The position numbers were made by a program, and so were the translations under genes. DNA of 64,000 nucleotides from NCBI GenBank assembly GCA_949361645.1, contig OX442430.1, forward strand, positions 3,147,856-3,211,855. Reading direction: 5' to 3'. Shown one piece after another: positions 1 to 64,000 of this stretch. Numbering within the stretch: the first letter of the stretch is position 1; each line of letters opens with the position of its first letter. Source of the stretch: Spongilla lacustris. Taxonomy: Eukaryota > Porifera > Demospongiae > Spongillida > Spongillidae. Below the pieces are notes generated by a model. It ran no database searches. It was not told the origin of the DNA and saw only the letters and a list, made by a program, of their open reading frames with translations.

Positions 1-191
1 AGCAATAAGGTGGAACTGATTAAGAGCGGGGGTGGGAGCAGGAGGGGGCGTAGCCCTCTCTCGCCCAGCTAGGGGGTATGGGGGAGCGCTGTAAGCTCCC
101 CCATTGGGGTCTGGGGCGGAGCCCCAGCCGCTTTGCAACTTTTGCAATTTTTCATCCACAAAACATAGCATAATTGCATAGAAACATGATG
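1..191. repeat. GC-rich dispersed repeat fragment
   Basis: This stretch holds no coding signal. Positions 84-130 contain a hairpin-like block (GGGGGAGCGCTGTAAGCTCC followed by a GGGTCTGGGGCGGAG motif) that recurs almost unchanged at 38168-38220, inside the 0.9 kb insertion described there. It is probably the end of a truncated member of the same element family, entering from outside the window. Confidence 0.6.
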
Positions 192-585
192 CAGGCCCGT
201 AGCCAGGGGGGTGCAAACGGGTGCAATTGCACACCCCCCCCCCCCCCGCTGGATATAAGGTCCGCTTGGTCGGATATGAATTTTGTTACAAGCACGTTTA
301 CGATATTGTTTTATAATCTATACACTTGTATACAACATGTATACACTTATATAGTGTATAGATTGCTTGCATGCACAACAATTTGTTGTCATAACAACTT
401 CACCGTTGCTAACTGCTACATGTAATACATCACTTCAGTGTAGCAACGTTACAGCTTTTCACTGACAGCGAACCGCCTAGCCCAAACATCGTTCAGCAGC
501 TGCCAACCATAGCAAGGCAAATACACAACCTATTTGCAAGAAGTGAAGCTCAGAAGATACCAAATTTGATTTTATTATCGTCTTC

Positions 586-880
586 ATGTCTATTTCCCAG
601 TACCTGTCCCACCTTTCTGGTACTACAGTCAAACTTCAGAATAGTGCCCTTGATATTGTAGACGCTTACGAAATGATTGAGAGTCTCTACAAGCTTGAGT
701 GTCCAAAATTACTTACAATCATTCATGTAGAATGGTCGAGAAAGTTGGAATCTTGCAGTGTCAATGCCTTGCATTGCTGCAAGGCAGCAGCATCAAAGCA
801 ATATTTCTTCTGATTCTGCATGTACATGTACCATCTGTAATGCATTCAAAGGAAATCAATTCTGTCTTATATGTTAGATC
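586..880 (+). pseudogene. hAT transposase fragment (DUF4371-like middle part)
   Basis: The plus-strand reading SQYLSHLSGTTVKLQNSAL then DIVDAYEMIESLYKLE resembles the segment of hAT transposases and ZMYM-type proteins in which a KLQ..SLDI..AYEM motif precedes a helix. After about 700 the similarity moves to a second frame (CRMVEKVGILQCQC), so at least one frameshift is present. There is no zinc finger or catalytic segment, so this is a dead remnant inside the 192-1775 element. The family assignment is from memory of conserved motifs, not from a search. Confidence 0.5.
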
Positions 881-1249
881 TCTTTAAAAAAATATCTGTC
901 TAGAATTGTTGACACTATATGAAAAGTTGGATTTACAAAGTATTTACTATCAATCAAATGTGGTGTAAATGTATTGATATGTGACATTTCCGCTATACAG
1001 TAAATGAGAGCGTCATATTTATACTATGGTATTGATGTCACATATACCATATTTACTAACACTTTTACACCACCACATTTTAGTACTAGTAAATACATTG
1101 TAAATTCAATTTTTGATCTAGTGTGAAGTTTACCATTGACCTTCCATCCCCTGAGCGTCTGGAGCTAGAAGTAATGTGATGGAAGTCAAAATACAGTGAT
1201 GTCCCATATATTCACCACCATTATCAGCATAAAAAGATGCAACTTGCTT

Positions 1250-1455
1250 GCACTGTTCCAGTTACATTGTGAGAACGCCAGTGCTCTTGGATGTCTCAAT
1301 GATTACATGAGATCATGCATCAACGGGGAAAGAACGTCTGGCCAATCTTGCATTGCTGCACATTCATTACGAACAGCAAGATCTATGTTAAAAGTGTTAT
1401 TGACATGTTTGCATCGCTTCACCCAAGAGATGAAGAATGCATCTAATTCACCGCG
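1250..1455 (+). pseudogene. hAT transposase C-terminal dimerisation fragment
   Basis: The frame starting near 1196 contains CENASALGCLNDYMRSCING followed by ERTSGQSCIAAH. This matches the pattern of the hAT C-terminal dimerisation region (C-E-x-x-x-S-x-L-x-x-L-x-x-Y-M-R, then a G-x-E-R-L-S-x-L motif). Further on the similarity continues in another frame (VIDMFASLHPRDEECI before TAA near 1448), showing a frameshift. It lies in the same orientation and element as the 586-880 fragment. Non-functional. Confidence 0.5.
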
Positions 1456-1662
1456 TATATAGTTTTTAAATGGCATTGCATGCAGGGTTGGTGGGTATCT
1501 GATTGTAATGAAATTTGAAAGGGACAATTACATATGAGTCCTCACCAGTGAGTAAAAACAACCTCCCAAATGCTTATTGCATGCAGTATAATCCGCAAGA
1601 TGCATAATCCAACTATAGTTCACCTATATAAACAACCCGTAACTTTTCATCTGTGCACTAGA

Positions 1663-1723
1663 ACTCAAGGGTACCCCATTCGTTCGTCGTTCGCCATTGC
1701 GAACAAACGGGGTACCCTTGAGT
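1663..1723. mobile_element. 61-bp palindromic MITE
   Basis: ACTCAAGGGTACCCC at the left is matched by GGGGTACCCTTGAGT at the right, with a short loop between. It is nested within the decayed hAT-like element. No clear target duplication was seen. Confidence 0.6.
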
Positions 1724-1855
1724 CCACTGAACCATACTTTGCACCCCCCCAACACAGAACCTGGCTACGGGCCTGAGTCATGGATATAGCCCAGTTTGTG
1801 TTCCCGTTCAATAATGAAGTACATATAGGTCTGGCTTGCGAGTTGCGAGTCTATA

Positions 1856-2040
1856 AAGGCTGGCATACACAATTCCGGGCGATTTGTCGTATGCAACTCA
1901 AATGACTACATGTAACAGTATATGCTAGTTGGGCGTAGCCCGACCTTCGCGTATCCGCGAAGGTCGGGCTACGCCCAACTAACAGTATGCATGGGTAAAA
2001 GTTCCGCAATTCTTGATCGTATGCGGAACTTTTACCCATA
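1856..2040. repeat. Truncated copy of the GGCATACACA hairpin repeat
   Basis: It begins AAGGCTGGCATACACA and shares its left half and the GGGTAAAAGTTCCG block with the intact copy at 2492-2655, but the right terminal repeat is missing. A 56-bp MITE is nested at 1926. The tract 1989-2042 also carries a local inversion of TATGGGTAAAAGTTCCGC. Confidence 0.5.
1926..1981. mobile_element. 56-bp palindromic MITE of the TAGTTGGGCGT family
   Basis: It is a near-perfect hairpin starting TAGTTGGGCGTAGCCC and ending GGGCTACGCCCAACTA. The right flank is ACAGTATGC; the left flank is ACAGTATATGC, i.e. the same 9 bp with an extra TA. The sister copy at 15940-16010 has a perfect 9-bp duplication. A target duplication of that length is typical of Mutator-like elements. 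Confidence 0.65.
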
Positions 2041-2219
2041 GTTGCACGGAACCCGTAATTTAATTCACGGACCCTCCCCCTGTTCCGCCGCTGCTGTTTG
2101 TTGTGGGCGGGACGTGGGCGCCCCATTTTAGAATCGATGTCCCGCGGTTGCTAAGCCTGCATGTATTGTTATCTCGTTCTCGCGGGCTATAGCTATACAT
2201 GTATAGAAGTTATGAATAA

Positions 2220-2330
2220 ATTATTTTGATGGCAAGCGGAACTAGTTCTGACGAGCGGGGGGGGGTCGACCGAACCCACCGACCCCCCCCCCGACCCCCC
2301 CCCCCCCCCCCGCCTAAGGGCCTGTCTTGC
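2220..2330. repeat. Poly-G/poly-C rich tract
   Basis: G8, then C9 and C18 runs are separated by GTCGACC and GAACC spacers. It could form a hairpin or G-quadruplexes. No gene is seen. Confidence 0.7.
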
Positions 2331-2491
2331 ATGCATTGTCCTGCACCTCGCGATCACGTGGATAAAAGTATCGATCATTTGTTTTACTGAGACGATATTA
2401 ATATATTGCATGCGGCTGTGTTCCTCAGACTTACTGCATTAATTAAAAGTAATTACATTAAATACGCATGCCTTTTGTGTTTGGATATGTT

Positions 2492-2655
2492 AAGGTCGGC
2501 ATACACAGGGCGACTTCCTGCCGACTTGTCGCATGCAACTCGAATGAATATGGGTAAAAGTTCCGTAATTGGTTAGTTTACTGATGGTTTGCGGAACATT
2601 TGTTTGAGTTGCATGCGACAAATCGATTAGAAGTCGCCCCGTGTATGCCGGCCTT
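2492..2655. mobile_element. 164-bp hairpin MITE (GGCATACACA family)
   Basis: AAGGTCGGCATACACAGGGC at the left pairs with the inverted GCCCCGTGTATGCCGGCCTT at the right, with internal pairing of GAGTTGCATGCGACAA-type segments. It is non-coding. A truncated relative lies at 1856. Confidence 0.65.
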
Positions 2656-3437
2656 TATGGCCAGTATGCGAGGCCCTTGATACATGCATGTATATGGTTG
2701 CCGCGGTTAACCGCATATAACCGCAATTTATGGGATTAACACGCTGTAATAAAATAATTCACTTACCTTGGCCGACTATAGTACAGTGTATTCATTTCTG
2801 CACAACATCGTGTATGCACCCTTTTGGTGTGTACATGAAAATCCAAGGGTGTGAAGCCATCTTCTTGCAGTATCTCACATTTGTACTTATCAAGCACATA
2901 TGTTTATAGCAAGATTTTTGTCTCACCCTTCACACATGATTTGCTCCTAACATAACTGTGATCATCAAGGTGACATTCTTCATTATGCATATTAACTAGG
3001 GAATGCCCATTGTCTGATGACAGGATATCCTCAATGTGGTCATCTGTTACGCCACTAGTTTGCACATCACACAGAATTCCAAATATGGCATTATGTAGGA
3101 AGACATCCAGTTATAAAAACCTTTACATGTTTACCCAGTGGTATTGGATGCCTTTCCTGCACCATCACCTATTTTTAAATCCCATCTTTGTATAACAGTT
3201 TGAAATACAAAAGCCATCTGCATTTCATAACTTGCATTCCTCTCAATGCATGACATGAATAAACCCGTTGCTTCATCAAAAGCGGCATGATTTTCATGCA
3301 GGAAATAATGGTGCATCCTGATTCAGCCAATGGTTCATTACCACCTCACAATCATATTTCGACCTTAGTTTCTTTCCTGTCCTGTCATAATACATGTGTT
3401 AATATAGATGCTAACTTACCTCCAAAAAATCACACAG
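2656..3437. other. No gene recognised
   Basis: This is AT-rich sequence upstream of the first exon I can support for the microexon gene. A 61-codon minus-strand ORF (3131-3316) has no recognisable motif. The stretch may be intron or 5' region of the microexon gene. Confidence 0.4.
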
Positions 3438-6400
3438 GTGATGCAGACTGGTAAGGACTCCTGGATTCTTATGTGCATACATTCATTTGGCTGTTACCCC
3501 TGGAACTCTTTATTGATGCTTCAATCAGATTTGGACACAAATATGGACAGCATTTATGATCAATCAAAGTTAGAAAATCTTCAAGGTAATCCATGTTAAT
3601 GGGCTGATGTATGAATTAACAATGACATCACCAACTAACAAGCCTCTTTTTAGATATGACGTTACCTGATATGCTGGCTGAGAGTGTTGAAGTGAATGGA
3701 GAGAAAGAGGAAGACGTAAGCCACTGTTTATTACTATTCTCTCATGCACACAACCATTTTGTTTTTGGACTGACATGCAGGCTGTAACACTGCAAAAACT
3801 TTGTTATACGATAGCGTATTCTATAGCGTATATTTGAATATACACCTTAAATATACACACCAGCGTATAGAACCATATACGCAGGTGCGTATATTCAAAT
3901 ATAACCGATCACGTGACATTTGTGGTTGCTTAGCAAACCGTTGAATTCACTTTGTGGCTACGTTGTCGGTCACCGTATACTAGTACTTCATATTCCGTAT
4001 ATTATCCTCCTACCACTCCCACCCCTCGTTCCCGATCCAGTTTAGTCAATTTAAAATTTTAATCATTTTGCACATGTACAACAAAACAACAAACTAACAG
4101 TCCGAGGCGGCAATCTGCATATATTCGATCCAAGGCACCTGTACAGAATACGAACAATAAATTCATATCGTAAAAAAAAATATTTCACTCACCACATATC
4201 ATATCCTCGTTCTGTTTATACATGATTCTATATATAAAGCAACAGATACATTATCGGGTAAGTGATATGCTTACCTTTCTTGTCTCCTATCTCCGATGTT
4301 TGACTTAAAACAATGGAACAGTGCGGGTTAAACACTTACCGTACCGTCCGGTCGGAGTCTGCAAAAAAAACCTTAGCAAAACACAACAAATGAATAGGCC
4401 TATACCTTTTTATATCGCGCTCCATTGTGCCTGTTGTTCTATCATTTCGGTTGTTCAACCGAACGGGAACACTTAGGACACTTGCCAACCTAGTGCAAAT
4501 AGAGAAAGGTGAATTCATTCTTTAGCAACTGCAACACATAATACCGGTAACTTGTACACTCTGGAAAGACGAACTATTGCCATTTAACGATCAAAACCCT
4601 GATCTCAGCGCGATTCAACACGACCATGAAATAGCCCGCCTAAACTCTACAAATCACATGCACGGTTAGTCAACCACATTTCTAATTGGAGCACTTTTGT
4701 ATCGTACTACACAAACATTTGTACAGGGGTCCAATAGAGGTCTACTGTGTAGGCATTCTACTGCTTCCATTGTAGCATTTACTGGGATCCGATGTGATCA
4801 TGACCAAACTCAACTGGCGAGTTAGCATAGGCCATAGCCATGCACCATGGGCCCGGCCTACCGCTCACAAAATTTACCGCCGTATATACACCAAGCAGAC
4901 ATACATGTATATAGCTAACCTTTGACGTCCAGCAGCATTAATACCGCATCCGCGAGTAAAGTGGGTAAATTTAAGCCGTTTTTGGGGGAAGTAAAAAAAC
5001 TAAAAGGTCCGCTGATGGGTATTTTTGTTTTCAAATACAGTAATGTGAAAGTACAACTCTTGAGACAACATTGGATGCATTTTGTGAGAGATCATTCAGC
5101 TCGCTGGATGCTACAAATGCGGCGATATAAAAGGGGTCCATTCCGATGAAACCTTAATTCATCATCATAGAAAAATGGCAATAATCACATTGTATAAGCC
5201 AAGTTGAACTATTACACATTTCAATCGATTTTCAGTCGTAAGCGATGTATTTTTTTAACTGTGTGCATGTGTTCTATCGTGTCTAAATAACTCTATACAT
5301 TTCCGCGTGCGTTTAAACTTGGATGCTTTTCACGATGTTTTGCGAGTCTTCATGCACATGTAATTTTAATTATTAGGGAAACTAAGAGCTGCATTGATAT
5401 AGATGGCTCATGTATGCTTATGAATTTACAGTCAAGAAGGGAAGGGGTGCAAAATGATAAAATGATAAGTGTAGTACCGCAATATGCCTATTTAAAGTGT
5501 GTGCATCAAAACTGCGATCGTTGCAGCTCTCATAAATTATAATGTGAACATAGTGTAAAAGGTTACTCTACTTATTTTACAACCAGTACCTGTGATTTTA
5601 TTGCTAGCGGATCTTTTAGGTTTTTAGTTTCCCCTAAATTTGTACCCACTTAACTCACGGATGCGGTATCAATAGAAGCAAAGTAGCACTCCGACTTCGA
5701 TGCCTACACACCTTCCTACCTCACGTGGGTCCGGGTACGGGACTGACCACTAATGAATTAATTCTATGGTATACTTATGTAAAACAGTGGGATTTTATGG
5801 ATTAAAATATACGCAGTAGTACAGTATATTCAAATATACTCTTAAGAATACACTATCGTATATTTTGAAGGTGTACTTATATAAACGGTGACGTATTTGA
5901 CACTTGCGTATTCTCAAATATACGCGGTCGTACACTTCAAATATACTACACAGGGTATATTTTGCGCATTCCTCAAATATACGCATAAATATACACTATC
6001 GTATGACAAAGTTTTTGCACAGTGTAAGCAATTATTTATAATTATGTAATCATTCAAAATACATATAGTAATGCAAAGTACAATACATACTTTTTATTAG
6101 AATTGTAAGATATAATAATGTTACACACTAAATAATAACTAGGTATGTATGCATAAATCAGTAAATTTATGTAATTAAAATGAACAATATGATAAAAAAG
6201 AAGGGTCCTGTTTTCAAAAATTCTTTTCTCTTTATATTACTGGAGCTGTTGAGGACCAGCTACCCTGGGGTAAAACCTTTCCCGTGTCCCATCATTGATT
6301 GCCATATGTGTACCACTTCCCCCCCCCTCCCTCCTCCTCCTCCCCCCCCCCCCCCCCAAAAAAGCAGGACTGCCCATAGTACTCCATCAAAAGCATATAG

Positions 6401-9400
6401 GGCTTGGTGATCCCATAGACCCAGGGTCAGCAGCCACTCCCTCCCCATTTGACATGAAATTCATACTTTATTTGTATGCAACGTATCACTTCTATTTCAC
6501 ATAATAATGACCAGTGTTTTTAGCAAGCTTATTGATAATGACAATATGGATCCCAGGATAATGCAATAATTATTAGGCCTGATAATATGGGGGTTCTGGC
6601 TGGGGGATTTGTTGGCACAAATATGCATAGAGGTAGTGCCCAAGGAATTAAAATGATTTTAATGATTCTCTTTTTAAAAGATGGGGGAGATTCAAAATCA
6701 AAAATGTGTAAGTATTAGTACTGGTTATTTTTAATGTGCATAACAATTCACTGCTTTGACCATTTCCACTTGCAGTGTGTAAGTTTATGTGTAAATACAT
6801 GACTGAACATATACATCTATGGATCAAATATCCTCTGTTGAATCTACATGTACATATTAGAGAGTAAGCTTATTTTTATATGGTTAATGAACCTTTTACT
6901 CAAGCACGTGTCTATATCTTCATATGGTGTCGCCTGATTGGTGAAGTGTGTAAGTGAGAACATTATATTATTTCTGTGAATTATAAATAATCTTGGTACA
7001 TCTTTTCTGCAAACAATTAAGCTGGTAGGTTACATATATACAACCAAGAAGTATTTTTAACATCACTGAATGTTTTGAATACAATGATTGCTGGGTATAC
7101 ATATAGCATGTAAGTTGCATACTCTGAGAATAAGGCTCTTTCAAATGTTATTCATTGTATTGGCCACTATGAATATTGTCGAACAGTCAGTAAGTTCTTG
7201 ATACAATGCACAATTTAATCACTGATTCACACAATGCTGCATGGATATTGGTTCTTGACATAGTATTAAGTCAAGTCACACGTACATAGACATGCATGCT
7301 TATCATCCTATATAATGTATGTCCTTTTTTTGTCCCCTATGTTGCCAAATGAAATGCAGCCAGTAAGAATTGTTGTGTAAATATTCTTATTTTTGATCTA
7401 TCATAAATGTCTTTTGCTGAAAATAATTAAGAGTGTAAGTTTCACATACATGTACAACAAAGAAGTATTATTAGTAACAGTTACATCACTGGATAATTTG
7501 TGAACAATGATTGCTATGCATGCCTTTGCTGCAAATAATTCAGACGGTAAGTTGTGCATGCAACAAATTAGTATTATTTATAACAGTTGTCTGGATGTTT
7601 TTTTGACTTTTGCTGTAAAGGTAAGTTACTAACACAACACAGGTGTATCATTTGACTGGATGTTTTGGGAACCATGATTATCCATGTATAGAGGGTAAGT
7701 AGAGTACTTTTGGAGCTCAGTCCTTAATTTCATATATTATTGCTGACAGGTAAGTTTCTTGATGCCTGCATGATTGTATTAGATGTGATCACTGATGCAC
7801 AATGCTTGGCTGGATTCACCCATTCCTGACTTAGTTTGTATGTCAAGTCACAAGTATATGCTTATCAGCCTGTTTATTTATGTTAAATTCTTAGGATCTG
7901 GAGGATCCGCTAAGAGTAAAATTACTGATGTTGGTAAGTGTTATTGGGCAATAATACCATGCACTAATGTTCTATCATTTCTTTTAGAAGTTACAACCTA
8001 AGCTAGTATTGTTTGCCCCATCACTTCTTCTACACCCACATATGAATCATCTTTAGAATATGCAGCAGGTGTGTGCTTACCATCATTAATTTGGATTGCA
8101 TGCATTTTGTTTTCATATGCACACAATGGCCCTTTGCACTGAATAGCTTAAAGCATAATTGATAAGAAGTGGTGGACTATCTAACAACCATAGACTTGAA
8201 ATTTCAAATCAGTCCACCAAAATGTTGGCCACACCACTCTGCCAGAAATATAAATTAATGGTTTTTGAATTTGGATTGTTTGACTCTAATGCACCTACAT
8301 GTAGGCCGATCTCAATCAGTCAAATCAATCCAAAAAAATAATAGATTTTAAAATTTGGATTAAGAAATGCTCCTATTAATATTTTATGAGCTGCTATTAC
8401 GAGTTAATGATCTTTTTAAAAGAATTCATACATCATTAATTCTTTGTCTCAGTATATGCAACAATAATAAATGTATAGCACCTAAGCATACACATGCAGC
8501 TGGCTGTATAAACATATCAAATATGTACATTAAAATTAATTGTTTTATTTGACGACATTCGAAGTGGTTCAAATCTTAATGTATCTTAATTCTTTTTTAT
8601 AATTAATTTATGATATACATTGTATTTATCTTTTATAACTCCTTTCATCTCACAGAAGCAGATGATGCTGCTACATGTGGTAAGTGCTTGGAGTGTTAGA
8701 AATAGTATAACTGTAATATCATGCAAACGATGCACCACATGCAGAAAGATTCCATTCCACATTGAAAATTAGTTACATGCACCACTTTCAAATTTGCAGA
8801 CTGTAAGTGTCCACTTGCTGATCGAGATGTGGAATGAGTTAATCTTGTTTCATGACTATTGCCTTTACATGAAACTATAGGATGTAAGTATTCTTTTTTT
8901 TACTTGTCACATTAACTTTTAAACTGATGTTCTCTACCAATAAATGAAGATTGTAAGTATCTATGTAGTCTATCGCATTACATGGATTCATTTTTGATGT
9001 TGTTGGCTGTACGTGATCATCAGTGTTATGTAAGTCTCATTTATGTGCATTGACCTTTACTAAAAATCCTCCCTCCTCCCATTGTAATCGAATACATGCA
9101 TTCGAATGATGTATGCCAGCCACCCTCTGTAAGTAATAAGGTGCACCTTACTGATGTGCTATCTAAATGTAACCTCTCTTATCACGCTCATTAAATAATG
9201 CAAACTACGTAGTCGGTAAGTTCCAAGTATATGTATTCCATTCTTTTGATGTATTCATGTATTTTCTCCACAATGTAGTTGGTAAGTACGCGTACCACAA
9301 TCTTCTCAACTTAACTTGAATAAATCCTGAATCTCTTCATTATTCGTGCCGGGCATGCAGTGTGTAAGTAGTACACATATGTATAAATGTATACATGCGT

Positions 9401-9492
9401 AAACCCATCGTGTTCCGTTGACTCTTCATGTATGAAATCGTCTACATATGCAGTGTCAACAAAACAAGCCGTGCTGCTCCTTTAGAGAATAA
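3438..9492 (+). CDS. Microexon gene: ladder of 3-nt exons (5' end not found)
   Basis: I do not recognise the protein. The model, read in one phase without a stop, uses these exons: 3438-3450 (or only 3447-3450), 3529-3585, 3654-3715, 3781-3783, 6681-6707, then 3-nt exons at 6776, 6861, 6947, 7022, 7107, 7187, 7360, 7432, 7544 and 7692, then 7895-7933, possibly 7988-8005, 8057-8068, 8656-8679, 3-nt exons at 8800, 8881 and 8950, 9024-9029 (6 nt), 9120-9128 (9 nt), 3-nt exons at 9213, 9279 and 9361, and 9454-9492 with stop TAA. Every small exon follows AG and is followed by GTAAG or close to it. Internal exon lengths from 3781 on are multiples of three. The larger 5' exons are acidic (LPDMLAESVEV, NGEKEED). 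The tail is Cys-rich (CQQNKPCCSFRE). The closest known concept is the micro-exon gene (MEG) class of schistosomes, but those exons are larger. Splicing is inferred, not shown. Confidence 0.65.
3529..3585 (+). CDS. 5' exon of the microexon gene (57 nt)
   Basis: The acceptor is CTTCAATCAG and the donor CAAG|GTAATCC. It reads LDTNMDSIYDQSKLENLQ with one base carried into the next exon. The upstream intron (3451-3528) is 78 bp and starts GTAAGG after ACTG. Confidence 0.6.
3654..3715 (+). CDS. Acidic 62-nt exon of the microexon gene
   Basis: The acceptor is CCTCTTTTTAG, a strong pyrimidine tract, and the donor GAC|GTAAGC. The phase matches the preceding exon (split codon G|AT) and it ends at phase 0. 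It encodes MTLPDMLAESVEV then NGEKEED. The next intron is 65 bp and ends ATGCAG in front of the first 3-nt exon. Confidence 0.65.
3781..3783 (+). CDS. 3-nt microexon GCT with transposon in its donor
   Basis: The acceptor TGACATGCAG is followed by GCT and then GTAA. At that point a CACTG-ended transposon (3788-6024) begins. Removing the element and one TAA copy restores GCT|GTAAGCAATT, a normal donor for this gene. Confidence 0.6.
3788..6024. mobile_element. CACTG-ended (CACTA/EnSpm-like) non-autonomous transposon
   Basis: The termini are CACTGCAAAAACTTTGTTAT at the left and its inverse TGACAAAGTTTTTGCACAGTG at the right, flanked by a direct TAA (3785-3787 and 6025-6027). A 3-bp duplication with CACTG ends fits CACTA/EnSpm-like elements. 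Subterminal regions (3810-3905 and 5800-6000) are filled with CGTATATTCAAATATAC-like repeats in both orientations, as expected for transposase-binding arrays. A second inverted pair (about 4935-5000 versus 5600-5660) suggests an older nested structure. No transposase is visible; the 75-codon ORF at 4922-5149 has no recognised motif. Confidence 0.75.
6250..6440. repeat. Poly-C containing short repeat in an intron
   Basis: A C16-17 run at about 6341-6357 is preceded by CT-rich DNA and bracketed by the weak inverted pair CTACCCTGG (6260s) and CCCAGGGTCAGC (6420s). It is probably a small MITE inside the large intron between the 3-nt exon at 3781 and the 27-nt exon at 6681. Confidence 0.35.
6681..6707 (+). 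CDS. 27-nt exon opening the main microexon ladder
   Basis: The acceptor TTCTCTTTTTAAAAG precedes ATGGGGGAGATTC... and the donor is TGT|GTAAGT. It is nine codons (MGEIQNQKC) in the phase kept by all following exons. It begins with ATG, so it could also serve as a start in an alternative transcript. Confidence 0.6.
6776..7700 (+). CDS. First ladder block: ten 3-nt exons
   Basis: AG-NNN-GTAAG(T) occurs at 6776 (TGT), 6861 (AGA), 6947 (TGT), 7022 (CTG, donor GTAGGT), 7107 (CAT), 7187 (TCA), 7360 (CCA, donor GTAAGA), 7432 (AGT), 7544 (ACG) and 7692 (AGG). Intron lengths are 68, 82, 83, 72, 82, 77, 170, 69 and 109 bp, then 74 and 71 bp around an AG|GTAAGT site with no exon at 7620/7621. Intron sequences are related to each other (shared AACAAAGAAGTATTATT and ACAATGATTG blocks near 7045-7100, 7455-7516, 7561-7600), so the units arose partly by tandem duplication. 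In the chosen phase none of the codons is a stop. The other two phases hit stops: one at the TGT-AGA pair near the start of this block, the other inside the 39-nt exon. Confidence 0.7.
7895..7933 (+). CDS. 39-nt exon of the microexon gene
   Basis: The acceptor is AAATTCTTAG and the donor GTTG|GTAAGTG. In the ladder phase it reads DLEDPLRVKLLML. An alternative phase reads SGGSAKSKITDV, which looks more protein-like but is incompatible with the downstream 3-nt exons. The preceding AG|GTAAGT at 7749/7750 has no exon between the sites. Confidence 0.55.
8057..8068 (+). CDS. 12-nt microexon (weak donor)
   Basis: The pyrimidine-rich acceptor ATCTTTAG precedes AATATGCAGCAG, followed by GTGTGTGC. Four codons (NMQQ). 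The donor is weaker than in the other units. A possible 18-nt exon at 7988-8005 (after TTTCTTTTAG, donor GTATTG) is weaker still. Confidence 0.35.
8069..8655 (+). other. Long intron of the microexon gene, no other signal
   Basis: This AT-rich 587-bp interval separates the 12-nt and 24-nt exons. I see no repeat ends or GTAAGT sites in it. It is the only long interval of the ladder downstream of 6681. Confidence 0.45.
8656..8679 (+). CDS. 24-nt exon of the microexon gene
   Basis: The acceptor CTTTCATCTCACAG is strong and the donor is GTG|GTAAGTGC. In the ladder phase it reads KQMMLLHV; the phase reading ADDAATC would run into TGA at a later 3-nt junction. Confidence 0.6.
8800..9369 (+). CDS. 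Second ladder block: 3-, 6- and 9-nt exons
   Basis: The units are ACT 8800, GAT 8881, ATT 8950, TGTTAT 9024, CCACCCTCT 9120, TCG 9213, TTG 9279 and TGT 9361. All have AG immediately before and a perfect GTAAGT immediately after. Intron lengths are 120 (before ACT), 78, 66, 71, 90, 84, 63 and 79 bp. All exon lengths are multiples of three, and the concatenated phase is stop-free. This regularity cannot plausibly arise by chance in about 600 bp. Confidence 0.75.
9454..9492 (+). CDS. Terminal exon of the microexon gene with stop
   Basis: The acceptor TACATATGCAG is followed by TGT, then QQNKPCCSFRE and TAA (9490-9492). The phase agrees with the ladder. A poly(A) signal follows at 9643. Confidence 0.6.
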   Translation, partial: CQQNKPCCSFRE

Positions 9493-9642
9493 CGACGCTC
9501 AACGTGCAAATTAGTCAAAATGACTCAGGGATTATAGTTATGCCGTGCAAAAGAGATCATTAGTTTCTCATCCACTTTTTTTTTTCAAGACAGGATGCGG
9601 GCGAGCGGTAATTATTCATTATCATTATGTATCATTGATTTT

Positions 9643-9648
9643 AATAAA
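9643..9648 (+). promoter_or_regulatory. Candidate poly(A) signal AATAAA
   Basis: AATAAA lies 151 bp downstream of the stop of the microexon gene, in AT-rich DNA, consistent with its 3' end. Confidence 0.45.
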
Positions 9649-9703
9649 AGTTAATGATATTCCTATACTTAGCAGCGTCAAATGTTAAGTGATGACTATT
9701 GAG

Positions 9704-9841
9704 TACCCCCCCCCCCCCCCCCCCCCCCCCAAAAAAAAGGCTTTTTACACACTATGAAATGCCGTTGCCCTCAGAAGTCAATACTTTTTATTTAGTTTTA
9801 TTGAATTGTTGTGAATTTTGAGGGCAATGGCGTTCCATAGT
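9704..9841. mobile_element. Poly-C run plus 91-bp hairpin MITE
   Basis: A C run of about 25 at 9706-9730 is followed by a hairpin (9751-9841): ACTATGAAATGCCGTTGCCC pairs with the inverted GGGCAATGGCGTTCCATAGT. Non-coding. Confidence 0.5.
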
Positions 9842-9897
9842 AAACATTTCAAACAAATGTATATACTAATAACATACACTCACGAACATTGCAAATT

Positions 9898-10195
9898 CTA
9901 TTCATAAGCTGATGTGGGTAGTCCAGCCCCATCATCCATGTGAACTGCACCTCTCCATTTCACTCTGCTGCCTCTTATGTACAGATTTTTGGCTCTGAGT
10001 ATAGCAAATGCCAACCTGGCCCTTACTCATCCATTTTATGGTTTTTCCCACTTCAATGCTATTTTTGTCGCCAAAAGTTTCATGAAAGAGTTAGCTTCAC
10101 GACCAAGGACACCATTAATTGAGGTGACAAAGGGGGTGAAAGATGCATTTCTAGCCTCAACAGCTGCAAGTATTTCTTTTCCTTCTCATTCTCAG
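9898..10195 (-). pseudogene. Non-LTR-type retroelement C-terminal end (REL-endonuclease family)
   Basis: On the minus strand the reading SFTPFVTSINGVLGREANSF, then a stretch with two stops, then RARLAFAILRAKNLYIRGS leads to TAG at 9898-9900. This matches the C-terminal end of a retroelement ORF common in sponges and cnidarians, in which a reverse transcriptase is followed by a zinc knuckle and a restriction-like endonuclease (REL). The upstream part of the same ORF type lies on the opposite strand at 10372-10990, so the locus is rearranged. Dead. Confidence 0.55.
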
Positions 10196-10371
10196 CTGAT
10201 CATGATAGGAGAACAGAATCAACATAAATGACTGGGCGTCAGTGTATTTATTATATGAATTTTTGTGTTGCATAATAATCATAATTGGTGAGGGTATATT
10301 TGGTGTTCTCTGCATTTATCTGTTTTTGCATTCTCTTGTACCTTAATGTATTGTATCAAGCCGGTACATCT

Positions 10372-10990
10372 AACATTGTAGATGCCATCAAAGGCTCGAA
10401 ACAGTTTTCCACTTTTGAGCACTCTATCCTAATGACGGAAGTAGTATCAAACATGCGCAAAACCCTTCAACAGTCTGATGAGGACAACCTAACCCTGGAT
10501 AACCTAGACACTAAAACCAGACCAGCCGTTTCCAGATCAGTCGGCTCTAAAACTTCATCATGGCTAACAGTCTTGCCTATCTCGATCCCCACATCATTTC
10601 GACCTATCAGCTGCTGAATTCCATGACTCCCTCACATTATGTTGCCATTGGCCCCTCATCAAGGCACCAGCTACCTGTGATGGGTGTGGGGAAGCTTTCA
10701 GCCTTACTCATGCCCTCGATTGCAGGAAAGGTGGACTTGTGATCGAGCGTCACAATGAAATCAGGGATGCAATAGTTGACCTAGCATCAATTGTGTACAA
10801 GGAGGTCATACAAGAACCTGTAGTACAAGAAGCCAACGATGCATGTTGTGTATACCATCATTGATAGCTGATGTTAAAGTATCAGAGGGGTATGGGCAGA
10901 CTCAAACGGTAGCATTGTTCAATATACGTGTTGTTGAAACTGACGCTCCAGAGGATACAGGTGAAGTCCTAAGCTCTCCGAGGGGATTAC
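10372..10990 (+). pseudogene. Retroelement RT tail / zinc-knuckle / endonuclease fragment
   Basis: The plus strand shows, in shifting frames, SVGSKTSSWLTVLPIS (about 10540-10590), then FSLTHALDCRKGGLVIERHN followed by EIRDAIVDLASIVYKEV (about 10699-10810), then PSLIADVKV and a QTVALFNIRVVETDA segment (about 10855-10955). The order SSWL..P / C..H..C..GG...RHN..RD / ADV...DVRV is that of the linker, zinc knuckle and REL endonuclease region of this retroelement family. Several frameshifts make it non-functional. Confidence 0.55.
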
Positions 10991-11073
10991 AGACAACCAG
11001 GCTGAAGCATGGGGTGATGAGATGGATAGTATATAGATGGGCCTTGTCTGCCAATGAAGACAGTAGTTAGTCA

Positions 11074-11480
11074 TCAAGCTTGGAAGACAGCTTTATTGAG
11101 TAGGAGGGGAAAGGAGAGCAGACACAGCGGTGATGGCCTCCCCTGCCGAAACCAAGCATTAAAGCTGTTGAAGACCTCTATAGCTCGAGAGAGGTGGTGG
11201 ACTGACTGAGATCCAAAGCCAGATGAACAAATTAAGGAGATGAAAGCTGCAGGTGAGTGGTGAGACAATGACCGCTGGTCCTCTGCTCAAGCAGAGCTGA
11301 GTTTGGTCCCAGACAATGTTGGTGGTGTCACAAAGAAATTATTATTATTTTTGCAATAATAAAAACCAATAACCGTTATTGTACTAGAAGCACATACAAA
11401 TGACCATACAGACAATGCATTACTGAAAAACAGGTAAATGATTAATATAATAATAATAGTAATACACATATGCATGAGTC
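11074..11480. other. No gene recognised
   Basis: This interval lies between two oppositely oriented retroelement fragments. Short ORFs here show no conserved motif. It may be further decayed retroelement. Confidence 0.4.
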
Positions 11481-11482
11481 AC

Positions 11483-11795
11483 TTAATACGCAAGTTCAGG
11501 CAGACCAGCCCCATCATCAATAGCTGCACCACTTCTCCATTTTGTTCCAGAACCCCGAAAGCATAAAGTTGTGGCCCTCACAATAGCAAAGGATCGCCTA
11601 GTTTATATCCATATCCTGCTATTTCTGGGTATAATTTTTTCCATTTTGTTTCAGCAAGGAGTTTAATAAAGTAATCTGCTTCCCGGCCTAAAATTCCATC
11701 AACAGAGACAACTAAGGGTGGGAAGGAGGCATGGCGTATTTCTGAAGCTTTTCTCTTCTTCTCTTCTTCAGCAGAAGATTGAACAGCAGCAACAT
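11483..11795 (-). pseudogene. Second minus-strand copy of the retroelement C-terminus
   Basis: The minus-strand reading is EIRHASFPPLVVSVDGILGR then EADYFIKLLAE. After a frame change it continues RATTLCFRGSGTKWRSGAA and IDDGAGLPELAY before TAA (11483-11485). It is clearly homologous to the fragment at 9898-10195 (GREA and RGSRVKWRG versus RGSGTKWRSG), so two copies of the same region flank the plus-strand segment. Frameshifted. Confidence 0.55.
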
Positions 11796-11867
11796 CTCTG
11801 TGTAAATATTACTGTGTTCCCGGTTGCCATCAAGTAGTAGCTTGGCCTCGACACCTCAGAGGGCTCC

Positions 11868-12740
11868 CAATATGCTCTGTGTCCCAGTGGTGTTCTTGAT
11901 CACCTTGGCCACCATGAAGTACGGTGGAGATGTGGTCACCCGCCACAACAGGGTTAGGGACATTTTGGTTGAAACCATCGAGCACAAATAAGGGTCCAGG
12001 TGGAAGTGGGCAACAACCTGACTTGTGACCATAGCAAGTCTTGCCCAGCTGACATCTTGCTACCTAACTCAGGCTGTAGCCAGGGGTCGATGGGGTCGAA
12101 CCCCCCCCCCCCCCTCTCCGATTGAAGGTCACCCGTGACCGTTAGAAATAAATTAAAATAGGATAGGTAATTGAACGCGGAAACCCCCCCCCCCCCTCCC
12201 CCACTCATTGGATCGGCCGAACATGGACAGCACTACCTGCCCCCCTCATTGGTTGTATCGGCCGAACACAGACAGCACCCCCCCCCCCCCCCCCCCCCCA
12301 CCTCTGTTTTCGCATTTGGGTCTCTCACTGGCACATATCCGACCCCCATCCTTTGAAAGTCTGGCTACGGTCCTATAACTGGTTCCCGGGCAGAACAGAA
12401 TGTCTCAATAACCTCACCACTAAACCCTCTAACTCTTTTGGAAGCGAGAGTGTTGGCCAAGAATGCTGCTCAAGTCACAGAGGCAAGGAAACACCAGGCC
12501 AATGACCCCATATGTTCTGAACTTGGGTAGGTGTGTGTCCCCATGGTAGCTGAATATCCTATGGAGCATGGGGACACACACATCATATCTTCAATCGCCT
12601 CATGACTTGCCCCTTCCACATGCAAGCCAAAGTCGGTGGTGCTCAAGGACATTCTAACCCTCAAACATGCAGGTCCACTTCGATGTTGGAATGTGCAATG
12701 ATAACATGAGCATTTGCTCGAACCAGGAGTGGAGTGAGTC
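11868..12740 (+). pseudogene. Retroelement REL-endonuclease region split by a MITE
   Basis: The plus strand gives a GGDVVTRHNRVRDILVETIE zinc-knuckle tail, SKSCPADILLPN, then a 306-bp MITE (12070-12375), then NVSITSPLNPLTLLEARVLA, KNAAQVTEARKHQANDPICS, ELG, a TAG where relatives have Trp, and VCVPMVAEY. PADI...D-x-x-I/V-T-S-P is the restriction-like endonuclease signature region, and ELGW-VCIPLAVE is the conserved box after it. The final part near 12620-12680 (KPKSVVLKDI) corresponds to the terminal helix. It is broken by the MITE, a stop and frameshifts. Confidence 0.6.
12070..12375. mobile_element. 306-bp MITE with GTAGCCAG ends and TAACT target duplication
   Basis: The left end CAGGCTGTAGCCAGG and right end CTGGCTACGGTCCTA are inverted repeats. 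TAACT flanks both sides (12065-12069 and 12376-12380). Removing the element and one TAACT rejoins the interrupted retroelement reading (PADILLPN then a Trp codon). The interior holds three poly-C runs and two imperfect copies of an ATCGGCCGAACA-GACAGCAC unit. The ends match the hAT-like element at 192-1775. Confidence 0.75.
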
Positions 12741-12744
12741 TGCC

Positions 12745-13219
12745 TTAAATGGAAGTCAGGATGGCAGCCTGAATTGAATTGGCTTGTGCTGCAAGTCGTA
12801 CCGCTAGTTGCAACAAAAACTGGCCTGTCATTCTTCCCCATGCACCAAAATACTCCACCACTAGTGGAACACACTTCCAACCCAGTTCAGAGCAGATGGG
12901 ATTATCAAATGTGAGCTTCCTCTCCTCTGTCTGCCTAGCTGTAGCATAAGATACTTGATTTAAGCGGAGAAGTGATTGATACATCAATGGTTACAGGCTT
13001 ATCACCAGTGGACGGGATTAGGATATCTGCAGGTCTTGTAAGCCTCCTATCATGACCCAAACCTCCACCAGCTTCCATTTTGGGGTGCAGCAAAGCTCTT
13101 TTGCAGAAATCATGTATAGCATTGCAGAGAGTGTTATATACCACTACATCTCCTCTGAATTTGCAGGTAACTGCACGGTGTGCATCCAGAGCTTTACCTG
13201 GACAGTAAGCACATACCAC
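12745..13219 (-). pseudogene. Opposite-strand copy of the REL-endonuclease region
   Basis: The minus strand from 13219 shows CPGKALDAHRAVTCKFRGDV, then LTRPADILIPSTGDKPVTID and VSITSPLKSS. It then moves to another frame: TFDNPICSELGWKCVPLVVE, YFGAWG. The order zinc knuckle, PADI...ID-V-S-I-T-S-P, CSELGW..VPL-V-E-x-x-G-x-W-G is that of the same retroelement family as 11868-12740, but inverted relative to it. Frameshifted, not functional. Confidence 0.6.
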
Positions 13220-13865
13220 AACAAAATAAATAGTAGGAATTACATTATTGTATCAACTCCACTAGTTATTAACTGATTAAGGCAACTCACATGAGGTACG
13301 GAACTTTTGCTGACAGTAATTATTTTTGTTTTTATAATACTCAAGCGTGTTTTCAATAAATCCACACATCCGATTGATGGAAAAGCAGGCGTGTATTATC
13401 ATTGGAAAATTACTTGGGGGGTGGGGGGGGGGGAGGCTAGCCACCCAATCCACCACCCACCCTCCGGATCAGCTCCTGCATTTCACGTATACCGGTATTG
13501 CCCTCACATCAATTATTCATCGTTTTAAGTCACGCGCTTTAGGGAGTACGCCTTCTCACCGAAATCATGATGAGCATGATCCAGATCGACATGCATGAAT
13601 TTGTGCACTGATGTATTTGCTCTGTGTAAGTGAATGAAATAGTGCTTTAACTATTGGTCACCACTTGACCATACTCTAATATCTGTAGTTACCATCAGAG
13701 ATGAATATCCGGTTCTGTAGTCGAGAAATCCGTATACATGGGTGCCCCCAGCTTTTCTGGAAAGGGGGGGGGGGGGCAAGATAGGGCAAGGTGGGCATCA
13801 TTTCACAACCGTGAATACGTTGTCCGCTTTTGGCCGATTCAACTTCCTATGGCGGGTGATCGCTA
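13220..13865. other. No gene; G-rich runs
   Basis: G-rich runs lie near 13424-13432 and 13765-13776. The two overlapping ORFs around 13307-13598 read through these low-complexity tracts and show no conserved motif. Confidence 0.5.
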
Positions 13866-14015
13866 CCAAAATTCACACCCCCTATCTCAGTCGGGGAGGG
13901 GGGGGGGGGTTATGCAATGTTACAAATTATGACATAAGACAAGTCCAACCTCCATTCCAAACAGCTATTTGTCAGTGATAGGACTGGTAGAACCGTTTCA
14001 TCTGACCAGGTCCAA

Positions 14016-14453
14016 ATGGACGCGTTGATACTAACGGTTGAGCTGGTGTATCACGAGATTCTATTGATCGAGCATACAGAGGGTCTTGACTACAAACAAT
14101 ACACAATGTTCATTATGATGGCGTTGAATGTATTACGAGAGGCTAAGGACACCGCAGGACGGTGCGTGTTATGTATGCTTCTCGACCACGAGTGGAACAG
14201 CTGGGCGGCTCTATTTTATGTACCTCGAGACCATATATGTATCTCTTGCGTGGAAACCATTACTGTCCTTCAAATTGCCGAGGCTGATAGTCACGCGTAC
14301 CTAGAGGTAGTTATGAGCAGCATCCAGAAGGAATCAGAACCTAGGCTTCATATAGGATTTGACCCCATAAATTTCTTGGGGTATTTCACTAGAAATCTAA
14401 TTTCACCACACAGTTCGTGCTTTGCCTGTTATCAGTTGACATTGCTGTTCTAA
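14016..14453 (+). CDS. Unrecognised 145-codon ORF spanning the left arm
   Basis: The ORF starts in the left arm with MDALILTVELVYHEILLIEH and runs 150 bp past it. The arm portion is duplicated on the minus strand at 15733-15915, where residues such as LCMLLDHEWNSWAALF are kept, but then the frame differs. There is no signal peptide or known domain. Conservation between arms may simply reflect recent duplication, so coding status is doubtful. Confidence 0.2.
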   Translation: MDALILTVELVYHEILLIEHTEGLDYKQYTMFIMMALNVLREAKDTAGRCVLCMLLDHEWNSWAALFYVPRDHICISCVETITVLQIAEADSHAYLEVVMSSIQKESEPRLHIGFDPINFLGYFTRNLISPHSSCFACYQLTLLF

Positions 14454-15013
14454 CCTTCTCTTATGACTTTCTGTAATTAATGCTTAGTACAGCACGTATG
14501 TGTGTATGTGCATGTGCAAATCAACTTGCCCTGGCATTTTGCCTCATGCCAGGATGAGAGTGCCATATAATTGAAATAGCTCCACTTAGGGGTCAGCATA
14601 AGCTACTATTTATGGCTATATTTTGTGTTGCAAACACCCTAGTGGCTGCATTGCCACATCCAACTACAATTGAACTTAGCAGATTTATAAAAGTTAAGCA
14701 CATAATGCTGCTACTTTGCGTGCAAAGATTATTGATCGTGTTTCACACAATGAAGGAAAATTAACTCAGTCAATTACAAGTAATGTCAAATTTGTCTATA
14801 ATCATAGATATAACACACATCTATGATTTAATTAAGAATGAGATGCTTATACAAAGATATAAAAGAATAGTAAATCTTCTCAACATGCAATTAAGAGCTG
14901 CTAATAATTTCAACTTATTTAACATGAATAGTTTAACAAGTACATTTAATTATTACAAGTATATATTAATAATAACACACTAAAAAACCAATAAAAACCA
15001 CACCTCCTAAAGA

Positions 15014-15440
15014 TCAGTACTGGAAAGAGAAAAAAAGTGTTCCTATTATGGAGGCAGCATTGCCCCTTTGTACAGCCACTGAAAGACTTTGGAGCAGGTA
15101 GCTGTAGCTTTTTGCGTCACCAGTTGTGGATGAGAGCCTGTGACCTAGCTCCTTTGGGAAGATTAGGGAAAGAGGGCCAACTACTCCTGATGTTTCATAG
15201 GCAATAGGGGTGAAACATATGCCTGAGTGTCCCTCCAGATACGAGTATTTGGCCTTTTTCCGGTCCTCTGCCTGACTGGCGACAGCACCTACTGCCATAG
15301 TGGACTGTGCCAGGTGAGATGGAGCATACATGTAGGTGTCAGAACAGGTGGCATCCCACAACCAAAAGGGTCAGTCCTGTTCTTCCATGGGACCATTGTG
15401 ATGCCACGGGACATTTCCCATCAGAGAGGTCTAGGCCTGT
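15014..15440 (-). pseudogene. Retroelement endonuclease-domain fragment (cnidarian-type REL)
   Basis: The minus strand reads VWDATCSDTYMYAPSHLAQS, AEDRKKAKYSYLEGHS, FTPIAYETSGVVGPLSLIF and LQSLSVAVQRGNAASIIGT. The pattern D-(A/V)-T-x-x-D-T...APSH, A-x-x-RKK-x-KY, F-x-P-(I/V)-A-x-E-T-x-G-V-x-G, LS-V-A-(V/I)-QRGNA is the conserved endonuclease-to-C-terminus block of a second REL-type retroelement lineage. It differs from the fragments at 10-13 kb. It lies between the inverted arms of the 13866-16255 element. The 5' part (15361-15440) is frameshifted. Confidence 0.6.
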
Positions 15441-15939
15441 GGGTTCTAGTCTTATAAGATTCTTCATAATACATAATACAAATGGCTAGGCTTTTGAGGA
15501 GGCTAAAGTTGCCCAGACATTTATTTTTCATGATTGGACATGAACTGATCATCAATGACAGGTGCATGTAAAATCCAATAAAGGAGGGAAATGGTATAGC
15601 CACATACAGAATTTTTAGAACTAAATTGATACCAGAGGAATCAATAGTAGAGAACTTAACATATCAGACTGATACAGGTACTTTCAATTCTTGTTGTTGG
15701 TAAGGATTGGGAGTTGCAATTAACGTATCACTTCAGCCTCGGCAATTTGAAGGACGGTATAACGGTTTTCCACGCAAGAGATACATATGGTCTCGAGGTA
15801 CAAAAAATAGAGCCGCCCAGCTGTTCCACTCGTGGTCGAGAAGCATGCATAACACGTACCGTCCTGCAGTGTCCTTAGCCTCTCGTAATACATTCAACGC
15901 CATCAAAATGATCATTGCGTATTGTTTGTAGTCAAGACC

Positions 15940-16010
15940 TAGTTGGGCGTGGCCCTCCCTTCGCGTATTGGCGTATCGCCAATACGCGAAGGGAGGGCCA
16001 CGCCCAACTA
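15940..16010. mobile_element. 71-bp palindromic MITE with perfect 9-bp target duplication
   Basis: The hairpin TAGTTGGGCGTGGCCCTCCC ... GGGAGGGCCACGCCCAACTA is flanked by GTCAAGACC on both sides (15931-15939 and 16011-16019). The other arm of the enclosing inverted repeat (near 14080-14095) holds the uninterrupted site with a single GTCAAGACC, which proves the insertion and its boundaries. A 9-bp duplication points to Mutator-like mobilisation. Sister copy at 1926. Confidence 0.8.
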
Positions 16011-16312
16011 GTCAAGACCCTCTGTATGCTCGATCGATAGAATCTCGCGATACGCCAGCTCAACCTTTAGTATCGACGCGTCCATTTGGACCTGGTCAGA
16101 TGAAACGGTTCTACCAGTCCTATCACTGACAAATAGCTGTTTTCAACGGTATGGAATGGAGGTTGGACTTGTCTTATATCATAATTTGTAACATTGCATA
16201 ACACCCCCCCCCCCCCCCCCCCCCAACCGATATATAGGGGGTGTGAATTTTTGGTGAATTTACCGTTAGCGACTAATCAAGGCAACCCACGCATGCAAAA
16301 CCTTGCAAGTTA

Positions 16313-16703
16313 CAAGCATACTTCTCACAGGCAGCCAAACTAAACTTGATTTGGCTGCCTGTGAGCAGGGCCGGATCTAGACTGTCGTGGGCCCTGGGCA
16401 ATTAGCCTTCGTTAGGCCCCAGTCCAAATATGAGCGGGAGGGGGGGGGGGGGCCTTGCGATCGCCCAAATACGAGTGGGAGGGGGGGGGGGGGGGGGAGT
16501 CCTTCTTGCATTCCGAGTTAGCGACGTTTTGATGCTCCACTTCGTGCGCACTACGATTCTCTGCCGCACTTTTTTTTGCTTAACTAAACCATAAAACATG
16601 AATATCATTATGAACACAGCGGGGCCCCCCGCAGTGGGTCCTGGGCACCCGCCCCGGTTGCCCCCCCCCCTAAATCCGGTACTGCCTGTGAGAAGTATGC
16701 TTG
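16313..16703. mobile_element. Short palindrome interrupted by a hAT-type MITE
   Basis: AAGCATACTTCTCACAGGCA at the left is the inverse of the joined right segments TGCCTGTGAG (before the inserted element) and AAGTATGCTT (after it). The palindrome therefore existed first and was split by the 16366-16684 element. A related CTGGCAGCCAAACTAAA block occurs near 17070. Confidence 0.65.
16366..16684. mobile_element. 319-bp hAT-type MITE with 8-bp target duplication
   Basis: The ends are CAGGGCCGGATCTAG and CTAAATCCGGTACTG, imperfect inverses beginning CAG, as in hAT elements. CCTGTGAG flanks both sides (16358-16365 and 16685-16692). The interior holds G/C runs (16441-16452, 16482-16497) and a non-conserved stretch; the proline-rich minus-strand ORF across it is low-complexity. 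The element lies in the arm of an older palindrome, which confirms the ends independently. Confidence 0.75.
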
Positions 16704-17230
16704 CGCTCGTGTGTTTTATACTAATGAATAGACCATTACTATAAAACGCACGAGCGCGCAGAAACAACGCGCACACTTGAACCATTGTTAGTTCATTGTA
16801 TGCATGCATGCAGATGTTCAGCAGGACTATATGTATATTCCAATTAATGTGTAGCGGCAAGCTGAGAATATACGGTATATATAGTAATGCATGTTTAGAT
16901 TTCCCCCATGTAATATAAAAGTACAAATTGAAAGTTAATTGCATGCATAGCCTGTATTCGCACGACTTTGCCAATCAATGATGACCGTCCCGTGCTTTAA
17001 AAAAAAACCTCACGAATTTATCCCATGCATGCAGTCTCCATACCCTCTGTATCATTTCAATATCTCACAGCTGGCAGCCAAACTAAATTTAATGATTATG
17101 CATATGATGAATAAACCATTAGTATAAAACGCATGAGCGCGCAGAAACATGAGTGTTTATAAAAACTGCATCCTAACTGAAAGCGATATTAAGCACTGAA
17201 AAGTGTTTCATTCATCATAAGCAAAAGTGT
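16704..17230. repeat. Diverged inverted and direct repeats downstream of the TIL gene
   Basis: GCTCGTGTGTTTTATACTAA and ACTATAAAACGCACGAGCG (16708-16758) are inverse of each other. A direct relative (CCATTAGTATAAAACGCATG) lies at about 17116-17136. Probably overlapping MITE remnants. No gene. Confidence 0.45.
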
Positions 17231-18056
17231 CTAGCCTTGGTGAAAACATAGCCTCAAAGGGACGCATCTGTTTGTGTTTGTATCCAGCACCTGACCATGA
17301 GGACACTCGCATCCGGGCGCGCAAATCTTGTAGCACCCGTGGCTAGGACTGCTGCAGGTGAAGGGGTTTTTGTAGCACTCCACGCATGTCTTGAAAACTT
17401 GGCCCTTGATTGGGCAGCCGGCGACCGCTGAACAACTTTTGACGCACCGATTCGTGGCTTTGTTCAGGACCTGCCCTATGGGACAATCGCATCCTGGTAC
17501 ACATACCAAAGGACAGAAAGTATCGTTGCAGGTACGAGGTCTGCCACCACAGCTCATGCATCCTCTGTACAAGAATCCATTAGAACACTCTGGAACTGCG
17601 CATGAAATAAAGCAATGCGACATATACTTGCACCGTTGCACGTAAAACAGCATTGTATAGGCCGGCACGCACTGACTTACCGGGCGGTTTAGTCGGCGCA
17701 GGAGTTGAGCAATTCTTCACGCAGCGTCCACCTATTGCGTTTAGAACAGTTCCCGGAGGACACGTGCATCCAGGAGTGCAAACCAGCGGACATATGCGCG
17801 GTCGGGGATTTTTGCACGTTATCGGTATGCCCCCGCAAGGTAGACAACTCGAGTACACCAAGCCTTTAGGACAATTTGCTGCATTGTTAAGAATAGGCGA
17901 TTGGTGAATGATAACCATCGCACACGATGATATAAAAGTGCATGCGCGCGTATAGAGAGTATGCATGCAACACAATGCACGTATTCATGTACCTTGAACC
18001 GTTGATAAAATGACGACAAACGTTGCGAACAGCAAGGCCAACTTGAGAGCACTCAT
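17231..18056 (-). CDS. Secreted protein with three TIL (trypsin-inhibitor-like) domains
   Basis: Three exons on the minus strand: 17993-18056, 17681-17878 and 17231-17595, all joined at phase 1 with GT/AG ends (donors GTACAT and GTAAGT). They make a 208-residue protein with no internal stop. Residues 1-21 (MSALKLALLFATFVVILSTV Q) are a typical signal peptide encoded by exon 1. Each of three cysteine-rich units has ten cysteines in TIL spacing with the hallmark C-x3-C-C pattern: about 24-78 (PLVCTPGCTCPPG), 91-142 (PLVCVPGCDCPIG) and 148-204 (KICAPGCECPHG). A Pro/Thr linker (STPAPTKPP) separates units 1 and 2 at the exon junction; units 2 and 3 share exon 3. TIL domains usually inhibit serine proteases or act in mucin-like secreted proteins; which applies here is not deducible. 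The gene appears intact, with nothing operon-like around it. Longer ORFs on the opposite strand are shadows of this gene. Confidence 0.85.
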
Positions 18057-19878
18057 TCTGTTGATTGGTATATAATTTTATCTCATTCTCTATGTTATTA
18101 AATAGTATTATTGAAGCCAGACCAGGGCGTTGATGAGACTATTGTGGCTTGTTGTGTTCTGTATTTACATACCAGTTGGGCTTCAGCACGGATGATGTGT
18201 TCACACCAGCCCTTAAAGGTCTAGATCTCTCATGTTGTTCGTAATATGCCGGCTTTTTGTTCGACATGTGATAAAATTTCTGAATGCCACTCTCTAAATT
18301 AAACAATTGCTTTGGAAGCAAAAAAATCCCCATTTAAACGTTGAGTGTGAAAACTGAAACTGATCCGAGCTGATCTTCAAGCATACACCTTCATAGATAT
18401 GGTTAGTATCATTTTCCTTCTCTAATTTAAATAGTTTACAAGTCAAAAGTAGGGCAGAGGGAATACAAATGCATGGGGTGGGTTGGTCATGCAATGTGAC
18501 GAGGGGGAAGCATATAGTATCGTTACAATGAACAGGCTTCCAACATGTTGCTCATTGCATGGTGTTGACCCAAAATAGGTGTGAATCACCACATATTCAC
18601 ACATTAGTCGATCAGTGCAAACAACTCTCCTCCAGTAGTTAACTGAAGATGTTTGACCATATCTTTCTTATACATGTGTACAAGAAATTCTGCAGGCCAC
18701 CAGACTGAAGGCAATATTAATCATTGACAAGTTCAGTTTATGTTACACAGTGTATGCAAGGTGGCATGTGTGGGTATAAGCAAGCAGCAGATTTATTACA
18801 CATGCATGTGATTGTATTACAGCTATGGCATGTGTGCACAACACACACACACACACGCATACATAATGAGCTATTATTTGAGTTGAGATAAGATGCTGTT
18901 GTGCATTTACACTCCCATCAGTGTATGTACATGTACATTGGTAGTCTACATGTACATGTAATTGAAATTTAGTGGACAAATAGGGCAACCTTGATGAATT
19001 CATAAATCTCATCACCACAGATAGTGCTGTACTGAATTCAAGAGTGATAGCATATCTCTTGTTGAAACTTACTCACATGGGTGTATAGTTTATTAGTAGT
19101 GTGCATGTGATTATGCATAGAGGATGAAACAGTAGGCGTAGTTGCTGACTTAGGGTCTGTGGTTTTATGCTTCGAGTTGCCCAACTTGAGCCTCTTTGTT
19201 TTTAGGGTTCAGTGGTTTGAGTGGCCAGGGTGGACCTATGCCTCTGGGCATACTATACCAGCCTGGACCTTATTTTGGCCACATGGAGGGCTCTGGGCCT
19301 TAAAAAGGCTGGTGCAGTGCCTTAGGACCTGGCTGAATCAAGGCCCAACACCCAAATCAAGCCTGTCTACAAATGGTCCAGAGTCCTTGCTTGCAAGCAC
19401 AAGGCTCAAGGGGCTCTGGCTAGCCAGCCAACCCACGGTACACAATAGCCGACTCAAGACTAAAGGCCCTTGGCTAGGATCAGCCAACTAAAGGTCTGGA
19501 ATTTAGTGCCTCAAATGAGTTGGCTGATCTGGGCCTGGGGCCTAGGGCCTTTGATGTAGCAATATGTGCAAGAGTACATACTTCAATACAACACGACAGC
19601 AGGGGAGAGGACACAATACTGGGATGCAGTAAACAGCCCGCAATATTCACACAGTCCAGATTATAGTTGCTACTTTCACTACCATGATTGTAAAGGCCAT
19701 GCAACAACACAATTTGTGGCTTGGGGTCTTCTGAGGCTGATATCACAGGCTGGTATCACAGTACACTGATACACTTTTGTGGATCTCTGAAGTTGATCAG
19801 ATATATCTTAGGTCAGAGAAAGGAGTGCCATAAAGAACTCAAGCAAGCTAATGGCTGCAATGACTGACATTTGACTGA
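18057..19878. other. No gene recognised
   Basis: Immediately upstream of the TIL gene (minus strand) an AT-rich stretch with AATTATATACC at about 18068-18080 could hold its core promoter. A short CA run lies at 18838-18856. The open stretch 19159-19491 is rich in GGCCT/AGGCC words and has one small inverted pair (GATCAGCCAACT / AGTTGGCTGATC at 19474-19530); it shows no protein motif. Confidence 0.4.
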
Positions 19879-20082
19879 GTGAATGGATGGCAAAGAAAGA
19901 AAAGAAGATTACAATGTTATTGGGACCCCAAACACCTGAAGGTGGCAGATCTTAAGAGCTATCTTCATAGGAATTACTTGAAGGTATCAGGTAACAAGAG
20001 CATACTGATTAACAGAATAAAGGACCACAAAGATCAGCGAGTATTAGAAATGTCACAAATAGCTTCCAACAGTGGAGTATAA
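19879..20082 (+). CDS. SAP-like domain exon or fragment
   Basis: The open frame reads WDPKHLKVADLKSYLHRNYL then KVSGNKSILINRIKDH. This fits the SAP motif (two short helices: L-K-V-x-D-L-K-x-x-L, a turn with G-N-K-x-x-L-I-x-R-I). SAP domains bind AT-rich DNA and occur in chromatin proteins and some transposon proteins. There is no ATG in frame, so this is an internal exon or fragment; the frame closes at TAATAG (20080). No partner exons identified. Confidence 0.5.
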   Translation: MNGWQRKKRRLQCYWDPKHLKVADLKSYLHRNYLKVSGNKSILINRIKDHKDQRVLEMSQIASNSGV

Positions 20083-22892
<2,810 letters not shown>

Positions 22893-22894
22893 TA

Positions 22895-22976
22895 GTCTCG
22901 TTTCCAGACCCTATTTATTGAGAAACAAGGTAAATGTTTACCTTGTTTCTCAATAAATAGGGTCTGGGAACGAGAC
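22895..22976. mobile_element. 82-bp palindromic MITE flanked by TA (GTCTCGTTCCCAGAC family)
   Basis: The left GTCTCGTTTCCAGACCCTAT pairs with the right ATAGGGTCTGGGAACGAGAC around the centre AAATGTTT. TA sits on both sides (22893-22894, 22977-22978). Same ends as 31839-31911. TA duplications suggest mobilisation by a mariner-type transposase. Confidence 0.75.
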
Positions 22977-23790
22977 TAAGCTATGCACAAATGGATCAAA
23001 ATGGTTAAATAACATATCACGTGACCTCCAGACTGTATTCAGTGGCAGGGGCACGAGGACAACTATGCGTATGCTTAGACCACTAAAATCGACGATACCT
23101 TTAGTTCGGAAGGATTTCATGTAACAGCGATGGCTATTCCTAACTTTCCTGCCATGCAGACATACAATTAACGTATTACAAGACAATAACAATAATATAT
23201 TTTAATAAATTAATTAGCTGTTTTAATAATGTGATAAATCTCTAAAGTACCTAGTGAGTTTAATGGTGCAATCAGATTTTTAAAATCACAATCGTAAGCC
23301 GAGTTATGCATTGATGTCCACAATTTCTTGACATACGGTATGTGTGTGCACATACATATATACACATGCACACACATACACACACGTGTATGTGTGCATT
23401 GTGTATGTATTTATGTGTGTATGTATGTATGTATGTATGTATGTATGTATGTATGTGTGCATTGTGTATGCATGTATGTGTGGATGTGTGGATGTGAATG
23501 TGTGTGTGCATTGTGTGTATGTGTGCATGTGTGTGTAATGTACATGTGTGTGTGCATGTGTGTGTGCACGTGTTTGTGCATGTGTGTACAGTAGTGGTCA
23601 AAAAAACATCACACATCGTCTTAGTGCTACTATCTGGCGACTATTCAAAACTATTGAACAAACGAAACCTATATCGGCACCTAAAAAGTGTTAACTAGCA
23701 GGTGGGACTTAGTCTTAGTCTTTGCATCGTGCGCTTGATATTCGATAGTGCGCGCTATTAGAAAAGTAGGACAGCGCTCGCATGTGAAAG

Positions 23791-26317
23791 ATGACACTGC
23801 GAAAAACCCTCAAGTCTTCGTCTGAAGCTATCGGTACGTAATTAAAATTTGACTGCTCATTACATTAGAACAAATTTGTTCTTAGAATATGTCTTGATTC
23901 ACTGGCCAGACGAAGATTCTGTAACAGCCTTGCCAAAAGATCGCATTTTGGAGAAAGAAGTGGAAGTACGGACTCCCTGCACCATTAAATATGGAAAGGG
24001 AACCTATACGGGAATCATCGCCGCAATTGGTAAGTGCGCACGCACATATTAAACGCCTGAATGTAACAGAACATTTGATATACTGTACATGTATCTAGGA
24101 CCTTACAAACACATGAAAGAGCTGGAACGGAAATTTGAAGAGGAGTCCTGGAATCCGTTTTGTGAAGAAGACGGTTCGAGCGAGTGGGAAATGAATGGCG
24201 AGCGGGAAAAGGATGCTTCGAGCGCGTGGGAAACGGAAGGGGAGACTGAAAAACTAGATGGGAATGGAATCAATGGAGGTGAAAGCAACGAAGATGCAGC
24301 TGTAAAGAGTTCAGGGAAAGGAAAGGCAGCTGAGAAGAGTACAGGGGAAGGAAAAGCAGCAGCTGAGAAGAGTTCAGGGGAAGGAAAGGCAGCAGGGAAA
24401 GGAAAGGCAGCAGGGAAAGGAAAGGCAGCAGGGAAAGGAAAGGCAGCAGGGAAAGGAAAGGCAGCAGGGAAAGGAAAGGCAGCAGCTGAGAAGAGTACAG
24501 GGAAACGCAAGACAGCTGTGAAACGTAAACAAGAGTTACAATAAAATTCATTTGATTAAAAGATGACATACTGACAAAGCCTCCACCCAAAAAGACAAAA
24601 GGAACAGGAAAGTTTTTTTTTCCCCTTTGGGCTTCTGCATACAGTATGCTCATGAAAGTAACAAATGGTTTATGTTTTCTTCCATGTATACATGCATAAG
24701 GTGATCTTCTATTTGCTGGACTGTTGCCACTTGGTGGTAAAGAAGTTTGCAATCCCTCCACCACCAAGTTTCAGTACGATGAAGCTAGAATTAAGGTGTT
24801 TGCCGTGTACCCATGTGGAAATGCAGCACTCATGCAGCATGTACCTTGCTTCGTAGGCTTTTCTGCAAGCTAAACATGTTAAAGTTCCCACAGCTGAGGT
24901 CTGGTGTCCAATACGTGTACATATATGTAATGACAACATGTTCATGTGATACATTATCACAGTTGAAAGGCACAAGTAAGGAAGCAAAAGATGATGCTGT
25001 CAATATTGATGCTGATGAGGCTGTAGAAGATGATGTAGTGATTAGTGACACTGGTAAGAATTGTTTATATGCATGATTCTCGGTTGATATGCTTTTATTC
25101 CTTTTATACATTTAGATTCTATCCATCTGGAACTAGAACTTATGGAACTTAAGGAACTAATCCATAATCTTCAAACCAGTCAAGATGCAACCAGCCAGCT
25201 GTTGGAATCAATGTCCACTTATGGAACTTAAGGAACTAATCCATAATCTTCAAACCAGTCAAGATGCAACCAGCCAGCTGTTGGAATCAATGTCCGCAAC
25301 ATTATTTTCTCAACAGGAAAGCATAAACACAATTGTTCAGCACCTTGATTTACTAGAGAAAATATCCACTGGTGACTTTCCCTACAGTCCTACTACCTCG
25401 GCTAATGATAATCCATCAGCTTTCCAGTCACTGCCAAATCCAGCACAGCTTCAATCCCCACTTTCATCTACATCTTTGTCATCAGTGCTTATGTCTCCAA
25501 AAAACTTTCAGCAATCATCCCATTTCCAGCAGTCATCCCAGTACCAGCAGTCGTCCCAGTTCCAACAATCGTCCCAGTTCCAGCAATTGTCCCCATTTTA
25601 GCAGCCATCCCAGTTCAAGCAGTCACTCCAGCCTCAGCAGTCGTCACAGTTCCAGCAATTGTCCCCATTTCAGCAACCATCCCAGTTCAAGCAGTCGTCC
25701 CAGTCCCAGCAGTCGTCACAGTTCCAGCAGTCGTCACAGTCATCACAGTTCCAGCAATTGTCCCCATTTCAGCAGCCATCCCAGTTCAAGCAGTCATCCC
25801 ACTTCCAGCAGTCTCCATCTTCACACCAGTTTCAGTCTCCAGACCTCTATCAGCCACCTTCCACTTCATCTGCCAAGAGTATGCTTATGCCAACTAAACT
25901 GAATTTTACAGCAGACAAGGCAACTGACAACTCATGTCCAGCTCCACTACCTCTAAGTACTGGTACAACTGTTTGTCTGCCTACTAGTGAAATTAAGAAT
26001 GAGACATTGAAGTCCCCCAATGATGTTCTTCTTGTAAACTACAAATTAAGGGTTCCATCGAAGATTTCAACTCTTGCAGTGAAGTTAGCCAGGGATGCAT
26101 ATTTTGGAGACCATGTACTTGAACGATGCTTCCTGCGTTACCAGTTTTGGAACTTCAAGAATTGAAGGCATTCATATTCATGCAGTCTCCACAGTTTTGG
26201 GAGTCACCGACAGAATTTGAGCCAATTTGGAAGTGCTGTTGCTATGCTATTGGCCAAGCATGTAAGAGACTTAGAGATGGTAAAAAAGGCACATCTGCAC
26301 AACCTGTAGTAATTTAA
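23791..26317 (+). pseudogene. BEN-domain passenger gene of the Tc1-like element (broken)
   Basis: Exons seen: 23791-23833 (MTLRKTLKSSSEAI), 23886-24029 (EYVLIHWPDEDSVTALPK... GTYTGIIAAIG), 24099-24544, 24963-25053 (acidic), and 25116 to the end, with phase-compatible GT/AG sites for the first three. The N-terminal IHWPDEDSV unit is the small domain that often precedes BEN in invertebrate proteins. Exon 3 has five or six GKGKAA-type Lys/Ala repeats. A Gln/Ser-rich region (SSQFQQ repeats, 25500-25820) follows. The BEN domain is at about 26040-26300 (KISTLAVKLARDAYFGDHVL; then, in another frame, ALPVLELQELKAFIF and EFEPIWKCCCYAIGQACKRL). Lesions: no donor after exon 3, a 79-bp tandem duplication, TAG at 25599, and a frameshift in BEN near 26125. 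BEN domains bind DNA and act in chromatin repression. Confidence 0.7.
25138..25295. repeat. 79-bp tandem duplication inside the BEN gene
   Basis: Two identical 79-bp copies (25138-25216 and 25217-25295) start ACTTATGGAACTTAAGGAAC. Because 79 is not a multiple of three the duplication shifts the reading frame. The perfect identity suggests it is recent. Confidence 0.9.
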
Positions 26318-26466
26318 TACATGTGCAAGCTGTTGTATAAATGTTTGCATCAACAAACGTTTCATCACCATACAATGATAAAAGTCAGTAGTATACATGT
26401 ACATGGACGTGTATATGTATATGTAAAGGAGTTTCTGGTTGGGTTTTTACATGTACCAGGACCTTC

Positions 26467-26950
26467 TGGCAATCCACACACCTACACATCTACACATCAT
26501 CCCTTGGCACCCATGTACATGTACACCCACAATCCCTTGTCATTACACACATGTACATAGTTACCCACTTGTAATCCCTTGTCACTACACACATGTACAC
26601 ACCCACTTGTAATCCCTTGTCACTACACACATGTACACACCCACTTGTAATCGCTTGTCACTACACACATGTACACACCCACTTGTAATTGCTTGTCACT
26701 ACACACATGTACACACCCACTTGTAATCGCTTGCATGTACACACACCCACTTGTAATCCCTTGGCACTACACACATGTACACACACACTTGTAATCCCTT
26801 GGCACTATACACATGTACACACCCACTTGTAATCCCTTGTCACTACACACATGTACACACACACTTGTAATCCCTTGGCACTACACACATGTAATCCCTT
26901 GTCACTACACACATGTACACACCCACTTGTAATCCCTTGTCACTCTACTT
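26467..26950. repeat. ~38-bp minisatellite
   Basis: About a dozen copies of a unit containing CCCACTTGTAATCCCTTGTC followed by ACTACACACATGTACACA, with small length changes. It lies between the convergent BEN and transposase genes. There are no unique spacers, so it is not a CRISPR-like array. Confidence 0.85.
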
Positions 26951-27030
26951 TATGTACAAACCCATGCCTGGACCATCTCATGGCATTATATTTATTATCA
27001 CTTGTCCTTATACACACATTTACATATAAA

Positions 27031-28098
27031 TCAATAGCCAGTTGCCCAACCATTAACATCTATAACCTTAGGCAAAACTTTACGTAAATGTCTTATATAT
27101 TTTGAACACTTTTCTGTGTCAACAGTGTGCCAAAATGCAAGAATTCCATCCACAAGTTCCTGTTTCACCTTCGGCTTCACCTCCCTACGGATATACTCTT
27201 TTAACTCATGCCATAGATTTTCAATTGGATTGATGTCAGGGGACTCAGGAGGTGCTCCCCACTAGTTCACTCCTTTCTCTACCAGCCAATTCTGTGCATA
27301 CTTGGATGTATGCTTTGGATCATTATCCATCATCAAATGGTGGTGATTGGGAGCCAGTGTTTGAATTGAAGGCAAAAGGGTGGAGTCTAAAATCTTCACA
27401 AAAAGCTCCTTGTTCATGATGCCATCAAATACACAAATGGCACCTCTTCCCTGCATGCTGATGGCAGCCCACACGTGAACCTTTGTCGGGTGCTTTGGTC
27501 TAGATCATAAAAAAAAATTACATCATTATACATGTACATGTACTTAGCAATGCGCATACTTTGGCTTAGGCTTTGGAGCCTCCCCGATTTTTCGGCAGCA
27601 AAATCGTCTGTGGCTCTCCATTTGGACACTACACTCATCAGTCCACAAAATGTCTTCAAAATCATCCATCAAATTCGCCTTCGCCCAATCCAGCCGCTTC
27701 TGTTTGTTAACATCGTGTATGAGCTGGCAGTATGCGCTACCGCGAAATGTCCATCCAAGGGATCTCCTGCAGCGAAGAACAGTGCGCAGACTTATCTTAT
27801 AGCCACGTGCCTGTAACAGCCGGTGGAGTTGGTGCGCAGTTGTTTCGTCGTCGAGTTGCATCTGCTGCTCAACTAAGGCCTTAATTTCTGCTGTCAACTT
27901 GGACAAACGCCCTGAGCCCGGCTTTCTAGCGATGCTGTGGGTTTCCGCGTACCTCTTCAGGAACAGAAATATGATTTCGCGAGTACACGATAGATTTTCG
28001 GCCTTCAGTAGGTTACATATAGTTGGAGCTTTGTAGCCTTTGCGCGCAAGAAATAAGATGTGAAGCTTCAAATAGTCGCTATAGACCATCTTTATCAA
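27031..28098 (-). pseudogene. Tc1/mariner transposase, DD34E, with in-frame stop
   Basis: The start is 28098 (MIKMVYSDYLK) or Met at 28089. An N-terminal helix-turn-helix region (LARKGYKAPTICNLLKAENL, then RKPGSGRLSKL, the GRPR-like motif) precedes the catalytic domain. The first Asp is in ILWTDECSVQ, the second in MMDNDPKHTSK, and the Glu in NPIENLWHELK, 34 residues after the second Asp. A short intron (GTATGC ... ATCTAG, about 27509-27557) separates PKPK from PKHPTKVHVW. A TAG at 27262-27264 replaces the Trp usually found before the PPESPD motif. The end VLPKVIDVNG is typical, with stop at 27031. The protein would cut and paste the element at TA sites; this copy is inactive unless the stop is read through. 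Confidence 0.8.
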
Positions 28099-28539
28099 AT
28101 GACAACTGAAGCACGTGCATGTGAAATAGCGGGCAGCAAATAAAAAAAAAAACTAACCTAAAACGATGTCATTTCACAACTAAAAATGTGCTAAATAGTA
28201 AGCGTATATACGATACAAAACCAAATGAACCTACAAACAAAGCCATATATTCGTCGCACGATAGTGCCACTAAGACGATGTGTGATGTTTTTTTTTGACC
28301 GCTACTGTATGTGTCTATGAATGAGTGTGTGTGCATTTGTGTGTTTCATGTACATTGTGTGCATGCCTGTAGCCAGGAAGTCTGGTGGGATCGATTGATA
28401 GGACTTCCGCATTTCTGAAAGTACTAATAGTCACATACGGGGCCCCTTACATTTATCCAAATACAAAAAGCAAGAGCCCTGTCACCTTTGGGCTAAAGCA
28501 TCACACGGGGGGATCAACCAATCCCCGATCTCCCCAGGC

Positions 28540-28880
28540 TGTGCATGTGCGTATGTGTTTTTGTCATGCATATGTGTGTGCATGTGTGTAATGTGTGCGC
28601 ATGTGTGCATGTATGTGTAACTCCCATGATGTGTGTGCATGTGTGCATGTGTGTATGTGTGCATGTGTGTATGTGTGCATGTGTGCATGTGTGTATGTGT
28701 GCATGTGTGTATGTGTGCATGTGTGTGATGTGTGTATGTGTGCATGTGTTTGTGCATCTGTGTGCATGTGTGTACATGTGTGCATGTGTGTGCATGTGTG
28801 TGCGCATGTGTACATGCATGTGTGTGTGCATGTGCGTGTGTGCATGTGTGTGTGCATGTGCGTGTGTGCATGTGTGTGTG
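28540..28880. repeat. (GTGTGCAT)n microsatellite
   Basis: This is an imperfect TGTGCATG/TGTATG repeat in the left arm. The inverted counterpart is split by an insertion at 37800-37965 and 38861-39050. Long His/Thr or Cys/Val ORFs across it are artefacts. Confidence 0.9.
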
Positions 28881-30331
28881 CAACCCAAATGTAATGGGCC
28901 ATGTAGATGCTGAATCCATAAACCTAGGTGGGACACTGGGAGTGTAAGCACATCATTGTAACAACCCAATAATGAACTGGCAAAGCAGATGGCCATGGAA
29001 ATGGAGTGATCTGGTATTTAGTTGGGTTACACATTCCTGTTCTTGGAGTAAATAAATGGAGTGATGAATTAGAGAAGTCATCTGAATAATGTGTACTTAA
29101 AAGAAAAAACGTAATTACTACACTTTTCAATCATGTACAGTGTATAAAGTTATGCAACTATTTGCATGCATGCATGCAAATAGTTGCTACACTTGTAACC
29201 TTTTAAGTATATGACATGATTGGTAACTACAACTACAATTAGTAATTATGTTTTTTCTAACATTATTCGGATGACTTCACCAATTTATTACTACTGCATC
29301 ATTACAGTTATTTACTCCAAGAACAGGAATGTGTAACCCACGCAAATGCATGTGTGGGTAAGGTGTGTGCACATACCTACAGAAATACTTTACTCTTTGA
29401 ACGCCAAGTGCATATATGCATGCATTTTCACACAACCATATAATCATCCGCTGTTGTTTTATTACAAAGAATTGCTTTGAATAGTACCTTTTACATTTAC
29501 GTAAAATACATGCATGCATGCAAGTCAGTGCAATATACTAACATGCATATAACCAGCATGTATAGATGCTGAATCCATAAACCTATAAGTGGGGCACTGG
29601 GAGTGTAAGCACATCTTGTGTTGTAACAACCCAATTATGATTCTTTATGAACTGGCAAAGCAGATGGAGATGGAGTGATCTGGCGCTTACGTGGGCTATA
29701 CATTCTGGTTCTTGGAGTAAATAATTGGAGTGATGGATTAGTGATTCCTGTTCTTGGAGTAAATATGAGGAGTGCTGAATTAGTGCAGTCATCTGAATAA
29801 TGTGTTCTTGAATAAAAACATAATTACTACAGATATCGATGTAGCCAATCATGCCATGTACTAGTAACTTTACAATGTGTAGCAACTATCTGCATGCATG
29901 CATGCATGCATCATGAAGGTCCACACTTTTTATTTACATTGTCATGGTAAAATCCATATAACGGTATAACGGTACAACGGAGCTATATGTACACATAACA
30001 AAATACTTGTGAGTAATAATGTATATGCTCCCATGTCATTTTACTAGGGTGTGACCTAAATAGAATCCAGGTGGATTTTGATACACTATTACTGCACAAG
30101 AGCAGCCATGCTACTTACATGTAACCTTCACTCTCAACACAAAGTGGCATGCAGGATGATAAACAATTAAACTTGCATCAAATTTGAAACTTAGTGTAGG
30201 CCTATGCATGCATACTATAACATGCGACACAACACGAAGCGCTAGTGGTGTACATACACGAACATTGTACGCAAGCCTTCATAAGCACAGCCAGATTACA
30301 CGCATGAATACGGTAATTGCATGCAAGCAAC

Positions 30332-31838
30332 GTCATTTATGGCCTTATAAGGCCATCACAATGATAAACGTTCGCGCCTCAGAAATGGAACATGACCATG
30401 GTAACCACAAAAGCCGCCATCTTGACAGAGTAGCTTATATGGCGACCTATAATTTGAGTGCCAGCGTTCGATAACTCCGATTCACAGTATTTCGACCCGT
30501 AATCAAAGAAAAGATATCGAACTAAGCTTTCTTGTTATACTATATAAGTTTTGTAGATCCGTACTCTGATTTTGGGGTCAACGATCCTTTTCTGTACTGA
30601 TGATGATGATATAGCCCTACTACCAGCCTGTTACTTCCTAGTCTCATACCCAGACCCAAATGTATGTAACGATGATCATCGCTTACAGTATGACATCACG
30701 TACAGAGGGTCTGGGAAACAAAGTTGTTCCCGGGATCGGGAATGTCAATGGAATGTTCATAATTATGTGTCATCATAGCAACAACTACGTCATCACAACA
30801 AGACGTGACGTTTGTACATGTACAAGTGTGTCCGTCTCGATTCTGATTGGACCACCGACATTCCGGCGGACAGAACAACTTCGATCGTCTTGTTTCCCAG
30901 ACCCTCTGTATGTGATGTCATACTGTACACGGCTAACTCCTACCGGATGTTGTAACAGTGGTGGTAGTGTCAGTGTCAGCTGTTGTACATCGATGATCAC
31001 ATTGATGAGCAGACCTGAGGATTTGGTCCGATGAACCACACCATATTTGAAACGGCAGTCATATTCACTCAGGAGAGGCACACTGGCTGGTGTGGCGACA
31101 GGGTCCATGTGTCGCACAATGCAGAATGACTCATGTGGACTCCAAAACAGCCAATCAGAGCTCCTATCTCCTGCGTGAGTTGCAGGTGATATTATACATG
31201 CTAATTAGTGGAGTATAACGTACAATGGAATTGGTTCCAGATTTGTATACAACAAATTCAACTGCCTGTCAGAACCCCTGTAGTATGGGTAAGGAAATAG
31301 TGAGATAGTTACGAAACGTGTAAATGTGCATACCTTAGACAAAGCCACCCATATATGTACTTCTTGTTCTGATGGAGGATAAGAGCAATATGCAACCTAA
31401 TGTTGGGAAGGCTGAAATGCGAGCTGACACCTCAATGTAAGGAAGACAAACTTCAGTCCCTGTGAATCATGCATATGACAACATCACACATACAGGTACA
31501 TGTACATGCGCAAACCATTCATCAAGGATGAGATATGCCATCGCTGCAGCCTTTGACACAATTGGTTCGTACTTCGTACCGGCCATTGAGGTAAGTGTCG
31601 CTTAGGATGATGCTTAAATTCGTTTTGCCATCATCTAGACATCTACACTACCATAGAATTGCATACTTACAAATTAAGACGATAGGCTTAACTTTATCTG
31701 TACTAGGAGTGTCATTCGCGGATTCGCCAATGGTATTTGTAGGTTCAGAATTTCAAGTTATATCCGTACAAGTGAGTATGTTCATGGGGATCGCTTGTTA
31801 CAGTAGAAATGGTGTGTTTCAATACAGACGGCCATGTA
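30332..31838. other. Central spacer, left part: one 240-bp inverted-repeat element
   Basis: ACAGTATGACATCACGTACA with GAGGGTCTGGGAAACAA (30686-30723) is inverted at 30890-30927, forming a TIR element of about 240 bp related to the GTCTCGTTCCCAGACCC family. The rest shows nothing recognisable. Confidence 0.5.
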
Positions 31839-31911
31839 GTCTCGTTCCCAGACCAATATGACGCAATGTTTATCACAAATGGCTCGTCGTATAAGCGTCT
31901 GGGAACGAGAC
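31839..31911. mobile_element. 73-bp MITE flanked by TA (GTCTCGTTCCCAGAC family)
   Basis: GTCTCGTTCCCAGAC at the left and GTCTGGGAACGAGAC at the right, with TA on both sides (31837-31838, 31912-31913). The interior is unrelated to the 22895 copy, so only the ends are conserved. Confidence 0.7.
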
Positions 31912-32009
31912 TAACGAGCACCCTGTAACTAATCAGTTGAGTAGAAGTTTCTTTAGTGTTCCAATTCGTAGTTTATTATATATCATTCGCTTTTGTTGTT
32001 TTTGTCAAA

Positions 32010-32433
32010 ATGCCTTCACGTAAGTATAAAGCCAGAGCTAAACGTCGAGCGGAATACCTCCAAAAGCGAGAGGAAATATTGAAAGAGCGATCGTCAGAAG
32101 AGAGCAAAGAAAAAGCTCGAGAACGATATCATCGGAACCCCGAGCCAAAACTAACCGCTGAGGAAGAACGATATCACCAGAACTCCGATCGAAAGCAAAC
32201 CGTTGAGTGGAAAGAACCCCGAGCCAATACTATTTTTAAAGCGGCAACGGTACAATGAAAATAAAGCGGTCATGAACTGTGCAGAACATCGGGACGATTC
32301 CATCGCTTCTCCTGCGAAAAGAATGCGATTGCAAGAACGACCGACAGATCAACATGCTGCACGAAGCAAATGCTACCGCAAGGGTAATGAGCTTAGAAAG
32401 ATATCTACCAATAAACCCCAAAGGTACGTTTGA
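32010..32433 (+). pseudogene. Arg/Lys/Glu-rich ORF with ERYHxNPEP-like repeats
   Basis: From MPSRKYKARAKRRAEYLQKR the ORF is very basic and probably coiled coil. The units ARERYHRNPEPKLTAEEERY and HQNSDRK repeat a short motif. After about 32215 the reading continues in a second frame (RQRYNENKAV, then SPAKRMRLQERPTD), suggesting a frameshift. Such ERYHxNPE repeat N-termini occur in sponge transposon-encoded proteins, but the downstream catalytic part is absent here. Function unknown; treat as a fragment. Confidence 0.4.
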
Positions 32434-33180
32434 ATTGGACTGAGTGATACAATACGTATTTTGGGTCGGATGAACATGTACATGTATGCGTGTATTATAA
32501 TAGGTAACTGCAATACAATAATGTTTATAACCTTTGCGTTGCATGGTTTGGTGATGCGTGCAATTGACCCGTGTATAAATGTGTCTCCGTTGTTCTGTGT
32601 ATAATTATGTGTAGCCACGCATAATAGTTACTGTGCCTGACTGTCATTGGTTATCATAACATGAAAAAAAACTTATATATTCTTTGTAACTATACAAAAT
32701 ACAGATCATTAAAAAAAATCTGTGCAACATTGTAAGCTTAAAAGCTAGGGCTATCCTATGTAAAGATCAGATAGTTGTTAGTGGTCATCTGATAGCATGA
32801 CTTTGCCCTTTCATCAACAGGTCCATTAATAGTTTTCACATGGCTTCTGTTTACATGCAGATAATATTGTTATTTTTTAAAGTACTTGTGCATTGCAAGT
32901 GTTCACAAAAGAATCTGAATAGTTGTGAAATAGACATCAATTGTGAAGGGACAAAGGTGCTATTTCAAGAATGCACGGAAGATGTCGAGCTGGCCTTGAC
33001 AATCTTGATTCAAGGTGTGGTAATCAGACTTGTGCTTTAGTGTGTGGCATGGGCACCCTATTTCCTGTGAGTTCCCAACATGCTTGGTTTGAAGGGTAAC
33101 TGACCTGAGTTATTCAGCGAGGAAGGTGCAGCACCAGAGCATGCAATAGTCAGTGAAGACCTTTCCTGTCACTATGCCTA
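32434..33180. other. No gene recognised
   Basis: AT-rich sequence with poly-A runs. The 66-codon ORF at 32840-33040 has no motif. Confidence 0.4.
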
Positions 33181-33390
33181 CTACTACCCCTACTCCTCCC
33201 CTCCTCCCCCTACTCCTCCCGTCCTACCCCTACTTCTCCCCTCCTACCCCTACTCCTCCCCTCCTACCCCTACTCCTCCCCTCCTACCCCTACTCCTCCC
33301 CTCCTACCCCAACTCCTCCCCTCCTACCCTACTCCTCCCCTCCTACCCTACTCCTCCCCTCCTATCCCTACTCCTCCCCTTTCCTGTCAC
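33181..33390. repeat. CT-rich minisatellite (TACTCCTCCCCTCCTACCCC unit)
   Basis: About ten imperfect copies of a 19-20-bp pyrimidine unit. The Pro/Leu/Tyr-rich ORF across it is a by-product. Confidence 0.9.
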
Positions 33391-33579
33391 TATGCCCTAC
33401 CTACCACTACCCTCCCCTTACCTACTGTAACTTCTTTTTTACCAATAGTGAGCAGCCGACACTCATTTATGCATTTCCATTTCATTGGACACATGCTGTC
33501 ATGCAGTATATGCTCTGCCACTGCACACCTACCATTAAACAAAACATGGGAGACATTATCTGAAGTCCTAGTCAGTTAA

Positions 33580-34026
33580 TGTCTATTGTCCTGAATGTCC
33601 ACCCAGGGGTACAATTGGACACCCGGGTGGACAGCAAAAAAAAGATTTTGCCGTTCAGTCACGGAAGGGACTGGCTGCATTTAACGGTACAAGCTTACAG
33701 AACAAGTCTTTTCAGGATCGGGCCGAGATAAGTAAGGCTTAAATACTTTGGTACTCGTAAAATGACCCGTGCTAGCGGACAATCCATTATGCTCCAACCA
33801 ATCCGCACAGAGCGTAATGGATAGGTCCACTAGAACAGCTCGTTCTATATGTACCAAAAGGATTTAAGCTTTGCTTATCTCGGCCCAATCTTGAAAAGAC
33901 TTGTATGATAAGCCAGTACTGTCAAATGCTACATGGTCCCTTCCGTGACCGAACGGCAAAAACCTTTTTTGCTGTCCACCTGGGTATACAATTGTACCCC
34001 CGGGTGGACATTCAGGACAATAGACA
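33580..34026. mobile_element. 447-bp hairpin element flanked by TTAA
   Basis: The left half starts TGTCTATTGTCCTGAATGTC and the right half ends with its inverse; pairing continues for most of about 200 bp each side (the GTGGACAGCAAAAAA block, ACGGAAGGGAC, GGCCGAGATAAG). TTAA sits exactly at both ends (33576-33579, 34027-34030). TTAA targets are characteristic of piggyBac-type and a few other superfamilies; the terminal sequence is not canonical piggyBac, so the class is open. Confidence 0.75.
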
Positions 34027-34030
34027 TTAA

Positions 34031-34620
34031 ACAGAAATTTTAAAAATTGCCTGACCCTGCGTTGTTCATAATTTTGAACAACTTTCCAACTAAAATTCAG
34101 GTTGTGGGGCTAACATTGGTTGACGTAATGCCTTAAAGTTAGCCATACATAAACTTCAGAATTTAGTTGTATTAAAATCTGGATGATCAATTGAGCAGAG
34201 GTCAGATGCATGTACAGTACGCATCGTCACTAAAAACAGTTTTGTGGCATGTGCAAGCATTGTGGCTGCTTGTGAAGGACCCTGCATGTTAAGTACATTT
34301 AACCCATTGCTGGCTAAATAGCAATTAATGGAAACACCCTCCCAGCAAAATGAAATTTTAACCGTTAATCTCAATGGAGGCTTATAGTCACGGAGACGCA
34401 TCCAGCTGCCAAAACTAAAAGACTTTTTAATGGGCAAGTTAATAGTGAAGGTTGTATAGTTGTTTCTTAACGTACTGTCGCTAACAAATCGTTCATTAGA
34501 AGCGTTACTATGAAAACAGCGTTTCATATGGCACAGCTGCTTTTGTCGTAATTAAGCACACTTTTCGACTCGCCTAAATTCAAAATATCGAGTGTGTCAT
34601 CGTACAGTTTCTACAGAATC
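34031..34620. other. No gene recognised
   Basis: A 123-codon minus-strand ORF (34156-34527) has no recognisable domain or splice context. Confidence 0.35.
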
Positions 34621-35588
34621 GTAGGGGAGGAGTGGGTTAGTTGAGCCACTTTTTAGGTTTAGGTTTATACTGCCTCTGAGGTTTGGTATTAAGCAGAGGT
34701 TAATACTCTGATGTAAAGGGGCATCACTTGGGTACATGTCGTAGGAATGTTAGAGACTGGAGATGTACGTGAGAATAGGGACATTATTAAAAATCAACAG
34801 GTGTCAAATGGCACAACTAACCCAGCCAAGTGGGTTAGTTGTGCCAGGTACATGGGTCAGTTCAGCCATATGCTGCCTTCAGCCAAAGTTAGTTGCATTG
34901 CACAATAATTGCTAACATAAGTAGGTCTAGGCCTTATGTTGTCAAATCATTGATAAAAGCAAATTCATACATGACACTTTTTCAATGAGAGCTCTTGAAA
35001 TTGATTGGCAAGTGTTTTTAACGTTATTCAAAGTCATTTTTCTATTTAGAAATTAAAACAGAATACTTCTGAGATTGCTGCATAGCCAAATAAGCATAGC
35101 TCACTATTTCTATTACGTCAATCAATAAATCATTTTAATGCCATACAATTGCAGCTAAAGCGTATGGCTCAACTAACCCCCTTTGCAAATGGCTCAACTA
35201 ACCCCACTACTAACTTTTCCTGTAACTACCTAAGTTGTATAAAAAGGAAGCAAAGTATAGAATTCATTATAAACATAAATATAGCTGCATACATGCACTT
35301 TCAAACACCCAAGACTGAAACAAGAATATAGTCATTGGGTAGAAATTATGAGGGCACAAACCGTAAAAACAGAATTTCACTTTGATCATCAAAATTCTTA
35401 TTTTTGAATTTCATATTCTGATGAATACTAAAACAAAATCCTAAAGTAGGACAAAAATCTAGTCATAACACTTAATGCCAATATATGTTAACATAATTCA
35501 ATTATGTTTCAATTATGTTTCTTCATGGAGCTAAAACAGGGAGTGGCTCAACTAACCCAGTGGCTCAACTAACCCACTCCTCCCCTAC
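34621..35588. mobile_element. 968-bp element with GTAGGGGAGGAGTGGGTTAG ends
   Basis: The left end GTAGGGGAGGAGTGGGTTAG (then TTGAGCCACT) is exactly inverted at the right end. The motif GGTTAGTTG(A/T)GCCA recurs inside at about 34838, 34856, 35165, 35190, 35544 and 35561 in both orientations. No transposase ORF. Target duplication not evident. Confidence 0.7.
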
Positions 35589-36153
35589 AGCTGTATCTGT
35601 TGCCTATGTGTATTACTAATATCAAGGTAAAATGACTTAGGGAAGGATACTTTAAAGTTGTTTGTTACGCCATATTCCGACGCACTGTTTAACGTCATTC
35701 GCCGGGAACGGGCTAATAATTTATGCACCATTTGACGTCAACCACTGGGATAGGGTTAAGCATGCTGAATGTATCATCTGGTGCATGGAGTGAGGTGAAG
35801 TTGAGTTGACACAGATCACTTTAATTTGCAGAGTACTGTAATTGATGATGGACAAACCTGTTGCTGTCATAGGAAGAAGAAAACAGACTTATATGAGAAG
35901 ATAAAGTTTTGCTGGCTGGTATCACTACTTTTATATAAAAACTGAGTAACATTGCTTATGGACGGAAAAATATTTATCATCCATGGCTGAGTTTGTACTA
36001 TATAAATGATATTCTGTATACCAAATTTAGATAGTACTTATCATATGTGATCAGTGTATAAATATCTGTTGCAACTTGAGTTATGAAATTCAGTTAATAT
36101 AATTTTGAAAGCCAGTTATGAATAAAAAGCAATGAAACTAGTATATAAAAACT
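35589..36153. other. No gene recognised
   Basis: AT-rich DNA between two hairpin elements; nothing further seen. Confidence 0.45.
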
Positions 36154-36417
36154 TTCTCTATGAGAAAGTTGGTGGTATATAGGATTTGAATGCAATAGTG
36201 GTGTAAAAAGCAGGGAAACAAGGGTTGAATGATAAGGAAAAACGAAATAGTCCTATATTTAGCTGGCACACATTGTAAAACATCACATTGTCCATGCCTG
36301 TGCTAAACATAGGACTATTTCGTTTTTCCTTATCATTCAAACCTTGTTTCCCTGCTTTTTACACCACTATTGCCTTCAAATCCTATATACATGTACCACC
36401 AACTTTCTCATAGAGAA
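36154..36417. mobile_element. 264-bp hairpin MITE with ~110-bp arms
   Basis: TTCTCTATGAGAAAGTTGGT at the left is inverted at the right; arms share ATAGGATTTGAA, GCAATAGTGGTGTAAAAAGC and GGAAAAACGAAATAGTCC. Few mismatches, so probably recent. Confidence 0.75.
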
Positions 36418-36948
36418 TACTTGTTATATCTATTGATTGGGCGTAGCAAATTGGTTTGAAAAGAATTGAGAGGTAAATATTCAAATTTCTTGTCGATCAG
36501 TAGCTACACTGTTTAAAAAAAGGCCTGAGGGGTGTTAGGTTTTAGGGGTGTTACAGCCCAGGGAGTGTTATGGCAACACACAAGAGTGTTCAGCTGACAT
36601 ATATGGGTGTTAGCAAACTATGCTGGGGTGTTAGCAACATACCCCACCAACAGTGGGGTGGGGTGTTGGGTGATTTTAAAGGTGTGTTGTCACAACACTG
36701 GTTTACCGCATTACACCCCATATATGATAAGTTCCGAGCCTTGTTTGTAATTACTTTCTGTTGGTTGAGGGCGTGGTTTGCGAAATAATATGGCAGCATA
36801 CATGCATGATGGCAGCTGTGACAGACTTCGTGATACTGGTATGCACTCACACAACTTAACAGTTAAAAACTTCTAAGATATGCTGGCCATGGCCCGTGCT
36901 TTGGTGTAGAATTCTAGACTAGGCCTATAGGGCAGTGCTAGGCCTACA
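36418..36948. other. No gene; GGTGTTAGCAA-type short repeats
   Basis: Near 36530-36700 GGGTGTTA/GGTGTTAGCAA motifs recur several times. A small GATTGGGCGTAGC relic at about 36435 resembles the end of the TAGTTGGGCGT MITEs. Confidence 0.4.
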
Positions 36949-37965
36949 CGTTGCTTGCATGCAATTACCGTATTCATGCGTGTAATCTCGCTGTGCTTAT
37001 GAAGGCTTGCGTACAATGTTCGTGTATGTACACCACTAGCGCTTCGTGTTGTGTCGCATGATGTAGTATGCATAGGCCTACACTAAGTTTCAAATTTGAT
37101 GCAAGTTTGTTTATTTCCTGCATGCCACTTTGTGTTGAGAGTGAAGGTTAAGTAGCATGGCTGCTCTTGTGCAGTAATAGTGTATCAAAATCCACCTGGA
37201 TTCTATTTAGGTCACACCCTAGTAATATGACATGGGAGCATATACATTATTACTCACAAGTATTTTGTTATGTGTACATATAGCTCCGTTCTACCGTTAT
37301 ACCGTTATATACATTTTACCATGACAATGTAAATAAAAAGTGTGGACCTTCATGATGCATGCATGCATGCAGATAGTTGCTACACTTGTTAAGTTACTAG
37401 TACATGGCATGATTGGTTGGTTACATCGATATCTGTAGTAATTATGTTTTTATTCAAGAACACATTATTCAGATGACTGCACTAATTCAGCACTCCTCAT
37501 ATTTACTCCAAGAACAGGAATCACATGCAAATAGTTGCGTAACTTTATACATGATTGACAACTGTAGTAATTACGTTTTTTCTCAAGTACACATTATTCA
37601 GATGACTTCTCTAATTCATCACTCCATTTATTTACTCCAAGAACAGGAATGTGTAACCCACCTAAATACCAGATCACTCCATTTCCATGGCCATCTGCTT
37701 TGCCAGTTCATAATTGGGTTGTTACAACGATGTGCTTACACTCCCAGTGCCCCACCTAGGTTTATGGATTCAGCATCTACATGGCCCATTACATTTGGGT
37801 TGCACACACACATGCACACACACATCACACACATGCACACATACACACATCACACACATGCACACACATTACACATACATGTACATGCACACATGCACAC
37901 ACATTACACATATGCACACACATACATGCTGTATGCATGACAAAAACACATACACACATGCACAC

Positions 37966-38860
37966 CATAGGCGGCGGAAGGTGAATAAACCTGGGGGGGC
38001 GGAAGAGTAAAACTGGGGGGGGGGGAGGTTCGGCCAAACACAAACGGGGGGGGGGGGGGGGGGGGGGGGTGCAGGGGGTCCCCACATTATGGCTCTTCTA
38101 CTACGGCGTTTCCACCCGGTACTCTCCGCGTCTACTAGCGGCCGAGGCACCTCCCTCTCACCAGCAAGGTGGTGTGGGGGAGCGCTGTAAGCTCCCCAAT
38201 CGGGGTCTGGGGCGGAGCACCAGAAGCTTTCACACTTTACGCTTCAAATCCCGCTAAAAATTAGTCGGCTGCCGTGCGAACATGTACCAGAGATAATAAA
38301 TTAAAAATGGCCCGTGTTTATATTTTAACGAGCGTATCTTCGTTAACGCTTCCATGAATCCATGTACCTGTTTAAACATTTCAGGAAAGAACTGGTACTC
38401 CAACAGGATTTTAAAGAGATAGCACGCAGCTGAGTTCACAATTACGTCGATACGCTCGTTTAAAACACGGGCCATTTATTTCGGTGTGGCGGAGGAGGGA
38501 TATATCGCGGTGGACAATAAATTTTTCACGCATGTATTTTAAAAAGAATACGCGCAAGCAATAGCGCCATACAAAAGTTCATTGCGACAACGAAGCACGA
38601 TGTAGCGAAGCGGTCTATGACAGGTTTATGGTTTATGCTATTTTGAAGCGCGTGCGTTACTTATAACGCACGCGCATCTATATACCATTATTAGAATAAT
38701 TCGCGGAAGTCATGCATGCTCACAGAATTTAATGTAATAAAATAGCTGTACTACCTAAAATCTGGGGGGGCTGAATGATACGTCAGCCCCCCCTATGGCA
38801 AAAGTGGGGGGGCAAAAGCCCTCTAGCCCCCCCCCCCCCCCCCCGTCTCTGCCGCCTATG
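37966..38860. mobile_element. 895-bp element with CATAGGCGGC ends, inserted in the right arm
   Basis: The left end CATAGGCGGCGGAAGG and right end CTGCCGCCTATG are inverted repeats, both next to long G/C runs (38046-38070, 38827-38844). CACAC lies on both sides, but in CA-rich DNA this cannot be taken as a proven duplication. The left arm at about 28555-28575 is uninterrupted. Inside are the GGGGGAGCGCTGTAAGCTCC block shared with the window start, and a nested hairpin (38284-38512). Confidence 0.7.
38284..38512. mobile_element. Nested hairpin MITE (AAATGGCCCGTGTTT family)
   Basis: AAAAATGGCCCGTGTTTATA at the left and AAACACGGGCCATTT at the right, followed by GGCGGAGGAGGGATATATCG. The same organisation recurs at 45977-46188. 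The minus-strand ORF here is not conserved between the two copies. Confidence 0.6.
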
Positions 38861-39655
38861 CACACACATATGCATGACAAAAGAACATACACACATGCAC
38901 ACACATATGCATGACAAAAACACCTACACACATGCACACACATATGCATGACAAAAACACATACACACATGCACACACATATGCATGACAAAAACACATA
39001 CACACATGCACACACACATGTACACCTTCATGTACATACACGCACATGCACAGCCTGGGGAGATCAGGGAACGGTTGAACACAATAAGATGTATGTGCAC
39101 AGATGACAATACATGTATGTTACACATGCCAATTAATCTGATTACTTACAGTTACATTGTACATGTACATGTATAATGCTGATTATTAATGATACAATTA
39201 CATGTGCACTATTTCAATCAACCTTCGGTTGATCCCCCTGTGTGATGCTTTAGCCCAAAGGTGACAGGGCTCTTGCTTTTCGTATTTGGATAAATGCAAG
39301 GGGCCCCGTATGTGACTATTAATACTGTCAGAAATGCAGCAGTCCTATCACTTGATCCCACCAGACTTCCTCGCTACAGGCATGCACACAATGTACATGA
39401 AACACAAATGCACACACACTCATTCATAGACACATACACACATGCACACACACATGCACACACACATGTACATCACACACACAATGCGCACACATACACA
39501 CAATGCACACACATTCACATACACACATGCACACATACATACATACACAATGCATACATACATACATACATACATACACAATGCACACATACATGTATGT
39601 GTGTATGTGTGTGTGCATGTGTATGTATGCATGTGCACACACATATACACATGCA

Positions 39656-40154
39656 CACACATTCACATGCACACACAATGACACACACATGCACATGTGT
39701 GTATGTGTGTTCATGTGTGTGTGTATGTGTATAATTTATATGTGTGTGTATGCATACATGCACACACACATTCACACATAAACAGATACAATGCCTTTGT
39801 GTTGGACAGTGAGTGAAGTGCGCTCTTTGGAACTACTCAAAAGTCCTGTTAAGCTTTCCTCACAATTGGACAATTATTAGACATCCATAATACGTACAGT
39901 GTATCCTAGCTGTTTGTGTCCTTTCTTGTCATTCATTTTTTTAATCAAACTTTTGAGGTCGTGCTGTTTCATTGCGCATGCGTGACCTTAGTATAAGCAC
40001 GTTCTCTACCTCTATTCGTAAATAGGTAAGTTTATTTTTAAGCCTTTTGTTTTCTTCCAGCGCTGTGCGATGCATTCGTGTAACACGATTTGCTTTGCAG
40101 GCTTTGAAGAGAGTTCATCGAGTTTTTCGTAGTAATGATAGTAGTATACATGTA
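39656..40154. other. Microsatellite tail, then no recognised gene
   Basis: CACACAT/GTGTGTAT repeats continue to about 39780. A possible first exon and short intron (TAAATAG|GTAAGT at about 40024, CTTCCAG at about 40060) are seen without a supporting ORF. Confidence 0.35.
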
Positions 40155-40291
40155 GCAGTTCACGATCGGAATGCCTTCATGACTCCACTACTGCCATAAA
40201 GCAGTTCACGATCGGAATGCCTTTATGAATACACTACTGCCATAAAGCAGTTCACAATCGGAATGCCTTTATGACTCCACTACTGCCATAT
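40155..40291. repeat. 46-bp tandem repeat, three copies
   Basis: The unit starts GCAGTTCACGATCGGAATGC and ends CCACTACTGCCATAAA; copies begin at 40155, 40201 and 40247 with a few substitutions. Confidence 0.9.
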
Positions 40292-41250
40292 ACGCACAAG
40301 CTGAGGAAAAGTATACTACCGCTTGCTGCGCTACCTCACTATAATGAGCCCTGCTTAAGGCGGGTAAGTACCTTGTCGCATTAACATTAAATAACGACCT
40401 GCCTTACCTTACAAAGTTTATATGACACGCCGGCTCTAACAAGGAGGTAAGCTTAACAATGGGTACGATTAACGTTATTGTCACCGATCAGCTTAGCGAA
40501 CATGACGGCTGCACCAAGATTCAATTAAGGTCAGGCGTGTCTCATATTGGAAACTGACCTTTATCTGGGTTTTTTTGTGTCGGAAGCGTGTAGAAAAACT
40601 ATCGGCATATATGCTTATAGTTTTGTTGTACATGCACGTATATGTTGTATTTAATATTGTCAACGAAGCAATTGTATAGTTTATTAATATCTATTCATAA
40701 GATCACGGGGCCACGGCTGTTTCGAGTGGACAAAAGGCTTATAAATAGAACACAGTGACATTATTTACGGTTCAAGTAAAACATGGCTAGCCGCCATCTC
40801 ATTTAAAGTTCGCCGATTAAAAATGCAAAACGTGTAGCTGTAATGCGCATCTTGAAACCATTTCCAACTTGTAAAACCAGTTTGATTTTTATTTTCACTT
40901 AAACGCATGTCCCAACGCGTAGCGTGATTGTACACTTTGCCACGCGCATATTGTACTCTCCAAATGGCGCGAAAAATGCCATTCAGTCTGACCTTCGTAT
41001 CTTTTTTTCCGCCCTTATAAGTGGTACAAAAAGACGCAAAAGTGGAACGATCAACCTTTTTCACGTAAGAATATGCGTTTTACTCGTGGTGCCGCAGTTC
41101 CTGCCACTCACAGAAATACATAATAACACACCATCCACATCATGAATAATGCGCACCACCTCATAAATAGCCATAGAATCCTACCACATATATATGCCGG
41201 TTGGCGGTGCAAACTTCAAAGAGGAGTCAAAGCCAAGGGCAAACCAACAA
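40292..41250. other. No gene recognised
   Basis: ORFs at 40765-41064 (minus) and 40924-41145 (plus) overlap each other and show no motif or splice context. Confidence 0.35.
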
Positions 41251-41255
41251 AGTAA

Positions 41256-41320
41256 GAGCCTACATACCAGTGCAGGGCCTACATACCAGTGCAGGGCCTA
41301 CATACCAGTGCAGAGCCTAC
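41256..41320. repeat. ~20-bp tandem repeat (GGCCTACATACCAGTGCA)
   Basis: Three to four near-identical copies in a row. Confidence 0.8.
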
Positions 41321-41582
41321 AGTGATAGTCTATAGCTATTGGTTGCATTTGACATCAGTGTCTCAACCAGACCAGGAGGAGATCCACCCACAATTGTTCT
41401 GCACATTGTGCCATAAGGCAATGCAGGTGGTGTAAAAGAACCAATATAAGTGCCAAGTGCAGCCATATAACTGGTACAGGATTCATGTATTACAAGTACA
41501 TGTGCTTAACATGATGTTATGTTGTAGGCATGTAAGCCATTTTACAAGCCATGATGTACCATTTCAAGTAATATGATTGCAG

Positions 41583-42733
41583 GCTGCCTCAAAGTCAGTA
41601 GCTATGGTATGCACACCAAAAGGCATGATGGCTGTGATAGATGCACTTGTTCCACCTGCTATTATCACCAAAGTACCTATGCCTTCTGTATTAACAAAAT
41701 AGATATTGTCAATGGTAGATACAGTTATGTGTCCAATTTATTTGGGCTGCTACATCAACCAATACAGCTACCATGCCATGCCTATGTTTGTGGTTGGTGT
41801 CTAAGAAGTGGATTTGCGTCACTGTACAACTGAAGTGCCCCTGCTGCTATTCAGTCACCATGCAGTCTTCAGCTAGCCGAGCTCAAACAGCATGTTCAGT
41901 TGCTTGGTGACATAGTGATGCATTGTGGGACAGATGTTGTCGCCAGCTTACAACACACCCCATTGCGGTCAGCACAACAAGCCACAGTTGAAGATAGCAG
42001 CACAAGTTGTACACGAACATCTTCAAAACAGCAGTACACAACTACCTGCAGGAGGAGCAGTAAGTACATACATGCAATTTTACTGTATCAAACTAACACA
42101 TGGTCTTTTTTTTCCAGCCTTTGACTCTTATGTGGATAACACAGCCATGAGCAGCCATCAGCCAGCTCAGTAAATGCAGCAGGAAGCGTCGGGCTAATGA
42201 AATGAGTAGCACTAGGTGCAGAGAGCTCCACTGTCATATTTGAGACTGAACTGAAATCCTTGGACAGAACGGAGGAGCTTTTGCTGAAGTCTGCAGGGAT
42301 CACCAAAGGCATAGGGCTGGCACTCAAGGCTGATTTGGGGTTGCCATGGAATAGGCTCAGAATGCTGAGAAGGTATTAACTCAGTACATATACAATAACA
42401 CTCATCATGCTATTATTGGCCCCTCCCACAACCCTTTGTGATGCAATTAGTGCTCCTTTATGCAACTGCATATATGGATGGATTTGGATTTCACAGGCCA
42501 CTTACTCTTTCAGGTGGTTGAAGGAGGCAGGAGTTAGCCTTGGTACAGCAGGTTCTTTCAAATCACTAGTCGGTGATAACTTGGAGGTAGAATTGACTCC
42601 ATTTTCAGTTTGCTGTTTCTGGAGGGGGAGAAGAGATCAAGGGTGGATTGGATTCGTTCCCACTATGCAAAGCCGGATGTGGGTTGATGACCAAGTGCAT
42701 GCACTCCCAGTTCAACCTTGCAGCTACGTATAA
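41583..42733 (+). pseudogene. Decayed multi-exon gene with RING-like zinc finger (possibly RAG1-like)
   Basis: Exon A 41583-42059, intron GTAAGT...TTTTCCAG (58 bp), exon B 42118-42372, intron GTATTA...CTTTCAG (141 bp), exon C from 42514. Exon A has a Cys/His-rich segment (HDGCDRCTCSTCYYH, then FGLLHQPIQLPCHAYVCGWC, then after a stop/frameshift near 41831 CPCC), a RING-like pattern. It ends LPAGGA, spliced to PLTLMWITQP, then a TGA, then CSRKRRANEMSSTRCREL. Exon B ends LGLPWNRLRMLR, joined in phase to exon C WLKEAGVSLGTAGSFKSLVG then DNLEVELTPFS. This order recurs in multicopy genes of sponges and corals. The RING, zinc finger and GG-x-P...RR-x-x-E-L arrangement recalls the N-terminal part of RAG1-like proteins, but no DDE catalytic part is visible. 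That link is a guess. Confidence 0.45.
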
Positions 42734-43869
42734 AACCACCCCCAATCCATTAGACAGGCTTACGTGCATTGTGAAGGAACACTACTTTTAAAGGTCTTTC
42801 CTCAAATTCAGAGTGCAACACTTCCTACTTAAGCTTACATATACGTAGATGCAATATGCTCAATAACAGTAATACCATATTTATTCTCATGTGTCTTCAC
42901 TAGACAGCACAGCCTAATGGAGTCAAGAGTGTTGGATGGTGGGCTAAAGAGTTAAAATGGCATCGCGATTCAAGTAAGCTAGGTTAAGTTAGGTAGGAGA
43001 GGTCAATGGCGTCAAACATCGCGGAAATATTGCAATATTCCAAACGCATACTGTATGAGCTAGGAATCGCGGCACCACGAGTTTTATTGAAAATCTAACA
43101 GCCAAAACTATCTCAATTATATTATAAAAGTTTCAGGGTACTTCATAAGGGCGGAAAAAGTACCAGAGCAATCTGTATCACCTGACCTCAAATAATACAC
43201 ACAGAATTCGCGAGCGTATAACATAGTATCCACAGAATATAAGCGGCATTAACTCACATTGTTCAGAGCGCCAGACAATATAGAAGTAGGATCCGAAGTC
43301 TAAAGAAGAGTTCAAAACAGTCCTCGTGGTAAAAAGGGAGCATCTTTAAGCCCATGTTGGTTGCTAAGGTCGTAATTAGGTCCGTTGCTATGAAAAAATT
43401 TCGTATCATGGGGCGTAGCCTTTTTGTCACAGGTTCAATGGGAATGAAACAGCCGTGGGGCATACACGAACTATTGATGCCTGTGTCAACACCCAATAGA
43501 GTGTACTGGCTACACATCAGGGGTGTTGCCTCAAGCACTCCTGAGCGGTTACCACTACACTCCATAGGGCTGAGTGTTATTCCTAAACAGGCGTACGAAC
43601 ACCCCAAAGTGTGTTGCGATAACAAGGTGATGCCGCGGCCAGCACTGGCCGTCCGGGACCGTATTAATATTGATTTGACGGCTCAGTTAGACGGCCCAGC
43701 CGTGACCGTGACCGTCACTAAACAGGAGCACGTGATCTAACCGTACGAAATTCGCTGGCCGTCAACTGTTGACCGTGGCTGTCAGGAACTTTCACGGACG
43801 GCCAGTTTTACTCACGTAATGGTATAAATAATTACTCAGCTAGTGCATGTATTTTTTTGGTTCTGGTCA
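42734..43869. other. No gene recognised
   Basis: Overlapping ORFs on both strands at 43263-43740 (120 and 128 codons) have no signal peptide, domain or clear splice sites. GACCGTGACCGTCAC-like short repeats lie near 43700-43790. Confidence 0.35.
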
Positions 43870-44070
43870 GGGTTGCCGAAAGTCAGGCCGGGGTCCGGCC
43901 TGTGAGCGGCCGACCTGACAGCCCCGCGCCCGGCCGGCCTGTCAGGTCGGCCTGCCAGGTCGGTATTACTAATATATTCCGGCATAGCTGATTGCAGGGC
44001 CGTCGAGAGCTGGCACGGGCCCCGGGGCTATATAGCCCTTCCGGGCCCCATTGGGATGGGTGCGGTAGAT
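43870..44070. repeat. GC-rich palindromic repeat remnant
   Basis: GGCCGACCTGACAG, CCTGTCAGGTCGGCC and CTGCCAGGTCGG repeat in both orientations, followed by CAGGGCCGTCGAGAGC, a hAT-like end motif, and a GGGGCTATATAGCCC palindrome. Boundaries unclear. Confidence 0.4.
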
Positions 44071-45677
44071 ACATACAGGGGGAAAATATATCGCTTTCGT
44101 GTATTGGGTTATAATTATAAACTATTCATTTGTTGTTAGTGCATGTGGCGACAATTAAAAACATATGTACTGCGTGCCGGTAGAGTTATGTAACATTATT
44201 TATATTATGCGCAAAGCATCAGTGGATTTGCGCATATAGATATTAGAATATCTATGATTTGCGCAATCCTGGATCCATGGTTTGTGGTATAAACCATGGA
44301 CTGGCCGCGCAATCCTGGGATTGCTCAGTTGTGCGCAAAGCATAAATCAGAACAATTCTGGGATTGCTCTTGCGCAAAGCATAGGTCTGTAATATGTACA
44401 TAATTATATTACGATGGGTAACGAGTACATAATTAATAACATACACTTGCAGTATTAAAAAACCCTATAGTGTACAAATACATTTTTTCTCTACTGATGA
44501 GATACCGAGCACAGTAAACTGCGCCATGGTTCAGAACTCTGGAAAATGAGGTAAGGTTCATCACGTCTTGATGAGCAGTTCTTCGTGTCTCCATTGGTAC
44601 TGTTGCTTGGCGAGCCTCCAATAATGCTACCAAACATTTTCCCTTCCTCATAATCACCAGTTTCAGTGGAAACAAATTATTACACGAAGATTTCCATTGG
44701 CCTTGCATGTATAAATTGCTTACTTTCGTTCAATTTCATGCACATGTAGCCAATCAACCCAAGACTAATTTCCATTGATTAAAATCACAAACTATATCAT
44801 TTCCTCCATCTTCGCACTATACCTCTTCTCATAAATCCCGATGCTATATGATGGATTTTAGTGCCAATTGATTTTGCTGTAGATTATTGAAGGCTGACAA
44901 ACTGAATTTCTGCACCATAGACCATGCATGCACGTGGAAGACATTCAAAGAATGCTGCAATCTATATATTTTAAAAACATACACACTTGCATGTACAGCT
45001 ATGATGTGTAAGAATCAATTACCTTTATAAGCGTTTTTTTTTTTTTTTTTTTTTTTCTAACCTACGTTATACATGACATCGTTTTTGACATGGTCATAAA
45101 AAATCTTCCACACTTAACACGGCTAGCACAGTTGTGCCACTAGAATTCTGCACTGACACATTTTAACGACACATACATAGCAAATACTAGTCACATGTTT
45201 CTAATGCTGGCTGCTGACGAACAGAGCAAATCACAGAGTCCAAGTGCACCCAAACCTTCAAACGGTAGGTTCAAGTCCTATGCATTTGTAAGCGCAACTA
45301 CCCAACAAATTTGCTCCCTGATTTCCTTTTTGATAAATACACCCATATGCTCAGCACTGGAACTGATTGTTATGTAGATCATCGCGATCGTCGTTCCTAG
45401 CTATGTCGGTGAAGGTGTTTGTGATGAAGCCTAAACATATCAAAAATATTGTCGTGTCTTTTGGTAGGGTCGCGGTTTTTTTCTCTTACAACTCTTTTCT
45501 GTCACCCGGACTTATGCTTGTACATTTTAGAACTGAAATGAATTTAGCGAAATTACACACACCCGCGCACGGATCGCGCGAACGTACGTACATCACTACA
45601 TGTATACAATTTTATTGCGCCTGCGCAATGATCAAAACAAAACATCAATCACACACACACACACACACAAAAAAAAC
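44071..45677. other. No gene; several small hairpins and a poly-T run
   Basis: TGCGCAAAGCATA / ATTTGCGCAATCC motifs recur at 44210-44380 around the hairpin CCATGGTTTGTGGTATAAAC. T runs lie at about 45034-45057. ORFs at 44433-44708 (minus) and 45195-45770 (plus) have no recognised motif. Confidence 0.4.
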
Positions 45678-45782
45678 CAGCCAGGCGGCCCGGGCCCCAT
45701 GTTTAACGACGGGCCCCATGTTTAACGACGGGCCCCGGGGTCAGCAGCCCCCCCGGCCCCCCCCTCTCGGCGGCCCTGGCTG
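45678..45782. mobile_element. 105-bp GC-rich MITE with CAGCCAGG ends
   Basis: CAGCCAGGCGGCCCGGGCCC at the left and GGCGGCCCTGGCTG at the right; two tandem copies of GGGCCCCATGTTTAACGAC inside. Ends resemble hAT-type MITEs. Confidence 0.55.
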
Positions 45783-45976
45783 ATTGATCTTAATTTAAAT
45801 TTGATCGCTTAGATATTGATTGTACGAATGGCATTGAATGTTGCTCAGACACTTTTGTGCTGCTCACGAATCTAATTCAGGTACATGTATTAACCCCTAT
45901 ATCTTTGGATACATAATCCACTTCAGGTACATGCACCCCTATATCTTTGGATACATAATCCAGACGAAATCGTAAC

Positions 45977-46188
45977 TACCGTAGAGTACCGCGAGATATC
46001 CCCACCCCCAAAAATGCCCCGTGTTTACACGAGCGCATCGACGTAACTTGAGCATGAACGCAGCTGCGTGCCATTCTTTAAATTCCTGCTGGAGTGCCAG
46101 TTCTTTAATGTTAAACACGGACCATTTTTTTCTGCGGGGGTGGAGCCGAGGAGGAGGGAGATATATCGTGGTACTCTACAGTAATCGT
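45977..46188. mobile_element. Hairpin MITE, second copy of the AAATGGCCCGTGTTT family
   Basis: The left TAGAGTACCGCGAGATATCC is matched by the right ATATATCGTGGTACTCTA; the internal AATGCCCCGTGTTTA and TTAAACACGGACCATTT also pair. Homologous to 38284-38512, including GGAGGAGGGAGATATATCG. Confidence 0.65.
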
Positions 46189-47960
46189 CAGGTTAGAATT
46201 CCCACAAAGTAGAAAACAAAACACTAACTCTACTTCCGTTCAGTTGTTTGGTCGCATTTCAAGTTGTACAGAGTCTATGTCTCTCATAAAAGAACTCCCA
46301 AAGCTAGCTGAAAAGGCTCCACTTGAAAAGTATTTTACAGTGAAAGTTCTCCCATTATGCACCACTCATAATCAGGATCTTTTTTAAAAGTCATGTATTG
46401 ATGACAACTCCTTGCAAGAGCTGTACTTGCAACCTTACAAGTACATTTTTGGTTACTACAAAGTGAGTTTCTCATTCCCGTGCACAATTGATCATGGACA
46501 AACGCTTATAAAGTGTTGTTGCATTATGCCTTTCAGCCTTTGAACTTTGTCCTTGCATTTCATGTACATCATGTACCAAATACGTACTGGGTGGTGGACA
46601 CTTTGTAATTTCAAATTATGGTCAACATGGACACTGCTTGGCCGACATGTATCTATTTATATAGAAATCCACTGTGCACCATAGCATGCACTGCATTCTA
46701 GACTACAGACCCATGACCTCACCAGCTGCTTTACTATACATGGTCACATATGGAAAGTCACTTTGAGCTTGCTTGACCATTGTACAGTAGTACTCTCAAT
46801 TACTCTTGTATTACTGTATAATTGGGATTGGCATGTCCAAGTGAATTTTGCAACTGAAGCGTGCAGCCATCCAGCTGTGTAGCAGCATACCATCTACAAA
46901 GACCACACCTTAAGGATGCATGATCTAGACATATGACAGACTCAAAGTTCATCATTGAGGTATACATTCACTGACTGGTACTTACTGTACATTTTAGCAA
47001 ATACACTCTCAGCAAGCTAAATAGAAATAAAAAATTCCAGGCAGGCTGCCTGGAATCATGGTTCTAAAGACCTATGCTGAAGCCATTGCATCATGAAAAA
47101 TTTTATGACATTTATGACCAACCAGCCATTAATTGAAAGGGTGAGCCAAAATTCTGTTTTATCCATACAGCCATGGCTACTGCAAAGGAGGTACCGTACA
47201 AGTGTACATGTACACTGGGTGCAAATGCAGGTTTTAATTGCACCCTACATGATCAGTGCTTATGGTTCCAAAGCGAAATAGAAGATTTTTTTTATAAGCA
47301 CAAGTTATAGACAGTTCCAGGATCGTCAAAGCCTATGTATTGTCATGCACGTAGTACTCGCGCGGACGATTTATTGATGTCAACTGTTTTGCAAAGGTAA
47401 CAACTTCTCACAGAAAAAGCGTCCAGAGAGAGACTATTCACATACTGCGAGAACTACGCTTGGACGTTAGTGTGGTAAGAATTGGGGCTCTAGAATGTGG
47501 CCGTTGTGGCGTACTAGATGAGTAAATTTAACATATTTTGTAAATAAAATACGATCCAAATAATGCGCAATCAATACATACGTCGATCCATAGGGGGTCT
47601 AAAATGCGCTGGATTTTTTTATGAGGAGATACCCTGGGAAACTTCGTGTTATAGTATTTGGATTTTTAGTCACCGTCTGGAAGGGAATAAAAAATCTCCA
47701 AACAAATGGCAACTTTTGTGCATGTTTTGTGCCGATATACCATAATGTTTACGATCATTCTCTAATTACAAACCTATAATGTCCATTACGGAACGGCCGT
47801 GAACCTATAATCCCTCAGTGAACCGCATAACCTGCAATGCACGTTAAACCAGTTACACATGCATCATGCAAATAATTGGCCTCTCCCGCTCAAAGCGTTG
47901 TTTCCCTCAATTAAATGCTATACGTTTAATTAACAAGCGTGGGAAAATGATTTTTGATTT
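46189..47960. other. No gene recognised
   Basis: AT-rich DNA with short unrelated ORFs. No repeat ends or domains recognised. Confidence 0.4.
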
Positions 47961-47970
47961 TGTCATTTGT

Positions 47971-47980
47971 CTATTTAAAC
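47971..47980 (+). promoter_or_regulatory. Candidate TATA-like element of the modular secreted gene
   Basis: CTATTTAAAC lies about 40 bp upstream of the ATG at 48016 in otherwise mixed-composition DNA. Suggestive only. Confidence 0.3.
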
Positions 47981-48015
47981 CTCGAGGTACCGTAGTTGTT
48001 TTTTAGTAAGCTAAA

Positions 48016-51000
48016 ATGCAGTTATTAAGTGTTACGGTGATGTTAACTGCTGCGTTGCTGTGCCGGGCCGCGTCGATTGGCACCCGTAAGCATCTCGGTT
48101 TTACTTCTTTCGATGATATTGTTACTTTTACAGTGGACGGAGGGAGTACATCCCCGAAATATGGTGTCACTGCACAGCAGGCAGGCAGTAGCGAAACCAC
48201 GACGGTGAAATCGGCTGGTACCACAGCGATGAAGTCGAGCGCCACGGCAAAGGGACAGTCGACGTATGAGGAACTTGTCAACTATGCATTGAGTGCGAGC
48301 GACGACAGCTCCAGCCAAAAACCAAACGTGCTCGCGGTAGGCAACACCGCGGCTGACGTAACGACCGCGCATACGGATAAGGCGGCAATATCCAGAGACG
48401 GAGGAAGCATTTCTCCAAAAATTCAGGACAATGGTGGAGGTAGCACTCTTCCGAAGGCTGCTGTTGATGCAATAGGTACGTTTCATGATGAGATGAATTG
48501 GAAAAATGTGCGCTATATTTCAACGGCTATAAATATCGCCATGCAGCTGCTAGTAACATGCGATGATGTATGACGTAGCCTCCAGGATGTGGCTACGGTA
48601 GACTAGTCCAAACGCATGCCATTAGTCGTTATTATTAATATCACTCCTAACAACGGGACAGATTACATTTTGATTCCACTGCATATAGCTATGCTATATA
48701 GCTAACATAATACATATCTGTTAAAGATATTCATAGTGGTAAAGTGTAATTTCTCAATGGATGAATACAGATCAATCCGTAGTGCAAATACGCTCTCTAC
48801 AAAACTGATTATAGTTATATACATGTACATGCACTCCGAATGCTCTGGAATCCACGGTGCCCAAGCGCACAGTATATAACAATGGCGTCCTATTTTATAT
48901 CTTCGTGAGACCTACAGTTTTTTTTTTTAATTGACCTAGACGCATTTACTCGCAATTGTATTAATCTGCAACCCGCGATGTTGTAAAATGTATGGAACTG
49001 ATTATTAGAGCAGAATGATAAGCATAAAAGGCAAATTGCCAATCGGATCATTAATTATGGTTAACAATGAAGACCATGTAATGAGAAGAGAGATTCTATA
49101 GTCCTCAAATGATGCATACTGTAGTAAAGACTGAAAATGAATGATTCACTTCATTTTAATTGTATACTAATCATCTGAGTTCGAATTGATCTTTACAGTT
49201 GATAGTCAGTACCATTTTAGAATTTTGTAGACTAACATTTGCACATATGGCCTGCTTGATCGTCAAAGCTTTGCCTGTATGCTAACAGCATGTGTCTCCC
49301 CAATCATTTATACATGTAGATGCACAAGTGAAAGACCCTTCCTCGAGTATCATTGGTAAGCTAGCTGTTGTACTATGTTCTCATTTTGAAGATGGATTGT
49401 TAGAGTATACAAACATTTATACTCTGTACCAGCATGAAATCACGGTGCACATTGTTATGTTTGGCTTTTTTGTAGCCTCTGTTCCATCTACTGGTGTGTT
49501 GTACGACTATTTGGAGAGCACTCTCGTTCAAAAGGGTTTTGTCAAATGCTATGACCAGCCCTATAGCCATTCCACAAATTCAGCGAATCTCAATGCATGT
49601 GCTGGATCTGAATTTGTCTTTGTTGGAGCCAAACGCTCATCAGACGCTAATGTTTTCTCAATTGGAGCTTTTGGGGCTTCAGTCAAAGTGTTCAGAAATA
49701 CATACTCCGTCTCTCAAGCGTACTACGATGCAGTGGGAGGAGCGTACTGGTATCGCTATCCTGGATGGAGCTTTGGGTTTTCATCTTCCTCAACTGTCAA
49801 CCTTAACAGTTGTGACTATAACAATCCTGACTGCTCTCACAGACTGTGTTTTCATCTGGATCAAAATGTTGGTGGCTATCGTGCTGGATGCACTGTGGGG
49901 CTAGGCGGTGACTCCACGTGGAGGAAAGTGATTTACAAATGTGAGTTAGAATGTGCATGGCAGTTAGCTATGTATATTGCATGGGTATCGGGGTTTTGCA
50001 TAGCAAAAAAAAAACGCGTCGATCAAAATTTGATTTGCATTTGATTGAGCAATAACATTTCGATACAGAATGTTGTATCAACCCTGTTTCAGAATGTTGT
50101 TGCTCAATCAATAGGAAATCAAAATTTGATTCGACCCCCTTTTTTTGCTGTGCGGGTTGCTATACAATATACATGTATGATCTATCGACCATTACCGCGG
50201 ACATTGACAAAAATAGACCTAACGTCAGATAAATTAGTATTATAAAGGAGGACAGTTTTTGTTTAATAACTTCACACAACAAAGTTATAACACTGACGCT
50301 ATTTAAAACTCATGCATTTACGCTATTTTGCTAAGGAATGAGAAAGTAATAGTTTGTATATTTACTATACACCTAGCTGACTTTTAGTTTGCAAACAATA
50401 ATCTGATACATGCAAAATGTTGCAATCACAATCACATGTCCTGCAAAAAAACCTTCTCACCCCCCCCCCCCCCCCCCCCCACAACTCTTGTCGCGTGGCT
50501 GTTTCCAAATAATACTACTACATATTTATTTATGCATAGCCTCTGATTCGTACATTGTATAAATGCATGAACTAACTAACTCGCTATAAGTTTCAAATGT
50601 ATAGATGATAACTTTTCACACTCTCTGATCACACAATATTCCAGCTTCTCTGCCAACCTGTGGCGTTCAGTACGATTACAAGGAGAGTGATCTCATCCAA
50701 AAGGGCTACGTTAAGTGTTACGAGCAGCCCTACTCCCACGCTACTTCTTCTGCTAGCCTGGCCGCATGCTCTGGATCAGAATACGTGTTTGTAGGGGCAA
50801 AGACGTCCACAAAAGCAAGCTCGTTTGCCATTGGAGCCTTCGGTGTGACTTCGAACGTCTTTAAGAACACCTACCAACAAAATACGGCAGTTCTAGATGC
50901 AGGAGGAGCGTACTGGTACCGTTATTCGGGATGGAGCTTTGGGTTTGCATCCTCCTCAACGGTGAACTTGAACAGTTGCGATTACAATAATTCTGATTGT

Positions 51001-52217
51001 GCTAACAGGATGTGTTGGCATCTGGATCAAAACGTTGGAGGCTATCGTGCTGGATGTACTGTGGGTTTGAACAGTGACTCGACCTGGACGAAAGTGATTT
51101 ACAGCGGGAAAAACCTACCTACCTGTTCCCCTGGTATGCTTAATCGCATGCTGCACTACGTTTAGAGTATCGATTTCTGAAAGACACATCCTATTTACCA
51201 CTGTACGCAACAGTAACCGTTTGTACATTCGTTGGGTTTTTTAGTTGCACGCCCACACACACACACACAAACACACACATACACACACGCACACTCAAAT
51301 ACACACTCAAATACACACACATTTGAACACACATATACATACAAACACACACATATGAATATAAACTGTAAACCGGCACGCACAAGAATACATATGCATA
51401 TGCCTATGTCTCAGTGCATCATTCACCCAACAAGCATAAATATGTTTGAGGGGCATGCAGTCTTCATATTGAGCTGCTGTGACTCATTGAGAATTTAAAT
51501 AATGGCAACAGTTATTGGGATGTGAAGTGTTTATAACATTCTGTAGTATAAGAAACATTGGTGACTATTAAGCCATTAGTTATGATTTAGGACACTGTTA
51601 GTACTCATACTTATATATATATATATATGTATAGTTGAACTTGCTGGCTTTCATTGTTATCATTTTGACATAATTACTTAACCAGTTATATGTACATGTA
51701 ATCATATATGTTCGTTAATTATTTGTAGTGGCTGTCCCATCATGTGGAGTACTGTACAACTATCCTGAGAATGCTTTAATCCAGAAGAGCTTCACCAAGT
51801 GCTATGACCAGCCTTACTCACATTAAACAACATCAGCTGACCTTGCAAACTGCTTAGGATCCTCTCTGATCTTTGTCGGGGCAAAAAGCTCTTCGGGTTC
51901 AAATACATTTGCTCTCGGAGCATTTGGTGTCACATCTAATGTTTTGAAAACGACTTCATCAACAACTCAAGCGTATATAGATGATGGAGGAGCATACTGG
52001 TATCGCTATCCTGGATGGAGCTTTGGGTTTGCATCTTCCTCAACTGTCAGCCTTAACAGTTGTGATTATAACAATCCTGACTGCTCTCACAGGCTGTGTT
52101 TTCATCTGGATCAAAATGTTGGTGGTTATCGTGCTGGATGTACCGTGGGGTTGAATGGAGATTCAACATGGAGGAAAGTGATATACAAGGGTAATTACTT
52201 GAACAACTGTTCTCCAG
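48016..52217 (+). CDS. Secreted modular protein with repeated GGAYWYRYPGWSFGF domains
   Basis: Exons: 48016-48475, 49320-49355, 49476-49940, 50645-51133, 51729-52217, all joined at phase 1 with GT/AG ends. Exon 1 gives a signal peptide (MQLLSVTVMLTAALLCRAAS) and a Ser/Thr/Ala-rich region with GGSTSPK, GGSISPK and GGGSTLPK motifs. Each of exons 3-5 encodes one module of about 155-163 residues (exons 4 and 5 are exactly 489 nt): VP.xGVLYxY.ES.LIQKGF, KCYDQPYSH, FVGAK, FAIGAFGV, GGAYWYRYPGWSFGF, SSSTVNLNSCDYNNPDC, HLDQNVGGYRAGCTVGL and DSTWRKVIY. Conserved Cys suggests an extracellular disulfide fold; I recognise the module as recurrent in sponge/cnidarian secreted proteins but cannot name it. 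Module 3 has an in-frame TAA (51824-51826). Either the protein ends there or the third module is decaying. Reading past the exon 5 donor gives a hydrophobic tail (IIMTIIILLSLVLS). Confidence 0.75.
49941..50644 (+). other. Intron between modules 1 and 2, with poly-C run
   Basis: A GTGAGT donor and an ATATTCCAG acceptor. It holds a C20 run (50461-50480) and AT-rich DNA including a short imperfect repeat (AACCCTGTTTCAGAATGTTG) at 50060-50110. Confidence 0.6.
51134..51728 (+). other. Intron between modules 2 and 3, with CA microsatellite
   Basis: A GTATGC donor and a TTATTTGTAG acceptor. A (CA)/(CACACT) microsatellite lies at 51252-51355 and a short (TA)n at 51613-51628. Confidence 0.6.
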
Positions 52218-53045
52218 GTCAGCTGTACCAAATGCACATAAACTCACATGATCACACATGTCACACATTCAGCTTGTATCCGTGTGTCCTACATCAAATT
52301 ATCATGACCATTATCATTCTTCTCTCTCTGGTATTATCATAGATATGATGGTAACAGTTGAATCTGAGCAAACCCCTGCAAGCAAAGCCAAGTGAGAAGT
52401 TCTAGACAAAAACTGCTGCTTAGAATGTAGACTGTAGAATGCTAGTATATCATTCAGTGATCCTATGTGGGCTGATTTTTGGCACTGCGAAGCTTATTAA
52501 AGTTCTTGCAACTCATTCATATCAGGACAATTCAGACACATTGCTTCCTGGCACCTGCTCATGACCATGTGTAATATATCAATATGAATGGTACATGTAT
52601 ATAGGCGTTTTTCTGTCACTTGCATATGATTGCCAACTCTGAATTAAAAAAATTGGATTTGCTACACTATTGCAAACATGAAACATTTGCGCACGTATTT
52701 ACGAAGAGGTATACATCACAACATTAAGTTAAGTACTATACATTGTACATTTACATGTACATGTTGTAGTATCCTGTCTATACATGTAGCTGGCACCACA
52801 TGCATGCATACACGAACCAGTTGAATCCCAGACAGCGCAAAGTATTATTGGTGGAGAGAGAGAGATCACTAGTACAGCATAACCTATTTATAGCAACTAG
52901 GCAAAAACCAGTCTGACTCCAAACCAAACCAGTTCCTAACAAGTTACACACACTAAACCAGTTTCTAGTAAGGTGCTATATGTATGGACAATGTACATGT
53001 ACAACACCTAATACATCACCTCCATATGCAGGAGGCTGTAGATTA
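52218..53045. other. No further exon recognised
   Basis: No fourth module is seen downstream of 52217. TACATGTACATGT-type short motifs occur near 52740-52790. Confidence 0.45.
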
Positions 53046-53159
53046 TAGTCGATCAGGAGGGTGTCTGTTGCGTGTAGGCTCAACATTAACTTCAGCTGGA
53101 AGCTTCGGAATTTTTACACCTGGAGCTAGGCTCTCATCTTCTGTCGCATAATGATCCCT
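53046..53159 (-). pseudogene. C-terminal end of a Ty3/gypsy-type pol, opposite strand
   Basis: The minus strand reads HYATEDESLAPGVKIPKLPA then EVNVEPTRNRHPPDRL before TAA. The basic TRxRxPPDRL box is a frequent C-terminal end of Ty3/gypsy integrases in invertebrates. It abuts head-to-head a plus-strand pol fragment, so the locus has an inversion or two copies. Confidence 0.5.
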
Positions 53160-54889
53160 TACATCTTGGTCGGGTACATGTATGCCCAGTTGGAAAAAAA
53201 GGCACTGTCCTTGATTTCTGGTATCAAGAAATTTCATATTTACCTGTATGGCCGGTCGTTCACCCTAGTTACAGATCACAAACCATTGCTGTGCATTTTG
53301 GGGCCCAAACAGGGAATTCCAGAACTTGCGGCTGCCAGATTGCAGAAATGGACCCTCATTTTAGCAGCCTACAATTACTAGATTGAGTTTCACCTCACAC
53401 AAGAACATGGAAACGTGGGTGGACTGTCAAGATTGCCCCTCCCAGAAGTGACACACTCTGACCCAGATATCAATTCGCTGAACGTGTCACAGATTGAAGC
53501 CTTACCCGTGCAGGCTGATCAAGTACAAATTGACACATCAAGGGATCCTTTACTAAGTAAGGTAATCCAGTATGTGCGAAAGGGGTGGCCCTCATTGGTA
53601 ACAGATGAGTTGAAACCTTATTGGATTAGGAGAAAGGAGCTATCAATCGAATGTAACTGTTTATTCTGGGGAATTTGTGTGGTAGTACCTCCCCAACTCC
53701 AGTATCAGGTGAAGGCAGAGCTACATAGGGACCATCCTGGAGTAGTGCGGATGAAGATGCTGGCTCGAGCTCATGTTTGGTGGCCAGGGTTGGACCTAGA
53801 GTTGGAGGATCTTGTAATAGGATGCCTAAGTTGTCAGTCACATAAACATACACCAAGCGTTGCACCCTTGCATCCTTGGATTTGGCCGACACGTCCGTGG
53901 CGCCGTATTCGTGTGGATTTTGCTGGCCCCTTCTTGAGTCTGATGTTCCTCATAGTGGTGGACGCTCATTCCAAATGGCCAGAGGTGATACCTATGTCTT
54001 CAACCACAGCTGTTCGGACTATTGAAGCCTTGAGACAGTTATTTGGATCATATGGTATTCCAGAGCAGTTAGTTAGTGATAATGGTCCTCAATTTGTGTC
54101 AGACGAATTTGCCATGTTCTTGAAGCAGAATGGAGTGAAGCATATCCGATGTGCCCCATACCATCCCTCTTCTATGGGTTGGCAGAACGGTTTATGCAGA
54201 CCTTCAAGACTGCTATGAAGGTGAATGGAGCAAATTCAAACAATCTATCCCAAAAGTTAAACAGCTTCCTGCTCTCGTATTGTAATACACCACATACTAC
54301 GACCAATGAAGCCCCAAGTACATTGTTTTTGGGATGGAGACTGCGATCCTTATTGGATTTGTTGAGACCCAGAGTAGATAAGACTGTATTTGATCACCAG
54401 GCTCAACAGAAAAAAAACCATGATGCTGGAGCCAGACTCAGAGAGTGTTTGGTTGGAGAACAAGTTCTAGCTTATGACTCCAAGAATAAGATGTGGAAAG
54501 AAGGTGTGGTCGTGGAAAGAAGTGGCCCAACCTCTTATGTGGTACAAATGCAAGGAGGAGAGGTATTGTGGAAGAGGCATATTGACCACATTAAGCCACT
54601 CATATCAGCATCACCATCATTGCCACCAGTGATACCATTAAATAATGGTAACCTGCCCTGTGTGACTGACCTACCACCAGTTAAACTGACTAATCCGGGA
54701 CAGGACACAACTGAAGGTGCTGTCCCTCCTCATGACACTCAATCCCCTGTTCCCTCCTTGTTGCAAACCTCACCTCCAAACTTCGCTGAAAGTGCCCCAC
54801 TGCCAGTGGTGGTATCTCATGATCCCAACACACCGAGACGAATGGAAGGTCAAGAAAGAATTCCTAGTGTTCCAGCATCTGAGGTCTGA
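53160..54889 (+). pseudogene. 5'-truncated Ty3/gypsy retrotransposon pol (RNase H and integrase)
   Basis: The fragment starts in RNase H (FTLVTDHKPLLCILGPKQGI, LAAARLQKW), with TAG at 53379-53381 where relatives keep a residue. It continues through the linker (QEHGNVGGLSRLPLP) into an H2C2 integrase zinc finger (HRDHPGVVRMKMLARAHVWW ... CLSC) and the rve core, with catalytic Asp residues in VDFAGP and SDNGPQFVSD. A one-base frameshift near 54171 separates the core from the segment with the third acidic residue (AERFMQTF). The C-terminal part carries an SH3/chromodomain-like box (LVGEQVLAYDSKNKMWKEGV) and a Pro-rich tail ending at 54889. Protease, reverse transcriptase and LTRs are absent. Inactive. 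Confidence 0.8.
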
Positions 54890-54994
54890 GCTCTCTTCAA
54901 AGTCCGCTTGTACATTACTAAACCCGCTATTACAGAGAGAGGACATTTTGGTGAAATACTTACATGTATGCGCATGCAGAATATGAAAACATAC

Positions 54995-55193
54995 CTTTAA
55001 TAATAGCAATTGGGTACTGATCTTTATTGAATTCGGCCGCTACTAGGTTTACAATTTTCTTTTTGTATTCATTATCAATTCTGCCACCAAATGAAGCTGC
55101 AAGTGTGTAAGAAAATACACATGACCCGTACCCTTCGTCAAGCCGAAATTGAAGTTCTTCGCCTAAATTCTTGTAGACTTCTCTGATACGACC
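54995..55193 (-). CDS. Orphan 199-nt coding exon, unknown gene
   Basis: On the minus strand an acceptor (GTACCTTTTAG) opens a stop-free exon starting GRIREVYKNLGEELQFRLDE. It continues GYGSCVFSYTLAASFGG and RIDNEYKKKIVNLVAAEFNK, and ends AIIK|G at a GTATGT donor. It has balanced composition and both splice signals, so it looks like a real internal exon. I do not recognise the family. Flanking exons were not found; downstream on its strand lies the Ty3/gypsy fragment, which may have split the gene. Confidence 0.5.
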
Positions 55194-57039
55194 CTAAAAG
55201 GTACTGAATGTATAGTCCATTAGAGATCCCAACTGAAGCGCTCATTTTTCATCCATACACGTCAACTGATAATTACTTTTCACTTCTCGGTAGGATTTCC
55301 TAAAGAACAACTTCTTCACGGAGAAAATTGATAATAATTTTCCTCTTGTTAAGCATATCTGAATACTCTATGCCGACTCGATAAGCATATCACTTCCACC
55401 GAGCACAGCCTAAATAGAGTACTAGGTGGAGCACATTTTGGTGTATTTAAAATAATTTTACCCCTTTGTCTTCACTGCCGTATGGAAGGAATAAGAAATT
55501 TACACAGCCATTTCACGCGCCGCCCGTATCACAGCAACGAACGATTCACGCGGGTATAATTTTCACACAACGGTAGGTAAGAATGTTATGTACATTCGTC
55601 AGTTAGAACTGAATTCCAGTTTGCTTTAGATTTTAGTTATATAAGGGTAACAAGGCAAAGCAGTTAGCATGCCTCACAATCGGTACGCGGTGAGAGGAAT
55701 AACCACGGAAGCACGGTGGTCTGCTCTCATTGAACGCGTGGAAACTAAGCCCTACGCCCCGAAAAATTGAAATGGTTACGTACACCCATAGCAACGAACC
55801 TGACAACCGATGCCTTTTAGAACCAGCTGTGCACGGGGTACATAAAACGTAATCAACACCTAAAAGCCATACTAGCAGTGATAAACACCTTTGAACTATA
55901 TTTTAAGCAAAAATCACGTGGCCTGGTGTTGCCAACTGTCGGCTCTGGTACTTCAAACCTATCGACTTACGCACGGCGATCACCGACTACATGTGTTCAA
56001 AAAACTACAACGACGCTCGGTGACTGAATTGGAACATGCCAAAGCTATCACTGTAAAGTTAGTTGTTTGTACTGTCGTATTTTGGTACAGGTTAGTGGCA
56101 ACGCATTTTCTGAAGTAGATTTCTAGCCTTTGAAAATCCACCATTTTGGTGTCTTTTTGGGGGTGGGGGAATTAATATTTGCGCAATGAAGTGGGTTTTA
56201 ACAGAGCGTTTAAAATATAGCCTTACATTTCTTTTGATCTAAATTTGACTCCATGCTCGTATGTAAATAGATTGAGCTTGAACTGAATTATTATTTATTC
56301 TTTACTCTCTTGGCTGGAGGGGGGATGGCAGCTACCAATTGTGGCTCAATACTTAGTAAGTGTTCTTGCACAATGCGCATCAGGTTCTGCATGTGGTTGT
56401 GGATTGGAGCAAATGTCAAGCCAAGAATTTTGCATGAATTGACTTGGCCCCTGAAAAGGAGGCTGTTTCTCCTTTGGGGTTATCGCCAACAATTTGGCTG
56501 GATATGTGGTGCATCCTTTCCTCACCAGCTAGACAGATTCCTGATGATTTGAGCCACCTGAAACACCAGTGAGTTAGAATTCAGCCTTTGCTGTATGTTG
56601 TGACACACCGCCTTAGAAGCCTCAGTGTATTCCAAGGTATGGCAAGCCCAGCCTTAATCGCCGGCAATACATGTACCTGAACTTCAGTCCATGATGAGTA
56701 GGCAGCTGTAGTTTAGCTCTGGTGACATGCACGAATGTCATTGGCAGAAGTGAGTGTATATATTATGTAACCTCTGTACAAGTCATTGACGTTCACTTAA
56801 CTGCTTCCCCTGTAGCAAGTTGTATGATGGCTTTGTCAGGACTAGCTGGTAGAGATTACCCTCTTCAGCAAACCCGCTGCTTGCTTCTCCTCCTCAGGTG
56901 TAAGTGTTGGTGCACACTCATGCTCTTCATAGTCACCATCCTTAATATCCCTGCTGCAGTCTGTATACAGTGCTCCAGAACATCTGACAGCAGCATTATC
57001 ACACTTGATGATAGTCTGACTAGGGGACCATCCTGGTGA
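55194..57039. other. Mostly unassigned; weak terminal exon on the minus strand
   Basis: At about 56286-56441 the minus strand has the acceptor CCTCCTTTTCAG followed by GQVNSCKILGLTFAPIHNHM, then QNLMRIVQEHLLSIEPQLVA and AIPPPAKRVKNK with stop TAA. It could be the last exon of a gene but stands alone. The rest shows nothing recognisable. Confidence 0.3.
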
Positions 57040-58105
57040 CTGTCCTCTGAGCAGCAGGGGATTTTCCTTTGGGCAGCAGCCAGCAGGGGATCATCCTCTG
57101 AACAGCAGGGGACCATCCTCTGAGTAGCAGGGTATCATCCTCGGAGCAGCAGGGGATCATCCTCTGATCAGCAGGGGACCGTCCTCTGAGCAGCATGGGA
57201 CTGTCCTCTGAGCGGCAGGGGATCATCCTCTGAGCAGCAGGAGATCATCCTCTGAGCAGCAGGGGATCATCCTCTGAGCAGCAGAGGATCATCCTCTGGG
57301 CAGCATGGGACCATCCTCTGATCAGCAGGGGACCATCCTCTGATCAGCAGGGGACCGTCCTTTGAGCAGCATGGGACTGTCCTCTGAGCAGCAGGGAATC
57401 ATCCTCTGAGCAACAGGGGATCATCCTCTGGGCAGCATGGGACCATCCTCTGAGCAGCAGAGGACCATCCTCTGAGCAGCAGGGCGCCATCCTCTGAGCA
57501 GCATGGGACCATCCTCTGATCAGCAGGGGACCGTCCTCTGAGCAGCATGGGACTGTCTTCTGAGTGGCAGGGGATCATCCTCTGAGCAGCAGGAGATCAT
57601 CCTCTGAGCAGCAGGGGATCATCCTCTGAGCAGCAGAGGATCATCCTCTGGGCAGCATGGGACCATCCTCTGATCAGCAGGGGATCATCCTCTGATCAGC
57701 AGGGGACCGTCCTCTGAGCAGCATGGGACTGTCCTCTGAGCAGCAGGGGATCATCCTCTGAGCAACAGGGGATCATCCTCTGGGCAGCATGGGACCATCC
57801 TCTGAGCAGCAGGGGACTGTCCTCTGAGCAGCAGGGGACCATCCTCTGAGCAGCATGGGACCATCCTCTGATCAGCAGGGGACCGTCCTCTGAGCAGCAT
57901 GGGACTGTCCTCTGAGCAGCACGGGATCATCCTCTGAGTAGCAGTGGATCATCCTCTGATCAGCAGGGAACCATCCTCTGAGCAGCAGGGGATCATCCTC
58001 TGGGCAGCATGGGACCATCCTCTGGGCAGCATGGGACCATTACTGAGCAACATGGGACCATCTCTGAGCAGCAGAGGACTATCCGTCCTCTGAGCAGCAT
58101 GGACG
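57040..58105. repeat. 22-bp minisatellite, ~48 copies
   Basis: The unit GGGGATCATCCTCTGAGCAG plus CA has variants GGGACCATCC, GGGACTGTCC and ATCAGCAG, in an array of about 1.07 kb. Higher-order blocks recur (57183-57310 resembles 57540-57660). The unit is not a multiple of three, so the ORFs within it (CCSEDDPLL-like) are artefacts. Confidence 0.95.
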
Positions 58106-59224
58106 GTTCATTTGGAGCACATCAGTGCACCACACAGCAGCTCCAGTGGCTGTGAGAGGGTGTTGGAGCACAGTGCACACTTCAGCTCCTTTAGCATTGA
58201 TAGGTTGTTAGCTCTTGCCAAAGGTGGGCTAGGCTCACTATGGAGAACTAGAGGAGGGGCAATCTTCTCAAGATGACCTCTTATGATGTCATATGTTTAC
58301 TTGTTTTGCCACTCAAATAGCATCACTACACATTTGTGATGCACTCACTTTGTGATGGCACAGATGGTTCTCTACATACCCAGCTTACATTGCATGCAGA
58401 ACATCTCAGGGTTACATCATCCCCAGATGTGTCAATGTCAAAAGCTATTTTCAGCTCAGCTGAGAATGCTATGCACTCAGAGCTGGTTCTTTTCTTTGCC
58501 CTGTACTTCGTTAGCCTCTGCCCACACACTCTGCAATGTATGGAAATTGTAATCCATACCTATAATGTATAGGGCAAAACCACAACGTACGTCGATTATT
58601 CATGCAATACGCTCAGCTTGTTCGTGGTGACAGAAAATGCGTTGCCACTTCAGGTTAGTAAATTCTGGTAGCCACATGCCTCCTGAGCATCGCTGTAGTA
58701 CTCATACCTTCCACTTCAGTCACCAAAGGCTACGTCGTCGCATTTAGTAACGCCTTCCTTCTAAATACGTATCGCGTGACCTTGCTAAACGGTATGCGCA
58801 TGCTATCTATGTGAAATTTCAATTGTGCGCATTGACTGGACATGACAGGAAAAGGAATGCGGTGTTTGAGTTCGTTTTCACTTTTTGACTTGCTAGTTCT
58901 GGTGAGTTATGGTTTGCTTTTAAACATCAGATGTCTATAATGAGCCATCAGTTAAGAAATATATGGTAATACCGTAAATGATCTAATTGTTGACTTAGTT
59001 TCCAGCCGCATACAACCGTGGAAGTAACTCACGTGCGGTATCAGATAACAATAAACACAAAGTGGTCATGAAAGAACAATAGCGCGGTTCAATGTCTTGA
59101 ATCTGTAGAGGGGAAAACATACACATACATGACCTCAGATAAACAGTGACCAGACAGACATCTACATCTATAATTATAGTAACTAACCCGCACTGTCAGC
59201 TGGTCTTCCTGTTCTGTAGATTTC
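58106..59224. other. No gene recognised
   Basis: Short ORFs at 58326-58572 on both strands overlap and show no motif. No repeats identified. Confidence 0.4.
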
Positions 59225-59232
59225 ACACACAC

Positions 59233-59341
<109 letters not shown>

Positions 59342-59612
59342 CTTTCATATACATACAAGGATTCACACATACTCTACTTCTTTCACTGCTGAATGGGTGT
59401 GAAAGGTGGGATGGGACATCACACATCATACTACCAAACCATATCACCCATATATCACTCACCCATACGTACACCAACCACAACACCATGTAGCCATCAC
59501 CAGTCCATTACATCATCCACTCACCCCATCACCCTTATCAAAAACATACCTACTAGTCCTTAGACAATATTACAATGTGATCTCACACACTGTAGGTTCA
59601 TGAGTAAGATCT

Positions 59613-60182
59613 TTGCTGACTGGTTTTGCGAGGATAGCAACCAAGGAGCTGTCTGCATCAATAGTTACAACCTTAAAGATGAACTGGACAGTTCCGCAAG
59701 GTGGTTTGTTGGAATCAGAAAGCGAAATGGTGCAAGGTGAATTGTTGGAATTAGCAAGGGAAATGGTTCAAGGTGGATTGTTGGAATCAGCAAGGGAAAT
59801 GGTGCAAGGTGGATTGTTGGAATCAGCAAGGGAAATGGTGCAAGGTGGATTGTTGGAATCAGCAAGGGAAATGGTGCAAGGTGGATTGTTGGAATCAGCA
59901 AGGGAAATGGTGCAAGGTGGATTGTTGGAATCAGCAAGGGAAATGGTGCAAGGTGGATTGTTGGAATCAGCAAGGGAAATGGTGCAAGGTGGATTGTTGG
60001 AATCAGCAAGGGAAATGGTGCAAGGTGGATTGTTGGAATCAGCAAGGGAAATGGTGCAAGGTGGATTGTTGGAATCAGCAAGGGAAAGGGTGCAAGCCTC
60101 ACCCACAATCACGAGCCAGATCTTGATACAGGCCCATCTTGGCCGCTGCATTTTCTTGCACGTTAGTTTTGTAGCTGGGTGA
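59613..60182 (+). CDS. Possible repeat protein ORF (uncertain)
   Basis: A 189-codon ORF runs from MLTGFARIATKELSASIVTT through eleven 12-residue GGLLESAREMVQ units to about 60182. No signal peptide is evident. An alternative frame (SKIFADWFCEDSNQGAVCIN then SYNLKDELDSSARWF) looks at least as protein-like upstream of the array. Because all frames of the array are open, length alone is not evidence of coding. Confidence 0.2.
   Translation: MLTGFARIATKELSASIVTTLKMNWTVPQGGLLESESEMVQGELLELAREMVQGGLLESAREMVQGGLLESAREMVQGGLLESAREMVQGGLLESAREMVQGGLLESAREMVQGGLLESAREMVQGGLLESAREMVQGGLLESAREMVQGGLLESARERVQASPTITSQILIQAHLGRCIFLHVSFVAG
59700..60095. repeat. 36-bp tandem repeat, exactly 11 copies
   Basis: The unit starts GGTGGATTGTTGGAATCAGC and ends GGGAAATGGTGCAA. 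36 bp equals 12 codons, so each plus frame repeats a 12-residue peptide: GGLLESAREMVQ, VDCWNQQGKWCK or WIVGISKGNGAR. Long frames are open on the minus strand too. The first two copies and the last differ slightly; the middle ones are nearly identical. Confidence 0.95.
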
Positions 60183-60620
60183 TGCAAAGAGATTAGCAAC
60201 CTGCTAATCTTTCTCCACGCTTGTATCTCCTCCCCACCTCAGCTTAGGCGGAATGAAAGTGGGGCTACTCCCCCTTGTAGAATCCTGCCTAGCAACCCTC
60301 CCTCTAGCAATCTGCCTCATCTTTTCCTCACAGGAAATGGACACACCAGATGCCTTCAACCACCTATTTGAAGTAAGAAAATCAGCCATGTATTTTGAGC
60401 TATTCAGTTGTCATAGGAGTAGTGCATCCATGTTAACTATATGTAGGCCCTGCACTGTGGTGTACATGTCACCTTCTAAACACCATATGCTGACACTGGA
60501 AAAGTGAAAAAGCAGAAGTTCAACACTGCACAAAGATAATAGACAATCTGTATTCACCTGCAGTAAATGATTCAATTCATTCACAGTTTTCTACAGAGTC
60601 CTCTTTGGCTTCCGTCCCAC
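60183..60620. other. No gene recognised
   Basis: Ordinary-composition DNA; short ORFs on both strands without motifs. Confidence 0.4.
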
Positions 60621-60950
60621 ATTTACCTCCAGTGTCACATTCCAGGCCTCTCTATAGCTCCAGTACCAGTTCCTCTTCAGCTCCCAGTGTCACATGTCCA
60701 GCCCTCTTCAGCTCGGACAGTGTCACATGTCCAGCCCTCTTCAGCTCCAATGTCACATGTCCAGCCCTCTTCACTCCAGTGCCCTCTTCAGCTCCAGTGT
60801 CACATGTCCAGCCCTCTTCACTCCAGTGTCCTCTTCAGCTCCAGTGTCCTCTTCAGCTCCCAGTGTTCTCTTCAGCTCCAGTATCCTCTTCAGCTCCCAG
60901 TGTCACATGTCCAGCCCTCTTCACTCCAGTGCCCTCTTCACTCCACTGGC
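60621..60950. repeat. ~30-bp minisatellite (CAGTGTCACATGTCCAGCCC unit)
   Basis: About ten imperfect copies of a CAGTGTCACATGTCCAGCCC + TCTTCAGCTC unit, some shortened to CAGTGTCCTCTTCAGCTC. The Ser/Pro-rich ORFs through it reflect the repeat. Confidence 0.85.
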
Positions 60951-61630
60951 ACATGGTCCTACACAGCTGTATTGCAATGGAAAAACACTTCAAAACCAAA
61001 ACTGTAGAACAAGTAGTTTCTATGGAATACAAGTAGGAACAGCTAGACACATGCAAAATCAAGATAACAAAAGGACTAAAAAACGATGTGGCAAGAATAT
61101 CAGTGGGAAGGCAGCATGACAAGACACTGAAGGTTTTTGTTTGACGAATGCCTGAAAGGCTAGCCCCAACAAACAAGGCGAGAATCAATGATGAAAAAGA
61201 CTGTTCTCTGCATGAACTGGAAACATCAGATAACGGCTATCTAATTAGAAAGATGCATGCTTAATACCGTACAATTACAGTGTATATCGCTTCCATAGAC
61301 TTTTGTGGGCAAAGTACACATATTGCATAGTATAAAACAGCGTCAGTATAATTTGTGCTTTAAATAGAACATGTTTTGTGGTGATATGCAGAAGCTTCGT
61401 AATGAGAAAAGGGGAGTGTGCTAAGCTTAAACCCTAATGATATATGCTTTTACCTGCGCGTAAAGCTATGGGTACGTACACAGTTTGCTGTTTTGAAACA
61501 AGACTAGGAACAGCGCATCCTAGTCATCGGCACCCATTGCATTGCATCGCTTTACATATCACACCAAGCAAGATAAAACTCACCGGGACGGATTAATGAT
61601 AGGAGTCCTGAATGTAACCATAATAGCAAT
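60951..61630. other. No gene recognised
   Basis: Nothing beyond short unconserved ORFs. Confidence 0.4.
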
Positions 61631-61732
61631 CATAGATAATAGAATAAAGGGATTGGAAACGGTAAAGATTACGGGATTCATCCGCATTTCGTAATTCCGT
61701 AAATTTGTGTTCCTAAGGCAGCGTTGTCTGCT

Positions 61733-61864
61733 ATGTACGATCCTTTAAAGCGCTATTTTGACGACGAGATGGAGTTAGACACTCATGGAATGAAGCTGTC
61801 TAAAAAAGCAGCCAAAGTCATACATGTACTTGACCCAAGTGCCAATGACCACCATGATGGCTAG
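61733..61864 (+). CDS. 43-residue ORF, possible exon captured in the TIR element
   Basis: It reads MYDPLKRYFDDEMELDTHGM, KLSKKAAKVIHVLDPSANDH, then HDG and TAG. Charged and balanced composition suggests real coding history, but no domain is recognised and it is very short. Confidence 0.25.
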   Translation: MYDPLKRYFDDEMELDTHGMKLSKKAAKVIHVLDPSANDHHDG

Positions 61865-62095
61865 CTAGAACAAGCGCGCACGAAAGCTTTGCCGAGAAAT
61901 AGATACAAGCTTTATGCTCTTTTTTAAAAACACTTTCTTTGAAGGCTTCCAGTCTTTTACGATTCCCCATTGATTTTGTTGTTGTTGGGATTTTCTCTTC
62001 CTATTCTTGTGCGATCGACCCAACGAAGCTTGCTAGCCATTTGCTACTATAACACATACACAACATACAAGAGATATTGATCACGCCACTCTATA

Positions 62096-62437
62096 GACCC
62101 CTTGCCGTGTCATCCCGGGAAGGATTCAAAACATTAGCGGCCATATTGTTTTGGCCCAAAATGTATGCGTTATTTAGAATTTGTGTTTTCATTACGTACG
62201 AATGATGTAATAATAACAACTTAGACTGGTGAATAATCACGGCCTAATTAATTGTATTCATAAGTCTAAGCGCGACTCATATACTTAGAACCGAATGAAA
62301 CGGCGGGCGTACATTTATAGTGTTTGATTACGTCATCGTCGTAGATACACAAACTTCTAAATAACGCACACATTTTGGTCCAAAACAATATGGCCGCTAA
62401 TGTTTTGATCCTTCCCGGGATGACACGGCAAGGGGTC
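62096..62437. mobile_element. 342-bp hairpin MITE with TATA/TA flanks
   Basis: GACCCCTTGCCGTGTCATCC at the left is inverted at the right, with pairing through CCCGGGAAGGAT and GGCCATATTGTTTTGG for about 100 bp. TATA lies on both sides (62092-62095, 62438-62441). Nested in the 61631-62951 element, hence younger. Confidence 0.75.
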
Positions 62438-62951
62438 TATATATATACCGGTATATGTCTGATTCAATATAAGCACTCAGATACACTAGAATCCAAACCA
62501 CTTTTCTGGGAAAATTACACAAAAGGTACGCTTTTTGGACATCATAAGCGGACAAATTTCCGATCTACGACGTCAATGCAAACCCCTTCATAGAGACTCC
62601 TAAACATTACAACGCCACACTACCTACTACGTACTCTTTATGTGAACTCATAAAATGGATTTAGAATGTTGCTAGTGTCCAGGAAAATCACACAACCACT
62701 ACCTGATCAGGTTGCAGCTACGATCGCGTCTGCCTCAGCTGAGACGTCTGTAAAAGAATAGCTATAGGCTTTTTGGGTGTCAAAAAGGTTGCTCTCATAC
62801 AGTAAAAAGTTAAACGACACTAAAGACGTTCTTTCAATAGCTCACACGCCCACTACAAGATTCAATGCGAAGCACGGTCATGTAACGGAACGTGACGTCA
62901 CGTCACGTAAATGTATATACCGTTTCCAATCCCTTTATTCTATTATCTATG

Positions 62952-63417
62952 ATGTAACTTGCACAGACATTTACAAAAAAATAATACAATTTGGCCGCAT
63001 GAAAATGTCACGTGGGCTCACGTAAAATATGAATATAATTAAACACCTGCTATAAATTTTACCCATGCCTTAACTCCCCTGAGGTTGACCCTAATCTTTT
63101 ATTGCATTCATACACCGGCAACATATACATGTATTTGAAGTAGAACGCACAGTGTTTTCACATGCATACTCACTTAATTTCTGCACCAATCAGTTGTCCA
63201 TCATTGCATTGTCTGAGGCAAAGAGTGCGCAGGGAAGAGTTAGGGGGGGAAGAGAGAGGGAGAAGGGTGGAGGGGAGAGGGGGATCAAGGGAGAGAAGCA
63301 AGCCATGCCAGTCAGTATTACTCAATGAATTATACAAGTGAACACAAAAAAAACGGGATGTACTGGATTTGGAGGCCAAAAAGACACAATGACAAGGAAT
63401 ATTGAGCTAATCTTGGA
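62952..63417. other. No gene; purine-rich stretch
   Basis: Positions 63241-63300 are GGGA/GAGA-rich. Minus-strand ORF at 63170-63379 is low-complexity. Confidence 0.45.
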
Positions 63418-63672
63418 GCAAACGACCCCAAGTGTTCAGAGCTGGGTTGGGTGTGTATCCCTCTTGCGGTGGAGACGTATGGAAACTGGGGAAGGGAAGC
63501 CCAAACCACCTTCCCCCGCCTGGCCTCTCACCTGGCCATCACCACTTCCTCCTACAAAGGTAAGGTGCTCACGGAAATGTACAGCAGGCTGAACATCACC
63601 CTGGTCAGGGCGGTGGCTAGGGCATTACTGGCTAGGTGTGCACCCTCCCTTGGCCTCATGGACATCCATTGA
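63418..63672 (+). pseudogene. Retroelement C-terminal fragment (ELGWVCIPLAVETYGNWG box)
   Basis: The frame ANDPKCSELGWVCIPLAVET, YGNWGREAQTTFPRLASHLA, then VLTEMYSRLNITLVRAVARA ends LMDIH and TGA at 63670-63672. It is the best-preserved copy here of the terminal block found also at 12.5 and 12.9 kb. Upstream reverse transcriptase and endonuclease parts are missing, so it is a 3' end fragment, as expected of a 5'-truncated non-LTR insertion. Confidence 0.65.
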
Positions 63673-64000
63673 ACATTCCTATGTATTGTATATGTACTGT
63701 AGTGGTAAATCTTTATGTATGTATTTATATTATAAAAATATTATATATATTAGCATTGCTCAATTTACAAGCATGTTTATATAATTGTACATGTGTGCTA
63801 AATATAATTTAAGGTTATAAATTTTGAGCATTGCATGGGTATTTCGTTGATGCCTCCTCTATACATTTCTAAATGTACGGACTATGTTTCAAAATTGTTC
63901 ACATCCTGAGTTATAGGGAATTTAAAACCATCTTTATGGTACCAAATTTATAACATGAATGGCACCCCTACAGGGATGCCTCCTCTACATTATGGGCACA
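63673..64000. other. AT-rich, no gene recognised
   Basis: GGATGCCTCCTCTA occurs near the window end and GATGCCTCCTCTA near 63850; nothing else noted. Confidence 0.45.

Follow-up and report, generated by a model that had tools for sequence, protein, structure and literature searches.

The question raised by this stretch of Spongilla lacustris DNA (64,000 nucleotides, here called the window) is whether a series of AG-N3-GTAAG sites, each holding three bases between a candidate acceptor and a candidate donor, can be read as a ladder of exons of one codon each. The + strand of the 64-kb window contains 18 such sites, 15 of them within 6.6-9.5 kb, and the - strand contains one; the clustering at 6.6-9.5 kb is peculiar to a spacing of 3 and was absent for the other spacings tested (0 to 12). 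Against the 15 sites observed in 6651-9500, dinucleotide shuffles (n=1000) averaged 0.10 and never exceeded 3. The initial annotation had proposed about 17 or more three-base sites; the ladder itself is real, but the number is 16, made up of the 15 AG-N3-GTAAG sites and one AG-N3-GTAGG site (7022-7024), all belonging to a single gene, with its signal-peptide exon 144 bases to the left of the window. One phase is stop-free and leads to TAA (9490-9492) and then AATAAA (9643), just as had been described. The longer exons of 6, 9, 12, 24, 27 and 39 nt in that annotation fared less evenly: those of 6, 9, 12 and 24 nt have counterparts in paralogues, but the 39-nt exon has none in the paralogue L050 and the 27-nt exon is more plausibly one of 18 nt, as the acceptor 27 nt upstream is missing in the three paralogues inspected and the 18-nt acceptor (6690) is kept in 6/6. 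The features of the gene are, by position in the window:

3438..3450, + strand: 13-nt exon GTGATGCAGACTG, phase 0 to 1, tentative; exon of equal length in L050, GTAATGCAGAGTG, by eye; borders checked
3529..3585, + strand: propeptide exon LDTNMDSIYDQSKLENLQ, phase 1 at its end; L050 has LDTNMDNIYDQSKLENLE; compare SRDDILDG/ in the main family
3654..3715, + strand: propeptide exon MTLPDMLAESVEVNGEKEED, phase 1 to 0; homologous exon in L050, donor GTAAGCCAC
6690..6707, + strand: 18-nt exon IQNQKC (27-nt alternative from 6681); length and acceptor conserved in 6/6 paralogues
6776..6778, + strand: 3-nt exon TGT (Cys); TGT or TGC in 6/6 paralogues
6861..6863, + strand: 3-nt exon AGA; site scan, paralogue alignment
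6947..6949, + strand: 3-nt exon TGT (Cys); codon identical in 6/6 paralogues
7022..7024, + strand: 3-nt exon CTG, donor GTAGGT; donor conserved in 6/6 paralogues
7107..7109, + strand: 3-nt exon CAT; site scan, paralogue alignment
7187..7189, + strand: 3-nt exon TCA; 6 or 9 nt in paralogues
7360..7362, + strand: 3-nt exon CCA; site scan, paralogue alignment
7432..7434, + strand: 3-nt exon AGT; aligns poorly with paralogues
7544..7546, + strand: 3-nt exon ACG; L050 shows no acceptor at the aligned position
7619..7620, + strand: AG abutting GTAAGT (7621), a zero-length exon, either an empty slot or a ratchet-like site; site scan
7692..7694, + strand: 3-nt exon AGG; site scan, border check
7748-7749, + strand: second empty AG/GTAAGT, donor at 7750; site scan
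7895..7933, + strand: 39-nt exon, tentative; nothing aligns with it in L050, the sole paralogue inspected there
8057..8068, + strand: 12-nt exon NMQQ, donor GTGTGT; 12-nt counterpart in L050, AATAAGCAGCAG
8656..8679, + strand: 24-nt exon KQMMLLHV; 30 nt in L050
8800..8802, + strand: 3-nt exon ACT; 6 nt (GCAGCT) in 6/6 paralogues
8881..8883, + strand: 3-nt exon GAT; codon identical in 6/6 paralogues
8950..8952, + strand: 3-nt exon ATT; site scan, paralogue alignment
9024..9029, + strand: 6-nt exon TGTTAT; 9 nt in 6/6 paralogues
9120..9128, + strand: 9-nt exon CCACCCTCT; 9-nt counterparts in paralogues
9213..9215, + strand: 3-nt exon TCG; site scan, border check
9279..9281, + strand: 3-nt exon TTG; site scan, border check
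9361..9363, + strand: 3-nt exon TGT (Cys); TGT or TGC in 5/5 paralogues
9454..9492, + strand: terminal coding exon CQQNKPCCSFRE, stop TAA; reading frame, border check

The window ladder is irregular: in its clustered part no more than 3 successive 3-nt exons keep a 45-130-base spacing, compared with 41 in the best family member; empty AG/GTAAGT slots are a sign of imperfect ladders. When the gene was aligned with its paralogues, AG-(3k)-GT was kept at 80/82 sites and the introns differed at 1864/7837 positions, in a comparison that drops cells with at least five gap columns, admits exon lengths of 3, 6, ... 18 only, omits the 18-nt exon and one exon that failed to align, and would let about one-third of random sites pass. 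The codons were changed in 54 of 222 cases, with no excess over these introns (P=0.87).

Related genes are found on many S. lacustris chromosomes, as shown by 58 matches to the precursor of one relative, mostly to its signal exon. A genome-wide search for a three-step ladder pattern returned 250 matches versus 24 in a reversed control, at least 17 of the 250 being a 38-bp satellite; the first genome-wide matches, at C1:123-138 kb, proved to be a 163-bp satellite in which CTT hardly varies, and were set aside. In 19 ladders, AG stands exactly 3 nt upstream of 415 of the 437 GTAAGT donors, so that the juxtaposed AG/GT by which recursive splicing is recognized is not the rule here, the donors at 7621 and 7750 of the window being exceptions. 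Runs of at least four sites numbered 91 for a spacing of 3 and none for the other spacings from 0 to 12, a count in which overlapping loci enter repeatedly and for which the fetched loci had themselves been picked by spacing 3. Ladder units are mostly 70-100 bases apart, with introns mostly below 110 nt; the largest of the 25 ladders read has 43 three-base exons, and L038 has 41 in unbroken succession, 77-108 bases apart. What the DNA shows directly is this architecture and its recurrence throughout the genome, the avoidance of stops in one frame, the near-invariant splice signals and, in recent duplicates, triplets that outpace introns in change. The ladder genes appear to constitute a large family for small secreted peptides, the peptide end being spelled at about one residue per exon, and our search of the literature found nothing resembling such one-codon exon ladders.

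Stops account for 4 of 598 ladder triplets versus 24.2 expected (P=4e-7), three of the four lying at or beside a ladder end, and L019 is the one ladder of 25 with an internal TGA; as frame +1 of the concatenated ladders is also stop-poor (6/573), stop counts alone fail to single out the frame. At 7/15 ladder ends examined we found AAAG/TGA, an immediate in-frame stop, and between paralogues exon lengths change in steps of 3. In five recent duplicate pairs, whose units were matched by their introns because plain alignment sets some out of register (as seen from unit spacings in L045 and L046), 26/315 codons were changed and 350/14682 positions of the intron flanks (P=1e-7), neighbouring flanks overlapping such that some intron bases are counted twice. 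One of the five, L004/L005, has no changed codon, and splice motifs changed in 3/791 cases (plain alignment); Cys codons were changed in 0/20 cases and other codons in 15/85, a difference that is not significant (P=0.07). Averaged over 13 ladders, pairwise differences at triplet positions 1, 2 and 3 were 0.71, 0.71 and 0.52, compared with 0.11-0.56 in the flanks. The identification of the triplets as codons is thus supported by stop avoidance, splice motifs that stay nearly fixed amid intron drift, three-step lengths, fast triplet change and the terminal in-frame TGA; the single-codon exons in one frame that had been proposed for the window likewise find support in the paralogue comparison, stop avoidance and the recent duplicates.

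These data also bear on two non-coding readings. The ladders could be ratchet sites that remove a long intron in steps, the three bases being discarded or irrelevant, and the two exon-less AG/GTAAGT sites of the window do resemble the Drosophila ratchet points described in PMC8605326, with which the ladders share an acceptor adjoining a donor and would share stepwise removal. Ratchet points, however, typically lie in long introns and contribute no nucleotides to the mRNA, whereas ladders would keep three bases between short introns; stop avoidance, three-step length changes, the in-frame terminal TGA and triplets that outpace introns in change all speak for coding, and we regard this reading as very improbable. 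Still less credible is that the ladders are no gene at all but a tandem-repeat satellite whose likeness to splice sites is accidental. Young ladders are indeed 91-bp tandem arrays and a genuine 163-bp satellite with AGCTTGTAAGT is present (L006), but almost all of its units carry CTT as the triplet whereas positions 1 and 2 of ladder triplets are on average the most variable, and the introns of the window have diverged while their splice motifs persist.

Young ladder copies share an 88-nt intron. Within one ladder the 88-nt introns differ by 2-7% on average and some copies are identical; the consensus gave 788 matches, with 40 of 165 candidates scored, and those listed (about 150 of the 788) were 94-100% like it, on several chromosomes and often spaced by 91 = 88+3 nt. 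Near-identical introns in many copies recall introners, some of which, as PMC9860276 reports, make target duplications of 3-9 bp, and the ladder might accordingly have grown by repeated insertion of a mobile 88-nt intron, a 3-bp target duplication adding an intron plus a codon each time. We consider this origin unlikely: the further matches fetched (L061-L063) were all in short or full ladders (3/3), none of these three copies standing alone in an unrelated gene, and tandem duplication is suggested by the block AAPKTLV, which occurs twice with the spacing repeated as well. Introners occur in many genes, whereas the ladder intron was seen only in ladders, one codon apart, among the copies fetched; the words sponge and Porifera are absent from the main text of PMC9860276.

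A signal peptide, recognized by hydrophobicity score or motif, precedes 11/17 ladders scanned, and no signal exon was found before the other 6/17 within the stretches scanned; L050, L057-L060, L063 and the window gene also have one by the same means. The precursors run from signal peptide to propeptide and then to about one residue per exon, and the predicted ladder peptides are Cys-rich, Pro-rich or collagen-like, with unit-by-unit repeats such as GPPGPPGPP, AAPKTLVAAPKTLV and IPPIPP. The precursor is common to Ephydatia muelleri (E=3.7e-14), where the gene models have signal and propeptide and lack a recognizable ladder peptide, which fits the earlier expectation that gene finders miss such exons. 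No relative was returned by a protein database queried with the ladder portion of L038, by Pfam for seven peptides (0/7), by solved structures for two peptides (0 matches each) or by IMG/VR contigs for the Ephydatia protein. The peptides may often be Cys-rich or perhaps C-terminally amidated, as those predicted to end in Gly-Lys might be, with a role in defence or signalling.

Taken together, the ladder is very probably the variable part of a secreted peptide precursor gene, its mostly one-codon exons being joined by stepwise, intron-defined splicing, with codons mostly in order and units gained and lost. Ordinary exons would give the signal peptide and the conserved propeptide, closing in phase 0, after which mostly one-codon exons would follow between short introns, the last exon bearing the stop. 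Because three nucleotides leave no room for U1 and the 3' splice-site factors at the same time, recognition would span each intron and the introns would be taken out one at a time, every step adding one codon whose GTAAGT stays ready for the next acceptor, such that the ladder would act as a ratchet keeping three bases per step and most codons would be included in order. Reportedly, single 3-nt microexons occur in Drosophila homothorax and RPS24, so the spliceosome can include a 3-nt exon; these are one or few within ordinary genes, whereas sponge ladders have dozens in succession. In evolution, intron-plus-codon units would be gained and lost without disturbing the frame, and fast codon change with unit turnover would yield a repertoire of secreted peptides.

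The initial annotation had further suggested that each codon may be included or skipped independently. A variant in which the exons are real but near-identical sites pair freely, so that every mRNA receives its own in-frame selection of codons and a single gene serves as a peptide library, seems doubtful to us. The similarity of the 88-nt introns within a ladder is consistent with it, nearly all exons are divisible by three and can be skipped in frame, and the internal TGA of L019 would be harmless if skipped; yet repeats like GPPGPPGPP and a codon order largely conserved between duplicates suggest that defined sequences matter. That the ladder is a germline-encoded combinatorial generator, with in-frame variable subsets at each locus and units recombining over generations so that peptide length and sequence evolve at single-codon resolution, is similarly improbable.

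Should transcripts confirm the ordered, stepwise reading, exons shrink to single codons dozens of times consecutively, which would test the exon requirements of the spliceosome and how splicing order is set, and cDNA sequencing could then directly probe how far recursive or intron-defined splicing can go. It would also provide a route to peptide evolution by addition, loss and swap of single codons with the frame intact, and bring to light a peptide family truncated in the E. muelleri gene models; ordinary annotation would overlook one-codon exon ladders.

Among the closest known systems are the micro-exon genes (MEGs) of schistosomes, whose exons had initially been put at 6-36 nt; PMC10526429 instead gives 3-81 bp in its abstract and 6-81 bp in its text. 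Schistosoma mansoni MEGs have exons mostly of 15 bp, 10-20 per gene, and introns of 0.1-5 kb, and share with the ladder genes secreted precursors with signal peptides, many tiny exons mostly divisible by three, difficult annotation and rapid change. The sponge ladders differ in having mostly 3-nt exons, up to 43 per ladder, and introns mostly below 110 nt that often belong to one homogenized family; MEGs are a flatworm system, whereas the ladders are from a sponge and 0/7 of their peptides are in Pfam. The initial annotation had covered a single member of this large family, an irregular one, with the signal-peptide exon lying beyond the edge of the window.

The left end of the window contains a ladder, i.e., a run of mostly 3-nt exons of one codon each separated by short introns, and the features of the gene that bears it (the window gene) are as follows.

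Window 6690-9492, + strand: 16 exons of 3 nt, 15 of them AG-N3-GTAAG and one AG-N3-GTAGG
Window 6690-9492, + strand: longer exons among the 3-nt ones, of 6, 9, 12, 18 and 24 nt; one of 39 nt is doubtful
-144 to -61, just left of the window: signal-peptide exon, MLMELAFLAVLTALPAALARPRVHNSEM, followed by gtaagt
Exon at 7187, + strand: TCA, TCGCCG or TCGAGCAAC among the window gene and its paralogues
Exon at 8800, + strand: ACT or GCAGCT among the same genes
Exon at 9024, + strand: TGTTAT or TGTATTGGC among the same genes

The initial annotation had described about 17 AG-NNN-GTAAG(T) sites; the ladder is present, but the count is 16, one with a GTAGG donor. Its exon sizes of 6, 9, 12 and 24 nt stand, while its 27-nt exon is better taken as 18 nt and 39 nt is doubtful, and the TAA end it had proposed is indeed carried by the last exon. 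In 1000 shuffles AG-N3-GTAAG occurred 0.10 times on average and three times at most, versus 15 in the window ladder, where no other AG-to-GTAAG spacing formed a cluster. The borders of the 13-nt and 39-nt exons and of the terminal exons were set by eye.

A DNA search with window 6600-9520 identified a paralogue cluster at C3:6.57-6.77 Mb, about 70–80% alike over several stretches. One of these paralogues, L050, has a signal exon of the same kind as that of the window gene (MLKKLALLAVLAALPAALARPRAHNSEM, followed by gtaagt), a 13-nt exon, a propeptide exon (LDTNMDNIYDQSKLENLE) and then a ladder. Between the window gene and its paralogues AG-(3, 6 or 9 nt)-GT was kept at 80 of 82 aligned ladder sites, with changes at 1/164 positions of the GT donor and 4/246 of donor +3 to +5, versus 1864/7837 intron positions, and exon lengths varied by multiples of three nt. 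Since the codons (54/222 changed) diverged at the same rate as the introns (P = 0.87), the support at this gene comes from frame and splice-site conservation and not from codon selection. Intron 1 of this gene also holds a short-transposon-like element of 1.5 kb, bounded by inverted ends of ~40 bases (gcccgtagccagg...) at window 190-240 and 1738-1780 (by eye).

We scanned the genome (248.56 Mb, 51 contigs; the window is C17:3147856-3211855) and found 250 occurrences of a three-step ladder pattern versus 24 for a reversed control, at least 17 of the 250 being a 38-bp satellite; many contigs bear ladders. Runs of four or more sites had a spacing of 3 only, in DNA from loci that were themselves chosen by the 3-nt pattern. 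Young ladders share an 88-nt intron (consensus GTAAGTATCAATGATGTTACATTTCCCATTGCACCTTAACATGCCTACTTATTCCTTGTCACCATGGATACTATTATGAACAATGCAG) with at least 788 matches (40 of 165 candidates scored), several copies being identical across contigs (C12, C17) and often spaced exactly 91 nt apart (88 + 3). Within a ladder these introns differ on average by 2–7% (four ladders), and all three further copies examined were ladders, one down to three codons. At L006 (C1:122000-127500) a 163-bp satellite with AGCTTGTAAGT in nearly every unit mimics a ladder, yet its triplet hardly varies.

A signal exon precedes 11 of 17 scanned ladders; none was found in the stretches scanned for L003, L020, L030, L033 and L034 or within the window piece, those of L020, L033 and L034 starting almost at the ladder. 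A tblastn search with the Ephydatia muelleri precursor Em0009g88a, which gave 58 matches at E ≤ 10 (mostly to the signal exon, a few loci being counted twice), locates signal exons ahead of L020 and L033. In its typical form (L028, L029, L039) the precursor begins with MLKELSLLVTLLALFADARP, L039 differing at one residue, and has KDTVEMSDKV..SRDDILDG as its second part; a pre-ladder exon ending in phase 0 (e.g., EMIISYMRAKNAEGLKTQ in L028 and L039) is followed by the ladder. The spliced L028 precursor matched E. muelleri proteins (best E = 3.7e-14, others weaker), and the matched gene models, which are AUGUSTUS predictions according to PMC7385117, cover the opening exons, beyond which a ladder peptide is no longer recognisable. 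In the family models P0001-P0003 and P0005 the signal peptide is present and the propeptide largely so, again without a recognisable ladder, and P0002 appears to continue into the intron start (..VSITNV..).

Judged from sequence, the ladder triplets are most likely codons. Stops occur in 4 of 598 three-base exons from 25 ladders, versus 24.2 expected from base composition (P = 4e-7), three of them at or beside the ladder end (L032, L033, L059) and one internal. As stops are also few in frame +1 (6/573, versus 74/573 in frame +2), stops alone single out frame 0 only over frame +2. The exon before the ladder ends in phase 0 wherever it was read, and at 7 of 15 ladder ends examined by eye TGA opens the next exon after AAAG. 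The internal stop is a TGA triplet in L019 (C1:9.00 Mb; HCG*GPC), for which a skipped slot, a decayed gene or something else are candidate readings.

Between the units (one intron plus one codon) within each of 13 ladders, triplet positions 1, 2 and 3 differ pairwise by 0.71, 0.71 and 0.52 on average, positions 1 and 2 being the most variable, and adjoining intron positions by 0.11–0.56; the upstream flank of L028 and L039 differs by just 0.08, while L037 shows the opposite trend at positions 1 and 2 (0.50 and 0.54, versus 0.73 at position 3). In five pairs of recent duplicates, with units matched by their introns, 26/315 codon positions changed versus 350/14682 intron flank positions (8.3% vs 2.4%, P = 1e-7), the L004/L005 pair having no codon changes; without intron matching the count is 45/339 codon positions, inflated by out-of-register units. 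AG/GTRAG changed at 3/791 positions in plain alignments of these pairs. Outside this pool are L032/L042, with a single aligned codon (TGA opposite CGG), and the older pair L013/L012, which differs at 3/18 codon positions, two of these differences being synonymous (TGT/TGC). Cysteine is about twice as frequent among ladder codons as composition predicts (78 vs 36.9, P = 6e-10), and changes at 0/20 Cys versus 15/85 other codons in duplicates point to cysteines being held, a difference that is not significant (P = 0.07).

L038 would encode RRCPSHCFPDCCGPDPCFDIQCPPECCGCPPAGEGCGPRGK in 41 unbroken single-codon exons 77–108 bases apart, L039 would encode DNRNDINSGGSRPRPFPGGGPPHPPKAEPLPKRKNGK, and L057 (C12:2.13 Mb) would encode EEGPGPRGPAPRPPTGPPPGPPGPPGPPGPPGGPRPYPRGPPG, a collagen-like Gly-Pro-Pro peptide with one codon per exon, in 43 three-base exons whose spacing widens at three places; L057 apparently grew through duplications of three-unit blocks. 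Gly-Lys, at a C-terminus an amidation signal, ends 6 of 25 ladder peptides (L004, L029, L037, L038, L039, L060). A basic Arg/Ala/Ser peptide is predicted for L064 (C22:4.23 Mb), whose introns look unlike the 88-nt consensus and mostly end in AAG, and which possibly represents an older family or a separate one. Also in favour of codons, repeats within peptides (GPP, IPP, the block AAPKTLV) are assembled one unit at a time, and the spacings of L045 and L046 show single units gained and lost. New peptides would arise through gain and loss of intron-plus-codon units together with codon change.

The product is predicted to be a secreted precursor. Most likely the introns are recognised as units and taken out step by step, each joined codon bringing the next GTAAGT; this would resemble a Drosophila ratchet point as described in PMC8605326, except that in a ladder three bases stay. 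Like ladder genes, schistosome micro-exon genes have secreted products and tiny in-frame exons, but in those genes most exons measure 15 bp and introns span 0.1–5 kb (PMC10526429), and due to these sizes we do not class ladder genes with them. Single 3-nt exons are already known (PMC7392893, PMC12686416). Runs of single-codon exons or sponge microexons were absent from the literature matches listed (in most cases the best matches of a larger set, e.g., the best 20 of 64 or the best 20 of 390, from queries not all aimed at codon-exon runs, with bioRxiv and most subscription journals outside their scope). Because no match appeared in that literature and ladder genes fell outside the known classes compared, we propose that they are a new kind of gene, on the strength of those matches and comparisons rather than a full survey. 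Elsewhere in the window, at 57081-58099, a 22-bp unit (CAGCAGGGGACCATCCTCTGAG) is repeated in tandem in about 46 copies.
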